Source: Betaproteobacteria bacterium (lineage in GTDB: Bacteria > Pseudomonadota > Gammaproteobacteria > Burkholderiales > WYBJ01). From it: a DNA stretch of 64,000 nucleotides. The stretch lies in contig WHTS01000006.1 of the NCBI GenBank assembly GCA_009377585.1, positions 1 to 64,000 of the forward strand, in the 5' to 3' direction. The translations under genes were made by a program, and so were the position numbers. The notes beneath the pieces were generated by a model. The model was not told the origin of the DNA, made no database searches, and saw only the letters and a program-made list of their open reading frames with translations. Numbering within the stretch: the first letter of the stretch is position 1; each line of letters starts with the position of its first letter. Below, in pieces: positions 1-64,000 of the stretch.

Positions 1-159
1 GCTGATGACGAAGAACGCCAGGTGGTACCAGCCGACGACGGAAAGGATGCGTGTCTGAATGAGCTGCAGCATCAACCCGACGGCTGCAACGATGAAGAGC
101 CCTGCGTAGAATCCGATGCGGTGCATAGCAATTCCGGGCTTTGATTTTTCAGTCGACAT
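1..159 (-). CDS. Membrane protein, N-terminal part (SpeE-like integral membrane family)
   Basis: The reading frame opens at an ATG at 159 and runs off the left edge, giving 53 residues without a stop. A short basic N-terminus is followed by hydrophobic helices: one around LFIVAAVGLMLQ, and a second beginning near GWYHLAFFVIS. The stretch LQLIQTRILSVVGWYHLAFF resembles the start of bacterial membrane proteins that carry a spermidine-synthase-like fold within or after several membrane spans. The catalytic part lies outside the window, so the function is not shown. A later Met at about residue 12 (MHRIGF) is an alternative start. Confidence 0.5.
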   Translation of the reverse strand, partial: MSTEKSKPGIAMHRIGFYAGLFIVAAVGLMLQLIQTRILSVVGWYHLAFFVIS

Positions 160-380
160 CGTCGATTGGCTCAGGCGCAAGCCAATAGGATGATCCTCGG
201 CACACTTGGGGGATTGGCCCAATCTCGCTCGTGTATAGCCGCCGCCTTCTTCGTTCTTGAGGGAACGATCGGTTTCGCAATATCCGATCGTGCTGGAACG
301 CCCCATCGCAAAAAGAACACCCGGAGCATCCAGCCGCCCGCGGCAAAGCGCGACGAATGGATACAAATAGATCTTCGGGG

Positions 381-426
381 GCTTTTTATCCGTTCGTCGC
401 TGGTTCGAGCCCAGCACGGCCTGCCA
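381..426 (+). other. 3' end of a tRNA gene without its 5' half (attachment-site scar)
   Basis: Positions 399-403 (GCTGG) and 411-415 (CCAGC) form a perfect five-pair T-stem around the seven-base loop TTCGAGC. This is followed by a seven-base acceptor strand (ACGGCCT), a discriminator G and an encoded CCA at 424-426. No matching 5' acceptor strand (AGGCCGT) occurs in the preceding 100 bases, so only the 3' half is present. Tyrosine integrases commonly use tRNA 3' ends as attachment sites and leave such duplicated ends behind. The integrase remnant that ends 10 bases further on supports this reading. The amino-acid identity of the tRNA cannot be read without the anticodon arm. Confidence 0.65.
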
Positions 427-435
427 AACAATCAA

Positions 436-586
436 CTACTTGCCACTATTTCGCGGCCCCTTTCCCGTGGCACGTTGTGCCACATTTGTGCCACGAAGCA
501 GTTTGACGATGGACTCTGCCTATTCGGCAAACTGCGCCGGAGAGATGAGCGTACCGCCTCACCATCGCGGCGGATTCCCAAACGGT
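436..586 (-). pseudogene. Tyrosine integrase, C-terminal remnant
   Basis: The minus strand encodes WESAAMVRRYAHLS, the box around the catalytic tyrosine of phage-type tyrosine recombinases. After a frame change it continues as AQFAE, an in-frame TAG, then AESIVKLLRGTNVAQ, matching the usual C-terminal tail of these proteins. The TAG sits where the family usually has a Tyr codon. Nothing upstream of the WES box resembles the R..H..R core, so the rest of the gene is gone. The frame ends at 436, ten bases from the CCA of the tRNA fragment, which is a usual arrangement for an integrated element and its attachment site. Confidence 0.7.
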
Positions 587-657
587 TGGGCCGCGGTGGA
601 TCCGTATGCTATATGCTGGTAGATGTCGCACCAATCGAAGCAACCAGGAGAAACGAC

Positions 658-1161
658 ATGATCGCAGCTGGTCAAACCCTTCCCGCAGGCAAGCTCATGG
701 AATCGACAAGCTTTGACGAAAGCACTGGATGTCCGCTAGGACCCCAGGAGGTCGATATAACGGAAGCCAGTAAGGACAAGAAGATCGTCATCTTCGGGCT
801 TCCCGGCGCCTACACGCCGACCTGTTCGGCGAAGCACGTGCCGTCCTTCATCCAGAACGCTGAGGCCCTGAAGACCAAAGGGGTCGATGAAGTGTGGTGC
901 GTGACGACGAACGACGCCTTCGTCATGGCAGCTTGGGGCAAGCACCTGAAGGTCGACGGCAAGGTGCGCATGCTCGCCGATGGAAGCGCGAAGTACGTAA
1001 AGGAGTTGGGGCTTGACCTGGATCTCACCGGCCGAGGGATGGGCGTGCGGTCGAATCGATACGCCATGGTCGTGGATCACGGCGTCGTCAAAGGCGTCTA
1101 TGTCGAGGCCCCGGGGAAGTTCGAGGTCTCCTCGGCCGAAGCGGTCTTGAAGCATCTCTAG
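658..1161 (+). CDS. Peroxiredoxin (PRX5-like, AhpC/TSA family)
   Basis: This 167-residue thiol peroxidase reduces hydrogen and alkyl hydroperoxides in the cytoplasm, usually with glutathione, glutaredoxin or thioredoxin as electron donor. The peroxidatic cysteine is C56 in the signature GAYTPTCS. The GRGMGVRSNRYAMVVD segment and the C-terminal EVSSAEAVL helix also fit the PRX5 group, and the length is normal. The frame is open much further upstream, but the ATG at 658 is chosen because family homology begins there and AGGAG lies seven bases before it. It is monocistronic, with a strong terminator just downstream. An extra cysteine at 25 could be regulatory or resolving, which cannot be decided from sequence. 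Confidence 0.93.
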   Translation: MIAAGQTLPAGKLMESTSFDESTGCPLGPQEVDITEASKDKKIVIFGLPGAYTPTCSAKHVPSFIQNAEALKTKGVDEVWCVTTNDAFVMAAWGKHLKVDGKVRMLADGSAKYVKELGLDLDLTGRGMGVRSNRYAMVVDHGVVKGVYVEAPGKFEVSSAEAVLKHL

Positions 1162-1180
1162 ACTGTTGCTTGTTCGGAAG

Positions 1181-1206
1181 CGGCCCTGTCGGTGCAGGGC
1201 CGTTTT
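1181..1206 (+). terminator. Rho-independent terminator after the peroxiredoxin
   Basis: CGGCCCTG (1181-1188) pairs perfectly with CAGGGCCG (1195-1202) around a six-base loop and is followed directly by TTTT and a pyrimidine-rich tail. It begins 20 bases after the peroxiredoxin stop codon. Confidence 0.85.
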
Positions 1207-1547
1207 CTCTTGCAGCGCAACGCGTTTGCCCCTCTTCTGCACTTACCGGCCGCTGTCCCAGGGAACGACCGCACAACAAGTTGTGGCGCGGCCTCGGCTC
1301 GCGACCGGCATGCTTTTTCCCGACGAGTGGTTACAATGGCGAGCATGAACCCTTTGGCCTCTTCGTTGCGTCCTCCCTCGCGGCAGTAATCGCCGAACGC
1401 GTGCCGTCCGGTTCGTCGTGAGCTCACGGCGACGCGCGTCCCGCTCCAATCCTTCTCAGAACGTGGTCTGTGCGGCGCCGCTCTCGGTGGGCTGCGCAGC
1501 GCAGCTCTTGGTATCGCCCAGCAGGATCGTTCTCGAAGGAATGCGGG
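1207..1547. other. Intergenic stretch without recognisable gene
   Basis: No protein resemblance was found in any frame. A TACAAT hexamer near 1326 could be a -10 box for the downstream binding-protein gene, but no convincing -35 accompanies it. Confidence 0.4.
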
Positions 1548-2486
1548 TTGAATCACGAATTGCGCTGCCTGCGCATCGCAAGCTGCATGGCGCCGAACGC
1601 AGACCGGATGTGCCGGGCGATCGTCGCTCTGCTCGGGCGGGAGCTGGCTATCCCCGTGCACTGGATCGACGACGTGCCTTGGCACGAGCGAGAAGGGATG
1701 CTCGACCGTGGCGAGATCGATCTGTGCTGGATCTGCGGATTGCCTTATGTAGACAAGGCAGACCGAGGTGCAGCCATCGCCGCATGTGTTGCGCCGGTCA
1801 TGCATCATCCCCGACATGGCGGCACGGCTGTCTATTTCTCCGATGTGGTGGTCCGCGCCGACAGCCATGTTCGCACCTTCGCCGATCTGCGGGGCAAGTC
1901 ATGGGCCTACAACGAGCCGCGATCGCACTCCGGCTTCAACCTGGTGCGCTATCACCTCGCGTCGCAAGGGCTGCGGTGGAACTTCTTCGGCGAGGTCGTC
2001 GAGGCCGGTTCGCATCAGGCCGCGCTGGAAATGATCCTTGCAGGAGCCACAGCTGGAGCGGCGATCGATAGCAGCGTGTTGGAGGCGGAAGTTCGAGCTC
2101 GTACGCGTATGACGGACGAGATTCGGGTCGTGCACACCTTGGGTCCCAGTCCGTCTCCACCCTGGGTCGTGTCGACGCAGATGCCCGCACGCTGGCGGGC
2201 TCGCGTGACGGATTGCCTCGCGAGCTTGCACTGCTCGCTTGAAGGGAAATCGATTCTGAATAGCTGGGGCATCGCCCGACTGCAACCCGTGGACGACGCC
2301 TGCTACGAGCCGATTCGCCACATGGCGCGAATCGCGCTCGGAATCGACGCTGCCGAGCGGGCGCGGGGTTGCCGTGATCGTTCCGGTTCGGGTGATGATG
2401 ATCGTTTTCCTGGTCGCGATGAGTACCGAAGACCAGAGTCTTCCGAGGCGACACGGTTTCGCACCTCGTTGAGGAGAAATGCATGA
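1548..2486 (+). CDS. PhnD/SsuA-type solute-binding protein
   Basis: The 312-residue product has the fold signature of phosphate/phosphonate-type periplasmic binding proteins. The pattern begins with a substrate list (ASCMAPNAD), continues with the LDRGEIDLCWICGLPYV block, then DLRGKSWAYNEPRSHSGFN (the PhnD 'cap' motif) and AGSHQAALEMILAGATAGAAIDSSVL. The TTG at 1548 is preferred as start because AAGGA lies seven bases upstream and homology begins there; the frame is open back to 1470. No signal peptide is visible, so it may be cytoplasmic or use another start. The C-terminal 45 residues are basic and low in complexity. It overlaps the mop gene by four bases (ATGA), which suggests a shared transcript and possibly an oxyanion ligand. 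Confidence 0.75.
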   Translation: MNHELRCLRIASCMAPNADRMCRAIVALLGRELAIPVHWIDDVPWHEREGMLDRGEIDLCWICGLPYVDKADRGAAIAACVAPVMHHPRHGGTAVYFSDVVVRADSHVRTFADLRGKSWAYNEPRSHSGFNLVRYHLASQGLRWNFFGEVVEAGSHQAALEMILAGATAGAAIDSSVLEAEVRARTRMTDEIRVVHTLGPSPSPPWVVSTQMPARWRARVTDCLASLHCSLEGKSILNSWGIARLQPVDDACYEPIRHMARIALGIDAAERARGCRDRSGSGDDDRFPGRDEYRRPESSEATRFRTSLRRNA

Positions 2487-2692
2487 AGCTCAGTGCGCGC
2501 AATATGCTCAAGGGATGCGTCGTGGGTATCATCAAGGGCGCGACGACGGCGCATGTCAAGATCGAGATCGTGGGTGGAACCGTAGTGACCGCGGCCATCA
2601 CCAACGAGGCGGTCGACGAGCTGAAGCTCAAGACGGGCGACACCGCCTATGCGGTCATCAAGGCTTCCGATGTGATGGTCGCCACGGATTGA
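2483..2692 (+). CDS. mop: Molybdopterin/molybdate-binding protein (Mop, single TOBE domain)
   Basis: This 69-residue protein is one complete Mop/TOBE domain: MKLSARNMLKGCVVGIIKGATTAHVKIE, then GGTVVTAAITNEAV and LKLKTGDTAYAVIKASDVMV. Mop proteins assemble into hexamers that store or buffer molybdate or tungstate in the cytoplasm. GAGGAGA precedes the ATG, and the start overlaps the stop of the PhnD-like gene. Together with the ModE-like regulator 280 bases away and the formate-dehydrogenase scrap beyond it, this points to molybdenum homeostasis as the old theme of the locus. Confidence 0.9.
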   Translation: MKLSARNMLKGCVVGIIKGATTAHVKIEIVGGTVVTAAITNEAVDELKLKTGDTAYAVIKASDVMVATD

Positions 2693-2966
2693 GCTCCAGC
2701 GCGATTAACGCCGGGCGCCGACGCTTCGCCGCAGCCGCTCTCGCAGCGGCATCGACTTCAAGGCCGCTGGCTGGGTCCATGCGCAGGCGCAATCGACGCG
2801 CCTCATCATCGACGGCGCAGCAGGACGCAGGGTCGCAGTCCCCGCGCGTGTCGAACGCCTCTACGCCGCCGGGCCACCGGCAATCAGCGCCATTTTCCTA
2901 TATGCCGATCCCAAGCCTGCGATCACTCGCCAGACGGCCACCGGCGTTGCGACGGCATTGCCATGA
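2689..2966 (+). pseudogene. Iron/cobalamin-type periplasmic binding protein, N-terminal remnant
   Basis: One frame gives an arginine-rich, twin-arginine-like signal (NAGRRRFAAAALAAAS). After a frame change around 2750 the next frame gives STRLIIDGAAGRRVAVPARV followed by ERLYAAGPPAISAIFLY. This is the standard beginning of siderophore/heme/cobalamin ABC-transporter binding proteins ('D.AGR.V.VPARVERVYAAGPPA'). Homology stops about 15 residues later at a TGA (2964-2966), three bases before the end of the opposing regulator gene. The fragment is both frameshifted and 3'-truncated, so it cannot make a working receptor. Confidence 0.55.
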
Positions 2967-2968
2967 CG

Positions 2969-4042
2969 TCAACCGGGAACGATGTCCTTCACCTCGCTGA
3001 TGGTCCCGGGAGCGTCGAGCGCATATCCCGGAACGGGCCCCACCATCTCCAGGAACTCCGGGCCCTTGAGTAGCGCAATCAGTTCTTGAATTGCACCTCG
3101 ATGCAAGGACGAGTTTTTGCATGCCAGCATGTAACGTTCCTTCGCCATAGGAAGAAATTCGAGTTTGAATTGCCGCGCTGCTGGTTCGACACCGAAGGCC
3201 ACGTCCGCCATGCCGCTCGCAACGAATGCCGCTACCGCAGCGTGCGTAAATTCGCCTCCGCCCGCGTACCCCGTGATCTTCGTTGGATCGATCGAGAGCG
3301 AACGAAGCAGTCCGTCGAGCAGAATTCGCGTCCCCGACCCTCGCTGGCGATTGACGAATCGTACGCCGGGCCGGGAAAGATCCTTCAGGCTGCGGATCTT
3401 TTTCGGATTGCCGGGAGCGACGATGAGGCCCTGCGTTCGGATCACCAGTCGAATGATCTTCTCCTGGCGAGGCTTGAGCCATTTGGCATAGTGCCCCCAC
3501 AGCCCTCGGCCGATCTCCCCCAGCGGGACGTGAAACCCGGCGAGGTCGCAACTGGAGCGGCACAGGGAAGCGAGTGCGTCGACACTGCCCATGTACTGCA
3601 GGTCGACGTCCGAATGGCCGTGATTCGTCATCAACTGTGGCAGCTTCTCCACCGCATAGCCGTGGCTCGCATGGATGCGGATCACGGCCTGCATCGCCTT
3701 GCGCGCCTTGCCGATCTCGAGATTCAGCTCGGAAGCAACGTTGTCGAGATGGGGGAAGAGGCTCGCATCGCTGCGCTGTTCCGCCCACAATAGTTTCTCT
3801 CCCAGCGTAGTCAGGGTGGCACCCTTGCCGCGTTCCATGCGCACGAGGGGACTGCCGAAAGACTCTTCCAATCGCTTCAGCAGGTCCCAGGCGTATCGAT
3901 AGGACACCCTGGTGTCCATCACGGCCTGCTTCAGGACGCCGGTCTCGCGAATGGCTCGCAGCAAGCGGAACAGCCGAGGGTCGATTTGCTCGCCGCTATC
4001 GGTCTCGAAGCGCCAGGCGGGATGGATGGCGATCTTGCTCAT
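2969..4042 (-). CDS. ModE-like HTH regulator with C-terminal molybdate-type ligand domain
   Basis: This 357-residue one-component regulator has an N-terminal ModE-like winged helix (about 20-100; LLRAIRETGVLKQAVMDTRVSYRYAWDLLKRLEESFGSPLV in shorter blocks) and a C-terminal periplasmic-binding-protein-like domain (about 120-345). The second domain contains VRFVNRQRGSGTRILLDGLL and AVAAFVASGMADVAFGVEPAA, which form the oxyanion-sensing fold found in molybdate/tungstate-responsive regulators. Such regulators often sit divergent to formate dehydrogenase genes. Here the divergent neighbour is a fdsG remnant. The ATG at 4042 lies inside one of two operator-like repeats, which suggests autoregulation. 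The protein itself looks intact. Confidence 0.85.
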   Translation of the reverse strand: MSKIAIHPAWRFETDSGEQIDPRLFRLLRAIRETGVLKQAVMDTRVSYRYAWDLLKRLEESFGSPLVRMERGKGATLTTLGEKLLWAEQRSDASLFPHLDNVASELNLEIGKARKAMQAVIRIHASHGYAVEKLPQLMTNHGHSDVDLQYMGSVDALASLCRSSCDLAGFHVPLGEIGRGLWGHYAKWLKPRQEKIIRLVIRTQGLIVAPGNPKKIRSLKDLSRPGVRFVNRQRGSGTRILLDGLLRSLSIDPTKITGYAGGGEFTHAAVAAFVASGMADVAFGVEPAARQFKLEFLPMAKERYMLACKNSSLHRGAIQELIALLKGPEFLEMVGPVPGYALDAPGTISEVKDIVPG

Positions 4043-4061
4043 ATGCGCGAATGTGCATGTG
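4040..4061. promoter_or_regulatory. Operator-like repeat, copy 1 (over the regulator start)
   Basis: The site reads CATATGC, six bases, then GTGCATGTG. Its left end contains the start codon of the ModE-like regulator. It matches the site at 4140-4161 at 17 of 22 positions in the same orientation and spacing, exactly 100 bases away. Binding here would block the regulator's own translation start region or transcription. Confidence 0.55.
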
Positions 4062-4139
4062 TCCAGCGATCAGCGCCAATGTTACCGTTTTCTCCACCTT
4101 CCATGCGGCAAACCGTCAGTAGACACGACAATCAACTGT

Positions 4140-4161
4140 CATATGCATGTACGTGCATATG
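4140..4161. promoter_or_regulatory. Operator-like near-perfect palindrome, copy 2
   Basis: The site reads CATATGC, ATGTAC, GTGCATATG and is a dyad with a single mismatched pair over 22 bases (CATATGCA facing TGCATATG). It lies in the divergent promoter region, about 20 bases before the truncated fdsG-like frame. It is a good candidate binding site for the ModE-like regulator encoded next to it. Confidence 0.6.
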
Positions 4162-4180
4162 GTAACCGGCTGCAAGCGGA

Positions 4181-4303
4181 TTGGAAATGGAGCTGAACTT
4201 GTCGCGTGCCGAGGTGCACGGTGTCGTCACCTTCTATCACCACTTCCGTTCCAAAGCGCCGGGCAGACATGTGATTCGCATCTGTCATGCCGAGGCCTGC
4301 CAG
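4181..4303 (+). pseudogene. NAD-dependent formate dehydrogenase gamma subunit (FdsG/NuoE-like) fragment
   Basis: About 40 residues match the middle of FdsG/NuoE 24-kDa subunits: [19 protein letters not shown], then [16 protein letters not shown] with the first two cysteines of the [2Fe-2S] site. The family normally has 60-70 residues before this block and about 70 after it with two further cysteines, all absent here. The same frame stays open and runs into the following DUF2231 gene, but the linker (about 4304-4486) has no family resemblance. Together with the divergent ModE-like regulator this is the stump of an fds operon. Confidence 0.75.
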
Positions 4304-4486
4304 GGATTGACGATTTTCGCCCGACCGGGCATCTTGGGTGCGTCAGGGCGGCGGCTGGCCACCCGACCGCAGGAAGGCAACTCGTCCCGTCCAGGGCCGG
4401 CGCATCGCGCAATGAGCCTTCAAGTAGTGCGGCCGGGTCGAGGAACGGGAAAAGATTCTGTGGTCACTATTCTCGGACGAGTTGAT

Positions 4487-4891
4487 ATGAGGCCGATCCA
4501 CCCGCTTCACGCGATCCTGCTCGCATTTCCATTTCCGCTGTTCCTGGGCGCACTGCTCAGCGATTTCGCTTACTGGTCGAGCTTCCATGTGCAGTGGATC
4601 AACTTCTCGGCGTGGCTGATCGCCGGCGCCTTGCTTGTCGGCGCCTTCGCCTTGCTTTGGGCGCTGATCGAAATACTTCGCAGCGCAACGGCTCGGACCG
4701 GGCGGCCGGTTACCTATCTTGTCGCGCTGCTCGTCATGTGGGTGCTCGGCTTCGTCAACGCCCTCGTCCATGCGAAGGATGCCTGGGCTACGATGCCGGA
4801 AGGCCTCTATCTGTCGATCATCGTGACGCTCCTTGCGCTCGCTGCAGCCTGGATCGGCTATTCCGGATTGCCTGCCAGGGAGATGAGATGA
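4487..4891 (+). CDS. DUF2231 membrane protein
   Basis: This 134-residue integral membrane protein starts with the characteristic [18 protein letters not shown] of DUF2231 and has about four predicted membrane helices (roughly 10-30, 42-62, 80-97 and 110-128). The ATG at 4487 is chosen because homology begins there; the frame is open further upstream only because it continues the fdsG scrap. Its stop overlaps the start of the next gene (ATGA), so the two are translationally coupled. In related genomes DUF2231 proteins accompany PQQ-type dehydrogenases and cytochromes, suggesting a membrane partner in electron transfer. This is inference. Confidence 0.82.
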
Positions 4892-6222
4892 TGCGTTCGT
4901 CCCTTCTGCTGGGCGGCATCATGGTGCTGGCACTGGCTGGATGCGGCAGCGATCCAGAGCCGCCGCAATTTGGCGCCAATCCGGCGCTGCCCGAACCGAA
5001 GCGCGGCCTGTTGCCCAGCATGGTGATCTCGAGGCCGGCGGGTTGGGGCGACGATCGGCCGACCGTGCCGCAGGGATACACGATCCAAGCCATCGCCACC
5101 GATCTCAAGATTCCGCGTCAGACTCTGGTTCTTCCGAATGGCGACATTCTGGTAGCCGAGGGGTCGGGCGGCGGCGCCCCTGTGTTGCGCCCCAAGGACT
5201 TCATCGCGAACTTCATCAAGAAGCAGGGCAAGGGCTCCGTGAAGGGCGGCAATCGGCTGACGTTGCTGCGCGACGCCGACGGCGACGGCGCCTACGAGGC
5301 GCGGAGTATCTTCGCCGACAACCTCAACGCGCCCTATGGTCTCGCCCTGATCAACGGCTTCCTGTACGTCGCCAACCAGGATTCGCTGGTGCGCTTCGAC
5401 TATCGCGACGGCCAAACCAAGGCGAGCGGACCGCCGACAAAAGTGACGGACCTGCCGTCGGCGATCAACCATCACTGGACCAAGGCGCTGACCGCCAGTC
5501 CCGAGGGCCGCTTTCTCTATATCGGCATCGGATCGAACAGCAACATCACCGAGCGTGGGATGGATGCCGAGGTCGACCGCGCAATGGTTTGGCAGATCGA
5601 CGCGCAAACAGGCGCGCACAAGCCCTATGCAACCGGCCTTCGCAACCCCACTGCGCTCGTCATCCAGCCGGGGACAGGCCAGCTCTGGTCGGTAGTGAAC
5701 GAGCGCGACGAGATCGGACCCAACCTTGTCCCCGACTACCTGACCTCGGTACGCGAGGGCGGTTTCTACGGCTGGCCGTACAGCTATTGGGGTCAGACCG
5801 TCGATCCACGCGCTCAGCCGCAGGATCCGCAGAAGGTCGCCTCGGCGATCCGTCCGGACTACAGCCTGGGATCGCATGTCGCGGCGCTTGGCTTGGCATT
5901 CTCCAATCCGGCAATGGGCGCGCGCTTCGCCGAGGGAGTGTTCGTCGGCCAACATGGCAGCTGGAACCGCAGCGTGCCGGTCGGCTACAAGGTCGTCTTC
6001 GTGCCGTTCCGTGATGGCCGGCCCGCCGGCGACCCGGTTGATTTCGTCACCGGCTTCCTGGGCAGCGACGGCAAGGCTCGCGGGCGGCCGGTGGGAGTGA
6101 CGGTGGACCCGCGCGGCGCTCTGATCGTCGCCGATGACTTGTCGAACACGATCTGGAGAATTACGCCGAACCGGTCCCAACCGGGTCCAGCCAAGGTATC
6201 CGACTCAAATCAGTCTCCATGA
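4888..6222 (+). CDS. Sorbosone-dehydrogenase-like PQQ sugar dehydrogenase (lipoprotein)
   Basis: The 444-residue product has a lipoprotein signal peptide ([13 protein letters not shown], lipobox LAGC). A six-bladed beta-propeller of the soluble glucose/L-sorbosone dehydrogenase family follows. Family marks include [70 protein letters not shown] and GQHGSWNRS followed by GYKVVFVPF. It would oxidise an aldose or polyol in the periplasm with PQQ, anchored to a membrane. The start codon overlaps the DUF2231 stop, and either of two adjacent ATGs could be used. No cytochrome c or PQQ synthesis gene is in the window, so PQQ would come from elsewhere. The true substrate is unknown. Confidence 0.85.
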
Positions 6223-6362
6223 ATGGACTGACGTCGCGCGGCAGTCACCCATTCGCCGTGGCCATCGTATCCCTCGGCTGATCGCGCGAGATCCCCACCG
6301 AAACTCGATATCGCGCGTGCCACTTTTGTGCCAATGCTGAACGGTGGTGAGCTTGGCCGTTT

Positions 6363-6920
6363 TCACAGCGGCAGCAGCGGCTCCTTCCGATCCGTCGGCA
6401 GGTCGCCGTCGAAGGAATTCACGAGCAGCGCGAGCGAAGCGTAATTCCCAAGGAAGAGTGCGATTTCGATCGCGCCGCGCTGCCCGAGTTTTTCCATCGC
6501 GAGCTGGAATGTGCCGCGGCTGACGCGATGTGTGCGGAAGAACTCCTGGCCGAAACGCACTACCGCTGTTTCGTCGTCGGGCAGCCTCGGCAATTCCTTG
6601 CGTTCCCTCAGCGCATCCACCAGCGCGTCGCTCACGCCGGCTGCGCGGGCCGATGCCGCATGCGCGTTCCAGATGTACTGACAATCGAGCTCGCGCGCGG
6701 TCACCAGCATCGCCAGTTCCTGGAGCTTCTTCGGAAGCGACGACTCGCTGCGGAGGAACCTGTTGAAGCCCATCAGCCGCTGGTGCGCGTGCGGCAGATG
6801 AAGCACCACCGAACCGGGACCGAAGCGCGGGACCGATCCCGCGGTTTTGACGATCTCATCGAAGGCCTCACGCTGGTTCTCGGGAGCGCTCTCGCGGCTT
6901 GCCAGGGGAAGTCGTGCCAT
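6363..6920 (-). CDS. Carboxymuconolactone decarboxylase family protein
   Basis: This 185-residue all-helical protein belongs to the CMD/AhpD-like family. The segment ELAMLVTARELDCQYIWNAHAASARAAGVSDALVDALRE corresponds to the family's E-x-x-x-L and C-x-x-x-W/H-x-x-x-A region. The usual second cysteine of the redox-active CxxC is replaced (CQYIWNAH), so AhpD-like disulfide chemistry is unlikely and a decarboxylase/lactonase-like or unknown role is more plausible. The gene stands alone, convergent with the sugar dehydrogenase. Confidence 0.85.
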   Translation of the reverse strand: MARLPLASRESAPENQREAFDEIVKTAGSVPRFGPGSVVLHLPHAHQRLMGFNRFLRSESSLPKKLQELAMLVTARELDCQYIWNAHAASARAAGVSDALVDALRERKELPRLPDDETAVVRFGQEFFRTHRVSRGTFQLAMEKLGQRGAIEIALFLGNYASLALLVNSFDGDLPTDRKEPLLPL

Positions 6921-7200
6921 CGCCGTCTCCGGTTATCGCAAAAAGTGGGGCTTGCCATCAGTCCTTATTCGGCGTCGAATAAGCCCGGCGCATAGAGTAT
7001 TACATCCGCCGCTGCTCGGCATCTACGCCGGAGCGACGGTGGATCGACAAAGCACACGAAATCCAGCGTTCTGAGACAAGGAGATTCTGGACGATCAGTA
7101 CCCGGCAATATCTATCGAAGTTCACGCGAGACAACGGCAAGCCGTGGGTTTCAGTCAGGGCCGAGCCGGTTCATAACTTGCACATGGAAAGGGGACGACG

Positions 7201-8907
7201 ATGGCATACGATCTGCTGATCAAGAATGGCCGCGTAGTCGACGGTTCGGGAATGCCGGCTTTCCGCGGGGACGTTGGGGTGCAGGGCGGCAAGATCGCCG
7301 AGCTCGGCAAACTGAACGGTGCCGCAAGGCGCACGATCGATGCCGAGGGTCGCGTCGTTTCACCGGGCTTCGTCGACAATCATTGTCACTTCGATGCCCA
7401 GGTCACCTGGGACCCGCTTTGCTCCTTCTCGCCGCAGCACGGCGCGACCACGGTCGTCTTCGGCAATTGCTCGCTCGCGCTCGCGCCGATACGACCCGGA
7501 ACCGGGAAGCGCGTCGCTGAATTTCTTTCCTACGTCGAAGCGATTCCGATGGAGGTGCTCAGCACCGTTCCGATCGAGTGGGAGACCATCCCCCAATACA
7601 TGAACAGGCTCGAGGGACGCCTGGGCGTCAACGTCGGCAATCTGATCGGACACTCGACGGTGCGCTATTACGTCATGGGCGACGAGAGCCAGGAGCGCAC
7701 CGCGACGAGGGAAGAAATCGAAGCGATGCAGGAGGTCGTGCGCGGCGGCATGAAGGCCGGCGCGCTCGGCCTTTCGGTGTCGCGCAACAAAGGCCATTAC
7801 GATCCGCAAGGCAAGCACATTCCGGCACTGTGGGCCGACGAAGCAGAGATCTTCGCGCTCGCCGATGTCTTGCGCGAGCTCGGTACCGGCATCGTCCAGT
7901 GCGGCGGCGGCCGCGCGCCAGAGCTCAAGGAGGGCTTGATGGCACGCCTGTCCGAAGCGACGGGCCGCACGGTCATCTACAACAGTCTCGGCCAGACTTA
8001 CCGCGACCCCGACGCCTGGAAGACGCACATGGCGCGGCTCGACGAAACGTCGAAAGCCGGGATCCGGGCATTCCCGCTGTGCAGCCCGAATCGGACCACG
8101 CAAACCTTCACGATGCGCAACTGCCAGGTTTTCCGCGGCACGCCGACGTGGCATCCCATCCTGCTCGCCGCGGACGAAGAGAAGCTGCGCGCCTACAACG
8201 ATCCCGCGCTGCGGCGGAAGCTCCACGAGGAAGTGGTCGAGCACAAAGGCACCAAACTGCCGGCGGCGGGCTACTCGCAGACGTGGTGGGATTACATGTG
8301 GGTCGAGAAGCCGGCGCTCGAGAAGAACAAGCGGCTCAAAGGCAAGACGATCGGCCAACTGGCCAGAGAGCAGGGCAAGGGAGTCATCGATGCGCTCCTC
8401 GATCTCGTAGTCGAAGAGAAGCTCGACACCGTCTTCGTGCAGTCGGAAATCAACGTCGACACCGAAGCGATGAAGCAAATCCTCACGCATCCGAACGCCA
8501 TCGTCGGACTGTCCGATGGCGGCGCGCACGTGCAATTCCACGGCGGCTATGGCTATTGCACGCGGCTCCTGGGCGAATGGGTGCGCGAGAAGCAGATCAT
8601 GACGCTCGAGCACGCCGTCCGTCGCCTCACCTTCGATTCGGCTTCAGCGCTGGGTCTGTACGATCGCGGCCTGCTGCGGCCCGGCTTGGCGGCCGACATC
8701 GTCATCTTCGATCCCGACACCGTGTGCCCACTCCCGGAAAGCATCGTCCACGATTTTCCCGGCGCTGGCTGGCGCGTGAAAGAGCCCGCGCAAGGGATCA
8801 TGGCGACGATCGTCAACGGCGAGGTCCTGCTGGATAACGCCGAGCACACCGGCGCGCTGCCCGGCAAGGTGCTTCGCAATACGTATTACCACGCGCACAA
8901 CGCCTGA
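7201..8907 (+). CDS. Amidohydrolase (N-acyl-D-amino-acid deacylase-like)
   Basis: The 568-residue product belongs to the metal-dependent amidohydrolase superfamily, D-aminoacylase/dihydroorotase branch. It starts with the small beta-sandwich (YDLLIKNGRVVDGSG), then the metal-binding HCHFD (H61, H63) after SPGFVDN. The barrel follows with LIGHSTVRYYVMG and SDGGAHVQFH, and the C-terminal part returns to the sandwich with LRPGLAADIVIFDPDTV. The reaction would be hydrolysis of an N-acyl or cyclic amide bond. GGGGACG precedes the ATG. The segment VEEKLDTVFVQSEINVD replaces the carboxylated-lysine region of the classical enzymes, so the exact substrate cannot be assigned. Confidence 0.88.
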   Translation: MAYDLLIKNGRVVDGSGMPAFRGDVGVQGGKIAELGKLNGAARRTIDAEGRVVSPGFVDNHCHFDAQVTWDPLCSFSPQHGATTVVFGNCSLALAPIRPGTGKRVAEFLSYVEAIPMEVLSTVPIEWETIPQYMNRLEGRLGVNVGNLIGHSTVRYYVMGDESQERTATREEIEAMQEVVRGGMKAGALGLSVSRNKGHYDPQGKHIPALWADEAEIFALADVLRELGTGIVQCGGGRAPELKEGLMARLSEATGRTVIYNSLGQTYRDPDAWKTHMARLDETSKAGIRAFPLCSPNRTTQTFTMRNCQVFRGTPTWHPILLAADEEKLRAYNDPALRRKLHEEVVEHKGTKLPAAGYSQTWWDYMWVEKPALEKNKRLKGKTIGQLAREQGKGVIDALLDLVVEEKLDTVFVQSEINVDTEAMKQILTHPNAIVGLSDGGAHVQFHGGYGYCTRLLGEWVREKQIMTLEHAVRRLTFDSASALGLYDRGLLRPGLAADIVIFDPDTVCPLPESIVHDFPGAGWRVKEPAQGIMATIVNGEVLLDNAEHTGALPGKVLRNTYYHAHNA

Positions 8908-9013
8908 GCCGTTGGGAGTACGCACGATTCGACGAAAGCCGAGATCCATCCGCAGCAGCGTAGCGCAATGGGCCGCCGCGCGGACGTGGCTCAGCTCAGT
9001 TCGCTGTGGCGCG

Positions 9014-9871
9014 TTACTGCGAGGCGGAAGAGCGGTTATCTGCGGGCCAACCCAGCCATTCGCAGATACCCCGACCCATGATCCACTCCTTGTCATCGGT
9101 CGTGAGCCACGGCAAGTCCTCGGTAAACATCGTCACTTGCTGGCGATAGGGAATCGGAGATCGCGACAAGTCCGTGCCCCAGAACAGACGCTTGGGGCCG
9201 AATGCGTCGTACGCTCGGCGGATGTACGGATGAAGCGAGAGGAACGGATACGGATCGCTGGTATAAGAGGGCAGCGCGCTCGCTTTCGCGGCCACGTTCG
9301 GCCGCTTCGCGATCGCAAGCAGCTTGTCGAAATCGCGAAATGCTGCCGCATCGCGCTGGCTGCTTTTCAACGCCAAATGATCCATCACGATTCGAAGCCG
9401 TGGGTGTTTCGCGGCGATGGCGTCGACGAAATGCACGTCCGCATGCCATACGAGGATCATCAGCGGCACGCCCTCCGCCTCGGCTTCGTTCCACAGCCAG
9501 TCGAGCTTACCGCTGCTGAAGATCGCCGCCGCCTTGGGCGTGTTGAAGGCCAGGCGCAGGCCCAGCATCCCCGGCTGCTTGCGCCAGCCCACCAGCGCAC
9601 CCTGCGACCTGGATAAGCGATCGTGGGGAATGCGGCCCATCACCGCGAACCGGTCCGGATGCGCGCGCGCTGCTGCGAGCGCGAGATCGTTGCGTGAGCC
9701 TTCCCAACCGGGCGGCACGAGTATCGCACGGTCGACGCCGGCCACATCCATTTCCTTCAACAAGTCCTCGTTCGTCAGCGGCACTGTCCGGTGCGGCTCG
9801 CCACCGCCGGACCACGGGCGTTCCGGCGTGTCCGCGGCCCACGTGTGCACTTGGGAATCGACGATCAACAT
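9014..9871 (-). CDS. Amidohydrolase 2 family (TIM-barrel lactonase/decarboxylase-like)
   Basis: The 285-residue product matches the amidohydrolase_2 fold used by lactonases such as PDC hydrolase/LigI and related decarboxylases. It opens with MLIVDSQVHTW (a QxH in place of the usual HxH), followed by MDVAGVDRAILVPPGWEG, a PDRFAVMGRI strand, DHLALKS and the C-terminal FWGTDLSRSP that supplies the catalytic aspartate. GGAGTGAGC precedes the ATG. It lies downstream of the broken MmgE/cupin locus on the same strand, and may once have been part of a ring-cleavage or lactone pathway with it. The substrate is unknown. Confidence 0.87.
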   Translation of the reverse strand: MLIVDSQVHTWAADTPERPWSGGGEPHRTVPLTNEDLLKEMDVAGVDRAILVPPGWEGSRNDLALAAARAHPDRFAVMGRIPHDRLSRSQGALVGWRKQPGMLGLRLAFNTPKAAAIFSSGKLDWLWNEAEAEGVPLMILVWHADVHFVDAIAAKHPRLRIVMDHLALKSSQRDAAAFRDFDKLLAIAKRPNVAAKASALPSYTSDPYPFLSLHPYIRRAYDAFGPKRLFWGTDLSRSPIPYRQQVTMFTEDLPWLTTDDKEWIMGRGICEWLGWPADNRSSASQ

Positions 9872-9947
9872 CGAAGCTCACTCCGCGGTGATTTTGGCTG
9901 CCCGGGGAGGTAGCGAACAGAACCACCGACTCGACCATCGACCATCG

Positions 9948-10541
9948 TCAATGCTCGTCCTTGGGGAATTGCATCACGAGGGCTTCGAGGCCACTGCGAC
10001 CCGCCTTGATCTCGAATGCCTCTTCGGTGGGCTCGACGAATACCATCGACCATGCCGGCAAGGTGTCGCCGTTCATCGCCAGACTGCCGTTGGCAACGAA
10101 TACATAGTAGCCGTCACCGGCCTTGGGATCCGGGCCCGAGGTCGACATTGCGCCGCCCAGCCTCAACAGATGGGCCGACATTTCGTCGTCGATCTTTTCG
10201 GGCTCGAACACCGGGTCCCACGACGCCTCCCTGCGATACTGAAGCACAGGCCGCGTCGACAGGGTGATTGGCGAAGATATCCAGTTTCGGCGCCTGCTGG
10301 GCTTCAGCTTCTCCTTGTAGCCCGGCTTGCCGAGATACACCGGAGCGGAATCGCCGGTTCGGTTGCGCAATGCGATGAAGGTCAGCCCATGCGCTCCAGC
10401 GACCAGTGGTCCGTACGCGGTGTGGTGATCCTTGTACTGGAGCATCAGGGGTTGCACCGGCGTCTTGCCCATCACTCCGGAGCCTGCAGGAAAAATCTGG
10501 AACTGGGTGTTGCCGTGAAAGTGCGGAAGAATCGTCTCGTT
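9948..10541 (-). pseudogene. Cupin-fold protein lacking its N-terminus
   Basis: About 195 residues show a bicupin-like pattern: PHFHGNTQFQIFPAGSG, a first barrel ending in GAHGLTFIALRNR, then a second barrel with GDGYYVFVANGSLAMNGD and VMQFPKDE. No own start codon lies at the proper place. The frame is continuous with the preceding MmgE/PrpD remnant through a repeat-like segment, so the native N-terminus appears lost. A chimeric 340-residue product could in principle be made, but it would combine pieces of two unrelated proteins. Confidence 0.6.
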
Positions 10542-10575
10542 CGCGAGGGGTTGGGGGTGAGGGACGAGCGTGCCT
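10536..10575. repeat. GGTTGGGGGTGAGG-type intergenic repeat at a gene junction
   Basis: The purine-rich core GGGGTTGGGGGTGAGGGA (about 10547-10564) resembles the repeat arm near 54930 (GGGTTGGGGAGTGAGG). Such elements are common between genes in beta-proteobacteria. Here the copy sits exactly where MmgE/PrpD homology stops and cupin homology begins, so it marks the junction of a rearrangement. Confidence 0.45.
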
Positions 10576-11380
10576 GATGCCGTTTTCGCCGCCTTGTAAA
10601 CTTCCACGCACACCATTTCGATGTGTTCGACGGGCACCTGCAGAGCAATCTTCTCGGCGGCCAGCACGGACGAGATCGTGTTCCCGGCGCAGGGGCGAAT
10701 CTTCAACCGCGTCGCGAGAATCTTGAAGGGTTCGTCCTTGCCTCCGAACGCGCGAAACGAGAGGTTTTCACCCGCTACATACGTGCACCAGCCGGCCCGG
10801 CCCTCGAACGGCAAGTGTGGCCCTTCCATCCCGGTGCGTGCCAGCAGCGCCGCGAACACGCCTGTGCGTGCAGCCTGCCCGGCGGCCGCCACCTTGAACA
10901 TCGTCAGGTGATCCACGCGAACCTGCCGCAGAATGACGTTTGCCGTCACGGCCATTGCAATGCAATTTGACATCGCCTCGGGTGTAAGACCGAGCCGCTC
11001 CCAGGCCAGTGGTAGGTGTCGGTCAGCTCAGGAAAGCGCGCTGCCGTGGCATTGACGAATGCTGCCATATCGAGGCTGGTCTTCTTGCGCGTGCCGAGCA
11101 GCGTTGCACCGTTCGCCTGCTGCATGTCAGCGGCAACCTGTCGCGCCAGGCGGCAGGGGGCTCCATCGAAGCCGGCGATCAATGCGCCGAGCGTGTCGAT
11201 GATACGGACCTTTGCAGCGTGCACCGCCTCGGCGGGCAAGTCCTCATAGCGCAGCTCGGAAGCGTAGCGCGTCAGGAACGACTGTACGCGGTCTTCGGAT
11301 CGTTCGGCCGTGTGCCCCGGCTCGCGTCGTGTTTCGATGGCGCTTCCTCCTGTCAGCTTGCTCTTCGGGTATGTCGGCAT
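10575..11380 (-). pseudogene. MmgE/PrpD family protein with internal deletion, frameshift and lost C-terminus
   Basis: The first part (VQSFLTRYASELRYEDLPAEAV, RIIDTLGALIAGFDGAPCRLA, TLLGTRKKTSLDMAAFVNATAAR) is the standard N-terminus of the 2-methylcitrate dehydratase-like family. After DTYHWPGS the family's next 80 or so residues are missing, and homology resumes in another frame (AWERLGLTPEAMSNCIAMAV, then VILRQVRVDHLTMFKVAAAG). Homology ends for good at about 10575, well before the usual C-terminus. A good Shine-Dalgarno (AGGAGG near 11347) is followed at the right distance by ATC (11338), not ATG, so the original start codon may also be lost. Confidence 0.75.
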
Positions 11381-11600
11381 CCCTTGTCGCCTTGGGCAGC
11401 CGGTTCGCGTCTGCCGCAATCGTTCGTTGGAGCAAGCATATTCCTCCAAACACGCCACATGTCTAATCCGTCAGGCCATTGACCGCTAATGGGGGATGAT
11501 GTCTCTATAATCCTTCGGCGCGGCAGCATCGAACACGAGGAGCAACGCGTTGCGAGCCGATCGCGCCGGAGTCATTCACGCTATCCTGGAGGAGCCTACG

Positions 11601-12578
11601 ATGAAATCCGTTGCTGCCGTTTCGCGAATAGTGCTCGCGAGCATGTTGCTCGTCATCGCCGGCTCAGCCGCCGCGCAGCAACACTATCCCATGAGGCCCG
11701 TTCGCTTGATCAGCCCCTATAGTCCCGGAGGGGGCAACGACACGATGGCTCGTCTTATCGGCCAGTATCTGACAGAAAGTTGGGGCCAGCAGGTGATTGT
11801 GGACAACCGGCCTGGTGGGAACACACTGATAGGAACCGACATCGTGGCCAAGTCCGCTCCCGATGGCTACACCCTTCTGTTCTCCGGCATCAACACCTTC
11901 ATCCTCAACCCGCTTTTCATGTCGACGCCCTACGACATCATCAAGGACTTCTCGCCTGTCGCCCCTGTTGCAGCCACCGAGACTATCATGGTGGCCAATC
12001 CGTCGGTGCCGGCCAACAATTTGCAGGAGTTGATCGCACTGGCCAAAGCAAAACCCGGCGCACTGAATTACGGCACGTCGTCCGCAGGCGGTTCGGGCCA
12101 TCTCGTCGGCGAGTTATTCAAGATGCTGGCGGGAGTCAACATCCAGCACATTCCCTACAAAGGGACGAGCCGGGCCCTCATCGAAGTCGTCGGAGGCCAA
12201 GTGCAATTGGCGATCATGAGCCCCGTCGCCACCATTCCGCTCGTCAGAAGCGGCAAACTCAAGGGTATCGCCATCTCGGGCGACAGCCGCTTTCCGCCAC
12301 TGCCGCAGGTCCCTACCTTCGCCGAGAGCGGTATGCCGGGGATCGAAGCAAAGGTCACCTACGGAATTCTTGCACCGGCGCGCACACCTCAGGAAGTCGT
12401 CAAAAAGCTAGCCAGCGACATTGCCAAAATTCAGCGCACGCCCGAATTCAAGGAAAAGCTTGCCGGCCAGGGCGTGGAGCCCTTCATCCTCGGGCCGGAC
12501 AAGTTCTCTGCATTGATAAGAACCAACATGGCCAACTACGCCAAGATCATCAAGTCCGCCAACATCAAGCTCAAATAG
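11601..12578 (+). CDS. Bug-family periplasmic solute receptor (TctC-like)
   Basis: This 325-residue tripartite-tricarboxylate-type receptor has a Sec signal peptide ending near GSAAAQQHY. The Bug signatures are present: PVRLISPYSPGGGNDTMAR, GQQVIVDNRPGGNTLIGTD, APDGYTLLF, HIPYKGTSRALIEVVGGQVQ and VPTFAESGMPG. Bug proteins bind carboxylates or amides in the periplasm and often act without an adjacent permease. GGAGGAG lies six bases before the ATG at 11601, which decides the start over an earlier in-frame ATG. No permease gene follows, so the receptor is an orphan, divergent from the broken MmgE/PrpD gene. Confidence 0.92.
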   Translation: MKSVAAVSRIVLASMLLVIAGSAAAQQHYPMRPVRLISPYSPGGGNDTMARLIGQYLTESWGQQVIVDNRPGGNTLIGTDIVAKSAPDGYTLLFSGINTFILNPLFMSTPYDIIKDFSPVAPVAATETIMVANPSVPANNLQELIALAKAKPGALNYGTSSAGGSGHLVGELFKMLAGVNIQHIPYKGTSRALIEVVGGQVQLAIMSPVATIPLVRSGKLKGIAISGDSRFPPLPQVPTFAESGMPGIEAKVTYGILAPARTPQEVVKKLASDIAKIQRTPEFKEKLAGQGVEPFILGPDKFSALIRTNMANYAKIIKSANIKLK

Positions 12579-12664
12579 CAAAATTGCCCGACTCGCAGCT
12601 TTTCGAGATCGAGCGACCTTTCTATTTGAGTGGCTTTCTATCTAGTGTCCTGAGTCAGAAGTTC

Positions 12665-12731
12665 GTCACCCTCGCGAACGCGGGGGTCCAGGTGGAGTCT
12701 CGTTCTGGATTCCCGCTTGCGCGGGAATGAC
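12665..12731. repeat. REP-like doublet (two inverted copies of a GGGAATGAC element)
   Basis: The copy at 12705-12731 contains the palindrome TTCCCGC TTGC GCGGGAA flanked by CTGGA and TGAC. An inverted, diverged copy occupies 12665-12692 (GTCACC CTCGCG AACG CGGGGG TCCAGG). A third copy at 59728-59755 matches the 12705-12731 copy at 24 of 26 aligned positions. The doublet separates the Bug gene from the convergent MaoC operon and may act as a transcription or RNA-processing boundary. Confidence 0.75.
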
Positions 12732-12760
12732 GAATTACGACGAATTTACGATTCACCATA

Positions 12761-13198
12761 CTAGTCGCCAGGCACGACAGCGCTGCCGCTGCCGACCGCA
12801 GTCTTCTCGCCCTTCTGGTTCTCGCAGTAGATTTCGACGGTGACCAGCGCGCCCCGGGGAACGGACTTGACCTCCGCCACCCGCCCGTGCACGGTGACGG
12901 TGTCCTCAGGCATCACGGGCTTTATAAACTTGAAATCGATCGTGCCGCTATGGCTGAACACATCCAGTCCGACAAAACGGGACATCAGCTCGCAGCCGTA
13001 GCCCATTGAAATGCGGCCGGATGCGAATGGCTGCTTCATGCCTGTCTCGCGTTCGGCGGCGGCGGCGTCCGTATGCAGGTTCAGCTTGTTGGGCCGCCCT
13101 TCTCCGCCGGAGAACCATCGCATCTTCTGCAGCGTCATGCGCTTGACCAAGGGAACGAGCTCCGTCCCCACCTCGATATCGGCGACGGTCAAGCCCAT
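12761..13198 (-). CDS. MaoC-like hotdog dehydratase (small subunit)
   Basis: The 145-residue single-hotdog protein resembles the MaoC/(R)-enoyl-CoA hydratase family: MGLTVADIEVGTELVPLVK, GRPNKLNLHTDAAAA in the D/N-x-N-x-x-H position, and a C-terminal VTVEIYCENQKGEKT strand. In the hydratase motif the family normally has a histidine (IAHG), but here the equivalent reads FASG. It therefore lacks one catalytic residue, or catalysis is shared with its partner encoded directly upstream. The two genes overlap by ten bases, suggesting a heteromeric hydratase of a CoA-ester pathway with the SDR and CaiB genes upstream. Confidence 0.8.
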   Translation of the reverse strand: MGLTVADIEVGTELVPLVKRMTLQKMRWFSGGEGRPNKLNLHTDAAAAERETGMKQPFASGRISMGYGCELMSRFVGLDVFSHSGTIDFKFIKPVMPEDTVTVHGRVAEVKSVPRGALVTVEIYCENQKGEKTAVGSGSAVVPGD

Positions 13199-13588
13199 TT
13201 CTCACCTACCTTCCTGGTACGCAGAAGCTGATGCACGGTCATGACCTCGATTCTCCGTCCATCCTCATCCGTGGCGGTTGTCTCCTCGACAACATACGGG
13301 GCGCCCGCTCGCAGATACTTGTCGACGATGCGCATCTTGAGGTGGATCTTCTTGCCTGGAAGCGGCGGGTTGAAAAACTGACGGATGCTCCTGGCATTGA
13401 CACGGGCCAGGAACAATTCTTTCGTGGAATCCATTTTGGCGGCATGCAGAACCGGAAATGGCGCCTCGGGCCAGTCCAGCGCCTTGCGGTTTTCGTCGAT
13501 CAGGTTCTGCGTCACGACGATGGTGCCCAAATCCTCGTCGGACCCGAATGCGATCGAAGCGTTCCCTCTCGGACATGTTTTCCAGCAT
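13189..13588 (-). pseudogene. FAS1/MaoC N-domain-like dehydratase subunit with N-terminal frameshift
   Basis: The gene begins at an ATG at 13588 with AGGAGG just upstream and reads MLENMSERERFDRIRV. It then leaves the family frame at about 13540 through what looks like one extra base. The other frame continues with DLGTIVVTQNLIDENRKALDW, PAPFPVLHAA-type and KIHLKMRIVDKYLRAGAPYV segments, a single hotdog without its own clear catalytic pair. A TTG at 13530 could restart translation, but the only upstream purine run lies too close to it. Either the gene is inactivated or the frameshift is a sequencing error. Confidence 0.65.
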
Positions 13589-13653
13589 GAGCCCTCCTAT
13601 CTGACTTCAGCATATTGCGTCGTATTGGCGAACACAAGCGGGGTTCGCGAGAA

Positions 13654-14596
13654 CTACAGCACGCGTTTCGCCTTCATCTCCCGGATCTGATCCGGGCTGA
13701 ATCCGGCGATCTCGCCAAAAACATACTCGTTGTGCTCGCCCAACAGCGGCGGTGGCCGGCCCGACGCGCACGGCGCATCCGATAGTTTGATCGGGTCGCC
13801 CAGCAGACGGAATGTCCGGCCCAGGTGCTCGAACTCCACGAACATGTCTCGTGCCGCAAGCTGCGGACAGTCGGTGACTCGGACCGAGTTCCTGGTGGCG
13901 ACGCTCGGTGCCGGAGCTGCTCACGCCTGCAGCCGCGACCGCTCCGTAGTTATGCATGCTCATGGTGTCGTACATGGCGATGTCGAGAAACTGGCCTGTC
14001 CCGGTCTGCTCGCGCTGCCGCAGCGCAAGGGTGATGCCATACGCGGTCCAAAGCGCGGGGATGGTGTCACCGATGGGTGCGCCGACTTGCATGGGTGGGC
14101 CACCCGGTAGGCGGCTCCCATCCATCAAGCCGCTCATCGCCTGTGCGGACGGATTGTGGGCCGTCCAGCCGGAGTACGGGCCGCGCAGGTCGGCGCGCTT
14201 GCCAAAGCCGGAGATGGAAGCATAGATGAGCCGTGGGTTGACGGCCTTCAGCACATCATAGGAAAGCCCGAGCTCCTTGAGTGCGCCCGGGCGGTAGTTC
14301 TCCACCAGAACGTCGCTGACCGCCACCAGTTTCTTGAACGCCTCCTTGCCCTGCGGGTCCCTCAGGTTCAGGGTGATACCCAGCTTGCCGCGGTTGAGCG
14401 CAATAAAGTTCAGCGGAGCGCGCTCGCCGATGGCGTTCGGGATGGAGGCTCCACGGCGCAAGCGCTCGCCGGTTGCGGGTGGCTCGAGCTTGATGACCTG
14501 CGCGCCGGCCTGCGCCAGGAGCATCGAGGTGAACGGCCCCGCGACAATGTGCGAGCAATCGATGACGCGAATGCCTTCCAGAGGCAGCTTGGTCAT
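13654..14596 (-). pseudogene. CaiB/BaiF CoA-transferase with internal deletion
   Basis: The start is normal: ATG at 14596 with AGAGG six bases upstream. The protein follows type III CoA-transferases for about 240 residues: LPLEGIRVIDCSHIVAGPFT, AQVIKLEPPATGERLRR, ALNRGKLGITLNLRDPQGKE, LIYASISGFG and GQFLDIAMYDTM. After NYGAVAAAGVSSSG the frame leaves the family. The C-terminus then appears in another frame (MFVEFEHLGRTFRLLGDPIK, LLGEHNEYVFGEIAGFS). The stretch in between, roughly 80-90 residues in intact homologues, is missing. A working enzyme is unlikely. Confidence 0.75.
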
Positions 14597-14715
14597 GCGC
14601 ATCCTCTGACAGCTTTGTAAACCATCTCCATCCCTCTCCCGCAAGTACCTTGGACAACACTGGAACACGAGCCGGGATTGCGATCATGAACCCAGTCGCC
14701 CTGTGCATAAGCCCG

Positions 14716-15639
14716 CTACGGCAGGTAGCCCGAAAAGACTTCGCGCGTCATGTCGACCGGAACGAAGGATTTCCGGAACGCCGGTACTACGTGCTGCGCG
14801 ATCAGCTGCGGCGTCCAGCCGCTGCTGAGGTGGGCGCGCTGGATCGGACGCAGCTGGTTGAACAGGATGATTTCGTTCTTGCGCGAGTAGAACACCTGGC
14901 CGGAAATGTCTTGCGCGAGATCGCTGCACAGGAAGACGATGAGCGGCGCATTCTTCTCCGGCGCGATGACCTCGCGCTGAGCGGCGCGCTGCTGCTGCTC
15001 TGGCGTCTTGGCCGGGATCGATTCGGTCATGCGCGTGAAGGCGGTCGGCGCGATCACGTTCGAGCGCACGCGAAATGCCGCCATGTCGATCGCGATGCCC
15101 TTGGACAGACCGACCAGTCCTAGTTTCCCGGCGGCATAGTTCGCCTGGCCCATGTTGCCGATGAGACCCGAGGTCGAGCTCAGGTGCACGAAGGCGCCGC
15201 CGTTCTGCTTGCGGAAGTGAGGCGCGGCCGCCAGGCTCACGTAGGCCGAGCCCGTCAGTACGACGCCGATGGAAAGATCCCAGTCTTCCTTCGTCATCTT
15301 GTGAAACATCACGTCGCGCAAAATGCCGGCGTTGTTGACGACGGCATCGATGCGGCCGTAGCTGTCGAGCGCGCACTGCACGATGTGTTGGGCGCCGTCC
15401 CAGTCGGCCACGCTGTCGGTGCTGAGCACAGCCTCCCCGCCCGAGGCACGGATGGCGTCCACGGTCTTTTGCCCGGGACTCGCGCTGCGCCCGTCTCCGT
15501 GCACCGAACTGCCCACGTCGTTCACGACCACGCGCGCGCCCTGTTCGGCCATCAGCCGCGCGATCGCGGAACCGATCCCGCCGCCCGCGCCCGTTACCAC
15601 GACGACCTTACCCTCGACGATCCGCTCCGGAATTTCCAT
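14716..15639 (-). CDS. SDR-family NAD(P)-dependent oxidoreductase
   Basis: This 307-residue short-chain dehydrogenase has the nucleotide-binding TGAGGGIG (about 17-24), VVNDVG, the NNAGILRD block, a catalytic serine in HLSSTSG and YAAGK (Y-x-x-x-K). It resembles 3-hydroxyacyl-CoA dehydrogenase domains of peroxisomal multifunctional enzyme type, in keeping with the MaoC genes further along. The frame is open far upstream, but the ATG at 15639 has AGGAGG spaced ideally and homology begins there. It is the first gene of a minus-strand run with the CaiB pseudogene and the two hotdog genes. Confidence 0.9.
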   Translation of the reverse strand: MEIPERIVEGKVVVVTGAGGGIGSAIARLMAEQGARVVVNDVGSSVHGDGRSASPGQKTVDAIRASGGEAVLSTDSVADWDGAQHIVQCALDSYGRIDAVVNNAGILRDVMFHKMTKEDWDLSIGVVLTGSAYVSLAAAPHFRKQNGGAFVHLSSTSGLIGNMGQANYAAGKLGLVGLSKGIAIDMAAFRVRSNVIAPTAFTRMTESIPAKTPEQQQRAAQREVIAPEKNAPLIVFLCSDLAQDISGQVFYSRKNEIILFNQLRPIQRAHLSSGWTPQLIAQHVVPAFRKSFVPVDMTREVFSGYLP

Positions 15640-16170
15640 ACCACCTCCTGTGTTCACCATCGATCCGACGATGCGGGAGATGGCGATAGCCACTTCCTGC
15701 ACCTGGCTTCCCTTTCCCTCGGCGCTGCCAATGAAGGATGCAAGAACGACAGTCACGATGTATGGTCGATGTCCGCGAGCGCCTCCGGCAATAGCGAACC
15801 CCGCACATCGAGAGATGGCTGCCGTGTTTGCGGTTATATTCGAATTGCAGGGAATGCGCTGCGGGCCTCGCCGCTGCGTTGCGGCTCCCCGGTCCGGGCG
15901 AATGGCTTGTCGGACTGCAGTCGAAACCCCGATGACGGGCCATCGATTGCCGCAAGCATTCTTGGCCCCTGGCGTCAAAACGTGGGCGCTTTGATGAAGG
16001 CGCTGCAGCCATGAGCGCGGCCGCCCGCATCAGCAGCCGGTTGAGCAGCGACCACGCCGGCCAACGAGCCCGGTGTCGAAGCAGTTCGCCTTCTGATAGA
16101 CGGCACTGCATGGCCCGCTGTCGGCATACAATCGGGCTGCGGCAAGCCTGCCACGCGCCGGAGAACAGAC
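15640..16170. other. 530-base intergenic region between divergent genes
   Basis: No family resemblance was found in any frame on either strand. It must hold the promoters of the SDR operon (leftward) and the VOC gene (rightward), but no convincing -35/-10 pair or palindrome stood out. Confidence 0.4.
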
Positions 16171-16608
16171 ATGGGTAAATTGCGCCATATCGCGATTGCG
16201 GTTCCGGATACCGATGCCGCCGCCAAGTTCTACGAGCAAGCGTTCGGCATGAAGCGTGTGCGCGAATCGGCAAGCTCGGTGATGCTTTCGGATGGTGTGA
16301 TCAGTCTTGCCATCCTGAACAACAAGACGAGCCATGAAGCGCTCGGCCACGAAGGGCTGCCTCACTTCGGTTTCATCGCTGAGGACGTCGAGCTAACGGC
16401 TGCAAATGCCGAGCGCAGCGGCGCGGTCTATGCAGATAGCGACGAGAATGTCGCCAAGCGCTTCGCGAACCGCGGCCAGCTCGAAGGCGGCAAGGTTACG
16501 GAGGCTGCGCAAAAGCAGGCGCAGCGCAAGTATGTCGATCCGAACGGCGTCAAGTTCGATATCGTCAACAGCGAGCACGCCCGCAATTCCTGGCGTCTTC
16601 CGCTGTGA
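16171..16608 (+). CDS. VOC-family (glyoxalase-fold) protein
   Basis: The 145-residue product shows two beta-alpha-beta-beta-beta modules: RHIAIAVPDTDAAAKFYEQAFGM, then HFGFIAEDVE and YVDPNGVKFDIVN. The metal ligands expected are H6 (RHIAIAV), E38-like positions in the first module, and H/E near LPHFGF and FDIV. Such proteins include lyases, epimerases (methylmalonyl-CoA type) and extradiol dioxygenases. Near a CoA-transferase and MaoC genes an epimerase or lyase role is plausible but not shown. Confidence 0.85.
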   Translation: MGKLRHIAIAVPDTDAAAKFYEQAFGMKRVRESASSVMLSDGVISLAILNNKTSHEALGHEGLPHFGFIAEDVELTAANAERSGAVYADSDENVAKRFANRGQLEGGKVTEAAQKQAQRKYVDPNGVKFDIVNSEHARNSWRLPL

Positions 16609-16780
16609 TGTTTTGCTCGCGGAATATTCCGCCGGAAAAGTTTGGTTCCTGACAACGCGGTAAGCCATATCGCGGCTCGGCGTGCCGGCAAGCTCGGGCT
16701 GCCGGTCGGCGTGGATGATGGACACGGGCCCGCCTGTGCGCCGAGAATGCCAGGGTCCTTTCTCGAGGAGAGTCGTTTCC

Positions 16781-18181
16781 ATGAAGGCAGGATTCGAAGA
16801 AGTCTTGGGCATCCGCGGTCGCGGCATGCCCGCGGTCAGCGAAGTAACGATTGCGGGCGGCGATCCCGTTTTCTCGGCGCGTTTCCGGATCGGCGAAGCC
16901 ACGGCGAACATCCTCGCCGGTATCGGCGTGGCGGTAACCGATATCCACGAAATGAAAACCGGTCGGCGCCAGAAGGTCGCACTCGACGTGCGTCATGCAG
17001 CTGCTACCTGCCAGAGCTCGAAGTACCTCAGTCAGCCGGCCCCCGAGGGCGGCTGGAAGCCTGTGCCGTCGTCACCATCGATGCTCCACATGCGCTCTAT
17101 CACCCAGCCGTGGCGATGCAAGGACGGGCGCTGGTACCTGCCGCACTTCAACCTGCCGCACTTGCACGATCGTGTGATCGGCGTGCTCGGCTGCGAATCG
17201 AACGCGGACGCAGTGGCCAAGGCTATCGCGAAATGGGATTCGGCCGACTTGGAGGAGGCGGTCGCGGCGGCGCGTGCCTGCGGCTCGATCGTGCGCTCCA
17301 ACGCCGAGTGGCTCGAGCACCCGCATGGAAAGATGCTCGCAGCAAGACCGCTGGTGGAGATCGTCAAGATCGGCGATAGCGACCCGATTCCGTTTCCCGG
17401 CGGGGAGCGGCCGCTTGCGGGCATCAAGGTGCTCGATCTGACGCGTATTCTCGCCGGTCCGATCGCGGCACGCACGCTGGCCGAGAACGGCGCTGACGTG
17501 CTGATGGTCGCCGCGCCGCACCTGCCGCAGGTACCCGAGCACGTAATGGACACGAGCCACGGCAAGCGCAGCTGCTTCCTCAACCTCAACTATTCCGACG
17601 ACCTGGCGACGCTCAAGAAGCTCGTGCGCGAAGCCGACGTATTCAGCCAAGGCTATCGTCCCGGCATCATGGACAAGCACGGGCTCACTCCGGAGCAGCT
17701 CGCGGCCGAACGTCCCGGTATCGTCTATCTGTCGATCAGCTGCTACGGCGCGGGCGGCGTGTTCTCGGGACGGGGCGGATGGGAGCAGATCGCGCAATGC
17801 GCGACCGGCATCTGCCTCGACAACGGCGACGAGCGCCCGAAGCTGCTGCCGGCTTCCGCATGCGACTACACGACCGGCTACAACGGCGCCTACGGCGTGC
17901 TGCTCGCTCTCGCGCGGCGCGCTCGCGAGGGTGGCTCCTACCATGTCCGGGTCTCGCTATGCCGCTCCGGAATGTATCTCCATAAGCAAGGACACGTCCG
18001 CTATACCGAGCCCGACATGGGGCTGACCCAGCCCGAGCTGGACGCAATCATGATCGAATCGAGCGGCGGCCATGGCACGCTCAAGCATCTCGGTCCGGTG
18101 CTGCGCATGTCAGAGACCAAGCCGTATTGGGATAAGGCGTCGCCCGTGCTGGGATCGAACCGGCCCGAGTGGCTCGTTTAG
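16781..18181 (+). CDS. CaiB/BaiF-type CoA-transferase
   Basis: The 466-residue protein has an N-terminal extension of about 210 residues (VLGIRGRGMPAVSEVTIAGG, SMLHMRSITQPWRCKDGRW) before a second block that resembles the start of type III CoA-transferases (LAGIKVLDLTRILAGPIAAR, ENGADVLMVAAPHLP, HGKRSCFLNLNY, ADVFSQGYRPGIMDKHG, GIVYLSISCYG). It thus resembles duplicated or swapped-domain CaiB proteins. The start at 16781 is set by CGAGGAG ten bases upstream. It would move CoA between a thioester and a carboxylic acid. The preceding VOC gene is on the same strand 170 bases upstream. Confidence 0.82.
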   Translation: MKAGFEEVLGIRGRGMPAVSEVTIAGGDPVFSARFRIGEATANILAGIGVAVTDIHEMKTGRRQKVALDVRHAAATCQSSKYLSQPAPEGGWKPVPSSPSMLHMRSITQPWRCKDGRWYLPHFNLPHLHDRVIGVLGCESNADAVAKAIAKWDSADLEEAVAAARACGSIVRSNAEWLEHPHGKMLAARPLVEIVKIGDSDPIPFPGGERPLAGIKVLDLTRILAGPIAARTLAENGADVLMVAAPHLPQVPEHVMDTSHGKRSCFLNLNYSDDLATLKKLVREADVFSQGYRPGIMDKHGLTPEQLAAERPGIVYLSISCYGAGGVFSGRGGWEQIAQCATGICLDNGDERPKLLPASACDYTTGYNGAYGVLLALARRAREGGSYHVRVSLCRSGMYLHKQGHVRYTEPDMGLTQPELDAIMIESSGGHGTLKHLGPVLRMSETKPYWDKASPVLGSNRPEWLV

Positions 18182-18304
18182 ACGCAGGCCGACGTCATTC
18201 GCAGCATCCGCCGGCTCGGCCGTATTCACCAAACATTACCACGACGAGCGGAATCACCAGGGGCACCCATTCGCCTTGCTGCTCGAGTCTCGAACTGAAG
18301 CGGG

Positions 18305-19681
18305 CTACCTGCCGCTCACCGCACTCATCAAGGGGGCAATGCTGGGCTGCGTCTCCAGGTTGTGGAGGATTTCGAGCGCTTCGTTCACTTTTGCCGCCGG
18401 AAGCGCTTTCGATGCGCAGTCGCGAAACTTCATGTCCATGCCCTGTGGGGTAACGCCGACGACCGGGCCTTCGAAGTTGCGGTTCTGTCCTTGCGCGAGC
18501 ACCGTGCCATCCTTCAACGTGATGCGCACCTCGTTGTAGGCCTCGACCCAGGAGGGCTTGCCTTCGTAGCCGGGATTGCGCCTCATGTTGATCTTCGGCA
18601 TCAGCGCCCGGATCTCGGGGCGCATCACCTGCTGGTCGCCCTCGAACTGTCCCAAGCCTACCTTGTCGTCCACGAGTGCGGCTGCGATGGTGTACTGGAT
18701 GGAGAACTTACCTTCCAGCGCGTTGTGCGGATCAGCGTGGATAAGCGAACGCGGTGGATCGAAATCGACCAGCACGTCCACCGACTCGACGTCACGGTGA
18801 TCGATCTTCTTGTCCTTCCGGAGAGCGAAATAGGCATCGAGCGGATTATGCGTGGAACCGCAGCACGGATACTTCTTGATCGTCACGCCGGGCTGTTCGA
18901 GGAACAATCGCTTGCCGAGATGTTCCAGCGGCTTGTTCACGTCCTCGCCCCGGCCGCCCGAGAATGCGTGCATGAAGCCAAAGCGGCCTTCGAGCCCGGT
19001 GGTCGCCGCCTGGTAACCGCGCTTCACCAGCATCGCGGCCGTCACGCCCCCGCGCGACGAATTGCCGGCATGGAAAGGCTTGGTCATCGTGCCGAAGTTT
19101 TCGCGCAGGCCGCAGGCGTTCGAGGCCGCGAGTGAAAGGGCCATTGCGGTCTGCTGTTCGTTCAACCCGAGCAGTCGGGCCGCGGCAGCCGCCGCGGTCA
19201 GCGTGCCCACCGGGGCCGTCGGGTGCCAGCCGAGATCGTCGGCATAGTCCACCCCCATTCCCGTATTGATGGCGCAGCCGACTTCGAAGCCGATCATATA
19301 CGCAGCCATGACATCGCGGCCCGACGCTTCCACTTGCTCGCCAACCGCCAAAGCAGGCGGCAAACAAACGACGCTGGGATGGCCTTTGAAGGGACGCGCG
19401 ATGTCGTCGTAGTCCAAGGCATGGCCCATCGCGCCGTTCACGAGCGCTGCCATGGGCGCAGAAGCCTTCATATTCTGGCCGATGAGGGTCGATCCCGAAT
19501 TTCCGCTGCCCGTGTCCTGGGCGAACCCGACGAGGATTTTCGTAAGATCCTCATTGGCGCCCGCGAGCGCACAGGCGACACAATCGATGATGCCATGACG
19601 TGCGGCGAAAACAGCATTGGGCGTGAAGTCCTCGAACTTGGCCGAGGTGATGTAATTGGCGACCTCTGCGGTGAGACCCAT
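18305..19681 (-). CDS. MmgE/PrpD family protein
   Basis: This 458-residue intact member of the 2-methylcitrate dehydratase/cis-aconitate decarboxylase-like family has NYITSAKFEDFTPNAVFAAR, IIDCVACALAGANEDL, the LNGAMGHALDYDD-type segment (NGAMGHALDYDDIA), ASNACGLRENFGTMTKPFHA and KKYPCCGSTHNPLDA. AAAGGAG precedes the ATG at 19681. It acts on a small branched di- or tricarboxylate, with the precise substrate unassigned. It is the intact counterpart of the broken paralogue at 10575-11380. Confidence 0.92.
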   Translation of the reverse strand: MGLTAEVANYITSAKFEDFTPNAVFAARHGIIDCVACALAGANEDLTKILVGFAQDTGSGNSGSTLIGQNMKASAPMAALVNGAMGHALDYDDIARPFKGHPSVVCLPPALAVGEQVEASGRDVMAAYMIGFEVGCAINTGMGVDYADDLGWHPTAPVGTLTAAAAAARLLGLNEQQTAMALSLAASNACGLRENFGTMTKPFHAGNSSRGGVTAAMLVKRGYQAATTGLEGRFGFMHAFSGGRGEDVNKPLEHLGKRLFLEQPGVTIKKYPCCGSTHNPLDAYFALRKDKKIDHRDVESVDVLVDFDPPRSLIHADPHNALEGKFSIQYTIAAALVDDKVGLGQFEGDQQVMRPEIRALMPKINMRRNPGYEGKPSWVEAYNEVRITLKDGTVLAQGQNRNFEGPVVGVTPQGMDMKFRDCASKALPAAKVNEALEILHNLETQPSIAPLMSAVSGR

Positions 19682-19772
19682 GTTTGCTCCTTTGACGTGG
19701 AACGTGACGGCGAAGTGGGGGAATTCGTTATAGCCGCAGGGGGAGGGCACATGAGGCCGTGCGGCTGACAAT

Positions 19773-21623
19773 TTAGCGCGATTGTAGAGAAACAATTTCG
19801 AGCAAGTGTCCAGGGTCGGCCGGCTTTGTCAGGTGAATGTCGAATCCGGCCTCGCGAGCGCTCATCTTGTCACCGCTCTGGCCATAGCCTGACAGCGCAA
19901 CGAGAAACGTCGACAGCCCGGACGCACGAACACGCGCCGCGATCTCGTAGCCACTCATTTCTGGAAGTCCGATATCCACGATGGCGACGTCCGGTTTCCA
20001 TTCCATGATCTGTGAAAGACCGGCCATGCCATTCGATGCAGTGCGCACGGAATGGCCGTGGGTTTGAAGGATTTGCTGGAGAGTGAGGAGCGAATCAAGC
20101 GCATCCTCGACCACGATGATCCTTCGCACAGGATGCTCCAACGATGGCGTTCGCGTATCGCTGCTTTCAATGGGGGTCGCAATTCGCGGTACGCGCGCAG
20201 TGAAGGTAGAGCCCTTCCCAGGACCGTCGCTTGCCGCACTGACCGTTCCGCCATGCATCTCCAAAATTCGTCGGACCAGAGTGAGCCCTATCCCCAGTCC
20301 TGCTCGGCGCCGGTCGACCCCTTGCTCCGCCTGGAAAAACAGGTCGAATGCTCGAGCGATCGTCTCCTGCTCCATTCCCGCTCCGTCGTCCGCGACGATC
20401 AGTTCGGCATGAGATTCGGTTGCATTCACCTGGATTCGAATGGAGCCGTCCGACCGCGTGTGCTGCACGGCATTATTGACCAGATTGGTGACGACTTGCT
20501 CGATTCGAGTGCGGTCGCCATTGACCCAGACGCTCGTCGCCCGGCATTCGAGTCGGCGGTTTCCGAATCTCCTATCTGCGCGAATCGAGTTGGCACCGCC
20601 TTCTACCGCTGCACCGAGATCCATCGGTCCCCGACTGAGGGAGAGCTTCCCCGTCACCGCGCGTCCCACGTCGAGCAGGTCGTCCACCATCCGCGTCAAA
20701 TAGGTGGTTTGGCGCCCGATGACATCGCGCGCAAAACGCCATTCCTGGCTGGCCGGGTCGGCGCGGTCGAGCAAGAAGATTGCGTTGGAGATCGAAGCAA
20801 GCGGGTTACGCAATTCATGTCCCAGCATCGCCAGAAACTGGTCTTTCGCCCGGCCGCTTTCAACTTCTTCCGACAGAGAGGCGCGCATTCGAGCAGCATG
20901 TCTCGCGGCTTTGGCTTCCAGGAATGAAAGGAGCAAGGTGGTGAGCAAAACGAACAGAGTCACGACCGCCACGGCGCCGGCAAGCCAACCGTTATCGATC
21001 AGCGCAGCAGTTCCCGTCGTCGCGTTGGCTGGAAATCGGGCTGCCGCCATTCCGCTGTAATGCATGCCGGCTATCGCGAGGCCCATACCAGTGGCGCCCC
21101 ATATCCGCCGATAGCGCGACCAGCCGGTTTCTTCCTGTGTGGTGAACACGATCCAAAATGCAGCAAGCGATGCTCCGATCGCGATCGCGAACGAAGCAAC
21201 GACCCACCAGAATTGATAGGTGATCGCCGGTTGAATCTTCACCGCGGCCATACCCACGTAATGCATGGAACAGATGCCGATGCCCATTACGATCCCTGAA
21301 GTGACCAGGGCGGCTCGCGCAATCGTCTTGCGGCTTGCGATGTACAAGGCATATGTCGAGGCGGCAATTGCAATGACGAGAGAAAGCAGCGTAATCCACA
21401 AGTCATAAGCAATGGGCACCGGCAAGGACAGCGCCAGCATACCGACGAAATGCATGGACCAGATTCCGATCCCCATTGAAAATCCGCCCCCGACCAACCA
21501 CGCTCGCGTCGCCCAGCCAGTCGCAAGTCGGATCCGAACGGCGAGCGTGAGCGCTGTGTACGACGCCAGAATGGCGACTAGAATCGAAAGGGCGACCAGA
21601 CCGTGGTGATAGTGTTGCGGCAT
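19773..21623 (-). CDS. MHYT-domain hybrid histidine kinase
   Basis: The 616-residue protein has an N-terminal membrane sensor with three MHYT repeats, MHFVGM (57-62), MHYVGM (120-125) and MHYSGM (187-192), thought to bind a metal and sense gases such as O2, CO or NO. About seven membrane helices are present. They are followed by a HisKA domain (phospho-acceptor H269 in GHELRNP), a HATPase_c domain (NLVNNAVQHT, DDGAGM, GLGIGL) and a C-terminal receiver domain with the aspartate in VDIGLPEMSGYE. There is no output domain, so signal passes to another protein or the receiver is a phosphate sink. The ATG at 21623 starts the first helix, and no strong Shine-Dalgarno is visible. Confidence 0.92.
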   Translation of the reverse strand: MPQHYHHGLVALSILVAILASYTALTLAVRIRLATGWATRAWLVGGGFSMGIGIWSMHFVGMLALSLPVPIAYDLWITLLSLVIAIAASTYALYIASRKTIARAALVTSGIVMGIGICSMHYVGMAAVKIQPAITYQFWWVVASFAIAIGASLAAFWIVFTTQEETGWSRYRRIWGATGMGLAIAGMHYSGMAAARFPANATTGTAALIDNGWLAGAVAVVTLFVLLTTLLLSFLEAKAARHAARMRASLSEEVESGRAKDQFLAMLGHELRNPLASISNAIFLLDRADPASQEWRFARDVIGRQTTYLTRMVDDLLDVGRAVTGKLSLSRGPMDLGAAVEGGANSIRADRRFGNRRLECRATSVWVNGDRTRIEQVVTNLVNNAVQHTRSDGSIRIQVNATESHAELIVADDGAGMEQETIARAFDLFFQAEQGVDRRRAGLGIGLTLVRRILEMHGGTVSAASDGPGKGSTFTARVPRIATPIESSDTRTPSLEHPVRRIIVVEDALDSLLTLQQILQTHGHSVRTASNGMAGLSQIMEWKPDVAIVDIGLPEMSGYEIAARVRASGLSTFLVALSGYGQSGDKMSAREAGFDIHLTKPADPGHLLEIVSLQSR

Positions 21624-21977
21624 ATCACGGAGAAAGCGTTCGGGCGAGGGACGGAAAGGTACGCGCGTGCCGCTGGCAGTGCTGCAACTGCCTGATATGA
21701 ACCTTCGACATTGGGTTCGATACCGCGGCTTCCCTTCCTCGGCAAAGGTAATAGCAGCCACAATCCGAAAATGCAAGCCATGATACTAATTGGCCGCGCT
21801 GCGCCAGAAGCTGAAAACCGATCCCGCGCGGCCACGCTTTCTCCTCGTGTCCTGCGATGCCGGTTGTTCATCGGCCAACATGCTGTCGCCTGGCAGAGAC
21901 GTATTGCGAGATAATCGACTGCTCCTACAGCCACGACTTGTTGCCGGAGTCAATCCGATCCAGGAGATGAAGTTGTC
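21624..21977. other. Divergent promoter region, no gene seen
   Basis: This 354-base spacer lies between the MHYT kinase and a Bug receptor. No frame resembles a protein family. An AGGAG at 21962-21966 lies 11 bases before the Bug start and is its likely ribosome-binding site. Confidence 0.4.
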
Positions 21978-22937
21978 ATGACAAGACGCATCGCAATCGT
22001 TTGCGCACTGGCGCTGAGCGCCGGCGCCGCGGGTGCCCAGGACTATCCGACGAAGCCGATTCGCTTGCTGGTCGGATTTTCGCCGGGCGGCCCCACCGAC
22101 ATCACCGCGCGACTCGCGGCCCAGCATCTGTCCGAAGCCCTCGGGCAGCAGGTCGTCGTGGACAATCGGCCGGGCGCAGGCGGAACCGTGTCCATGACCT
22201 CGCTCACGCAGGCAGCGCCGGACGGTTACACATTGTCGCTCTGCGCCAACGGCGAGATGGCGATCTCACCCAATCTGCGTCCCAACCTCGCGTACGATCC
22301 GCTCAAGAATGTTGCGTTCATCAGCCGCATCGGCGCAAGCCAGCTCGTGCTGGTGGTTCATCCGTCGCTGCCGGTGAAATCGGTCAAGGAGCTGATCGCG
22401 CTCGCCAAGGCACGGCCGGGAGCGATCAATTTCGCATCCTCGGGCGTCGGCTCGACGGCGCACCTGGCATCGGAGCTGTTCAAGCACATGGCGGGCATCA
22501 ACATCATTCACGTCCCCTACAAGGGCGCGGGCCCCGCGCTGACGGACCTGATCGGCGGGCAGGTGCAGATGCTGATTACCGGTTTCTCCGGCGCCGTGCC
22601 GCACGTCAAGGCCGGCAGACTGCGCGCGCTCGGCGCAACCGGGGCCAAGCGGATGTCCGCCATGCCGCAGCTGCCGACGATCGGCGAGACGGTGCCCGGC
22701 TACGAGGTGACGTCGTGGTACGGCATCGTCGCACCGGTCGGCACGCCCCGCGCGGTGATCACGAAACTGCACGGCGTACTCGCCGCAATGGTCCGGCAGC
22801 CGGAGGTCAGCGCACGTCTGGTCTCGCTCGGCATCGAACCCGAAGGCAGCTCTCCGGAAGAATTCGCGGCGCAGACGCGACGCGAGATCGCGAAATGGGC
22901 CAAGGTGGTCAAACTGGCGGGCGTGAAGCTGGATTGA
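21978..22937 (+). CDS. Bug-family periplasmic solute receptor (TctC-like)
   Basis: The 319-residue receptor has a Sec signal peptide cleaved near AGAAGAQDY. It shows the full set of Bug signatures: KPIRLLVGFSPGGPTDITAR, GQQVVVDNRPGAGGTVSM, APDGYTLSL, HVPYKGAGPALTDLIGGQVQ and LPTIGETVPGYEV. It is an orphan receptor with no adjacent permease. Similar receptors deliver carboxylates to distant Tct permeases, such as the one at 45549-47519, or act in sensing. The partner is inferred only. Confidence 0.93.
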   Translation: MTRRIAIVCALALSAGAAGAQDYPTKPIRLLVGFSPGGPTDITARLAAQHLSEALGQQVVVDNRPGAGGTVSMTSLTQAAPDGYTLSLCANGEMAISPNLRPNLAYDPLKNVAFISRIGASQLVLVVHPSLPVKSVKELIALAKARPGAINFASSGVGSTAHLASELFKHMAGINIIHVPYKGAGPALTDLIGGQVQMLITGFSGAVPHVKAGRLRALGATGAKRMSAMPQLPTIGETVPGYEVTSWYGIVAPVGTPRAVITKLHGVLAAMVRQPEVSARLVSLGIEPEGSSPEEFAAQTRREIAKWAKVVKLAGVKLD

Positions 22938-23030
22938 CGACATCCCCAAGCACGGGCAGCAGAGAGGTAGGCGGGCGACGCCGCGACAGCTTTCCCCGGC
23001 TGGCGATCGCGGCCGGGACAGCGCATGCCG

Positions 23031-24203
23031 TCAATCCATCGCGCCCGCCGGCGCGACGTTCGATTCGTCCGCGAAGCCTTGCGCGTTGCGCCGCTTCTTC
23101 AGCCACAAGTACAGTCCGCTTGCGAGCACCACGATCGTGATGATGTCGAGCAGCGCCCATAGAATCTTCATTGGCATGCCGCCGTAATCGCCGAAGTGCA
23201 GCGGTTGCGAGACCAGAAGCGCGGTCAGGTACCACGGCAGTTTCGGTGCCGCGGTAATCGCGGCCGTTTCGGCGTCGACCAGAACCGGCTGCAGCAGGCG
23301 GGATGTGAGCGGCGCGCTGCCGCGTAGAAAGAAGGTGTAGTGGTGCGGACTGGAGAAGGCCGTGCCGGGAAAGGCGATGAACGAAAGCGTCGTGCCGGGC
23401 GCGTTTGCCAGCGCCGCGTCGAGCGAGCGCTGCACCGACGCGCGCTCGCTGCTCGCGACGACGGGTTGGTCGCGGTACGGCGCGAGCAAGGTGCTCAGCT
23501 GATCGTACTGCCAGTACTTCACCAGCAGGTCGGCCCAGGTGTTGATCACACCGGTCGCGCCGACGACAAGCGCCCACATCAGCGTGACGATTCCCAACAG
23601 GTTGTGCAGGTCGAGCCATTTGATCCGCGAGGTGCGGCCACGCCGGACTGCGCCGAAATCGAGCCTGCGCGTGAACGGGCCGTACAGCACGATGCCCGAG
23701 ACGATGGCGATCACCAGCAGCAGCCCCATGAAACCGAGAAAGAGCTTGCCCGGCAGACCGGCGAACAGGTCGACGTGCAGCTTGAGCATGACATACATGA
23801 AGCCTTCGTCGAAACGCGGCTCGGCCAGGATATCGGCGGTGCGTGCGTCGACGGCGACGGAGCGGAAATCTTCCGTGGGCTCGGGGGTCGGCGTGAGCGT
23901 GACGAACCACAAGTCGGTGCTGTCCTCGGGCTGCGACGCGAACTGAACGATCCGGTCGGGGTGGCGGGCGTTCGCGACCTCCAGGACTCGGTCGAGCCCC
24001 GCCTTCGGCGTGCCGGGCGGCATTGCCGGCGCCTCGACTTCGGTGCCGAGCAGGTGGCCGATTTCGTGGTGAAAGATGAGCGGCAGCCCGGTCAGGCACA
24101 GCAGCAGCATGAACAGCGTGCAGACGAGGCTGCTCCACTTGTGCAGCCACGACCAGGTGCGAATGGCGCCGGGAGCGAGCAGGGCCGGGGCAGGTCGTTG
24201 CAT
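23031..24203 (-). CDS. PepSY-associated TM domain protein
   Basis: The 390-residue membrane protein has the PepSY-TM layout. The first helix follows WSWLHKWSSLVCTLFMLLLC and is followed by the LPLIFHHEIGHLL loop. A periplasmic PepSY-like domain sits at about 50-150, with further helices near 158-185, 208-228 and 355-378. Conserved histidines (H21, H45, H46, H50 and others) suggest heme or metal handling. Such proteins include iron-siderophore reductases and metal-related membrane proteins. It is preceded by only five bases by a small membrane protein gene, and the pair forms a transcription unit. Confidence 0.88.
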   Translation of the reverse strand: MQRPAPALLAPGAIRTWSWLHKWSSLVCTLFMLLLCLTGLPLIFHHEIGHLLGTEVEAPAMPPGTPKAGLDRVLEVANARHPDRIVQFASQPEDSTDLWFVTLTPTPEPTEDFRSVAVDARTADILAEPRFDEGFMYVMLKLHVDLFAGLPGKLFLGFMGLLLVIAIVSGIVLYGPFTRRLDFGAVRRGRTSRIKWLDLHNLLGIVTLMWALVVGATGVINTWADLLVKYWQYDQLSTLLAPYRDQPVVASSERASVQRSLDAALANAPGTTLSFIAFPGTAFSSPHHYTFFLRGSAPLTSRLLQPVLVDAETAAITAAPKLPWYLTALLVSQPLHFGDYGGMPMKILWALLDIITIVVLASGLYLWLKKRRNAQGFADESNVAPAGAMD

Positions 24204-24208
24204 GAGAG

Positions 24209-24409
24209 CTACCTGGATGAATACGGCGCAGAACCGGGTCGCTCAGGATGCCAAGCGAACCAGCCGATGACCAGAACCGGGATGCCGAGGCCGAGCCACG
24301 ACCACACGTCGCCCCATGCCTCCGACACGAGCGCCGAGATGAGACCGCTCGTGGTAAGAATCGCCAGCGCCGTGGGCCAGGTCCACGTGCGAATGCGCTC
24401 GCGGCTCAT
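24209..24409 (-). CDS. Small membrane protein preceding the PepSY gene
   Basis: This 66-residue protein has two hydrophobic segments (TALAILTTSGLISALVSEAW and WLGLGIPVLVIGWFAW) and begins MSRERIRTWTWP. Small proteins of this shape recur directly upstream of PepSY-TM genes in Burkholderiales, so it is probably a subunit or assembly partner. The function is unknown. The spacing to the next gene is five bases, implying translational coupling. Confidence 0.75.
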   Translation of the reverse strand: MSRERIRTWTWPTALAILTTSGLISALVSEAWGDVWSWLGLGIPVLVIGWFAWHPERPGSAPYSSR

Positions 24410-24442
24410 GCCGGGCGGAAACGGAAGGATCGCTCTGTTTGG

Positions 24443-24736
24443 CTAGAAGCGTCGCGGCTTGAAGAACCAGGTATAGCCATCCGGCGCGGCCCGCACGGCG
24501 ATGGCGCCGGCAACCGTTCCTCCCGCGCCCGTGCGATTGTCCACGATGACCCGTTGACCCCAGCCTTGCGAGAGCTGCTCGGCGAGCAGACGGGCAACGA
24601 CATCGATCTCGCTGCCGGGAGTAAAGCCGACGATCATGCGCACCGGCTTGTTCGGAAACCGCTCCTGCGATTGTGCGGCGTGCTGGGGGCCGAGGCACAT
24701 CACGGCCGCTGAGACTGCAACTTGCAGGTATCGCAT
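24443..24736 (-). pseudogene. Bug-family receptor, truncated after about 90 residues
   Basis: The start is normal: signal peptide to about AAQSQ, then KPVRMIVGFTPGSEIDVVAR, GQRVIVDNRTGAGGTVAG and APDGYTW. The frame then ends within six codons (FFKPRRF), where intact homologues go on for another 220 residues. The following sequence is occupied by the small membrane protein and PepSY genes. This is a 3' truncation from a rearrangement. Confidence 0.85.
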
Positions 24737-24886
24737 GACTGCTGACTCCTCCTTCGGTTTACGGCGTGGGACCGCCAGCTCGTTGGTGCTTCGTTCTACG
24801 TCGACCGGACCTCCATCGTGGCGCCAGGCGCAGCGTTACCCGGCGCATTGATTCCTGCCCCATGCGAGCGGGATGGATGCGCGCGT

Positions 24887-25012
24887 TCATACTGCTGCGG
24901 ATAGGCGAGATTCACCCCCAGCGCGCGAGAACTGCGTCATCGGCTCGACGACGATGCGGTTCGCCAACGTCAGCTTGCGCAGGGATACCGGCTCGAACAG
25001 TAGCGCGTTCAT
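24887..25012 (-). pseudogene. Old yellow enzyme (NADH:flavin oxidoreductase) N-terminal scrap
   Basis: The short frame reads MNALLFEPVSLRKLTLANRI followed by VVEPMTQFS, the conserved beginning of OYE/XenA-type flavin oxidoreductases (LFEP..LR.L.L.NRIVV.PM.Q). It loses homology after about 30 residues and stops 12 codons later. The intact family has about 360 residues. No Shine-Dalgarno is visible. It abuts the truncated Bug gene. Confidence 0.7.
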
Positions 25013-25025
25013 GGAGGCGGATGGG

Positions 25026-26507
25026 TCAATCCGCGCGGTGCTGGCGGAGCTTTCGCATGTCGATCACGAGATCGAAGGTGCCGCCGTGCGGCGCCTCCGG
25101 CCCTGCCCTGAGCGTGTAGGAGCTCGCGGGCATCCCGGACGGAAAACGCCGTCGCAACGCACAATTGAACATCGCCTCCACGGCCCAGTCGGTGTCCGAG
25201 GACAGTGAGCCGAACTCGTCGGCGAAGGTTCGCTGCGTCGCGCGATTTTCCGTGGAAGAGTGGATCACGTAGACCGTCATGCCGGGCTCGAACCGACTCG
25301 CGGCATCGAGCATGATTTGCCACTCCCACCCTTGGGGCTCGGCAATGAGCGTGTAGGCGTGTCGATTGGCGGCCACGGCGCCGGTAACGAGCATCAGGCT
25401 CAGCGCGGCATAGTGCGCGCTGCGGCTGATGCGCCCGCCCGCGCGCAAGCTGCCAAGCGCATACACGATGAACACCACCACCAGGCCGGCGAGTCCGTAG
25501 GTGGTGCGGTAGCTCGGCACCCGCAAGGCCGCCACCAGATTGACCGCAAACGCAACGAACGGAAGCACGAACAGGCAGAACAGCGCAGTCCAATTGTCGA
25601 CGGGCTTTCGATTCACGCGCCATAGGAAGCCCGCCGCGATCAACGCGGTGACGAGCACGACGGCAACCCAGAATGCCAGTGGTGTATCGAAGCGGTCGCG
25701 CAGTACGAACAGCCCGAGCGAGTTGGCAACCGGCCCGGAGACGAACCAGACCAGCTTCGCGAGCGGATCGGTTTCGAGCCCGAATACGGTGGCTTGCTTG
25801 AGCCAGCCGAGCGCGAACACCATTCGCATCGCCACGAAGCCCGTGGCGATGCCGCCGAGCCCGGTTGCCAGGTGTGCGGCACACCAGCCGAGCCGTGCAC
25901 GCGCCGGATCGCTTTTGAGCAGCAGGGCCGCAGCCAGCGGCACCACGAAGAACAGTGCGCTCGGTTGATAGATGAGTCCCGCGACGAGATAGGCGAAAAA
26001 TCCTGCGGCCCATGCGCCGAGCCGCGGCCAGCCCGTGCGCGCGAGCGCGGCGTCGGTGGCGGCGAAGCCGCCGAGCGCAAGCAACAACGCCAACGCAAGT
26101 GGCCACGCAATGGACCACCCGACGGTCATCTGCGCGGCCGGCAACATCCCGATCGACAACCCGACCGCCGCGCTCTCGAACGTGGACCATCCCGCCCGCT
26201 GCAGCAGCCGCATCAGGACCATACCCACCAGCGCGAGCAGGAAAACAGCCCCGAGTCGCAACCACTCGAGATTCGCGACCTGTCCATCCAGCGGGCGCAC
26301 CGTGGCGACCAGCAGCGGGCCGTATACGGGGCGTCCGTAAGAGGACGTAAAGCGAATCAGGTGTTCGGGAATCTCGCGGGTTTCGCGCAAGTGCGAATAG
26401 TCGTCCCGGAAGCCGTATTCGTGAAAGACGGTGGGCCAATACGTCGGAAGCAATACGAGCAGGAATAGCGCGACATAGATCCAGTTACGCACTATCTGCT
26501 CGCGCAT
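25026..26507 (-). CDS. Multi-pass membrane protein, probable GT-C-type glycosyltransferase
   Basis: The 493-residue protein has about ten to twelve hydrophobic helices. The first is followed by the periplasmic loop motif GFRDDYSHLRE. Paired acidic residues just after the first helix are the hallmark of GT-C enzymes (PMT, ArnT, GtrC and oligosaccharyltransferases), which move a sugar from a polyprenyl-phosphate carrier on the outer face of the membrane. The C-terminal 110 residues are soluble and periplasmic. No close named family was recognised. It overlaps the upstream methyltransferase gene by 16 bases and is the last gene of the five-gene operon, where it would be the transferase. Confidence 0.7.
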   Translation of the reverse strand: MREQIVRNWIYVALFLLVLLPTYWPTVFHEYGFRDDYSHLRETREIPEHLIRFTSSYGRPVYGPLLVATVRPLDGQVANLEWLRLGAVFLLALVGMVLMRLLQRAGWSTFESAAVGLSIGMLPAAQMTVGWSIAWPLALALLLALGGFAATDAALARTGWPRLGAWAAGFFAYLVAGLIYQPSALFFVVPLAAALLLKSDPARARLGWCAAHLATGLGGIATGFVAMRMVFALGWLKQATVFGLETDPLAKLVWFVSGPVANSLGLFVLRDRFDTPLAFWVAVVLVTALIAAGFLWRVNRKPVDNWTALFCLFVLPFVAFAVNLVAALRVPSYRTTYGLAGLVVVFIVYALGSLRAGGRISRSAHYAALSLMLVTGAVAANRHAYTLIAEPQGWEWQIMLDAASRFEPGMTVYVIHSSTENRATQRTFADEFGSLSSDTDWAVEAMFNCALRRRFPSGMPASSYTLRAGPEAPHGGTFDLVIDMRKLRQHRAD

Positions 26508-27187
26508 ACGTAGTATTGGGCACCCAGCGGCAGCCAGGTGAGATGGCGCTCGAGCACGCGCAATCGGCGCAGGAGGGCCGGGAAGAAGATGCGATAGCGG
26601 ATGCGCGCAGTGCCGAAGCCGGCCTCGAGCATGCGGCTGCGCATCGTCGGTGCCATGATGAGCACCGCGTTCTCATCGAACTCGCACGTATTTACGGCGC
26701 GGCGCGTCAGCGGATTCAGCGGATTGTGCTCGAAGACGAACAGGGTGCCGCCGGGCTTGAGAACGCGCCGTATCTCGCGCAGCAAGCCGATGTGCTCCCC
26801 GGGTGGTACATGATGAAACACGCACGACGCCAGAGCTACGTCGAAGCTTGCGGCTTCGTAGGGAATGGTCGTGCCGTCGAAATGGCGGAACTCGGCCTCG
26901 TCCTGATGCTTCGCCGCGCCGATGGCGAGGCTGCGCTTCGACACGTCCAGGCACGTAATGCTGGCCGCAGGCATGTGGCGGCGAAAAAATGGAACCGAAT
27001 AGCCAACGCCTGCGCCGAAATCGAGCACGCGCCCGTCGAGCCCCGCGTTCGCGCCCGTAAGCTCGGCGGCAATGTCCTTGATCTTGTACTCGGCGAAATA
27101 CTCCGGGTTCTCGCCCGACAGCTTGATGTTCGCGGCATGGAGGTCACGATACTCGGCGGCAAACTTGTCGAACTCGGCTTCGTCCAT
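26492..27187 (-). CDS. Class I SAM-dependent methyltransferase
   Basis: The 231-residue protein has a Rossmann-fold methyltransferase domain. Motif I is VLDFGAGVGYSVPFF, motif II TCLDVSKRSLAIG, then FDGTTIPYEAASFDVALAS (motif III) and REIRRVLKPGGTLFVFEHN (motif post-III). The target is unknown; its place between a YdjC deacetylase and a GT-C-like protein suggests methylation of a sugar or lipid carrier intermediate. It starts 13 bases after the YdjC gene's stop and overlaps the next gene. Confidence 0.9.
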   Translation of the reverse strand: MDEAEFDKFAAEYRDLHAANIKLSGENPEYFAEYKIKDIAAELTGANAGLDGRVLDFGAGVGYSVPFFRRHMPAASITCLDVSKRSLAIGAAKHQDEAEFRHFDGTTIPYEAASFDVALASCVFHHVPPGEHIGLLREIRRVLKPGGTLFVFEHNPLNPLTRRAVNTCEFDENAVLIMAPTMRSRMLEAGFGTARIRYRIFFPALLRRLRVLERHLTWLPLGAQYYVCASR

Positions 27188-27200
27188 CGGATTCGAGCCT

Positions 27201-28049
27201 TCAAAGATCGCGCTGGCCGATGAGCTCGATGCCGCGTGCGTGGATCAGCTCTCTGATCCTTGCGGCTGCGAGCGCCTCGCCCTCGGCCGGACCGGCGTAA
27301 CCCCATTGCCGCTGCGGGCCGTCGGGCTCGGCCTCTGCCGGATGGCACATGAGCTCGATGGTGCCGCGCGTGGGCAGAGAGCGCAAAACCGTCTCCAGGT
27401 TGCCCTGCGTGAGTCTTCCGCCGAAATAGAAACCGACGAACCGGTCGGGATGCCCCAGGCGCCGCAATGCCGACAGCGTGCAGACCGCGTTCAACGCGAG
27501 CTGTTCGGCCAGCCGCCGTGCGCTGCCGAGGCTTTTGAACATGTAGGCATGCAGCCGCTCGCAAGGATAGCGTATGACGCGGATCGCGTGTGCGCTTGCC
27601 AGATCGGCAACGATGCGCGCAATGCCTGGTAGCGCGTGTACGTGCTGATGGCTGTCGAGATGGCTGATCGAAAGGCCGTGGGCGCGCGCGAGCCGGATCT
27701 GCGCGTCGAGCTCGGTGCGCACCTCGGCAGCCACGAGCGAACCGCGGGCGTAGCGGCGCGCAAAATCGAGCGCGTGGGGCGCGAACCGCAGGTTCTCGTC
27801 GACCAGCGACGATACCGTATCGGGCGAGGTTATGGGCCCGAGCCCGGTGAGCGTGAGGTGCACGCCTATGTCGAGCGTCGGATTCTCCTTCGCAAGCGCC
27901 ACTGCGTGCTCGAACGCGGGACCGTTGACCATCACCGAGGCCGACGTGACGATGCCGTCGCGATGCGCCGCGACGATGCCGCGATTGATGGCGGGCGAAA
28001 GCCCGAAGTCGTCGGCATTCACGATCAACCGTGTGCCGGCCGCGTTCAC
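27201..28049 (-). CDS. YdjC/ChbG-family carbohydrate deacetylase
   Basis: The 282-residue protein is a member of the YdjC/ChbG/HpnK family. The metal site is NADDFGLS near the N-terminus and the HLDSHQHVHALPGI block with two histidines and an aspartate. HLTLTGLGPITS and IELMCHPAEAE complete the site. Enzymes of this family remove N-acetyl groups; NaxD of Francisella deacetylates undecaprenyl-phosphate-linked GalNAc. The GTG at 28049 is chosen because it overlaps the TGA of gtrA (GTGA) and homology starts right after it. Together with a GT2 enzyme and a flippase, it would deacetylate a lipid-linked sugar. Confidence 0.88.
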   Translation of the reverse strand: MNAAGTRLIVNADDFGLSPAINRGIVAAHRDGIVTSASVMVNGPAFEHAVALAKENPTLDIGVHLTLTGLGPITSPDTVSSLVDENLRFAPHALDFARRYARGSLVAAEVRTELDAQIRLARAHGLSISHLDSHQHVHALPGIARIVADLASAHAIRVIRYPCERLHAYMFKSLGSARRLAEQLALNAVCTLSALRRLGHPDRFVGFYFGGRLTQGNLETVLRSLPTRGTIELMCHPAEAEPDGPQRQWGYAGPAEGEALAAARIRELIHARGIELIGQRDL

Positions 28050-28492
28050 GTGGTCTTGCTCGAAGGCCGCGGCGCGTGCGCGAACGCCCAGTGCTTGCAG
28101 CCGAGATAGTTCAGCATCATCACTGCAACGGTGGTGGGCACCCACACGGCAATCTCGGGGTAGTGCAGCACGTCGACGAAACGAAACATCACCGCCGTGC
28201 TCAGCGCGAGGCTCGAAAGATTCACGATCGTGAAGCGCACGGCCTGCTCCGCCGCATTTCCGGAGGCGCGAAATGTCCAGGAGCGATTCAGAAGGAAGCT
28301 GTTGATCATACCGGCCAGGTAGGCGAGCAGGTTTGCAAGCGCGGCGGCGGGGAAATTCCGTTGTACGGCCTCAGGCAGGTAGTGGAAGCTCAGGAAGAAC
28401 ACGGTGAAGCTCACGACGAAATTCGTGAGACCGACGAGCGCGAAGCGGATGGCCGTATGCGCGCGGCTCGCGCGAAGCTTGCGCAGCACCAT
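28046..28492 (-). CDS. GtrA-family membrane protein (polyprenyl-phosphate-sugar flippase)
   Basis: The 148-residue protein has four membrane helices and the GtrA pattern FALVGLTNFVVSFTVFFL, then NLLAYLAGMINSFLLNRSWTF and a C-terminal LNYLGCKHWAF. GtrA proteins move undecaprenyl-phosphate-linked sugars to the periplasmic face. The ATG at 28492 overlaps the stop of the GT2 gene (ATGA), and its stop overlaps the YdjC start, so all three are coupled. Confidence 0.9.
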   Translation of the reverse strand: MVLRKLRASRAHTAIRFALVGLTNFVVSFTVFFLSFHYLPEAVQRNFPAAALANLLAYLAGMINSFLLNRSWTFRASGNAAEQAVRFTIVNLSSLALSTAVMFRFVDVLHYPEIAVWVPTTVAVMMLNYLGCKHWAFAHAPRPSSKTT

Positions 28493-29493
28493 CAGGTGCC
28501 GGTGCGAACGTCGGTCGGGGCGGCCGACTGGAGGTGAGCGCGGTTGCGCGGCCGGAGGACGGCGCCGGCGGTCTCGCGTACCAGAAAGCGCGGCCGGCCG
28601 CGCACCTCGACGACAATGCGGCCCAAGTACTCGGCGAGAATGGCGAGCACCACGAACAGCAGGCCGAACAGCACCGACATGATCGCCAGTGACGAGGCCC
28701 AGCCGGGCACGACCGCTCGGTCGAGCCACCAGCCGAGGATCGCGTAGCTGACGCCGAGAAGCGACAAGGTGGACGCCGCGAGCCCGATGACGACGGCGAT
28801 GCGCAGCGGCACGAGGGAAAACGAGCTGATGCCGTACCATGCAAGCCTGAGCATCTTTCGCACGTCATAGCTGCTCGCGCCCGAGTGGCGTTCGCAGCAA
28901 TCGAACGGCACGGCTGCGGTCGCGTAGCCCACCCAATGTACGATGCCGCGCAGGAACAGGCCTTCTTCCCTGAACTTCAGGATCTCGTCGAGCACTTGCC
29001 GATCGAGCAAACGAAAATCCGCCGCGCCGGGTTCGATGTGCACGCCGCTCAAATACGAGAAAAGCCGGTAGTACAGTCGCGAAGTAAGCGTCTTGCTCAG
29101 GGCCAGGCTGCGCGAATCGCGGCGGATCGCGTGCACGATCTGAAAGCCTTCGCGCCACTTCTGGATCAGCAGCGGCAACACCTCGGGGGGATGCTGCAGA
29201 TCCGCATCCATCGAGATCACGGCTTCGCCGCGCGCCGCGGCGAGACCCGCGAGCAAGGCGTTCTGATGGCCGAAGTTTCGCGACAGCCGCACGCCGCGAA
29301 CCCGGGAGTCGGCGGCGGCCAGCGCCGTTACGCGGGCCCAGGTATCGTCGCTGCTGCCGTCATCGACGATCACCAGCTCCCAGTCGGAGCCTTCCCAGGC
29401 GCCAATCTGGACCTGCATTTGCGTGCTTACGCGCGCATGCAGCAACGCGATGTTGCGCTCTTCGTTGTGGGCTGGTACGACAATGGAAATCAT
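28492..29493 (-). CDS. Family 2 glycosyltransferase (GtrB/FlmF2/DPM1-type)
   Basis: The 333-residue protein has a GT-A domain (ISIVVPAHNEERNIALL, DDGSSDDTW, the DXD-type SMDADLQHPPEVLPLL, and FRLLDRQVLDEIL) and two C-terminal membrane helices (about 240-262 and 275-300), the layout of polyprenyl-phosphate glycosyltransferases such as GtrB. It would charge undecaprenyl phosphate with a sugar on the cytoplasmic face. It is the first gene of the operon. Confidence 0.93.
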   Translation of the reverse strand: MISIVVPAHNEERNIALLHARVSTQMQVQIGAWEGSDWELVIVDDGSSDDTWARVTALAAADSRVRGVRLSRNFGHQNALLAGLAAARGEAVISMDADLQHPPEVLPLLIQKWREGFQIVHAIRRDSRSLALSKTLTSRLYYRLFSYLSGVHIEPGAADFRLLDRQVLDEILKFREEGLFLRGIVHWVGYATAAVPFDCCERHSGASSYDVRKMLRLAWYGISSFSLVPLRIAVVIGLAASTLSLLGVSYAILGWWLDRAVVPGWASSLAIMSVLFGLLFVVLAILAEYLGRIVVEVRGRPRFLVRETAGAVLRPRNRAHLQSAAPTDVRTGT

Positions 29494-29598
29494 GTTGGCT
29501 GCATCACAAGTGGCGCATCGATTGTCTCACCATAGCGCGGCGGTTGCGCTCGATCGAGCTGGCATTCGAAGGCAAGAACGCCGCTCCGGGTATCGCGG

Positions 29599-30246
29599 AT
29601 GACAGTGAATCTGGACGTATTCGACGCCTTGCCACTCAAAGAACGGCTGTTCGTGCGCGGCCGGCTGGCTTCCGCGCCGCTGCACGAGCTGGCGGCGCGC
29701 GCGCAGGGATTGTCGCTTCTCGACGTCGGTTGCGGTCATGGTGCCTTGGTCGCGTTGCTCGCCGTTGGCCGACCGGAGCGTCATGTGGTTGGCATCGATC
29801 CCGACACGCGCAAGATCGACTGGGCGCGCCGGTCGGTTGGCCGCTGCAGTAACGTGGAGCTCATCGCATGCACGATTGATGCCCTGGCCGCCGAGCGGCC
29901 TGCCGAGTTCGACACGGTACTCGTGGCCGACGTTCTCTATTTGCTGGCCGCGGAAACTTGGGCGCCGTTCCTGGATGCCGCCCACGAGCTCCTGAGGCCC
30001 GGCGGGCGCCTCGTGCTCAAGGAAGCCGAAGACGACGGCTCATGGCGCATGACCAAGGCGTTGTGGCAAGAGCGGCTGATGGTGCATCTCTTGCGACGCA
30101 CGCAATCGAGCGGTGCCGTAGGGTTTGTGCCGCGCGAAATGCTCACCGAGGCACTGCACCGGGCGCGCTTTACGATCGAGGAAACGGTCGGTCTCGCGCG
30201 TGGATATTCCACGCCGCATGTCCTGTTCACGGCACGGGCTGCCTGA
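29599..30246 (+). CDS. Class I SAM-dependent methyltransferase
   Basis: The 215-residue product shows motif I as LLDVGCGHGALVALLAVG, motif II as VVGIDPDTRKIDWARR, VLVADVLYLLAAE and LRPGGRLVLKEAEDDG. The ATG at 29599 is used because homology starts there. It is divergent from the envelope-glycan operon with a 105-base gap, so it may be co-regulated with it, but this is only positional inference. The substrate is unknown. Confidence 0.85.
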   Translation: MTVNLDVFDALPLKERLFVRGRLASAPLHELAARAQGLSLLDVGCGHGALVALLAVGRPERHVVGIDPDTRKIDWARRSVGRCSNVELIACTIDALAAERPAEFDTVLVADVLYLLAAETWAPFLDAAHELLRPGGRLVLKEAEDDGSWRMTKALWQERLMVHLLRRTQSSGAVGFVPREMLTEALHRARFTIEETVGLARGYSTPHVLFTARAA

Positions 30247-30260
30247 TCCACGCTGCCACG

Positions 30261-31529
30261 CTACGCCGGCGCCAGCACCTTCTGCGGCGGCGGCGCCGTG
30301 TGCCGCGGCAACGACATCGCCAGCGGCACGCCCACGCAGCCGACGATGAGGGATGTCGTCAGCGCCCAGGTATAGTCACCCGTCATGTCGAACAGCCCGC
30401 CGCCCAGCCAGCCGCCCAGCGCCATGCCGGTGCCGGCGCCGACCATCTCGAACGAGTAGATCGAGCTCAGAGGCGCTTTCGCGCCGAAGAGCTGCTTGTT
30501 GATGATCGGGAAGCCCACCATTTCGCCGCCGTAGCTCAGGCCGAAGACGATGGCGAAGAGGTAGAAGATCCACGGTTCGGTGGCAAAGAACAGAATGATG
30601 ACGGGCAGGCTCTGTCCGAGCAGCGACAGCGTGAGCGTCAACCGGCCGCCGAATCGGTCGGCGATGACGGAGAAGGCGAAGCGGCTGATCACCGAGCTGC
30701 CGGCGATGGCGGCCAGCACGCCGGCCGCCTCCACGCCCGGGATGCCCTTGAAGGTGGCCATCGATACGACATGGGCGAGGATGACCGAATGCGAAAGGCA
30801 GCCGAGGTGATGGATCGCGGTCAATCGCCACACGACCGGCTGCCGCAGGACCTCGCGCAGGCTGATCGGCTTGGTGCCGGACGCGGCGGGCGCCCCCGGC
30901 CTTGTCGGCCCGTCTTCGCTGCCATAGGGCTGCAGGCCCTTGGCGGCGGGATTGCTGTGGATGAAGAGCGAAAAGAACGCCAGGATCACGCCCAGGACCA
31001 GGCCGATGACGGTGAAGGTGTCCTGCCAGCCCCGCGTTTCGAGCAGCCAGCGAAACAGAGGTGCGAAGATCATCGGCCCGACACCCTGCCCCGCCCAATA
31101 CAGACCCATGACGACGCCGAGGTGGCGGTGGAACCATCGCGTCATGATGACGGGCAGAAGGACGCTGAAGGCTGCATGCCCCATGGAGCCGACCAAGACG
31201 CCGTAGATGAGGTAGAACTGCCACAGCTCTTCGATCGAGCCCAGCAGGATGGTGCCTGCGCCGATCATGGCCGCAGCGATCAGCATGAGCTGGCGCGCCC
31301 CGAAGCGATCGCCCAGCCAGCCCATGATCACCACCGCCGGGAGTCCGATCAGGAATGCGAGCGAATAGGCGAAGGAGATGTCGCCGCGCTTCCAGCCGAA
31401 CTGCTCGACCAGCGGATCGATGAAGACGCCGAAAGAGGCCTGGTCGGCGCGCGCAACGATGTTGAGGACGCACGCGGCCGCGAGAACGACCCAGGCGTAG
31501 TGGAAGCCGTGCTTTTTGATGTGTGCCAC
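30261..31529 (-). CDS. MFS transporter (monocarboxylate/oxalate-type)
   Basis: The 422-residue protein has twelve predicted helices with the A-motif GWLGDRFGARQLML in loop 2-3 and its repeat ADRFGGRLTL in loop 8-9. The N-terminus HYAWVVLAAACVLN and SYGGEMVGFPIINKQLFG fit the monocarboxylate and oxalate/formate antiporter-like subfamily. It probably imports a carboxylate. It converges on the methyltransferase with only 14 bases between them. Confidence 0.9.
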   Translation of the reverse strand: MAHIKKHGFHYAWVVLAAACVLNIVARADQASFGVFIDPLVEQFGWKRGDISFAYSLAFLIGLPAVVIMGWLGDRFGARQLMLIAAAMIGAGTILLGSIEELWQFYLIYGVLVGSMGHAAFSVLLPVIMTRWFHRHLGVVMGLYWAGQGVGPMIFAPLFRWLLETRGWQDTFTVIGLVLGVILAFFSLFIHSNPAAKGLQPYGSEDGPTRPGAPAASGTKPISLREVLRQPVVWRLTAIHHLGCLSHSVILAHVVSMATFKGIPGVEAAGVLAAIAGSSVISRFAFSVIADRFGGRLTLTLSLLGQSLPVIILFFATEPWIFYLFAIVFGLSYGGEMVGFPIINKQLFGAKAPLSSIYSFEMVGAGTGMALGGWLGGGLFDMTGDYTWALTTSLIVGCVGVPLAMSLPRHTAPPPQKVLAPA

Positions 31530-32017
31530 GAAAGACTCGGTGTTGTTCTTGGGAGGGAACCGCGTCCTGCTGTCGTATGGTATCAGTCCGGTCTTTTCGC
31601 CGCCCCTGCAAACCCCCCGGTGGCGTACGACAAGCTGCCTATTGCCTCACGCAAGAACCTGGCTGAACGCTGCTTCCTCCGGGGCCTGTACCCGACACGC
31701 CCTATGGGCGTAACATCCAATGCGGCGTTCGTCCCCGGTTGCTGAGCCTTGCCATGAGATATCTTTGGGTCGGCCTGCTGGTCGCCTCGATCGCGAGCCT
31801 GGAGTTCCTGCACGAGCTCGGCAGCGGTGGCTTGTTCGGCGGGTCCGTGTGCATCGCCCCGGAAGTCCAGCAGGATGTGCGATGCGCGAGATGCTCTTCG
31901 GGCATCTCAAGAGCCACTGACCTCGAATCCGCGCGCAAGCACAATGTCCTGCCGGCATTCATCTCCGGCTCGGGCTACTGCGGCGTGGCTCGATTTTCGC
32001 GAGGCCGTCGCGAAAAC
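31530..32017. other. 488-base region without assignable gene
   Basis: A plus-strand frame from about 31754 starts with a signal-like stretch (MRYLWVGLLVASIASLEFL) and contains three cysteines (CIAPEV, CARC), but no Shine-Dalgarno, family resemblance or partner supports it. No repeats or clear terminators were seen. Confidence 0.35.
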
Positions 32018-32947
32018 TCATCCGCCAGCGTCACTTCGGGCAGGCTGCGCGCCCGTTCGCGTCGACAGGGCCTGCAACGCATCGAGCACGATTCCGAGCG
32101 CCGGCTCCGGATGCTTTTCGCGGCGCCGAACGATGCTCAGCTCGCGTATGAGCGCAGGCTCGAGCGGGCGTACTTGCGTCTTGCCGTACACCAGGATCCC
32201 CTGTTTGCGCTCGAGCGGGAGGATGCCCACACCAATCCCCGCGGCGACCAGTGTCTTGATCGCCTCGGTGTTGGCCAGCTCCATGATGGGACGCAGCTCG
32301 ATGCCCTTGGCCTCGAACCAGCGCGCGATGATCCGGTAAGTCTGGCTTTGCCGATGGCTCAGGATCAGATTGCGGCCGGCCAGGTAGTGCGGATCGGCTG
32401 CGCGCGGCAGCCGGCGCTCGCCGCCCGGAAAGAACGCCATCATGGGGTCCTCGCGCAAGGGCTCGACTGCGAGCGCCGGATGGCGTTTGACCGGCATGGT
32501 CACGATGCCGATGTCGAGCTCGTTGTCGAGAATGCGCTCGACGACGTACTCGGTGGTCCCGAGCGAGATCGTGAGCTCGATCACGGGGTGTGCGCGCCGC
32601 AACTCGGTCAGCACGGGCGGCAGCAGATAAGTGCACACGGCTACCGACGTCCCCAGGCGCGCATGGCCCAGGTGGCCCTCCCGGTGCCGGCGCATGGCCA
32701 TGGTTGCGTGCCCGGCTTCCGCGATCAACCGGCCGGCGTAGCGTAGCAACTCCTCACCCGCGGCAGTCGCATAGGCGCGCTTGCCGAAGCGTTGGACCAG
32801 CCGCACGCCGAAGCGCTTTTCCAGCTCCCGCACCTGCAGGCTGACGGCGGGCTGCGTCAGGCGCAGCTTCTGCGCCGCCGCCGAGAAACTGCCGAGCGCG
32901 ATCACTTCCTGCAGCGTCTGTAATTGATCCAGGTTCAGGCTGCGCAT
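32018..32947 (-). CDS. LysR-family transcriptional regulator
   Basis: The 309-residue protein has the N-terminal winged HTH (LNLDQLQTLQEVIALGSFSAAAQKLRLTQPAVSLQVRELEKRFGV in shorter blocks) and a C-terminal ligand-binding domain (about 95-295), with GIVTMPVKRHPALAVEPL and VAAGIGVGILPLE. The ligand is unknown. It may regulate the MFS transporter 490 bases away or the small gene upstream. A 13-base palindrome with T-rich arms lies 42 bases before its start and could be its binding site. Confidence 0.93.
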   Translation of the reverse strand: MRSLNLDQLQTLQEVIALGSFSAAAQKLRLTQPAVSLQVRELEKRFGVRLVQRFGKRAYATAAGEELLRYAGRLIAEAGHATMAMRRHREGHLGHARLGTSVAVCTYLLPPVLTELRRAHPVIELTISLGTTEYVVERILDNELDIGIVTMPVKRHPALAVEPLREDPMMAFFPGGERRLPRAADPHYLAGRNLILSHRQSQTYRIIARWFEAKGIELRPIMELANTEAIKTLVAAGIGVGILPLERKQGILVYGKTQVRPLEPALIRELSIVRRREKHPEPALGIVLDALQALSTRTGAQPARSDAGG

Positions 32948-32988
32948 GCGGACTCAAAGAAAGCCTTATGCGTTTCATGATAACAATT

Positions 32989-33001
32989 AATTAGACTAAT
33001 T
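32989..33001. promoter_or_regulatory. Palindrome upstream of the LysR gene
   Basis: AATTAG A CTAATT is a perfect dyad with one central base in a locally AT-rich stretch of otherwise GC-rich DNA. LysR-type regulators usually bind T-N11-A dyads in the divergent region next to their own gene, so this is a plausible operator. Confidence 0.45.
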
Positions 33002-33187
33002 CTTAGGATCGGTCCAGCATGACAACCGCGGTTCGGGAGCTCCGAGCAACTTCTCCACGGCACTGAAAACCGCGGCACTGCCGATCCAGGTGTCGATTCG
33101 AGCGCCGTCGCGACGACTATGGGGTATCGAGGGCACGCGGGAGTGCCGACCCCGACTGCGTATCAACTATGTGGAGGCTCGAGCGTC

Positions 33188-33391
33188 ATGACTTCCCGGG
33201 CATCGGCGGGCAAGGCCAGAATCTTAGCTAAAGCCAGACACTTGCGGCGGCAGTTCCTGCGCTGCTGGCGTACCCAGGATGCGACCGAGCGCTATCTCGG
33301 CGCGGCGACGGACCACGCCGATCTCGAACGTCGCATCCGGGATCTCGAGCGCATGAATTCCGGGCCCGCGTTCGTTACGTTCAATCATTGA
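33188..33391 (+). CDS. Small DUF3563-like protein
   Basis: The 67-residue basic protein ends with ERYLGAATDHADLERRIRDL, resembling the DUF3563 family of Burkholderiales (RYLA..TD...LE.R...LE). The ATG at 33188 is used because homology begins after it; an earlier in-frame ATG at 33119 is possible. The function is unknown. It lies divergent to the LysR gene. Confidence 0.6.
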   Translation: MTSRASAGKARILAKARHLRRQFLRCWRTQDATERYLGAATDHADLERRIRDLERMNSGPAFVTFNH

Positions 33392-33417
33392 TTTGCGAAG
33401 GGCGTGCGCGCGTGCGT

Positions 33418-34050
33418 TCAGGCGTTTGCTTTCCTTGCCGGCCAGGCGCGCATGGCGGCCGCGGCGGTTGCCAGCAGGCTCCTGCGCGATGCGCCGTCGC
33501 GCGCCTGAATCGACATGCCTTCGATCACGGTGCAGTAGAACTTGGCAAGTGCGCCGCAATCGGTGCGCGCGGGCAATTCGCCTTGCTTCACGCCGTGAGC
33601 GATGCGCGCCTTCACCTTCGCTTCGGCGCTCCGACGCCGTGCCGCCAGCGCAGCCTGCACGTGCGCCCCCCCGGCCGAGCAGTTGGTGGCCGCGCTCACG
33701 ATCATGCAGCCCGGCGGGTGACAGGGATCGGTGCATTCGCGCGCCGTTGCCTCGAGCAGGCGCTCGACCGCCGCGCGGGCGCTGGGCGCCGCGCTCAGTA
33801 TGGACTCCAGCGTCTGTCTCGAATGGCCGCCATAGCGCTCGACCGCCTCCAGGAACAGCCGCTCCTTGTCGCCGAAGGCGGCGTACAGGCTGGGCGGATT
33901 GATGCCCATCGCCTTGGTGAGATCGGCAATCGAAGTCGACTCGTAACCCTGGCGCCAGAACAGCTCCATCGCGCGCTCGAGCGCCTGTTCCCGATCGAAT
34001 CCCCGGGGGCGCCCGCGCGTTCGCGGAGCCTGAGCTGAATCGGTTTTCAT
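33418..34050 (-). CDS. TetR/AcrR-family repressor of the RND operon
   Basis: This 210-residue regulator has an N-terminal TetR HTH (GFDREQALERAMELFWRQGY, ESTSIADLTKAMGINPPSLYAAFGDKERLF in parts) and a helical ligand domain (TetR_C type with the CHPPGCMIVSAA segment, common in regulators of efflux). It is divergent from the RND operon. An imperfect 28-base palindrome at 34108-34135 just downstream of the promoter is its most likely operator. Confidence 0.92.
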   Translation of the reverse strand: MKTDSAQAPRTRGRPRGFDREQALERAMELFWRQGYESTSIADLTKAMGINPPSLYAAFGDKERLFLEAVERYGGHSRQTLESILSAAPSARAAVERLLEATARECTDPCHPPGCMIVSAATNCSAGGAHVQAALAARRRSAEAKVKARIAHGVKQGELPARTDCGALAKFYCTVIEGMSIQARDGASRRSLLATAAAAMRAWPARKANA

Positions 34051-34070
34051 AGCGATCGATACTAAAACAC

Positions 34071-34099
34071 TTGACAGGCGCTGGCAAGGCGACTAGAGT
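34071..34099 (+). promoter_or_regulatory. Sigma-70-type promoter of the RND operon
   Basis: A perfect -35 box (TTGACA, 34071-34076), a 17-base spacer and a -10 box (TAGAGT, 34094-34099, four of six matches). Transcription would begin near 34106, at the edge of the palindromic operator. Confidence 0.7.
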
Positions 34100-34107
34100 C
34101 CGCCACC

Positions 34108-34135
34108 TATTTATGTATCGACCGATATACAAATA
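34108..34135. promoter_or_regulatory. TetR-type operator over the RND transcription start
   Basis: The 28-base dyad begins TATTTATGTATCG and ends CGATATACAAATA. Eleven of its fourteen base pairs are symmetric. Its position at about +2 to +29 means a bound repressor would block initiation. It is one of the few AT-rich spots in the region. Confidence 0.7.
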
Positions 34136-34239
34136 AGCAGAAGTCCCGGAGTTTCGCGCAGCGCTTTTCCGGCACGCAGCCGGCAAGCGCGCCCGGACAA
34201 GCTCGTTCGCTCGAAATCGTCGTCTGCAGGAGATTCGCC

Positions 34240-35424
34240 ATGGCAGGGTTACGTTCTAGGCCGAACAAGAAGCTCATCACCGCAGCCGCATCCTTGGCGG
34301 CCATTGCGCTTGCCGCCGTGCTGGCGTTCGGCTTGCCCAGCGCCGGGACCGAAGCAAGCGAACAGCCGCCTGCCCCGCAGGCGATCCCGGTCGAGGTGGC
34401 CACGGTCGTGCAGCGCGAGGTCACGGCCTGGGACGAGTTTTCCGGGCGGCTGGAGGCGGTCGAGCGCGTCGAATTGCGCTCGCGCGTGGCCGGAGCGGTG
34501 CAGTCCGTGCACTTCATCGAAGGCTCGCTGGTCAAGCGCGGCGCCTTGCTGATCCGGATCGACCCGGCGCCCTATGCCGCCGAAGTCGAGCGCGCGCAAG
34601 CGCAGGTGGTCGCGGCGCAAGCGCGCCTCGAATACACCCGTAGCGAACACGGGCGCGCCAAACGCCTGTGGGAGGCAGCCGCGATCGCGCAGCGCGAGCT
34701 GGATGAGCGCGCCAACGCAGAGCGCGAGGCCGATGCCAACCTGCGCGCAGCGCAGGCGGCGTTGCAGTCGGCGCGTCTCGACCTGGGCTACACCGAGGTG
34801 CGCGCGCCCGTCTCGGGCCGCGTCGGCAAGCTCGAAATCACGGTCGGCAACCTGGTCGCTGCCGGCCCCGGCGCGCCGGTGCTCACCACGCTCGTGTCGG
34901 TCGACCCGATGTACGCGAGCTTCGATGCCGGCGAGCAGGTGGTCGCACGCGCGCTGAGGGAGGCGCCGCAGTTGAAGAGCATCCCCGTGGAGATGGAAAC
35001 GGTCACCAACGGCGGCACGCACAAACGCGGGTTCCTGCAGCTGGTGGACAACCAGGTGAACCCGAAAACCGGCACGGTGCGCGTGCGCGCGGTGTTCGAC
35101 AACAAGGACGGAAGCCTCATGGCGGGCCAGTTCGTCAAGCTGCGCATGGGTCGTGCGAAGTCGCAGCCGGCAATCCTCGTCAGCGAACGCGCCGTCGGCA
35201 CCGACCAGAGCAAGCGCTTCGTGATGGTCGTCGGCGCCGGCGACAAGGCGGTCTACCGCGAGATCACGCTCGGCGCCAGCATCGACGGTGAGCGCATCGT
35301 CGCGTCCGGGCTCGAGCCGGGCGAGCGCATCGTCGTCAACGGGCTGCAGCGGGTGCGTCCGGGCGCTCAGCTCTCGCCGCAATCCGCCGCTGCGGACGAA
35401 TCCCAGCCGACGGGGGCGTCATGA
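34240..35424 (+). CDS. RND efflux periplasmic adaptor (MexE/AcrA-type)
   Basis: The 394-residue membrane-fusion protein has an N-terminal helix (LITAAASLAAIALAAVLAFG), the lipoyl half-motifs VELRSRVAGAVQSVHFIEGS and VRAPVSGRVGKLEITVGNLV, a coiled-coil hairpin (about 115-185, rich in QAQVVAAQARLEYTR) and a beta-barrel/membrane-proximal domain with NPKTGTVRVRAVFDN. It bridges the inner-membrane pump and outer-membrane channel. Its stop overlaps the start of the pump gene (ATGA). Confidence 0.95.
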   Translation: MAGLRSRPNKKLITAAASLAAIALAAVLAFGLPSAGTEASEQPPAPQAIPVEVATVVQREVTAWDEFSGRLEAVERVELRSRVAGAVQSVHFIEGSLVKRGALLIRIDPAPYAAEVERAQAQVVAAQARLEYTRSEHGRAKRLWEAAAIAQRELDERANAEREADANLRAAQAALQSARLDLGYTEVRAPVSGRVGKLEITVGNLVAAGPGAPVLTTLVSVDPMYASFDAGEQVVARALREAPQLKSIPVEMETVTNGGTHKRGFLQLVDNQVNPKTGTVRVRAVFDNKDGSLMAGQFVKLRMGRAKSQPAILVSERAVGTDQSKRFVMVVGAGDKAVYREITLGASIDGERIVASGLEPGERIVVNGLQRVRPGAQLSPQSAAADESQPTGAS

Positions 35425-38400
35425 ATCTCTCGCGCTTCTTCATCGATCGCCCGATTTTCGCCGGCGTGCTGTCGGTGCTGGTGCTGCTCGCGGGATTGAT
35501 CTCGCTGCGGCTGCTGCCGGTCTCGGAGTATCCGGAGGTCGTGCCGCCGTCGGTGGTGGTCACCGCGACCTATCCCGGCGCGAGCCCCAAGGTGATCGCC
35601 GAGACCGTGGCGACACCGCTCGAGGAGCAGATCAACGGCGTCGAAGGCATGCTGTACATGTCGAGCCAGGCGACCACCGACGGGCGCATGACGCTCACCG
35701 TCACCTTTCAGCTCGGCACCGATCCGGATCTCGCCCAGCAGCTGGTGCAAAACCGGGTAACCCAGGCCGAGCCGCGGCTGCCGGAGGAGGTGCGCCGGCT
35801 CGGCATCACGACGGTCAAGAGCGCGGTGGACTTCACCCTCGTGGTGCACCTGGTGTCGCCGAACGAACGCTACGACGTCACGTACCTGCGCAACTACGGG
35901 CTGCTCAACGTCAAGGATCGGCTCGCGCGCGTGCCGGGCGTGGGGCAGGTGATCATGTGGGGCGGGGGCGAGTACGCGATGCGCGTGTGGCTCGATCCGC
36001 GCAAGGTGGCCGAAGTGGGGCTCTCCGCCGGCGACGTGGTGCAGGCGATCCGCGGCGAGAACGTGCAGGCCGCGGCCGGCATCGTGGGCGGGTCGCCCAC
36101 GCAGGAGAAGGTGGATGTACAGCTCACCATCAACGCGCAAGGCCGCCTGAAGAGCGAAGAAGAGTTCGGCGAGATCATTCTCAAGAGCGAGCCGGGAGGC
36201 GCGGTCACGCGGCTGCGCGACGTGGCCCGCATCGAGCTGGGCGCGGCGGACTACGCGCTGCGCTCGCTTCTGAACAACAAGCCCGCCGTGGGCATCGGCA
36301 TCTTCGCCGCGCCTGGCGCCAACGCGCTCGAGATCTCGAGCAACGTCCGGCGCACCATGGCCGAGATCAAGCAGACGATGCCGGAAGGCGTCGACTACGA
36401 CATCGTCTACGACCCGACCCAGTTCGTGCGCGCCTCGATCAAGGCCGTGGTGAGGACGTTGCTCGAAGCGACCGCGCTGGTGGTGCTGGTCGTGATCCTG
36501 TTCCTGCAGACCTGGCGCGCCTCGATCATCCCGCTGGTGGCGGTGCCGGTATCGATCGTCGGCACGTTTTCGCTGCTGTATGCGTTCGGCTTCTCGATCA
36601 ACGCGCTCTCGCTCTTCGGCCTGGTGCTGGCGATCGGCATCGTGGTCGACGATGCCATCGTGGTGGTGGAGAACGTCGAGCGCAACATCGCCGAGGGACT
36701 ATCGCCGCGCGAGGCGACTTACCAGGCCATGCGCGAAGTGACCAACCCCATCATCGCGATCGCGCTGGTGCTGGTGGCGGTATTCGTGCCGCTCGCCTTC
36801 ATCAGCGGCCTGTCGGGGCAGTTCTACAAGCAGTTCGCGCTCACCATCGCGATCTCGACGGTGATCTCGGCGATCAACTCGCTCACGCTGTCGCCCGCAC
36901 TCGCCGCGCTGCTGCTCAAACCGCATACCGGCCGGAAGAACTGGTTCTTCCGCACCTTCAACCGCTACTTCGCCGCCGCCGCCGACGGCTACAGTGCGAG
37001 TGTCGGCCGGGTGCTCACGCGCAAGACGTTCATGATGGGCGTGTACGTCGTGCTGCTGGCCTTGACCGGCGTGCTCTTCAAGGCGGTGCCGAGCGGCTTC
37101 GTGCCGAGCCAGGACAAGCAGTACCTGATCGGCTTCGCGCAGCTGCCCGACGGCGCGACGCTCGATCGCACCGACGAAGTGATCCGGCGCATGGGCGCAA
37201 TCATGCTCGAACATCCCGGCGTCGAGCACGCGGTGTCGTTTCCGGGGCTTTCCATCGCCGGCTTCACCAACAGCTCGAATGCCGGCATCGCGTTCGCCGT
37301 GCTGAAGCCCTTCGAACAGCGCAAGTCGCCGCAGCTGAGCGGCACCGCCATCGCCGAGCAGCTCAATCGCGAGTTCGCCGCGATACCGGAGGCGTTCATC
37401 GCGATCTTTCCGCCGCCGCCGGTGAACGGCATCGGCACCACGGGCGGCTTCAAGCTGCAGCTCGAGGACCGTGCATCGCGGGGCTATGTCGCGCTGGATG
37501 CCGCAACCAAGGCGTTGCTGGAAAGGGCCTATCAGACTCCGGAGCTCGCCGGCATTTTTTCCAGCTACCAGGTCAATGTGCCGCAGCTCTACGCCGACAT
37601 CGACCGGACCAAGGCGCGCCAGCTCGGCGTACCCGTGGCCGAGGTGTTCGAAACGATGCAGGTTTACCTCGGCAGCGTGTACGTGAACGACTTCAACAAG
37701 TTCGGCCGCACCTACTCGGTGCGGGTGCAGGCCGATGCGCCCTATCGGGCGCGTCCGGAGGATGTGGGGCTGCTGAAGGTGCGCTCGAATCGCGGCGAGA
37801 TGGTGCCGCTTGCCGCCCTCATGCACATCGAGCCGGCCGGCGGCGCCGAGCGGGCGATGCGCTACAACGGGTTCCTGTCCGCCGACATCAATGGTCGCGC
37901 CGCGCCGGGCTACTCGTCGGGCCAGGCGCAGGACGCGATCGCACGGATCGCCACGGAAGTCCTGCCGCCGGGCATCGACTTCGAGTGGACCGACATCACC
38001 TACCAGGAGATTCTCGCCGGCAATTCGGCGCTGTGGGTCTACCCGCTCGCCATACTGCTGGTGTTCCTGGTGCTGGCCGCGCTCTACGAGAGCCTCGCGC
38101 TGCCGGTGGCGATCATCCTGATCGTGCCGATGGGGCTCGCCGCCGCGCTTTTCGGCGTGTGGCTCACCGAGGGCGACAACAACATCTTCACCCAGATCGG
38201 GTTCATGGTGCTGGTGGGGCTGGCGGCGAAGAACGCGATTCTCATCGTCGAGTTCGCGCGCGAGCTGGAATTCTCCGGGCGCAACCCCGTGCAGGCCGCG
38301 ATGGAAGCGAGCCGGCTGCGGCTGCGGCCGATCCTGATGACCTCGATCGCGTTCATCATGGGCGTGTTGCCGCTGGCCTTCTCGGTCGGCGCGGGTGCCG

Positions 38401-38606
38401 AGATGCGCCAGGCCATGGGCATCGCGGTGTTCGCCGGCATGATCGGCGTCACCGCCTTCGGCATCTTCCTCACGCCCGTGTTCTACGTGCTGCTGCGGGC
38501 GCTCACCGGCAACCGCCCGCTCAAGCGCCACGGCGAGATAGCGCACGACGTGCATGCCCCGGGCGGCGGTGCGTTGAAGCCGCTGCCGATGAAGGAGTCG
38601 CCATGA
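35421..38606 (+). CDS. RND multidrug efflux permease (HAE-1, MexF-like)
   Basis: The 1061-residue inner-membrane proton-drug antiporter has twelve helices and two large periplasmic loops. It starts NLSRFFIDRPIFAGVLSVLV and contains ATYPGASPKVIAETVATPLE, NVKDRLARVPGVGQVIMWGG, GIVVDDAIVVVENVERN (motif D with the proton-relay aspartates) and FVPLAFISGLSGQFYKQFAL. The NERYDVTYLRNYGLLNVKDR segment is typical of MexF/BpeF-type pumps (chloramphenicol, quinolone and trimethoprim exporters). Length is normal. It overlaps the genes on both sides by four bases. Confidence 0.96.
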   Translation: MNLSRFFIDRPIFAGVLSVLVLLAGLISLRLLPVSEYPEVVPPSVVVTATYPGASPKVIAETVATPLEEQINGVEGMLYMSSQATTDGRMTLTVTFQLGTDPDLAQQLVQNRVTQAEPRLPEEVRRLGITTVKSAVDFTLVVHLVSPNERYDVTYLRNYGLLNVKDRLARVPGVGQVIMWGGGEYAMRVWLDPRKVAEVGLSAGDVVQAIRGENVQAAAGIVGGSPTQEKVDVQLTINAQGRLKSEEEFGEIILKSEPGGAVTRLRDVARIELGAADYALRSLLNNKPAVGIGIFAAPGANALEISSNVRRTMAEIKQTMPEGVDYDIVYDPTQFVRASIKAVVRTLLEATALVVLVVILFLQTWRASIIPLVAVPVSIVGTFSLLYAFGFSINALSLFGLVLAIGIVVDDAIVVVENVERNIAEGLSPREATYQAMREVTNPIIAIALVLVAVFVPLAFISGLSGQFYKQFALTIAISTVISAINSLTLSPALAALLLKPHTGRKNWFFRTFNRYFAAAADGYSASVGRVLTRKTFMMGVYVVLLALTGVLFKAVPSGFVPSQDKQYLIGFAQLPDGATLDRTDEVIRRMGAIMLEHPGVEHAVSFPGLSIAGFTNSSNAGIAFAVLKPFEQRKSPQLSGTAIAEQLNREFAAIPEAFIAIFPPPPVNGIGTTGGFKLQLEDRASRGYVALDAATKALLERAYQTPELAGIFSSYQVNVPQLYADIDRTKARQLGVPVAEVFETMQVYLGSVYVNDFNKFGRTYSVRVQADAPYRARPEDVGLLKVRSNRGEMVPLAALMHIEPAGGAERAMRYNGFLSADINGRAAPGYSSGQAQDAIARIATEVLPPGIDFEWTDITYQEILAGNSALWVYPLAILLVFLVLAALYESLALPVAIILIVPMGLAAALFGVWLTEGDNNIFTQIGFMVLVGLAAKNAILIVEFARELEFSGRNPVQAAMEASRLRLRPILMTSIAFIMGVLPLAFSVGAGAEMRQAMGIAVFAGMIGVTAFGIFLTPVFYVLLRALTGNRPLKRHGEIAHDVHAPGGGALKPLPMKESP

Positions 38607-39991
38607 AAGTCGCCTTGATGCTCATGATGCTGCTCGCGGGTTGCGCCGCGCAGCTGCCCCAGGTCGATCCTCAAGCGCTGCCGCAGGTTCCCGCGGCGTT
38701 CAAGGAAGGCGACGGCCGTTGGACGGTTGCGCCCCCCGCCGAAGCGCACCCGCGCGGCGAATGGTGGAAGGCGTTCTCGGATCCGGTGCTGGACGATCTG
38801 GTCGCGCGCGCCAACCGCAGCAACGCCAGCATCCGGACCGCGGCGGCGCGGCTTGCCCAGGCGCGCGCCCTCGTGCGCGCGACCGATGCCGATCGCTATC
38901 CGCAGGTCGCGGTAGGCGCGACCGCGGCGCGTCAACGCGGTTTGGCCGCCGGCAACCCCGGGCCCGCGCGCAACATTTTCGAGGCCGGAGCGGATTTCGC
39001 CTATGAAGTCGATCTGTTCGAACGCCTTGAGCGGGCCACCGATGCCGCAGCGCTGGATGCGCGGGCGCGCGAGGGGCTGTTCCTGAGCACGCGCTTGCTG
39101 GTGCAGTCGGAAGTCGCGCAAACCTATCTCGCCATGCGAGCGCTCGACGCCGAGATCGCGCTCGTGCAAAGCACGGTCGCGGCTTATCGCGCGACGCTGG
39201 AGCTCACCGAGCGCCGCTGGCGTGCAGGCGACGTCGCCGAGCTCGATGTGGCGCGCGCAACCGTCGAGGTGGCCGAGACCGAATCGGAGGCACTGGCGCT
39301 CACGCGCCGCCGCACCCAGCTCGAGCATGCGCTGGCGGTGCTGGTCGGCGAGACGCCGTCGGCGTTCGATCTGGGCACGGGCGACTGGAACACGGCTCTG
39401 CCGGTGATTCCCGCGGGCATCCCCGGCACGGTGCTGGCGCGCAGACCCGACGTGTCGTCGGCCCAGAACGAAATGCTTGCCGCCCAGCAACGCGTCGGCG
39501 TTGCGCAGGCCGCGTGGTTTCCCAATGTCACGCTCACTGCCTCGGGAGGGCTTGCTTCCGGCGAGCTTTCGGATCTGTTCAAGTGGTCCGCCCGCAGCTG
39601 GCTGATCGGCGCGTTCCTGTCGCTGCCTGTGTTCGACGGTGGCCGGCGCCAGGCCGGTATCGACCGCGCCGGCGCCGAATTCGACGCTGCCGTGTCGCGC
39701 TATCGCGAACAAATCCTGCTGGCGTTCAAGGATGTCGAGGACCAGCTTGCCGCACTGCGACTGCTCTCCGAGCAGGCCGACGTGCAGCGTGTCGCAGTCG
39801 ACTCGGCGTCCCGTGCTACGTCGTTGTCGGACGTGCGCTATCGCAACGGCTATGTCAGCCAGCTCGACTTGCTGGATGCGCAGCGCAGCGAGCTGCGCAA
39901 CCGGCGCCAGGCGCTGCAGGTGCGCTCGGCGCAGTATCAGACCGCCGTTGCGCTGGTGCGGGCGCTGGGCGGGGGCTGGAATTCGCACTGA
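38603..39991 (+). CDS. NodT-family outer-membrane efflux channel (OprN-like lipoprotein)
   Basis: The 462-residue outer-membrane factor has a lipobox (LMMLLAGC), two outer-membrane-efflux repeats, EWWKAFSDPVLDDLVARANR, FAYEVDLFERLERATDAAAL, GIPGTVLARRPDVSSAQNEM and NGYVSQLDLLDAQRSELRNR. It forms the exit duct of the pump encoded just before it. The ATG overlaps the permease stop; the much longer open frame upstream has no protein resemblance. Confidence 0.94.
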   Translation: MKVALMLMMLLAGCAAQLPQVDPQALPQVPAAFKEGDGRWTVAPPAEAHPRGEWWKAFSDPVLDDLVARANRSNASIRTAAARLAQARALVRATDADRYPQVAVGATAARQRGLAAGNPGPARNIFEAGADFAYEVDLFERLERATDAAALDARAREGLFLSTRLLVQSEVAQTYLAMRALDAEIALVQSTVAAYRATLELTERRWRAGDVAELDVARATVEVAETESEALALTRRRTQLEHALAVLVGETPSAFDLGTGDWNTALPVIPAGIPGTVLARRPDVSSAQNEMLAAQQRVGVAQAAWFPNVTLTASGGLASGELSDLFKWSARSWLIGAFLSLPVFDGGRRQAGIDRAGAEFDAAVSRYREQILLAFKDVEDQLAALRLLSEQADVQRVAVDSASRATSLSDVRYRNGYVSQLDLLDAQRSELRNRRQALQVRSAQYQTAVALVRALGGGWNSH

Positions 39992-40068
39992 GCCAGGGCT
40001 CTCGCAACAGATGACGCGCCGTCCGGCCGCGCTCTGCGGGACCTGGCTGCATGGGCCGCTGGCCTCGT

Positions 40069-40096
40069 AAAGCTGCGAGTGTTTTTCCGCAGCTTT
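40069..40096. terminator. Inverted repeat after the RND operon
   Basis: AAAGCTGCG (40069-40077) pairs perfectly with CGCAGCTTT (40088-40096) around a T-rich loop, 78 bases after the channel gene. There is no downstream T-run, so termination would be weak, but the position fits an operon end. Confidence 0.45.
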
Positions 40097-40165
40097 CGGC
40101 AGCACTATGATTCGCCCCCTCGCGGGGCGATAATTGCGCTCCGAGAAAACACGTTCGTACCTTGC

Positions 40166-41134
40166 ATGAGCATCGATTCCGAGCAAACGCTCGCGGCCGA
40201 GCGCATCCTCGCCCTTCCCACCTACAGCTGGGAGGTCGCCACGATCGGCGACGAGGCACCGCTGTTCACACACACGGTCAGCGAGGAAGACATCGCGGCG
40301 TACTGCGAGGCCGTGAGAAATAGCGATGCCCTCTACCTCGACGCGACCGTTGCCGCTGGCGGTCCGTTCGGGCGTCTCGTTGCTCCGCCGTCCTTCGCCT
40401 TCATGGTGGCGCCGCTGCGCCGCAACGAAGTGATGCACGCCAAGGGTTTTGCCGCCCCCGAGGAAAAAGGCGAGTACCAGACGCCGTACGCCAAGTGCGA
40501 GCTGCGGCTGTATCGGCCGATCCATCCGGGCGATACAGTGGCCTCGCGCGTCTTTTTGGAGGACAAGCTCGAGCGGCGGGGCAAGCGTTTCGCCCAATGG
40601 CGCACGGAAGCGAACACCGATGCGGGCGAGGCGCTGCTGGATTACACCTACACGACGATCTGGCCGGACGGTCCGGGCGTGGGCGCAAAGGGCCAGGCAG
40701 CGGTGGCGCCGGACCCGCTGCCCGAGATCGACCCCGATGATGCGCTGGCGCCGGTGACGAAGCATGAGACGCAGGAAGCGATCGATCGTTACGCCACGCT
40801 CACGCGGCTGCGTCCGCGCGTCGGCACGAATCTGCACCAGGACGCCGACTTCGCCCGGCGCACGCTGTTCGGCGGCACCGCGAACGCCGGAGTGGCGAGC
40901 CTCGCCTACTGCGCCGAGCTGCTCGAGCAGGCTTACGGTCCGGGCGCATTGCTTCGCCCCGGTGCGCGTGTGGAATACAAGGGGATTCGTCCGGTGCGCG
41001 CCGGGGACGAGATCGTCTTGCGGGGCAAGGTCGCCGCCCGCGCGGCGCGCAGCCACGAGGTGGAAATATGGGTGCATGCGCAGGATGGTTTGCTGCGCGG
41101 CGTGGGCAGCGGCACGGTAATCCTCGCGTCCTGA
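40166..41134 (+). CDS. MaoC/FAS1-type double-hotdog dehydratase
   Basis: The 322-residue protein has an N-terminal FAS1-dehydratase-like hotdog (VSEEDIAAYCEAVRNSDALY, LVAPPSFAFMVAPL) and a C-terminal MaoC-like hotdog (NLHQDADFARRTLFGGTANAG, VEYKGIRPVRAGDEIVLRG). Such proteins hydrate enoyl-CoA esters (for example mesaconyl- or crotonyl-type CoA). The ATG at 40166 is favoured because homology begins at once after it. A stem-loop that could end its transcript reaches into the convergent patatin gene. Confidence 0.87.
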   Translation: MSIDSEQTLAAERILALPTYSWEVATIGDEAPLFTHTVSEEDIAAYCEAVRNSDALYLDATVAAGGPFGRLVAPPSFAFMVAPLRRNEVMHAKGFAAPEEKGEYQTPYAKCELRLYRPIHPGDTVASRVFLEDKLERRGKRFAQWRTEANTDAGEALLDYTYTTIWPDGPGVGAKGQAAVAPDPLPEIDPDDALAPVTKHETQEAIDRYATLTRLRPRVGTNLHQDADFARRTLFGGTANAGVASLAYCAELLEQAYGPGALLRPGARVEYKGIRPVRAGDEIVLRGKVAARAARSHEVEIWVHAQDGLLRGVGSGTVILAS

Positions 41135-41155
41135 ACTGAAGTTCCTGCTCGGCGC

Positions 41156-41186
41156 GAGCACCGGGATGTAGCGTCAGCCGGTGCTC
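41156..41186 (+). terminator. Stem-loop terminator for the dehydratase gene
   Basis: GAGCACCGG (41156-41164) pairs with CCGGTGCTC (41178-41186) around 13 bases and is followed by TTCTT. It overlaps the last codons of the convergent patatin gene, so the two genes share the sequence. Confidence 0.55.
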
Positions 41187-42421
41187 TTCTTGAATGCCTC
41201 GGCGAGATCGCGCCGGATGCTCTTGTAGTTTTCCCAGTCGAATCCGCCGAGGAACTCGGCCGCTGCCTCCGCCCCGATCGCGAACAGGTCGAGCTTGTCG
41301 TCGTTCGACATCGAGAAATTCAGCCAGTTGTGGTTGCCCGTATCGATCATCTTCACCAGGTGGCGGTAGTCGGGGTTTTTCAGGATGAAGTCGTAGTCGA
41401 GGGTATGGCGGGCGGCATCGAAGATGCATCCGATCAGTTGCGCCGGCTTCGTGATCGCCACCGGCTTGGACCGATCGATTCCGATCTTCGCACCGAACGT
41501 CGGCGCCGACGGCACCCGGTGCGGCTGGTGAAAAAGGTTGATCGGGAAGTTGGACATGATGCCGCCATCGACGAAAAAAACTTCCTTGGGCAACTCGCCC
41601 AGGTAGCCGGCGAGCTTTTCCCAGTCGGCGCGCAACGCCTCCGCCTGCGGGCAATCGCAAACCTGGAAAGGCTTGAAGAACAGCGGAATCGACATCGACG
41701 CGCGCGCGAAACAGGCCGGATTCATGCTCGCCGGATCGGCCCAATACAGATGCGCCATCTTCGGCAGCTCGACCTTGGTTTCGGTCGTGACGTCGGCCGC
41801 GATCATCGCAAGCCGGCCGCAGCGCTGGCTTTCCAGAAGCGCCTCGCCGTCGCGCCGATGCAAGCCATGCGGGGTGGCATGCAGCTTCTGCACGAGATCG
41901 GCATAGCTGCGAATGCCGACCGCACCCAGTGCCTCGGTAAGCCACTGCAGGAACTTGTCGCCCGGATTCAGACCGAGATCCTCTTTCAGGTTGTCGAGCA
42001 CCTGCGTGGCCTTCCACAGCAGCTTCACCATGCCGGCCTTGTCGAGGATCGCCCGGGAGAAGTCGCGGGCATCGCCGTCGCCATCGATGAACGACTCCAT
42101 CGGCATGTCGGCCAGCGCGGACACCAAGCGTTCGCTCTTGGCTTCGTTCGGAGTCCCGAGTGCCGCGATCATCAGCGCATTGATCGATCCGGCCGACGTT
42201 CCGCCGACACCGAGGAAGCGGATGCCTGCCTGCTCGAGCACATAGGTGTAGCCGGTGAGCGCGATGCCGAGCACGCCACCGCCTTCCATCACGAAGTCGA
42301 CGTACTGGTTGCCGTCGGCGTCGACGAGATCCGATACGAGCTTGTTCGCGCAGGCGGTGCGGGCACTGTCCACTGCGGCTCGGACGCGTCCGCTCTCGGT
42401 AAAGAGCGTGGAATCGGCCAT
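41174..42421 (-). CDS. Patatin-like phospholipase
   Basis: The 415-residue protein has the patatin serine-hydrolase fold: the oxyanion loop MEGGGVLGIALTG (about 45-57), the nucleophile elbow GGTSAGS with S76, and the catalytic aspartate in VDGGIMSNFP. It would hydrolyse acyl ester bonds of lipids; no signal peptide is visible. GGGAGG precedes the ATG at 42421. The gene stands alone, convergent with the double-hotdog gene. Confidence 0.92.
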   Translation of the reverse strand: MADSTLFTESGRVRAAVDSARTACANKLVSDLVDADGNQYVDFVMEGGGVLGIALTGYTYVLEQAGIRFLGVGGTSAGSINALMIAALGTPNEAKSERLVSALADMPMESFIDGDGDARDFSRAILDKAGMVKLLWKATQVLDNLKEDLGLNPGDKFLQWLTEALGAVGIRSYADLVQKLHATPHGLHRRDGEALLESQRCGRLAMIAADVTTETKVELPKMAHLYWADPASMNPACFARASMSIPLFFKPFQVCDCPQAEALRADWEKLAGYLGELPKEVFFVDGGIMSNFPINLFHQPHRVPSAPTFGAKIGIDRSKPVAITKPAQLIGCIFDAARHTLDYDFILKNPDYRHLVKMIDTGNHNWLNFSMSNDDKLDLFAIGAEAAAEFLGGFDWENYKSIRRDLAEAFKKSTG

Positions 42422-42706
42422 GGTTCCCTCCCGATGCGTCGGTTGGTCTGGGGCGCTGCAGCAGTATGATACAGACGCTCTCGGGCTGTGGGGCAGGCAC
42501 GGTTGACTCGGCCGCAAGCGTCGCGATGCGGACCGAGCTCATCGCGAGTGCCGCGGCCCATGCGTAGTGCAACCCATCACTCACGGACCATCAACGTGCT
42601 GGCGTTTGCGAAGATGGCCGATGAAGCCGACTGCCGCGATGCGTAGGTGCGCGCTGACTCAGGGAGCCTTCGATGCCGGCCAGAGTGCTCCAGACCAGAG
42701 AATGCT

Positions 42707-43102
42707 CTAGGCCACCCAGTTCGTTTCCAGCGCGTTTACGACCTCGGCGTTCAGATTCACCCAGGTCACGGCGCCGGGCGCATGCCGGTAGGTGATGGGC
42801 GTAGACAGCGGGCGCGCATTGTCCAGCACCCAGGCGTAGCGGTACTTCACCACGGCCATCGAGCGCACGCGCTGGCTCGGAATCAGGTGCAGTGCGCCGG
42901 TTGCAAGCAGCTCGTTCTCGGTCAGGGGGCCGAGCGAATCGATCAGATCGGCAACGCCGACCACCGCGCCCGAATCCCTGCGAATCAGGGCGATCGTGCC
43001 GCGCTGGCGGGTACCGGCCGCGCGCATCTCCCAGCGCTTGCGCCCCGCAAGAATGTGTTCGATGTGCGGCGCATCGATGATGAGTCCCTTGAGCTCGAAC
43101 AA
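42707..43102 (-). CDS. ASCH-domain protein
   Basis: The 131-residue protein resembles small ASCH-domain (RNA-binding PUA-like fold) proteins: ELKGLIIDAPHIEHILAGRK, WEMRAAGTRQRGTIALIRRD, AVVGVADLIDSLGPLTENEL, YRYAWVLDNARPLSTPITYR and GAVTWVNLNAEV. A TTG at 43102 is the most likely start, since GGAGA lies seven bases upstream and homology begins there; the frame is open further but without family resemblance. The function is unknown; the family acts in RNA modification or translation. Confidence 0.75.
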   Translation of the reverse strand: MFELKGLIIDAPHIEHILAGRKRWEMRAAGTRQRGTIALIRRDSGAVVGVADLIDSLGPLTENELLATGALHLIPSQRVRSMAVVKYRYAWVLDNARPLSTPITYRHAPGAVTWVNLNAEVVNALETNWVA

Positions 43103-43423
43103 ACCGTCTTCTCCATGAACCGCGTGGACCGCTTCCGCCTGGGACCCTAGAAAGAAGCATGCCAGTCGGCCAGAGCGCCTGCCGAACGCCCAACTTCTGA
43201 CCCGCCCGGCCTTCGCGTGCCATTTGACGATATCCGGTCGCGCGCCGCCGGGCGCCGAGGCAGATCCTCGACACGCATGCTGGTTTTCCGACGCCATGGC
43301 GATCGGCGCGAAGCTGCGGGATCGACGTGCGTGCGACGAACGGCTTGACGGCGAACGGGTCTCGCCGCTAACGTCCGCGGACGACGAACAATTCTCGACA
43401 CGGGAGATCGGCATGGGGTTGCA
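43103..43423. other. 321-base intergenic region before the TonB receptor
   Basis: No protein family, repeat or clear promoter could be recognised on either strand. Confidence 0.35.
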
Positions 43424-45454
43424 ATGAGCCGCGCCGCGCGGTGTCTTCGCTACGGCGCGTCGGGCCATGCCCGCCCAACGTCCACGTCATGGGTGCGAGT
43501 CGCTTGCAGTATTGCGTTGACTTGCGCGTGCGCCAGCGCGAGTGCACGGCAACTGGCACTGGATCAGGTTCGAACCGCCGCCGATCTGCGGGAGCTCAAC
43601 CTCGAACAGCTGCTCGACATCGAGGTCACGTCGGTCGCGACCCGGCCGCAGCGCGTGGCGCAGAGCGCGGCATCGATCTACGTGATCCGACAGGACGACA
43701 TCCGGCGCTCGGGCGCGACCAGCCTCCCGGAAGCGCTAAGGCTCGCACCCAATCTTCAAGTCGCACAAGGCCACGCCAGCGGATACGCGATCAGCGCCCG
43801 CGGCTTCAACAACAGCGCCGGCAACAAGCTGCTGGTCCTGATCGACGGCCGCTCGGTGTATACGCCGCTGTTCTCCGGTGTGTTCTGGGACGTTCAGGAC
43901 GTCATGCTCGAGGACATCGAGCGCATCGAGGTGGTGAGCGGACCAGGCGGGACGCTTTGGGGCACCAACGCGGTCAACGGCGTGATCAACGTGGTCACGC
44001 GATCGGCGGCGAACACGCAAGGCACGCTCGTGTCGTTGGGAGGCGGAAGCATCGGCACCGATGCGGCTGCGCGCTACGGCGGGCGCCTGGGCGAGGACGG
44101 TCATTTTCGGATCTACGCCAAGCATCTCGACCGCGGCGAGACCGTCAAGGCGAGCGGCGGCTCCGTCGACGACGACTGGCACAAGAGCCAGTTCGGATTT
44201 CGCGCCGACTGGGCGCGCGGCGGCGATCGATTCAGTTTGAACGCCAATGCCTACCGCGGCAGCGAGTCGCAGCCGGCGCCAGGAACCATCACGACCGGCG
44301 TGCCGTTTCCGCTCGGCAGGATCTCGATCTCCGGCACCAACATGACGGGCCGCTGGTCGCGCACGCTCGCGAGCGGTTCGAGCGTCGACATCCAGGCTTA
44401 CGTCGATCGCACCAAGCGGATCGTTCGCCCGACGTTCGCCGAGACCCTGGACATCTTCGACGTCAAGCTTCAGCACACGCTGGCTGCGGCGGGCCGCCAC
44501 GAGTGGGCCTGGGGAGCGCAGTATCGCTATGCCAGGGATCGCGTCGACAACAGTTCGATCGTCGCGTTCCTGCCCGCGCACGTGAACCAGTCGTGGACGA
44601 GCCTGTTCGCTCAGGACGCCATCGCGCTCACCGACACGCTGAAACTGACGCTCGGCGCGCGCGTGGAACGAAACGACTATACGGGCGTGGAGTTCCTTCC
44701 CAATGCGCGGCTCGCCTGGAGCCTGTCGGAACGACACCTGTTGTGGTCCGCGCTATCGCGCGCGGTGCGCTCGCCCTCGCGCCTGGACCGCGACACGTTC
44801 GTGCCCGGGCAACCGCCGTTCATCCTCACAGGCGGCCCGGACGTTCGCTCCGAGATCGCCAACGTCGTCGAGTTGGGCTACCGCGGCCAGCCTTCGCGCA
44901 CGACCTCGTATTCGGCCACATTGTTCTATGCCGACTACGATCACCTGCGAAGCCAGGAGCTCGGTCCGGGCGGCAGGTCGGTGTTCTACGGCAACGAGAT
45001 GGAAGGCAGCGTTCACGGATTGGAGCTCTGGGGCAATCTCGATGCTACGCCGTCGTGGCGGCTGAGCGCAGGCGCGCTGCTGCTCAAGACCCATCTGCGC
45101 CCCAAGTCGTCCAGCACCGACCCGTTCGGACCGAGTGTGCTGGGCAACGATCCGCGCAGCCAGTGGATGCTGCGCTCCTCGCACGACCTGTCGCCGCGGC
45201 ACGAGCTGGACATCCTGGTGCGCCGTGTGGGCAGGCTGCCCAATCCCGAGGTGCCTGCCTACACGGCGGTCGATGCCCGCTTCGGCTGGCGCGTCTCCAG
45301 GACGCTGGAGCTGTCGCTGACGCTGCAGAACCTGTTCGATAGCAGCCATCCCGAGTTCAGCGCACTGGAGACGCTGTATGCCGGCGTGGGTGCGGTGGAG
45401 ACCCGCAGCGAGTTCGAGCGCGGCGTCTATTTCAAGCTGCTCTGGCAGCTTTGA
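43424..45454 (+). CDS. TonB-dependent outer-membrane receptor
   Basis: The 676-residue receptor has an export signal (ACSIALTCACASASA), a plug domain (EVTSVATRPQRVAQSAASIY, GATSLPEALRLAPNLQVAQG, SARGFNNSAGNKLLVLIDGR, DIERIEVVSGPGGTLWGTNA and VNGVINVVT) and a C-terminal 22-strand barrel ending in LTLQNLFDSSHPEF and VYFKLLWQL. The SVYTPLFSGVFWDVQD segment is typical of a large group of receptors related to vitamin B12/siderophore and sugar uptake. The ligand is not known. It stands alone, convergent with the Tct permease. Confidence 0.92.
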   Translation: MSRAARCLRYGASGHARPTSTSWVRVACSIALTCACASASARQLALDQVRTAADLRELNLEQLLDIEVTSVATRPQRVAQSAASIYVIRQDDIRRSGATSLPEALRLAPNLQVAQGHASGYAISARGFNNSAGNKLLVLIDGRSVYTPLFSGVFWDVQDVMLEDIERIEVVSGPGGTLWGTNAVNGVINVVTRSAANTQGTLVSLGGGSIGTDAAARYGGRLGEDGHFRIYAKHLDRGETVKASGGSVDDDWHKSQFGFRADWARGGDRFSLNANAYRGSESQPAPGTITTGVPFPLGRISISGTNMTGRWSRTLASGSSVDIQAYVDRTKRIVRPTFAETLDIFDVKLQHTLAAAGRHEWAWGAQYRYARDRVDNSSIVAFLPAHVNQSWTSLFAQDAIALTDTLKLTLGARVERNDYTGVEFLPNARLAWSLSERHLLWSALSRAVRSPSRLDRDTFVPGQPPFILTGGPDVRSEIANVVELGYRGQPSRTTSYSATLFYADYDHLRSQELGPGGRSVFYGNEMEGSVHGLELWGNLDATPSWRLSAGALLLKTHLRPKSSSTDPFGPSVLGNDPRSQWMLRSSHDLSPRHELDILVRRVGRLPNPEVPAYTAVDARFGWRVSRTLELSLTLQNLFDSSHPEFSALETLYAGVGAVETRSEFERGVYFKLLWQL

Positions 45455-45503
45455 GCCGCATCGACCGCGGGCGGATGCGACTGACGTCGATAGGGACGGT
45501 CGG

Positions 45504-45524
45504 GGCTCCCGGTCTCCGGGAGCC
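45504..45524. terminator. Hairpin between convergent TonB-receptor and Tct genes
   Basis: GGCTCCCGG pairs perfectly with CCGGGAGCC around TCT. It has no T-run in either direction, but lies midway between two convergent stop codons and may act as a bidirectional end structure. Confidence 0.45.
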
Positions 45525-45548
45525 GGCCGGCAAGGCCGCAGCCCCGTC

Positions 45549-47519
45549 TCAATCGAACGGCCAGGGCATTTCGAAAACGAGCTGCAGCAGGCCTCTCGGG
45601 TAGTCGAGCACCATGAAGTGTCCGAACGCGCTCAACACCGCCACCGCCCCCAATGCTCCGGCAATGGCCCCTGGCCATTTCGAGCCGGCCTTGAGGCGAA
45701 GGAACGTGACGATGTAGACGAAAACGCCGAGCACGAAGCCGACGACGGCGCATATCACCAGCAGCGCCAGCATCCAGCCCAGCACGTGAAGTGCGCTGTG
45801 GGCGGGCTTGGCCTCCCCGGATGCCGGGTTCTCGCCGTCGTAGATCGCAAAGTTGGCCCGCTTCCCGCGCATGATGATCGCGATCGCGACCAGCAGCAGC
45901 ATGGTGATGATGCCGACGGCCATCGGGAACACCTTGCCCAGGAACGCCAGCTGGGACATGTCGTACATCGCGTAGGCGACGCAGGCGATCACCAGGCCGA
46001 GAAAGATCGCTTGCGGCGCTTTGTTGACAGACGCATGCGGGCCGTTCTCGGACAATGGATCGCGATGCGGCTTCATGCGCACGGCAAGGAAGATGGACAC
46101 GGCGGTAAGTGCAATCATGAACTGCACGCCCCCGCGCTCCAGGAAGCTCATGCCATAGACCTGGATCGACTGGTACACCGAAGCATCCAGGCGGTTCGCC
46201 AGCACGAAACCGATCAGCAGCGCGGGCGGGGACCAGCCGAAGCGCTTCATGTAGACGCCGAGCACGCCCAGCACGAACAGCGCCACCAGGTCGTACCAGC
46301 TGCGCGTGGTCTGATAGGCCGCGAAGTAGATGATCACGACCATGAAGGGCGCGAGCAGCGCGAAAGGCACGGTCGTCAGACGCGCGATCGGTTTTGCCAG
46401 GAACAGGCAGGTGACCGTGCCCAGCACGTTGGCGATCGCCAGGGACCAGATGATGACCAAAGTCAGGTCGAGGTGGCGCTCCATCATGCCGATGCCCGGC
46501 TCGACGCCGAGCAGGATCAGGCCGCCGAGGAAGATCGCCATGCTGCCCGAGCCGGGTATGCCGAACATCAACGCCGGAATGAGCGCACCGCCGTTGTCCG
46601 CGTTGTTGGCCGCTTCCGGCGCGATGACGCCGCGGATGTCGCCCTTGCCGAACATTTCCCGGTCCTTGGTCGTCTGGACCCCGTGGCCGTAGGCAATCCA
46701 GGTGGTGACCGGCCCGCCGAGCCCGGGCAATGCGCCCAGCACCGAACCCAGGGCCGAGCAGCGCAGGACTAGCCACTTGTGCCTGAGCGTTTCCATGAAG
46801 CCGCGCAGCACGCCGGAACCGAGCGTGGCCGACGACGAAATGGTGACGTGCCGGCGCAGAATGTCGACGATCTCCGGCACGGCGAACATCGCGAGCCCCA
46901 CGATGACGATGTTGATGCCGTCGCTCAGGTACACGGTGTCGAAGGCGAGCCGGTACTCTCCGGTGGCCGGGGCATCACCGATGCTGCCCAGGAGCAGTCC
47001 CACGCCGCAAGCCCCGAGGCCCTTCAGCGGGCTTGCGCCTGTCAGCATGCCGACCATGGTGAGCGCCAGCAGGATCAGCATCAGCTGCTCGGCGAATCCG
47101 ACGCCGAGGATGAGCGGGCGCGCGAACTGGATGGCGAGCGTGAGCACGAAGGCGCCGAACAGGCCGCCGATCAGCGACGCCGAGAACGCGGCCCCCAGCG
47201 CGCGCGCGGCCTCGCCGCGCTTCGCCAGCGGAAAGCCGTCCATGATGGTCGCCTGCGACGAGGAGCTTCCCGGTATGCCCATGAGCACCGCGGGAAAGGT
47301 GTCCGAGGTGTTGTTGACCGCGAGCAGTCCCACCATCATGGCGAGCACCGGTCCCGGGTCCTTGCCGAAGACGAACGGCAGCATCAGCGACAGCATGGCT
47401 GTGCCGCCGAGACCGGGCAGGATGCCGATCATCAGACCGAGCGTCGTGCCCACCAGCAGATAAGCCAGGTGTTCGAAGCTCAGAAGGGTTACGAGCGCCT
47501 GCAGAAGATCGCCGAGCAT
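45549..47519 (-). CDS. Tripartite tricarboxylate transporter permease, TctA-TctB fusion
   Basis: The 656-residue protein joins a complete large permease TctA (about 1-490, eleven or twelve helices, PGLGG at 35-39 and again in LGALPGLGGPVTTWIAYGHG) to a C-terminal segment with four helices matching the small subunit TctB (about 510-656, IFLGLVIACVAYAMYD and KVFPMAVGIITML). TctA and TctB are separate genes in most bacteria. It imports a carboxylate with Na+ or H+ coupling using the receptor encoded just upstream. The usual tctCBA set is thus two genes here. Confidence 0.9.
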   Translation of the reverse strand: MLGDLLQALVTLLSFEHLAYLLVGTTLGLMIGILPGLGGTAMLSLMLPFVFGKDPGPVLAMMVGLLAVNNTSDTFPAVLMGIPGSSSSQATIMDGFPLAKRGEAARALGAAFSASLIGGLFGAFVLTLAIQFARPLILGVGFAEQLMLILLALTMVGMLTGASPLKGLGACGVGLLLGSIGDAPATGEYRLAFDTVYLSDGINIVIVGLAMFAVPEIVDILRRHVTISSSATLGSGVLRGFMETLRHKWLVLRCSALGSVLGALPGLGGPVTTWIAYGHGVQTTKDREMFGKGDIRGVIAPEAANNADNGGALIPALMFGIPGSGSMAIFLGGLILLGVEPGIGMMERHLDLTLVIIWSLAIANVLGTVTCLFLAKPIARLTTVPFALLAPFMVVIIYFAAYQTTRSWYDLVALFVLGVLGVYMKRFGWSPPALLIGFVLANRLDASVYQSIQVYGMSFLERGGVQFMIALTAVSIFLAVRMKPHRDPLSENGPHASVNKAPQAIFLGLVIACVAYAMYDMSQLAFLGKVFPMAVGIITMLLLVAIAIIMRGKRANFAIYDGENPASGEAKPAHSALHVLGWMLALLVICAVVGFVLGVFVYIVTFLRLKAGSKWPGAIAGALGAVAVLSAFGHFMVLDYPRGLLQLVFEMPWPFD

Positions 47520-47639
47520 TTATTGGATCGTCGTGTTGTACGTTGTGTTAGAGTAATTCTTGATCCAGCTCGCGATAATACCCATCTGCGGCAGCGTGTT
47601 CCAGGCGTCACGGCTCGGCGCCGAAGGATTCGCGGCGGC

Positions 47640-47665
47640 CGCGGGCGCCCCATCGGGCGCCCGCG
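47640..47665. repeat. Perfect 11-bp stem palindrome in the tct intergenic region
   Basis: CGCGGGCGCCC (47640-47650) and GGGCGCCCGCG (47655-47665) flank CATC. It lies between the receptor and permease genes of the tct unit and could attenuate or stabilise the receptor part of the transcript, giving more receptor than permease. Confidence 0.55.
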
Positions 47666-47785
47666 CAGCACGCCGCGCGGCATGCTTCGTGGAACCCACC
47701 TCCCTACTAAAGCCATTTCCCGGTTCGTTGCTATTGCGACCGCGGCGGCCCAGCCTGCATCATGAACCGTGCGCGCCGCGGCATT

Positions 47786-48883
47786 TTACTGAACCGTCAC
47801 GTCGTGCGAGGTCTTGAGATAACCCTTGATCCATTGCCACGACTTGGGCGAGAACGTGGTCGCGTCCTTGATGATGGGACGGCCCGAATCGCCGATGAAC
47901 TGGGGATAGCCTTCGATCACCATTCCGGCGCTTTTCTCGAACTCCGGATCGTCCAGCATCTTCTTCACCGCCGATTGCCATACGGCCTGCACCGGCTTGG
48001 GGGTGCCGGTCGGTAGGTACAACCCCTTGTTCAGCATCACGAGCATCTTCATGACCGAGAGCCAGGCCTCGTAGCCCTGTCCCGAAGGCTTCTTGCCGTG
48101 CATCATCTCGTAGGCTTCGGCGAAGCTCGGCAGGTCGGCGAAATTCGGATCGCGCACGAGCTCGCCCTTGTCGTCGAGCACGCCGAGCGCGTAAAGCGGC
48201 ACCGCTTTGCCCGCCTTCACCAGCTGATGTGCCCCCTTCAGGTAGCCCGGCGTGGAATCGTAGTTGATGTTCATCTCGCCGCGCTCGAAGGCGAGCCGTA
48301 CCGGGCCCCGGTTCATGCCCCAGACGTACTTCGGCTTCAGACCCAGCAGCTCGAAGGTCAGGATCGCCCGCAGCTCTGCGGAGGCTGCGCTCTGACCGCC
48401 GAACACCAGTTGCTGAGCCTTGAGCTTGGCCACGTCCCTCGCACCGGTCACGCCGAGCGAGGTCGAGGCGTACACCACGGCCCCCTGGGGCGAGAGCAAT
48501 ATGGGCTCCCACTTGTCCAGCTGGTAGTCGACCTTGGATTTCTGAAACACGAAATTGGCGACCGTTGAAGCCGATGCAGCGATGATCTCCAGGCCGTCGG
48601 GCTTCGCGCGCGACTGGAACTGATTGGCCCCCGGGATGCCGCGGGCGCCGGGAACGTTGCGCACCACGATCGTCGGGTTGCCCGGCAGGTGCTTCTCCAG
48701 ATGCGGTGCCAGGGCGCGAACATAGACATCGGTTCCGCCGCCGGGTGCGAACGGCACGATGACTTCGATGCGCTTGCCCGCGAAACTGACTTCCCCAGCG
48801 GCCGCTGTCGCCGATAACGTCATGCCCAATGCAGCAAACGCGGTCAAGCATGCCGCGCGCGTGAGCGAATAGAGCTTCTTCAT
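47786..48883 (-). CDS. Tct periplasmic solute receptor (TctC/Bug-type)
   Basis: The 365-residue receptor has a Sec signal (MKKLYSLTRAACLTAFAALG to ATAAAG). Bug-family blocks include GKRIEVIVPFAPGGGTDVYV, NPTIVVRNVPGARGIPGANQ, YVWGMNRGPVRLAFERGEMN and the C-terminal GMVIEGYPQFIGDSG. It is longer than the other two Bug receptors in the window and belongs to a more divergent branch. GAGGAGG precedes the ATG. It lies 266 bases upstream of the Tct permease in the same direction, so the pair is a working transporter. Confidence 0.9.
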   Translation of the reverse strand: MKKLYSLTRAACLTAFAALGMTLSATAAAGEVSFAGKRIEVIVPFAPGGGTDVYVRALAPHLEKHLPGNPTIVVRNVPGARGIPGANQFQSRAKPDGLEIIAASASTVANFVFQKSKVDYQLDKWEPILLSPQGAVVYASTSLGVTGARDVAKLKAQQLVFGGQSAASAELRAILTFELLGLKPKYVWGMNRGPVRLAFERGEMNINYDSTPGYLKGAHQLVKAGKAVPLYALGVLDDKGELVRDPNFADLPSFAEAYEMMHGKKPSGQGYEAWLSVMKMLVMLNKGLYLPTGTPKPVQAVWQSAVKKMLDDPEFEKSAGMVIEGYPQFIGDSGRPIIKDATTFSPKSWQWIKGYLKTSHDVTVQ

Positions 48884-49180
48884 CACTGCATCCTCCTCGT
48901 GGTTGTGTCGGGGCGGTGCGCGCTGCCCGGCGCTCACTATATAGACTGCGTAAGCGCAAAGTAAACAGACGCAGGGAAGCGCCGGCGACCGCGAGCGTCG
49001 CCACTTACGGAAGCGCGCGGAGTTCTTGTTTCGGACCGTACGTCGATGGCCTCATCGCAGCCATGGCCAGCAACGCGCGTCCGTATCGACCGACTCGACG
49101 TCACTTGAGCGTGGTCGACGCAGCCCCGCGCCTTCTTTGGCACAGGCGCGGTGCCGCATCGGTTGCGGCCCTCGGCCGGC

Positions 49181-49381
49181 TCAGCGGGTCTGTTCGAGCG
49201 ATGCGTTGAGCGCGCTCGCCAGCGCCGCTTCGCCGCTCACCATGGCGGACCAGGCGAGCTCGATGCCCTTGCGCTTTCCCTTCGCGGTGAGCTTCAAGCC
49301 CTCGGGCGAGATCGTGACGATGTAGGGGCTGTCGCCGATGGTGATCTCGCGTCGCAGCGGTTTCGCCAGCTTGGTCGCCAT
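49181..49381 (-). CDS. Small conserved hypothetical protein
   Basis: This 66-residue protein has a compact beta-rich start (KPLRREITIGDSPYIVTISP, EGLKLTAKGKRKGIELAWSA) resembling short uncharacterised proteins of Burkholderiales. GCGAGG lies before the ATG. It sits 51 bases after a receiver-domain gene on the same strand. The function is unknown. Confidence 0.7.
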   Translation of the reverse strand: MATKLAKPLRREITIGDSPYIVTISPEGLKLTAKGKRKGIELAWSAMVSGEAALASALNASLEQTR

Positions 49382-49432
49382 TGCAAACCTCGCTTTCGCT
49401 GGATCAGAGCAGTTGGAACCGGTATGCGGATA

Positions 49433-49831
49433 TCAGGGCTGCGGGCCGGCGCCCGGCTGCACCAGCAGGCCCTTGACGAGCGCGCCGAGCCGGTCGAGAT
49501 CGCTCTTGTCGAGACACGCGTTCGCTTGCGACAACGCCTCGTCGGAGCCGTAACCCGGTGCCAGCGTGCCGGACAGGAAGATGAACGGTGTGTCCGGCGC
49601 CAGTGCGCGCGCCAGCGCGAGCGCGTCCTTGCCGCTGAATTGCGGCATCGAATTGTCCGAGATGATGACATGCGGCCGCACCGACAGCAGCGCTGCGCGA
49701 AAGTCTGCCGCCGTGGTCGCGAGTACGACATGGGCTGCAATGCGAGCGCGCTTCAGCGCGTATCGGGCGAGCTCCGCATCGGCCGCGGAATCCTCCGCCA
49801 TCACGATCCGCAGGGTTCTCTCCTCGCTCAT
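49433..49831 (-). CDS. Stand-alone response-regulator receiver domain
   Basis: The 132-residue protein is a single receiver domain: acidic pair in IVMAEDSAADAELARYAL, phospho-acceptor Asp in VIISDNSMPQFSGKDAL, the conserved Thr/Ser and Lys near FIFLSGTLAPG and CLDKSDL. GGAGGG is six bases upstream of the ATG at 49831. No kinase is adjacent; it may take part in a phosphorelay with one of the two hybrid kinases in the window. Confidence 0.88.
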   Translation of the reverse strand: MSEERTLRIVMAEDSAADAELARYALKRARIAAHVVLATTAADFRAALLSVRPHVIISDNSMPQFSGKDALALARALAPDTPFIFLSGTLAPGYGSDEALSQANACLDKSDLDRLGALVKGLLVQPGAGPQP

Positions 49832-50019
49832 GCGCAACCCTCCGCCGGAGATTCGAGCGCACAACTTTAGCATGCAGCCGCGAGTGGCACCCACGCCCGC
49901 TGGGCGTTACGATACGCTCGAACCCCGAAACGCCCAAGTGGACGCGTCCGCCCGACTCGCGAAACAGGCGGGCAGCACGCTCAACCCAACTGGGCTGCAA
50001 TCGACGGAGATGGGATGGT

Positions 50020-51021
50020 ATGGAGCACGTGTCCGAGGGCAGGGTCCTGCTGAGCGCCGCCGAAGCACAGGCGCTCGCCGAGCGCTCGCTTGCCCGCATC
50101 GGCTATGGAGCCGAGGAAGCGAAGATCATCGCCGATCACGTGGTCGATGCCGCGTTGTGCGGCTATGAATATTCGGGTTTGCCGAAGATCCTGAACGTGG
50201 CCGAGCATCGGCAGCTGCGTGCGCCGCGCCGGCCCATGCGGGTGCTGCGCGAAACGCCGCTGTCGACGCTATTCGATGGCGGCAACAACAACGGCATGGT
50301 GGCCATGTATCGGGCCACGCAAGTCGCGATCGACAAGGCGCGCAGCCAGGGTTTCGCCGCCGTGGGCGTTAACAACTCCTGGATGAGCGGACGCAGCGCG
50401 CACTACGTTGAGCTGGTGGCCCGTGCCGGCATGATCGGCATTCACAGCGTCAGCAGCCAGATCCATGTGGCCGCACCCGGCTCGAGCGCTCCCGCGACCG
50501 GCACCAATCCGATCGCGTTCGGATTCCCGGCCCTGGACGAGCCGTTCCTGGTCGATATCGGAACGTCGGCCTTCATGGGCACGGATCTCATTTTTCAGGA
50601 GCGGCGCGGCGCGGTGTTGCCCGAAGGCGTGGCGATCGATGCGCACGGCCAACCGACGCGCGACCCGGCCAAGGTGCACGCGCTCCTGCCCTTCGGCGGC
50701 TACAAGGGCTTCGCCCTGGCCCTGACGATGCAGGCGCTCGGCGTGCTCGCCGGCTCGGGTTACGGCGACGACAAGACCTACGGTTACTTCGTCATGGCGA
50801 TCAAGCCGGACCTGCTGCTGCCGCTGGACGATTTTCGCCGCGATATGAGCGCCATGCTCGCGCGCGTCAAGGCAACCCCGCGCCAGCCGGGCGTGGACGA
50901 AATCCGCCTGCCCGGTGAGCGCGCGCTGCGCGAGCGCGCCAAGGCTTTGCGCGAAGGCATCGAGATCGATCGCCAAATCTACGATGCGCTGCTCGCCCTC
51001 CCACAAGGCGAATTGCCGTAA
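50020..51021 (+). CDS. Ldh2-type malate/L-lactate dehydrogenase family oxidoreductase
   Basis: The 333-residue protein belongs to the MDH2/LDH2 family: ADHVVDAALCGYEYSGLPKI, FDGGNNNGMVAMYRATQVAI, NNSWMSGRSAHYVELVARAG, GSSAPATGTNPIAFGFP, LLPFGGYKGFALALTMQALG and VDEIRLPGERALR. These enzymes reduce or oxidise 2-oxo or 2-hydroxy acids (or ureidoglycolate, or imines) with NAD(P)H. The substrate is unknown. Length is normal. Confidence 0.9.
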   Translation: MEHVSEGRVLLSAAEAQALAERSLARIGYGAEEAKIIADHVVDAALCGYEYSGLPKILNVAEHRQLRAPRRPMRVLRETPLSTLFDGGNNNGMVAMYRATQVAIDKARSQGFAAVGVNNSWMSGRSAHYVELVARAGMIGIHSVSSQIHVAAPGSSAPATGTNPIAFGFPALDEPFLVDIGTSAFMGTDLIFQERRGAVLPEGVAIDAHGQPTRDPAKVHALLPFGGYKGFALALTMQALGVLAGSGYGDDKTYGYFVMAIKPDLLLPLDDFRRDMSAMLARVKATPRQPGVDEIRLPGERALRERAKALREGIEIDRQIYDALLALPQGELP

Positions 51022-51088
51022 TCGAGCGCGTCGGAGGATTTTTGCGTCGCTGCGTACGGTCGAAGCTTCTTTTGCCGCGGAGGCCGAC

Positions 51089-51442
51089 ATGCCGACCCGA
51101 CTCGAAGACCACCTGTTCGCCCTGGAGGAAAAATTCTGGACCCAGGGGCCGGAGTACTACGAGCGCAATCTCGCCTATACCGCGCTCATGGTTTTCCCGG
51201 AGCCCGCGGGCCTCCTGCTGAAGGACGAGATCGCGCCCTCGCTCGCGGAAAAGGCCCGCTGGTCGCAAGTGGAACTGGAAGAGCATCGCCTGCTGGAGCT
51301 GGACGAGCAGGCCGCACTGGTGACCTACAAGGCGACTGCTGCGCGAGCCGACGGCGAACCGTACCGCGCCCGCGCGAGCAGTGTCTACGTGCGCGACGGC
51401 GCTAGCTGGAAGCTTGCCTTCCACCAGCAGACACCGCTTTGA
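51089..51442 (+). CDS. NTF2-like protein (DUF4440-type)
   Basis: The 117-residue product has the small cone-shaped NTF2 fold: LEDHLFALEEKFWTQGPEYY, PAGLLLKDEIAPSLAEK, SQVELEEHRLLELDEQAALV and SSVYVRDGASWKLAFHQQTP. The ATG at 51089 follows GCGGAGG. The role is unknown; such proteins bind small ligands or act as ketosteroid-isomerase-like enzymes. Confidence 0.8.
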   Translation: MPTRLEDHLFALEEKFWTQGPEYYERNLAYTALMVFPEPAGLLLKDEIAPSLAEKARWSQVELEEHRLLELDEQAALVTYKATAARADGEPYRARASSVYVRDGASWKLAFHQQTPL

Positions 51443-51554
51443 CGCTCGCGCGCAATGCACCGCGTTGCGCGCGGGGCGCGATGATTGCGCGGGACGAAGC
51501 CATACGAAGAAATCGGCCCAGGCGCACGCCTCGAGGCGCTAAGGAGTCCACAAC

Positions 51555-52067
51555 ATGTATCGAAAAATTCTGGTGCCAATCGATGGCAGCAATACTTCGC
51601 TACTGGGCCTCGAGCACGCGATCGCGCTGGCCAGCAACCAGGAAGCGAGCATGCGCATCTTGAACGTGGTCGACGAGATGGTCCTTACCACCATGATGGT
51701 GGAGCCGGTTGCAGTGCCGATCGGCGACGTGCTGGAATCCATGCGCGTGGAGGGACGCAAGGTCCTGGACCAGGCCGTCGCGCGCGCGCAGAAGGCCGGC
51801 GTCAAGGCCGAGGCGGTGCAGGTCGCGAGCCGCGGAAAGCCTGTTTCGGATGTCATCGTGGCGGACGCGCGCCGTTCGCGCGCCGACGTGATCGTGACGG
51901 GCACGCACGGCAGGCGCGGCTTGAACCGCCTGCTCCTGGGCAGCGATGCCGAGCGCGTCCTGCGCGATGCTCCCGTTCCGGTGCTGCTCGTGCGCCGCTC
52001 CGGGCGAAAGTCGGCGCGCAAGAAAGTGCGCTCGCCCGCGAGCCCGCGCCGCCGCACGGCGGTATGA
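51555..52067 (+). CDS. Universal stress protein (UspA family)
   Basis: The 170-residue protein has an N-terminal MYRKILVPIDGSNTSLLGLE, RSRADVIVTGTHGRRGLNRL and LLGSDAERVLRDAPVPVLLV. The G-x2-G-x9-G-S/T ATP-binding pattern is present. It ends with a basic tail (RSGRKSARKKVRSPASPRRR). It is followed 27 bases later by a DUF883 gene, and the two are probably transcribed together under stress. Confidence 0.93.
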   Translation: MYRKILVPIDGSNTSLLGLEHAIALASNQEASMRILNVVDEMVLTTMMVEPVAVPIGDVLESMRVEGRKVLDQAVARAQKAGVKAEAVQVASRGKPVSDVIVADARRSRADVIVTGTHGRRGLNRLLLGSDAERVLRDAPVPVLLVRRSGRKSARKKVRSPASPRRRTAV

Positions 52068-52094
52068 TCGAACCAGACTTTCCAGGAGAACATC

Positions 52095-52394
52095 ATGAAC
52101 ACTCGCATCGACAGGCTGGTTGACGAAGTGCGCGGCGTCACGGACGATGCCGAGGCGCTGGTACGCGCCAGCGCCGGGCAGGTGGGCGAGCAGGCGCGGC
52201 ATGCGGCCGAGCGCGTCGAACGCTCGGTGGCGACCATGCGCTCGACGCTCGCCGCGTGGGGCGGGGAAGCGAGCGCGGCTGCCGGGCGCACCGCGACCCG
52301 AGCCCGGCAGGAGGTGGAGGATCATCCGTGGGCGGCGGTCGGGGTCGCCGCTGTCGCCGGAATCGTGCTGGGGCTGCTGATCCGGCGCAAGTAG
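52095..52394 (+). CDS. DUF883 (ElaB/YqjD-like) membrane-anchored protein
   Basis: The 99-residue protein has a helical, alanine-rich body (VRGVTDDAEALVRASAGQVG) and a C-terminal single membrane span (WAAVGVAAVAGIVLGLLIRR), the layout of the ElaB/YgaM/YqjD family. Members bind ribosomes or act in stationary-phase survival. CAGGAG precedes the ATG. Confidence 0.9.
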   Translation: MNTRIDRLVDEVRGVTDDAEALVRASAGQVGEQARHAAERVERSVATMRSTLAAWGGEASAAAGRTATRARQEVEDHPWAAVGVAAVAGIVLGLLIRRK

Positions 52395-52564
52395 CGGCGC
52401 GCCTGCAGCGGCTCTGCCGCGACTGCGTCAGGCAAGGTGGTGCGCACCAGGTGGAGCACTGGTGCGCGTGCCGCGGCTGCCGCCGCGACCGGCAAGGTGG
52501 CGCACATCATGCGGGAGCACCGGATGCGCCTGGCCGCCGCTGTGACTGCCGCGGTGGCGTCGGC

Positions 52565-54829
52565 TTACCCGAGCCGCGCGAAAATCGTTTCCAGCACCGC
52601 GTAGTCGATCGGCTTGACCAGGTGCACGTCGAAGCCGGCGGCCATCGCACGCCGTTGGTCGGCGGGCAGGCCGTAGCCGGTGACGGCGACCAGGAACGGC
52701 CGGCCGGCAGCCGGGAAGGTCTCGTGAATTCGGCGCGCGACCTCGTAGCCATCCATGCGCGGCAGCCCGATGTCGATCAGCGCGATGTCGGGCTGTTCGT
52801 CCAGCACCGCTTGCAGCCCTTCCACGCCATCGCGGGCGACGCGCACGCGGTGTCCCGCGGATTGCAGCAGCAGCTGCAGCATCGTGCGGGCGTCCGCATT
52901 GTCCTCGATCACCAGCACGTGACGCGGCCGCGGCGCGGGCTGCGCATTCTCGGCGGCCGCTTGGGGTTGCGGTGTCGGCGCGCGCGGCAGCCGGACTTCG
53001 AATTCGCTGCCCTTGCCGGGGCCGGCGCTGCGGGCCGTGGCCGAGCCGCGATGCAGCTGCGCGAGCCGCCGCACCAGCGTGAGGCCAATGCCGAGCCCGC
53101 CCTGCGGCCGATGCGGTTCGCGCTCGGCCTGCGCGAACAACTCGAACACACGCTGCGCCAGATCGGGCGTCATGCCGATGCCGTTGTCGGCAACCACCAG
53201 CACCCCTTCGCCCGCTTCGGCTCGGCTGCTCACGCGAATCGAACCGCCGTCCGGCGTGAACTTGAAAGCATTGTCCAGCAGCCGCGCGATCATCTGCTCC
53301 AGGCGCAAAGGGTCGGCGTTCACCCAGACGGATTCGAGCGCCTCGCTCACGCGATGCGAATTTGCGTCGCGGGCGGCGATCGTGTGCTGGAGCACTTCGC
53401 GCGCCACAATGGCGAGGTCGACGCTGCGAGTCTCGAGCACGATGCGTCCCTGTAGCGCCGCTTCGGCCACCAGCAGATCGTCGGCGAGCCGGCCCAGCTG
53501 GTCGGCCTGACGCCGAATGACCGCGCTGACCGCGCGCGCGCGCAGCGCCACGTCGCCCGCGCGCAGCGCCACGTCGCCCGCGCGCAGCGCCACGTCGTCC
53601 TCCGCCAGCTCAGGCTCGAGCAGGCGGGATGCGGCTGCGATCGCGGCGATCGGATTGCGCAACTCGTGGCTCAGCATCGAAACGAACTCGTCCTTGAACC
53701 GGTTCGCGCGCTCGGCCGCGGCGCGCGCCTCCTGTTCCCCGCGCAGCAGGCGCTCGCGCTGGCCTTCGACGCGTGCACGCTCCTCGCCTGCTGCCACCAG
53801 CGCGTCCCCGACCTCGCCAATCTCGGTGACCCGGGTCGGCGCGATCACGGGCACTTCGCGCCGGGCGAGCGTGCGCGCCGCGGCACGCAAACTCGCCATC
53901 GGGATCGTGATCCGGCGCGCAATCAGCACGACCGCGATCAACGCCAGCCCGAGCGACATCATGAGGCCGCTGCCGTACGCCGCCAGCGTGCGCGCAGCGC
54001 CTTCGCGCATGAGCGGTTGCGGAATGCCGACCGCAACCGCCCAGCCCGTTCCCGGAGAACGGCTGAAGGCGGTGAACACCGGGTCGCCTTCGATCGTATG
54101 CGTGAGCTCCCAGCCCTCGCCCGTGCGCTCGAGCAGCTTCTGCAGGCTCGGGGTCGCGCCGCCACCGACCAAATGCTCGTGCGAACGCGAGCGCGCGACC
54201 CGGGTGCCTCTCGCATCGAAGATCGAGATCACCCAATCCGCGCGCACCTTCTGGCGTTTCACCACCTCGGCGAATGCGTCGGGCTTGACTGCACCGGACA
54301 GCACATAGCGCAGCGCGCCGTTGACCATCACCGGCACGCGCACCGGCACGCGCACCGGCACGGCGTAGTTGCCGCCGGGTCCGCGTTCCACGAATCCCAC
54401 CGTCGGCACGCGCTCGCGCACGAGCCTGCGCAGGCTCTCGGGCTCCACCACCGGCGCGGGCGTCGTCCCCGGATCGGCGCGGGTGCTCATCAACTGCTCG
54501 CCGTCGGGGCTGGTGAGCGCGATCAGGAGCCAATCGGGGTGCGTGCGCATGACACGCTGCGCATGGTCGCGGAATCGCTGCACGTCGCCTTCTTCCAGCG
54601 ACGCTTCGCCCGCCAGCGCCAGCAGCACGGCCATGGCGCGGTTCAATTCGGCATCCACGGCCATGCTCAGGGCGCGGGCGGTCCCGACGCCCAGGCGCCG
54701 AGTCTGGTCCCGATGGTGCGAGTCGAGCAGGAACAAGCCGATGCCGGACATGAGCGCGAGCGGCAAAAGCGCGCCGGCGGCAAGCAGGATCAGCAGAACC
54801 CGCAGCGACGTGCCTCTGCGCGCAGTCAA
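52565..54829 (-). CDS. Hybrid histidine kinase with periplasmic sensor, HAMP and receiver
   Basis: The 754-residue membrane kinase has a first helix (LLILLAAGALLPLALMSGIG), a periplasmic dCache-like sensor (about 35-290), a second helix, a HAMP region, a HisKA domain (SMLSHELRNPIAAI), HATPase_c (NAFKFTPDGGSI, DNGIGM, GLGIGLTLVRR) and a C-terminal receiver with the Asp in IALIDIGLPRMDGYE. The start is set at a TTG (54829) with GGGAAG eight bases upstream, because no ATG lies near the first helix. Two in-frame tandem repeats occur, near 53538-53600 and 54330-54365. It lies next to the decayed nhaA and downstream of the DUF883 gene in convergent orientation. Confidence 0.88.
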   Translation of the reverse strand: MTARRGTSLRVLLILLAAGALLPLALMSGIGLFLLDSHHRDQTRRLGVGTARALSMAVDAELNRAMAVLLALAGEASLEEGDVQRFRDHAQRVMRTHPDWLLIALTSPDGEQLMSTRADPGTTPAPVVEPESLRRLVRERVPTVGFVERGPGGNYAVPVRVPVRVPVMVNGALRYVLSGAVKPDAFAEVVKRQKVRADWVISIFDARGTRVARSRSHEHLVGGGATPSLQKLLERTGEGWELTHTIEGDPVFTAFSRSPGTGWAVAVGIPQPLMREGAARTLAAYGSGLMMSLGLALIAVVLIARRITIPMASLRAAARTLARREVPVIAPTRVTEIGEVGDALVAAGEERARVEGQRERLLRGEQEARAAAERANRFKDEFVSMLSHELRNPIAAIAAASRLLEPELAEDDVALRAGDVALRAGDVALRARAVSAVIRRQADQLGRLADDLLVAEAALQGRIVLETRSVDLAIVAREVLQHTIAARDANSHRVSEALESVWVNADPLRLEQMIARLLDNAFKFTPDGGSIRVSSRAEAGEGVLVVADNGIGMTPDLAQRVFELFAQAEREPHRPQGGLGIGLTLVRRLAQLHRGSATARSAGPGKGSEFEVRLPRAPTPQPQAAAENAQPAPRPRHVLVIEDNADARTMLQLLLQSAGHRVRVARDGVEGLQAVLDEQPDIALIDIGLPRMDGYEVARRIHETFPAAGRPFLVAVTGYGLPADQRRAMAAGFDVHLVKPIDYAVLETIFARLG
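53538..53600. repeat. Three tandem 21-bp units within the kinase gene
   Basis: Units at 53538-53558, 53559-53579 and 53580-53600 differ by one base. They encode DVALRAG repeated three times just after the HisKA domain, between the two long helices. The change keeps the frame, so slippage would lengthen or shorten a helix by seven residues. Confidence 0.85.
54330..54365. repeat. Three tandem 12-bp units within the kinase gene
   Basis: ACCGGCACGCGC occurs twice exactly and a third time with small change, encoding VPVRVPVRVPV in the periplasmic sensor domain. Copy-number changes keep the frame. Confidence 0.8.
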
Positions 54830-54895
54830 GGCAATGCTTCCCGAGGCTTGATTCGAACCGCAAGTCCCTTTCCAGGAACCTGCCCGCCCCAGCGG

Positions 54896-54970
54896 GCACT
54901 GGACGCTCCCTTCTCCCTCCGGGAGAAGGGTTGGGGAGTGAGGCCGGGGTTTCGCGAACCATGGTTCGCG
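54896..54970. repeat. Repeat with two palindromes between kinase and nhaA remnant
   Basis: CCCTTCTCCC (54908-54917) pairs with GGGAGAAGGG (54921-54930), and CGCGAACCATGGTTCGCG at 54953-54970 is a perfect 18-bp palindrome. The segment after the first hairpin (TTGGGGAGTGAGG) resembles the one at the MmgE/cupin junction. It is typical of dispersed intergenic repeats. Confidence 0.65.
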
Positions 54971-55085
54971 CCGGCCGAACGGAAGAGACGCCAGGTTCCC
55001 GGGCGCAAGTCGGGATGCGCGCATCGTGGTGTCTCTCGCCGGGGCGATTCGCAATATCGGCCTGCGCGGTTCGGCCCTGCGCGAC

Positions 55086-56416
55086 TCATGCCTTGCCTTC
55101 TTCGCGCGCACGCACGCGTGGGAACAGCAACGCCACGCCGATCGAGCCGGCAAGAAGCGAGGCCGCGAAAATGGCGATCTTGGCCGCGGCGAATTCCGCT
55201 TCTCCGGGGTACGCCTGAGCGGCGATGAACAGCGACATGGTGAAACCGATGCCGGCGAGCGCTCCGGCGCCGGCAAGCTGGCGCCAGGTATAGGCCGCGG
55301 GCTTGGCCGCGATGCGCAAAGCGACCGCGAGCGCCGAGGCAGCCACGATGCCGAGCGGCTTGCCGACGACCAGGCCGAGCACGATCGCCGCCATCAGGGC
55401 TCCGTGCTGCTCGATCACGCCGCCCGTCCACGTCACGCCCGCATTGGCGAGCGCGAACACCGGCAGCACCCCATAGCTCGACCACGGCTCGAGCGTGCGC
55501 AGCAGCTTGCTCGCCGGCGATTCGATCCGGTCGTGGACCACGTCGAGCGCCTGCAGCGCGGGTTCGGACGGACCGTGGTGCATCACCCCGTCGCCCATGC
55601 GTCGCATCTCGGCCTGGATGACCATTTCGGCCTGCGCATTCAGCGCGGCGAGATTGGCGGGCGGGCGGGTGGGCGTCACCAGCGCGAGTATTACGCCGGC
55701 CAGCGTCGCGTGCAGGCCGGCGTGGTGCAGGCACACCCACAGCACGACGCCCAGGATCGCGTAGGGCGGCGCACGGTATAGGCCGGTGCGGTTGAGCATG
55801 ACGAGGCACAGCGTAGTGCCCGCCGCAGCCGCGAGGTAGATCGGATGCAGGTGCTCGCCATAGAAGAGGGCGGCAGCGCGAATTCGTGATTGCCCAGCGA
55901 GAGCGCGAGCGGCTGCTGCCACCAGGCTTCGAAGCCGGGGCCGAAGCGCGAATTGGCCAGCACGATCGCAACCGCCGTCATTGCGATCAGCAGCAATCCG
56001 GTGGACGGAGCCCAGCGCACGAAATCCAGGCTCGCCGCGTGCAGGCGGTGGCCGAGCGAGCCGAGCATGGCTTCGGCCAGGGAGCTTTCGTCCCAGGCGC
56101 CTTCGTAGCGGCGGCCGTTGACGAAGAAGGTCGGCGACACCAATGCGCCGCTGCGCTGCGCGCTGTCGCTATCGGCGCGCACGCGCGCAGCCGCTTCCTG
56201 CGCTGCCGTGTCGAGCGCGTCGCTTGCTAGCGCGTTCGCCGCGGCCAGCGCATCGAGCTCGCCGGACGTGAGCGCTGCACCGCGCTGCATCAGCGTATCG
56301 TGCAGCGGCCAGAACTCGCCCGTCTTGCAGCTTGCCTGCTCGGCCAGCACGGCTTCGTGCAATGCCGGGCACGGCTTCGTGGTGTCGCGTGTTCGGTCGC
56401 CCCGCGCTCTCGACAT
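55086..56416 (-). pseudogene. nhaA: Thioredoxin-NhaA fusion antiporter with large internal deletion
   Basis: The 5' part is the C-terminal half of a DsbA-like thioredoxin domain ([37 protein letters not shown]) followed by the first helix of NhaA ([31 protein letters not shown]). At about 55880 the frame shifts and homology resumes near [18 protein letters not shown], continuing to the C-terminus ([40 protein letters not shown]). The skipped 130-140 residues would carry the two pore aspartates of NhaA (ATDIAFALG and DDIGAVL region). The CxxC end of the thioredoxin domain is also absent. No ion transport is expected. Confidence 0.85.
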
Positions 56417-56438
56417 GGCGCGTTGCTAGAATGCGACC

Positions 56439-57227
56439 ATGACGATCGACGCGCGTCACCCCGGCGCGATCCGGCAGGACATCCGCGAGGGCCGGCTGCG
56501 CGGCGTCACGGCCGGGCTGGGGCAGAACTTCGTGCAGGCGAATCTCGCCGTGCTGCCCAGGGCGCAGGCGTACGATTTCCTGCTCTTCTGCCAGCGCAAT
56601 CCCAAGCCGTGTCCGCTGATCGAGGTGTGCGATGAAGGCTCGGCCGAGCCCGTGGGCGTGGCGCCCGGCGCGGACCTGCGCACCGACATCGGCAAGTACC
56701 GCGTCTACGCGCATGGCGAGCTCGCCGCCGAAGTGGACGACATCCGCCCTTATTGGCGCAACGACCTGGTGGCGTTTCTGCTCGGCTGCTCGTTCACGTT
56801 CGAGTGGGCGCTGCTCGATGCCGGCGTGCGCCTGTGGCACGTCGAGCACGGCAAGGGCGTGGCGATGTTTCGCACCTCGATCGCATGCCGTGGCGCGGGG
56901 ATGTTTCATGGGCCCATGGTCGTTTCGATGCGCCCGATCCGTGGCCCCGACGTAGCCAGGACCGTCACCGCGAGCGCACGCTTTCCGGGCGCTCACGGCG
57001 CACCGGTGCACATCGGCGATCCAGCGGCGATCGGCATTGCCGACGTGATGCGACCCGACTACGGCGATGTGCAGCACTTCGAGCCCGCCGACGTGCCGGT
57101 GTTCTGGGCCTGCGGCGTCACGCCGCAGGCGGTGGCGCTCGCATCGAAGCCCCCGCTCATGATCACGCACAGCCCGGGGCACATGTTCGTCACCGATCTG
57201 CCGAACACGGCCTTGGCCGCGCTGTGA
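56439..57227 (+). CDS. DUF1445 (YcsI-like) putative hydro-lyase
   Basis: The 262-residue protein is a full-length member of the YcsI/DUF1445 family: RHPGAIRQDIREGRLRGVTA, QANLAVLPRAQAYDFLLFCQ, YWRNDLVAFLLGCSFTFEWA, SMRPI and MITHSPGHMFVTDLPN. DUF1445 also forms the N-terminal part of mammalian D-glutamate cyclase, the enzyme that makes 5-oxo-D-proline. In B. subtilis ycsI sits beside the pxp genes. Here it directly precedes pxpB with a four-base overlap (GTGA), so a shared role in 5-oxoproline or glutamate metabolism is likely. Confidence 0.88.
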   Translation: MTIDARHPGAIRQDIREGRLRGVTAGLGQNFVQANLAVLPRAQAYDFLLFCQRNPKPCPLIEVCDEGSAEPVGVAPGADLRTDIGKYRVYAHGELAAEVDDIRPYWRNDLVAFLLGCSFTFEWALLDAGVRLWHVEHGKGVAMFRTSIACRGAGMFHGPMVVSMRPIRGPDVARTVTASARFPGAHGAPVHIGDPAAIGIADVMRPDYGDVQHFEPADVPVFWACGVTPQAVALASKPPLMITHSPGHMFVTDLPNTALAAL

Positions 57228-57940
57228 GCGTGCGGTGTCTTCCCGCAGGCGATTGCGCCGTCGTGATCGAGCTCGACGCCGAGATCGGGCCTGAGCTCAA
57301 TCGCCGCCTGCGCGTGCTGGAATGGCTGCTCGGCGAGGGCCGGCTTGCGGGCGTAACCGAAACGGTGCCGAGCTTCCGCTCACTGCTGGTCTACTACGAT
57401 CCGGATGCGATCGGTTACGACGCACTGTGCGCGGCGATCGAGGCGCGCGTCGGACAGACGGCGCACACGCCCGCTCCGGACACGCGCTCGATCGAGATCC
57501 CGTGCTGTTACAACGATCCGGAGCTCGGCTTCGATCTGCAGGCCGTGGCGGCGCGGCTGGCCGTGAGCGTCGAGAGCGTGATCGAGCTGCACAGCGCGGC
57601 CGAGTATCTGGTCTATTTCATCGGCTTCGCGCCCGGCCAGCCGTATCTCACCGGGCTTGCGCCGCAGCTTGCGATCCCGCGCCTGGAAAGCCCGCGCACG
57701 AAGACACCCGCCGGCGCCGTGGGCATCGGCGGCACGCAGGGTTGCATCTATTCGGTGCAGAGCCCGGGCGGCTTCTGGATCCTGGGTCATACGCCGCTGC
57801 GGCTGTACGACCCCGACGCTAGAGCGCCGATTCTGCTCGAGCCCGGCGACCGGCTGCGCTTTCGCAGCATCGGGCGCGACGAATACGACGCCATCGCGGC
57901 CGAGGTCGCGTGTGGCAGCTATCGGCCGCGCAGCGCATGA
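57224..57940 (+). CDS. pxpB: 5-oxoprolinase subunit PxpB
   Basis: The 238-residue protein belongs to the KipI/allophanate-hydrolase-subunit-1 family: VRCLPAGDCAVVIELDAEIG, VTETVPSFRSLLVYYDPDAI, IEIPCCYNDPELGFDLQAVA, YLVYFIGFAPGQPYLTGLA, PRLESPRTKTPAGAVGIGGT and GFWILGHTPLRLYDPDA. With PxpA and PxpC it hydrolyses 5-oxo-L-proline to glutamate with ATP. The GTG start overlaps the DUF1445 stop. Confidence 0.93.
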   Translation: MSVRCLPAGDCAVVIELDAEIGPELNRRLRVLEWLLGEGRLAGVTETVPSFRSLLVYYDPDAIGYDALCAAIEARVGQTAHTPAPDTRSIEIPCCYNDPELGFDLQAVAARLAVSVESVIELHSAAEYLVYFIGFAPGQPYLTGLAPQLAIPRLESPRTKTPAGAVGIGGTQGCIYSVQSPGGFWILGHTPLRLYDPDARAPILLEPGDRLRFRSIGRDEYDAIAAEVACGSYRPRSA

Positions 57941-58860
57941 TCGAGATCCAGGAGCCCGGCCCGCAGACCACGGTGCAGGACCTCGGCCGTCACGGTCAGT
58001 TGCGCTACGGCATTCCGCCGTCCGGGCCGATGGACGCGTTCGCTTTCGTGCTGGCCAACCGGCTGGCGGGCAATGCCGACGCTGCGGCTGCGCTCGAATG
58101 CACCCTCACCGGGCCGCGTTTTCGGGTCGACGCGCCATGCGCGATCGCCGTGACGGGCGCGGACATGCCGGTGGCCGTGAACGGCGAGTCGGTCGCGAAC
58201 TGGTCGACGCTGCTGCTGGCTGCGGGCGACATGGTGAAGGTCGGAGCCGCGCGTAGCGGGCTTCGCGGCTATGTCGCGTTCTGCGGCGGGCTCGACGTTC
58301 CATTGCGCCTGGGCTCGCGCTCGACCTATTTGCGCGGGCGGCTGGGCGGGCTGGAAGGACGTGCATTGCGCAAGGGCGATCGGCTGGCGACCCTGCCCGC
58401 CGCTCGTCCGCGCGTGCGCACCGTGCCGCGCGATGCGTGTCCGGTCTACGCGGCCGAGACGTGCGTGCGCGTAATGCTCGGCCCGCAGGCCGATCGCTTC
58501 ACGCCCGCGGGCATCGAAACGTTCCTGCGCAGCAGCTACACCTTGCAGCCGCAGTCGGATCGCATGGGCGCGCGCTTCCAAGGCAGCCGCATCGAGCACG
58601 TGCGCGGCCACGACATCGTTTCCGATGGCATCGCGCTCGGTTCGGTGCAGGTGCCGGGCGACGGCCAGCCGATCGTGCTCCTGGTCGACCGGCAGTCGAC
58701 CGGCGGCTATACCAAGGCTGCGACCGTGTGCTCGTTCGACATCGGCCGCATCGCCCAGCTGCGGCCGGGTCAGACGCTTCGCTTCGAAGCCGTCGAAATC
58801 GCCCAGGCGCACGCGCTACTGCGCGAATGGCGTACGATGCTCTCCGAGCTGGCGGTTTGA
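57937..58860 (+). CDS. pxpC: 5-oxoprolinase subunit PxpC
   Basis: The 307-residue protein is of the biotin-dependent-carboxyltransferase/AHS2 fold (KipA-like): IEIQEPGPQTTVQDLGRHGQ, GIPPSGPMDAFAFVLANRLA, RGYVAFCGGLDVPLRLGSRS, RVMLGPQADRF, YTLQPQSDRMGARFQG and DGIALGSVQVPGDGQPIVLL. Its ATG overlaps the pxpB stop (ATGA). It forms the catalytic complex with PxpB and PxpA. Confidence 0.93.
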   Translation: MIEIQEPGPQTTVQDLGRHGQLRYGIPPSGPMDAFAFVLANRLAGNADAAAALECTLTGPRFRVDAPCAIAVTGADMPVAVNGESVANWSTLLLAAGDMVKVGAARSGLRGYVAFCGGLDVPLRLGSRSTYLRGRLGGLEGRALRKGDRLATLPAARPRVRTVPRDACPVYAAETCVRVMLGPQADRFTPAGIETFLRSSYTLQPQSDRMGARFQGSRIEHVRGHDIVSDGIALGSVQVPGDGQPIVLLVDRQSTGGYTKAATVCSFDIGRIAQLRPGQTLRFEAVEIAQAHALLREWRTMLSELAV

Positions 58861-58943
58861 GCGCGGCCGCCTGGGTTACGCAGCAACCGAAATCCGCAGC
58901 CACGACACGATGCGCGGCCTGGGCCGCATGGGGGATCAACGGC

Positions 58944-59720
58944 ATGGACATCGATCTCAACTGCGACATGGGCGAAAGCTACGGCCGCTGGACGCTCGGC
59001 GCGGATGCCGAAATCATGCCCTTCATCTCCTCGGCAAGTATCGCCTGCGGTTTTCACGGCGGCGATCCGCATGTCATGCGTGCGACCGTGGCGCTCGCGA
59101 CCGAGCACGCCGTTGCGATCGGCTCGCACCCTTCTCTGCCCGACCTGATGGGCTTCGGCCGGCGGGCGATGGCGGTCACGGCGCAGGAGCTGAAGGACTA
59201 CATCTGCTACCAGACCGGGGCGTTGCGCGAGTTCGCTCGGGCCGCGGGAGCGCAACTGCAGCACGTGAAGACCCACGGCATCCTCTACGACATGATGGAG
59301 AAGGACGAGGCGCTCGCCGCAGCTGCCGCGCAAGCCGTGCTCGAATCGGGGGACGGATCGCTCGTCATGGTGACCCTTGCCGGGAGCAAGGCCGAGCAGA
59401 GTTGCCGGGCAAAGGGGCTGCGGGTCGCGGCCGAGGGTTTCGCCGACCGCGCCTACAATGCCGACGGCACGCTGGTGTCGCGCAAGCTGCCGGGCTCGCT
59501 TATCGACGATCCGCAGCGTGCGGCCGCGCAGGCCGCACGCATGGCGACCGAGGGCAAGGTGCGCGCGATCGACGGCGCCGACATCGATCTGCGCGTGCAC
59601 ACGATCTGCTGTCATGGCGACACGCCCGGCGCGCCGGCGATCGTGCGGGCCGTGCGCTCAGCGCTGGAACGTGCGGGCTGTCGCGTGCGGCCGATGCGAG
59701 AGATCGTTCGCGAAACCTGA
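58944..59720 (+). CDS. pxpA: 5-oxoprolinase subunit PxpA
   Basis: The 258-residue LamB/YcsF-family protein starts MDIDLNCDMGESYGRWTLGA, with IACGFHGGDPHVMRATVALA, AIGSHPSLPDLMGFGRRAM, HVKTHGILYDMMEKDEALA, EGFADRAYNADGTLVSRKLP and HTICCHGDTPGAPAIVRAVR. It is the hydrolase-like subunit of 5-oxoprolinase. The ATG at 58944 has GGGGGA eight bases upstream; it follows pxpC after 83 bases, so the operon runs DUF1445-pxpB-pxpC-pxpA. Confidence 0.95.
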   Translation: MDIDLNCDMGESYGRWTLGADAEIMPFISSASIACGFHGGDPHVMRATVALATEHAVAIGSHPSLPDLMGFGRRAMAVTAQELKDYICYQTGALREFARAAGAQLQHVKTHGILYDMMEKDEALAAAAAQAVLESGDGSLVMVTLAGSKAEQSCRAKGLRVAAEGFADRAYNADGTLVSRKLPGSLIDDPQRAAAQAARMATEGKVRAIDGADIDLRVHTICCHGDTPGAPAIVRAVRSALERAGCRVRPMREIVRET

Positions 59721-59727
59721 TTGGACT

Positions 59728-59755
59728 GTCATTCCCGCGCACGCGGGAATTCAGG
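59728..59755. repeat. REP-like element, third copy
   Basis: GTCATTCCCGCGCACGCGGGAATTCAGG contains the same palindrome as the element at 12705-12731, in opposite orientation. It lies between the convergent pxpA and amidase genes. Confidence 0.75.
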
Positions 59756-61042
59756 TCAGCTCAGTGCGCGCTGTGCCCAGTACGCCGACAACAGCACCCG
59801 CTCATCGTCATCGCGCCCGCCGACCAGCTGCACGCCGATCGGCAGCCCGTTCGGCCCTGTGCCGGCGGGCAGCGTGACGCACGGAGCACCAAGCAGCGTC
59901 CAGTTGCGATTGAAGAGCGAATCGCCCGTGCTGGCCAGACCCTTCGGCGCCTCGTCGGGCGCGCTGGGCGTGAGCAGCACATCCACCGCGCTTTCCGCGA
60001 GCAGCCGGGCAAACTGGCTGCGGCATTGCACTGCGTGCTGTGCGGCTTCGGTATAGCGGCTGCGCGGCATGTCGATATGCAGCTCGATCTGGCGGCGCAT
60101 GTGTTCGCTCAGGAGCGCCGGGTGAGCACGCCACTCGGCGGCCAGACCGCGCGCCATCTCGAAATTCGACATGGTCTGCTGCTCCTCGTAGAGCCGATCG
60201 AAGTCGGAGGCCAGCGCAACCTCGCGCACGGCGGCGCCGCGCTGCGAAAGCGTCTGCGCCGCCCGCTCGAGGATCGCATGGGTCGCATGCGACGCCTTGT
60301 CCCAGCGCGACGTGCGGCATAGGCCGATGCGCGGTGCATGGTCCGCCGCCGCGAAGTCGGGCAGGAGGCGACCCGAAGTCGCGTGCACGGTGAGCGCGCA
60401 ATCCTCCACCGATCGCGCCAGCACGCCGATGGTATCGAGCGACTCGGACAAGTGCTTCATGCCGGCGCAGTTGATCGAGCCGAACGTCGGCTTGTAGCCG
60501 ACCACGCCGCAGTACGCGGCGGGCCGGATGACCGAGCCGCCCGTCTGGGTGCCGAATGCGATCGGGACCATGCAGTCGGCCACGGCGGCCGCCGAACCGC
60601 TGGAAGAGCCGCCCGGCGTGTGTTCGGGATTGTGCGGATTGCACGTAGGACCCGGGACGCGGGATGCGAACTCGGTCGTGACGGTCTTGCCGACGACGAT
60701 CGCACCCTCGCGCCGCGCCATGGCCACGCAAGCGGCGTCCACCCGTGGCCGGAAAGCGGCATAGAAGGGCGAGTTGTATTGCGTGGGCATGTCGCCGCTG
60801 TCGATCACGTCTTTCACGCCGAGCGGGATTGCGGCAAGCGCGCCGCGCATCGACGCCGGGTCGAAGGCGCGCGCGCGTTCGAGCGCCGTGGCCGCCGCTT
60901 CGAGATGAACCCAGGCTCGTACTTCAGGCTCGCGCGCGCGGATGCGATCCAGGCACGCAGCCATGAGCGCCTCGGCGCTCAGTGTGCCGGCTCGCATGCG
61001 CGCGAGCGCTTCGGTGGCGCTGAGACGATTCGGTGCGGTCAT
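59756..61042 (-). CDS. Amidase (amidase-signature family)
   Basis: The 428-residue protein has the Ser-Ser-Lys amidase core: AIPLGVKDVID with K77, HTPGGSSSGSAAAVA with the cis-serine (144-150), and the nucleophile S170 in FGTQTGGSVIRPAAYCG. The C-terminal RNWTLLGAPCVTLPAGTGPNG and GLPIGVQLVGGRDDD complete the fold. It would hydrolyse an amide to an acid and ammonia. It converges on the pxp operon; both may serve the use of amides as nitrogen source. Confidence 0.92.
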   Translation of the reverse strand: MTAPNRLSATEALARMRAGTLSAEALMAACLDRIRAREPEVRAWVHLEAAATALERARAFDPASMRGALAAIPLGVKDVIDSGDMPTQYNSPFYAAFRPRVDAACVAMARREGAIVVGKTVTTEFASRVPGPTCNPHNPEHTPGGSSSGSAAAVADCMVPIAFGTQTGGSVIRPAAYCGVVGYKPTFGSINCAGMKHLSESLDTIGVLARSVEDCALTVHATSGRLLPDFAAADHAPRIGLCRTSRWDKASHATHAILERAAQTLSQRGAAVREVALASDFDRLYEEQQTMSNFEMARGLAAEWRAHPALLSEHMRRQIELHIDMPRSRYTEAAQHAVQCRSQFARLLAESAVDVLLTPSAPDEAPKGLASTGDSLFNRNWTLLGAPCVTLPAGTGPNGLPIGVQLVGGRDDDERVLLSAYWAQRALS

Positions 61043-61184
61043 GGGCGGCGATTCCGTCGTTGGTCGGTTGCCTGCGCGCCGCGTTGCGGCACGCAGCGGC
61101 AGTATACCGGGGTGGAATGGAACGATGACTGGACGCTATCCTTACGGCGGACAGCTGCAAGCGCATTGGCGGAGACGCACAGTC

Positions 61185-62513
61185 ATGGACATTGCAATCC
61201 TGTTGGGCCTCATCGTGTTGAACGGCGTCTTCGCGATGTCCGAGATCGCCATCGTGACGGCGCGACGCGGCCGCTTGCAGTCGCTGGAAGTGCGCGGCGA
61301 CCTCGGCGCGGCTGCCGCCATCCGGCTGGGCGCCGAGCCGACCGAGTTCATGTCGACCGTGCAGATCGGCATCACCTCGATCGGCATCCTGAACGGCATC
61401 GTGGGCGATGCGGCGTTCTCGCCGCCGTTCGCGCTATGGCTGCAGGGCCTTGGTCTGGATCCCGCTACCAGCGCCCTTGTCGCCACTGCGCTGGTGGTCA
61501 TCCTCGTCACTTACCTGACGATCGTGATCGGCGAGCTGGTGCCCAAGCGCCTGGGGCAGATCCGCGCCGAAGACATCGCGCGCATGGTGGCGCGCCCGAT
61601 GGCAGGGATCGCGCTTGCCGCCAAGCCGTTCGTGTGGCTGCTGGCATGGTCGACGGACCTGTTGTTGAAGGTGATCGGCGTTTACGGCAAGCAGCCGTCC
61701 AGCGTGACCGAGGAGGAGATCCACGCCCTGCTCGAAGAGGGCTCGGACAGCGGCGTAATCGAAACCGAAGAGCACCAGATGGTGCGCAACGTCTTCCGCC
61801 TCGACGACCGCCAGATTGCATCGATGATGGTCCCGCGCAAGGAGATCGTGTACCTGGATCTCGAGCTTGCGCTGGAAGAGAACTTCAAGCGCATGGCGGA
61901 GGCCGTGCACACCCGCTTTCCCGTATGTCGCGGCGGCTTGCGCGATATCGTCGGGGTGATCAGCGCGAAGGAGCTGCTCACGCAGTTCTTGCGCCGCCAG
62001 ACGCCGGATCTGGCGCGCAACCTGGCGCCTGCGGTGTTCGTGCCGGAATCGCTCACCGGCATGGAGCTGCTGCAGAATTTCCGTTCCTCGTCCGCCCAGC
62101 TCGTCATCGTCATCGACGAGTACGGCGAGGTGCAGGGCATCGTGACGTTGCGCAACGTGATCGAGGCGATCACCGGAGAATTCCACGACCACGACGTCGA
62201 GGAAGCGTGGGCGGTGCCACGCGCGGATGGCTCCTGGCTGATCGATGGTCTCATGCCGGTGCCGGAGCTCAAGGACCGGCTGGACCTGGAGCGCGTGCCG
62301 GAAGAAGAGCGCGGCCGCTACAACACGCTGAGCGGCATGGTCATGCTGCTCCTGGGCCGGGTGCCGCGAACCGGCGATATCGTCGAATGGGAGTCGTGGC
62401 GCCTGGAGGTCGTGGACATGGACGGAAAGCGCGTCGACAAGGTGCTTGCTGCCCAACACGAGCGCGCGCTGCCGCGCGCCGGTAGCGCGACCAGCGGAAC
62501 CGATCTCGGCTAA
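61185..62513 (+). CDS. CNNM/HlyC-CorC-type transporter
   Basis: The 442-residue protein has an N-terminal CNNM transmembrane domain (ILLGLIVLNGVFAMSEIAIV, EFMSTVQIGITSIGILNGIV, VIGELVPKRLGQIRAEDIAR), a CBS pair (about 200-330; ASMMVPRKEIVYLDLEL, GVISAKELLTQFLRRQ, VIVIDEYGEVQGIVTLRNVI) and a C-terminal CorC_HlyC domain (DGLMPVPELKDRLDLE). Such proteins move Mg2+ or Co2+ and control divalent-metal homeostasis. The ATG at 61185 starts the first helix and lies after GGCGGAGA. Confidence 0.92.
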   Translation: MDIAILLGLIVLNGVFAMSEIAIVTARRGRLQSLEVRGDLGAAAAIRLGAEPTEFMSTVQIGITSIGILNGIVGDAAFSPPFALWLQGLGLDPATSALVATALVVILVTYLTIVIGELVPKRLGQIRAEDIARMVARPMAGIALAAKPFVWLLAWSTDLLLKVIGVYGKQPSSVTEEEIHALLEEGSDSGVIETEEHQMVRNVFRLDDRQIASMMVPRKEIVYLDLELALEENFKRMAEAVHTRFPVCRGGLRDIVGVISAKELLTQFLRRQTPDLARNLAPAVFVPESLTGMELLQNFRSSSAQLVIVIDEYGEVQGIVTLRNVIEAITGEFHDHDVEEAWAVPRADGSWLIDGLMPVPELKDRLDLERVPEEERGRYNTLSGMVMLLLGRVPRTGDIVEWESWRLEVVDMDGKRVDKVLAAQHERALPRAGSATSGTDLG

Positions 62514-62536
62514 CATCGAAGAAGAAGGGGGAGAGC

Positions 62537-62818
62537 GTGCGGGCCAAGGCGCGCACGCAGCCCGGCGGTCTGGTCGGTGAGCTGGTCGTCGCCGGTCAAG
62601 CGGAGATCGCGATCCAACAGCTGCCCGAGTTGCTGGCCGTGCCCGGGATCGACGTGGTGGGGCCGCTTCCGGACGAAGTGCAGAAGATCAATACCACGGC
62701 GGCGGGCGTCTTCGCCCGGTCGCAAGCCGGGGCGGCGGCTTCGCGCCTGATCGAATTTCTCGCCTCGCCGCCCGCGTGCGAAGTCTTCCGCGCCCGCGGG
62801 TTCGAGCCGGCGAGCTGA
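62537..62818 (+). pseudogene. ModA-like substrate-binding protein, C-terminal fragment
   Basis: The 93-residue frame matches the last third of molybdate-type/extracellular binding proteins: TQPGGLVGELVVAGQAEIAI, QQLPELLAVPGIDVVGPLPD, INTTAAGVFARSQAGAAASR and LIEFLASPPACEVFRARGFE. The N-terminal two lobes and signal peptide are missing. A GTG at 62537 follows GGGGGAGA, but the protein could not bind a ligand alone. Confidence 0.7.
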
Positions 62819-63072
62819 ATCGGGGCCACGCTCGTTTCGTTCAGGGCGATCACCCTGCTCGGGATGATCGAGCCAAACCTTCTTCAGTCTCGTAGCCCGT
62901 TGGAGACACGGCCCTCGCTCAGGCTCCGACCACGTTGGAAGAGAGTAGCCCACGACCGCGATTCGCGCATTTGGTACTATTCCGGGGCTTATCTTCCTCG
63001 ACCGAAATACGCACCGCCGGCGTACAGTCGGTACGCAATGCGCGTGCAGCAAAACACCTCGGGAGAACCGGT

Positions 63073-63855
63073 ATGACCACATGGCTGACTGAACTGAAAC
63101 GAGCGGGGCTTGTTCTTTTCGTGCTGCTTGCGGCCAGCGGCTGCGCCAACCTGCCCGGACCGGGCACCCGGCTCGATGCCGACGGGCTGCACAATGCGAT
63201 CGTGGCGGATCGCGCAGATTACGTACGGGCCGCGGTCGAGGCACGCTGGGTCGATGTCAATTCGAACATTCCGGCGCCGGTGTACATGGAAGGCACGCCG
63301 CTCGTCACCATCGCGGCACGCGCCGGTTCGGTGGAAGTGGTGCGCTATCTGATCGCGGCCGGAGCGGACCTCAATGCCATGACACCGGCCTATGAAACCG
63401 CCTTGATGCTCGCGACTTATTTTCCGACCGAGGGCGGCGAATTGGGCGGCCGGCAGGAACAGGTTGCGCACATGCTGGTCGAGGCGGGTGCCGCGGTCAA
63501 CAGTCATCCGTACGCCTACACCGCGCTCGCATACGCCGCCTTCCAGGGGCGGGACCAGCTGATCCAATATCTCATCAAGCACGGCGCGCGCGTGAACACC
63601 GGCTTCAATCCCGGCCAGGTGCACGTCAATACGCCGCTCATGATGGCCGCCATACAAGGACACACGAGCTCGGCGGTGTTGTTGCTGCGGGCCGGCGCCG
63701 ATGCGCGCGCGCGCCTGATCAACAGCGGCTACACGGCGGCCGAGCTGGCGGCGAAACACAACGGCCGCAGCCTGGTGCCGTTGCTCAAATGCGCCGAGGC
63801 GGCCGGCCCCGGGCCGGCTTTCGTGCAGCGCTGCGAACAGAGCGCGGCCCGCTAG
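63073..63855 (+). CDS. Ankyrin-repeat lipoprotein
   Basis: The 260-residue protein has a lipoprotein signal (VLFVLLAASGC) and four to five ankyrin repeats: DGLHNAIVADRADYVRAAVE, TPLVTIAARAGSVEVVRYLI, ALAYAAFQGRDQLIQYLIKH, TPLMMAAIQGHTSSAVLLLR and YTAAELAAKHNGRSLVPLLK. It probably binds another periplasmic or outer-membrane protein. GGGAG lies seven bases before the ATG at 63073. Confidence 0.9.
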   Translation: MTTWLTELKRAGLVLFVLLAASGCANLPGPGTRLDADGLHNAIVADRADYVRAAVEARWVDVNSNIPAPVYMEGTPLVTIAARAGSVEVVRYLIAAGADLNAMTPAYETALMLATYFPTEGGELGGRQEQVAHMLVEAGAAVNSHPYAYTALAYAAFQGRDQLIQYLIKHGARVNTGFNPGQVHVNTPLMMAAIQGHTSSAVLLLRAGADARARLINSGYTAAELAAKHNGRSLVPLLKCAEAAGPGPAFVQRCEQSAAR

Positions 63856-63906
63856 ATCGCGCGCCAGTCCGCAAGCGCGCAGGACCGGGCGAGAACGCAG
63901 CTCGGC

Positions 63907-64000
63907 ATGATCCGGGTCGGCGTGGGCGGCTGGACGTACGCACCTTGGCGCAGCAATTTCTATCCCGAGGGACTTACGCACAAACGCGAGCTCGAGTACG
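63907..64000 (+). CDS. DUF72 family protein, start only
   Basis: The frame opens MIRVGVGGWTYAPWRSNFYP and continues EGLTHKRELEY to the right edge. This is the conserved beginning of the DUF72 TIM-barrel family (RIGVGGWTYAPWRG.FYP.GL). Its function is unknown. The stop lies beyond the window. Confidence 0.8.
   Translation, partial: MIRVGVGGWTYAPWRSNFYPEGLTHKRELEY

Follow-up and report, generated by a model that had tools for sequence, protein, structure and literature searches.

In Francisella, FlmF2, NaxD and FlmK reportedly form a lipid A amino-sugar route with a GT2 glycosyltransferase, a YdjC protein and a membrane transferase. To our knowledge, neither this route nor the Lgm route of Bordetella includes a methyltransferase. 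Lgm is a lipid A amino-sugar route as well, according to PMC11401268. The published frame for glycosylation of the kind considered here is the GtrB/GtrA/GT-C three-component system, set out in PMC11127046. The same paper covers the pentofuranose three-component systems (GT136), which have a phosphoribose entry and a MATE-family flippase.

Within the window, which is the whole analysed stretch of 64,000 nucleotides, we found a cassette that we consider rather likely to encode a Gtr-like three-component envelope glycosylation system, in which a deacetylase and methyltransferase would tailor the donor. Like the Gtr systems of O-antigen glucosylation (GtrA/GtrB/GtrC or GtrII), it has a GtrB-type GT2, a GtrA, a membrane transferase with DD...GRP residues, and overlapping genes. 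Unlike those systems, it adds a YdjC protein and one or two methyltransferases, its transferase is only remotely GtrII-like, and the scanned flanks (TctC, PepSY, MFS and LysR by Pfam) hold no phage gene. A lipid-linked donor, a flippase and a putative GT-C enzyme would be common to the cassette and the pentofuranose systems as described in PMC11127046, with GT2 and GtrA here instead of the phosphoribose entry and the MATE-family flippase. The genes are as follows.

28492..29493, - strand: GT2, putative GtrB-type polyprenyl-phosphate sugar synthase, 333 aa (PF00535; nearest solved chain GtrB)
28046..28492, - strand: GtrA-family small membrane protein, proposed flippase (PF04138)
27201..28049, - strand: putative YdjC-family deacetylase, GTG start, 282 aa (PF04794; motifs)
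26492..27187, - strand: MT, class I SAM-dependent methyltransferase, 231 aa (Methyltransf_11; motif)
25026..26507, - strand: membrane protein, probable GT-C glycosyltransferase, remotely GtrII-like, 493 aa (motifs; distant relatives)
29599..30246, + strand: MT2, second SAM-dependent methyltransferase, divergent from GT2 (Methyltransf_25)

The five ORFs between 25026 and 29493 are all on the - strand and, in agreement with the original prediction, overlap or lie within 13 bases of one another. The GtrA gene overlaps the GT2 gene by 1 base, the YdjC gene overlaps the GtrA gene by 4 bases, 13 bases separate the end of the YdjC gene from the MT gene, and the membrane protein gene overlaps the MT gene by 16 bases. 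The MT2 gene, about 105 bp from the GT2 gene, had been overlooked in that prediction. When compared with the copies of the cassette genes at locus L004 of another genome (73-87% identical), dN/dS was 0.14 for GT2, 0.17 for GtrA, 0.32 for YdjC, 0.12 for MT, 0.27 for the membrane protein and 0.12 for MT2. All six genes are under purifying selection, and the low values indicate that the five ORFs do not result from chance reading. Since the GC content (0.64-0.66) is alike in the cassette and its flanks, a compositional sign of recent import is absent.

The classes first assigned to GT2, GtrA, YdjC and MT were borne out by Pfam, with matches above cut-off to Glycos_transf_2 (109 bits), GtrA_DPMS_TM (80 bits, spanning the full profile), YdjC (230 bits) and Methyltransf_11 (72 bits), respectively. 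GT2 carries the motifs DDGS at 44 and DADLQHP at 96, and its nearest solved chain is GtrB sll0501 (211 bits), with ArnC behind at 151 bits. A hydropathy scan placed two C-terminal hydrophobic segments at 230-248 and 269-287, which gives GT2 the GtrB-type form with C-terminal membrane segments. The GtrA gene belongs to the same operon and is the sole GtrA match in the assembly; only two segments of its product lie above the hydropathy threshold used.

The YdjC protein, also the sole match of its family in the assembly, possesses the motifs NADDFG at 11, GVHLT at 62 and HLDSHQHVH at 130, and these stretches align to solved YdjC-family chains. No membrane-like segment was found in it by the hydropathy scan. 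In the phylogenetic tree it sits in a clade with a support of 99, whose members outside the genus (3/3) all have a same-strand GT2 within 5 kb. Given that its best NCBIfam match is HpnK (TIGR03473), a role in hopanoid tailoring, in which an HpnK-like YdjC would deacetylate glucosaminyl hopanoid, was considered. However, the score of 186 bits is under the cut-off of 232.6, whereas four members of the hopanoid-type clade reach 344-407 bits, and that clade is separate from the window YdjC (support 100). Moreover, GT2 is GtrB-like, and no radical-SAM protein is among the 10 proteins scanned at and near the locus. We therefore rejected the HpnK identity and regard hopanoid tailoring as very improbable. 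The reading as the chitin disaccharide deacetylase ChbG was likewise rejected on scores (NF002559, 162.5 bits, under the cut-off of 227) and on the tree.

The membrane protein has no Pfam match at E up to 10, Glucos_trans_II (GtrII) included. As originally noticed, the sequence GFRDDYSHLRE (residues 32-42) follows the first hydrophobic segment (10-28); further landmarks are DD at 35-36, GRP at 58-60, YQP at 180-182 and a conserved C-terminal region. Within its family, five of the eight members have a GtrII (PF14264) match at E up to 10; in four of these E is 0.0007 or lower, and one exceeds the 30-bit cut-off (best 30.6). The L004 ortholog scores 18.5 bits against that cut-off. The pattern DD...[GA]R[PLI] is present in 8/8 family members and 8/8 GtrII proteins, and YQ is invariant in both sets of eight. 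These shared residues and the GtrII scores of the relatives suggest that the membrane protein is probably a remote GtrII-like GT-C enzyme. Comparison of the family with the eight GtrII proteins by hhalign was not significant (E 0.43). The AlphaFold model built from two sequences failed, at a pLDDT of 39. A PDB sequence search with the single protein gave no match, and the matches of the eight-member profile in PDB, two chlorophyll-binding chains at E 0.6, were taken as chance. Two weak order-level matches (G252 and G295, E 6e-4 to 9e-4) were treated in the same way, because the eight-member profile missed them at their places. One viral scan with the family found no relatives, and neither did a search of plasmids with the membrane protein. 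Relatives of GtrII were likewise absent from a viral scan, and PF14264 had no match in the own genome.

These data also bear on whether the sugar could be placed on lipid A phosphate by the membrane enzyme, after synthesis of an undecaprenyl phosphate (Und-P)-linked amino sugar as in FlmF2-NaxD-FlmK or Lgm. The cassette has the same cast of GT2, YdjC and membrane transferase as these routes. One supported clade unites ten loci of the same order that have YdjC and GT2; among the seven of these loci scanned, with one membrane-protein neighbour each, 5/7 neighbours match PMT or PMT_2 above cut-off, while that at L068 matches below cut-off and that at L074 is a transporter. A PMT-type set also did better than GtrII by hhalign, though weakly (E 0.0056, probability 6.5%). 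However, the window YdjC lies outside the ten-locus clade and outside the clade labelled lgm-like by architecture, in a tree that holds no verified NaxD or LgmC sequence. The window transferase has no PMT/ArnT-type match in Pfam, which agrees with the original statement that it is not a recognisable ArnT, and it leans towards GtrII. Decoration of lipid A phosphate thus appears unlikely.

Besides its Methyltransf_11 domain, MT possesses the motif DFGAGVG at 56 and no membrane-like segment by the hydropathy scan. MT2 matches Methyltransf_25 (56 bits). The substrates of class I methyltransferases are not readable from sequence, and the best solved relatives of MT, which include MitM and a D-glucose O-methyltransferase, reach 40-47 bits only. 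Both enzymes might consequently methylate a nucleotide sugar or some other, unrelated compound instead of the lipid-linked sugar, with the remainder forming a plain amino-sugar decoration system. We find this unlikely, since the MT gene is tied to the membrane protein and YdjC genes by its overlap and its 13-base spacing, and its place is kept at L004. In addition, MT2 accompanies the five-gene set in both genomes that carry it, and all six genes are absent together beside the conserved MFS ortholog in the congeners G002 and G003. MT2 is part of the same block as the five genes.

A neighbourhood search found the whole cassette in the predicted five-gene order in one other genome besides the source (L004), that is, in two genomes of one genus. 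GtrA had been taken for an addition special to this locus, but GT2-GtrA-YdjC occurs in that order at four other loci (L073, L074, L078 and L080), three of which carry a PMT-family transferase. A same-strand GT2 lies within 5 kb of YdjC in 20/61 neighbourhoods, with GtrA too in 6; four further neighbourhoods have GtrA on the opposite strand, giving 10/61 on either strand. Outside the genus, the YdjC proteins most similar to that of the window (49-51%; GT2 36-37%) belong to the GT2/YdjC clusters L129 and L130 of genomes G863 and G994. Like the cassette, L129 has an MT2 relative, which comes after YdjC. Unlike the cassette, both clusters hold sugar-nucleotide genes and have no same-strand GtrA within 5 kb, and the L130 membrane protein has no BLASTP similarity to that of the window. 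Relatives of the membrane protein in family f119 have different neighbours, with no relative of GT2, GtrA, YdjC or MT in the seven readable neighbourhoods.

Enzyme classes and gene linkage can be read directly from the sequence; for the substrate, step order, flipping and acceptor we infer the following path. GT2 would load an N-acetylated sugar onto undecaprenyl phosphate at the cytosolic face, where YdjC would deacetylate the sugar and MT, MT2 or both would methylate it. By way of GtrA the finished donor would then reach the periplasmic side. There the GtrII-like enzyme would pass the sugar to an acceptor in the envelope, which is more likely to be a glycan (such as O-antigen or core) than lipid A phosphate. 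SAM is cytosolic. Given this, and the lack of membrane-like segments in YdjC and MT, the two are most likely to work ahead of the flip, so the order first proposed (flip, deacetylation, methylation) is unlikely. The lipid-linked path itself, a polyprenyl-phosphate-sugar system with deacetylase, methyltransferase and end enzyme, still stands. With GT2 nearest GtrB rather than ArnC and the end enzyme leaning towards GtrII, a Gtr three-component system fits it better than the Francisella/Bordetella-type model. More tentatively, the cassette may represent an undescribed class of envelope glycosylation genes. In this reading, an N-acetyl sugar linked to Und-P would become a methylated amino sugar through the two methyltransferases and a YdjC of a further subfamily. 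A member of a new GtrII-related GT-C family would then attach it to a glycan of the surface, and the resulting decoration would be cationic or hydrophobic.

Two groups stand out for which the analysis found no assigned function: the clade of the YdjC and the family of the membrane protein. With its additional chemical steps, this rare cassette is probably an extension of a surface-decoration system of a known type. Its make-up suggests that in Gtr-type decoration, as in the lipid A amino-sugar routes, the donor can be modified while it is linked to the lipid, and that different transferases are used together with GT2, GtrA and YdjC.

The window is contig C6 of a 6.76 Mb assembly, and the original prediction had placed a candidate lipid-linked sugar modification system of five adjoining genes on it. 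The five ORFs were confirmed at that span, tightly packed and in the predicted order. The features concerned are as follows.

Features of the window
25026-29493, minus strand: five-gene cassette encoding a GtrB-type GT2, GtrA, a YdjC deacetylase, a SAM methyltransferase (MT) and a membrane protein
29599-30246, plus strand: second SAM methyltransferase (MT2), divergent
24470-24706, minus strand: broken TctC receptor gene adjoining the membrane protein gene
21978-22937: intact TctC gene

Pfam assigned four of the five cassette proteins, the exception being the membrane protein, for which no match was found in Pfam, nor in the PDB by sequence search. YdjC and GtrA each had one match in the assembly, at the cassette. 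The YdjC motifs NADDFG, GVHLT and HLDSHQHVH, which we take to form the metal site, are intact. Against the only relative found in the contig search (L004, taken as genome G001), the five genes and MT2 gave dN/dS values of 0.12-0.32, indicating purifying selection. Between 24200 and 24800, the broken TctC gene matched only residues 6-85 of the intact one (50% identical). Elsewhere, at G000:C45:39919-40101 (L005 6923-7102), the assembly retains the last 60 residues or so of another membrane protein copy, a C-terminal remnant (60 residues) that is 53% identical and has two internal stops.

L004 carries the whole block in the window's order, including MT2 and a neighbouring MFS gene. The membrane protein is present in two of four genomes sampled from the window's family, all of one genus. 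The other two, G002 and G003, keep the MFS ortholog (81% and 77%) and lack a YdjC match in the genome search; the sequence read around that ortholog (17 and 19 kb) contained none of the six genes at E 1e-6, and it is to these regions that the absence of GT2, GtrA, MT and MT2 refers. Among 399 genomes of the order, strong membrane protein matches occurred only in G000 (the window's genome) and G001. Among 369 genomes of the class, G466 and G596 gave matches with E close to 1e-91, and G538 a weak one. The protein is carried by 8 of 39 genomes of G466's family. Seven of these eight neighbourhoods were readable, the remaining contig being 3 kb; they include L100, whose copy of the gene is truncated by a contig end. 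None of the seven contained GT2 or GtrA, nor relatives of YdjC or MT, and two had weak MT2 matches (E 0.001 and 0.005). In one locus of this family (L085 6587-13027), the membrane protein gene lies between genes reading as NRPS-like and as an Fe-S membrane protein. The five-gene order is thus shared with one other genome, that of L004, and was not found outside the genus among the genomes sampled from the order, the class and G466's family. The cassette is real and rare.

YdjC searches were positive in 60 of 399 order genomes and 101 of 398 phylum genomes, and 61 neighbourhoods were read (the best 40 order and 20 phylum matches, plus L004). In this best-first sample, GT2 lay within 5 kb on the YdjC strand in 20, and both GT2 and GtrA were same-strand in six (L004, L059, L073, L074, L078 and L080). 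In L073, L074, L078 and L080, GT2 and YdjC flank the GtrA domain; frames overlap by four bases each in L073 and by one and four in the window. The scanned membrane-protein neighbour belonged to PMT families over the cut-off in L073, L078, L080, L059 and L067 and below it in L068, and was a transporter in L074. In four YdjC-GT2 loci (L064, L067, L070 and L079), a GtrA domain lies on the strand opposite YdjC.

In a quick tree of 66 YdjC proteins (SH-aLRT support only), the window protein grouped with L004, L129, L130 and L131 (support 99), apart from a clade (100) with four proteins labelled hopanoid by their neighbours and from a branch (100) with ten YdjC-GT2 loci labelled lgm-like by architecture and two unlabelled rows. 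Against TIGR03473 (cut-off 232.6), four hopanoid-type clade proteins scored 344-407 bits, the window protein 186 and L129-L131 201-215. These three loci, the closest YdjC relatives outside the genus, each have a same-strand GT2 within 5 kb. L129 encodes a nucleotidyltransferase, GT2, YdjC and then a methyltransferase, for which the alignment with MT2 was good (77 bits) and that with MT poorer (32 bits). L130 encodes an epimerase-family protein, GT2, a Polysacc_synt_2 enzyme, an unassigned membrane protein with no BLASTP similarity to that of the window, and YdjC.

The membrane protein had been proposed to be a GT-C-like transferase. Eight related proteins have in common a YW.T..H..G.RDDY stretch and, 23 residues further on, an R (followed by P in 7/8); YQP and YRT come next, and the C-terminal region is conserved as well. 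Five of the eight matched GtrII (PF14264) at E up to 10; L097 and L099 gave no match when scanned singly, and the window protein gave none either.

GtrII matches in single scans (cut-off 30 bits)
L096: 30.6 bits
L085: 29.2 bits
L098: 20.5 bits
L086: 19.3 bits
L004: 18.5 bits, profile positions 37-315 of 317

A DD...GR motif and an invariant YQ are shared by eight GtrII proteins drawn from plasmids, phages and a member of the order. The motif search hit 16/16 members of the two sets, and 18 of 246 ORFs of 300 aa or more in a pool to which 13 of the 16 themselves belong. By hhalign, the family did not match the GtrII set significantly (E 0.43) and aligned better, still weakly, with a PMT-type set (E 0.0056, probability 6.5%); the GtrII and PMT-type sets compared with each other gave E 0.21. 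The motif and the relatives' scores speak for a GtrII-like protein and these profile alignments against it; weighing both, we consider the protein GtrII-like with moderate confidence and a predicted GT-C fold likely. A distant relative (L087 8053-10068; 38 bits to the family profile) has a sub-threshold F5/8 C domain match and neighbours reading like an ABC-type O-antigen cluster.

Enzyme classes, linkage and shared presence or absence of the cassette genes are established at the level of sequence. In the proposed pathway, an N-acetyl sugar would be put on undecaprenyl phosphate, then deacetylated and methylated in the cytosol; GtrA would flip the finished donor, and the sugar would be transferred on the outer side. 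The periplasm lacks SAM, so methylation there would have no donor. A hydropathy scan found no membrane-like segment in YdjC or MT, one just over threshold in MT2, covering its SAM motif, and only two over threshold in GtrA. The putative acceptor may be a glycan, slightly favoured because the transferase has no ArnT or PMT match.

Three-component systems of GtrB, GtrA and a GT-C enzyme (PMC11127046, PMC3688519, PMC13390465), a Pseudomonas gtrA/B/II cluster (PMC8509367) and Bordetella LgmB, which adds glucosamine to lipid A phosphates (PMC11401268), have been described. In the open-licence literature we found no report of YdjC and GtrA together, only papers unrelated by title and abstract for any pair of NaxD, GtrA and ChbG, and, as far as the search listings show, no deacetylase-methyltransferase or HpnK cassette of this kind. 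It is plausible that the cassette is a previously undescribed variant of a known system type, ordinary in its parts and less so in their combination.
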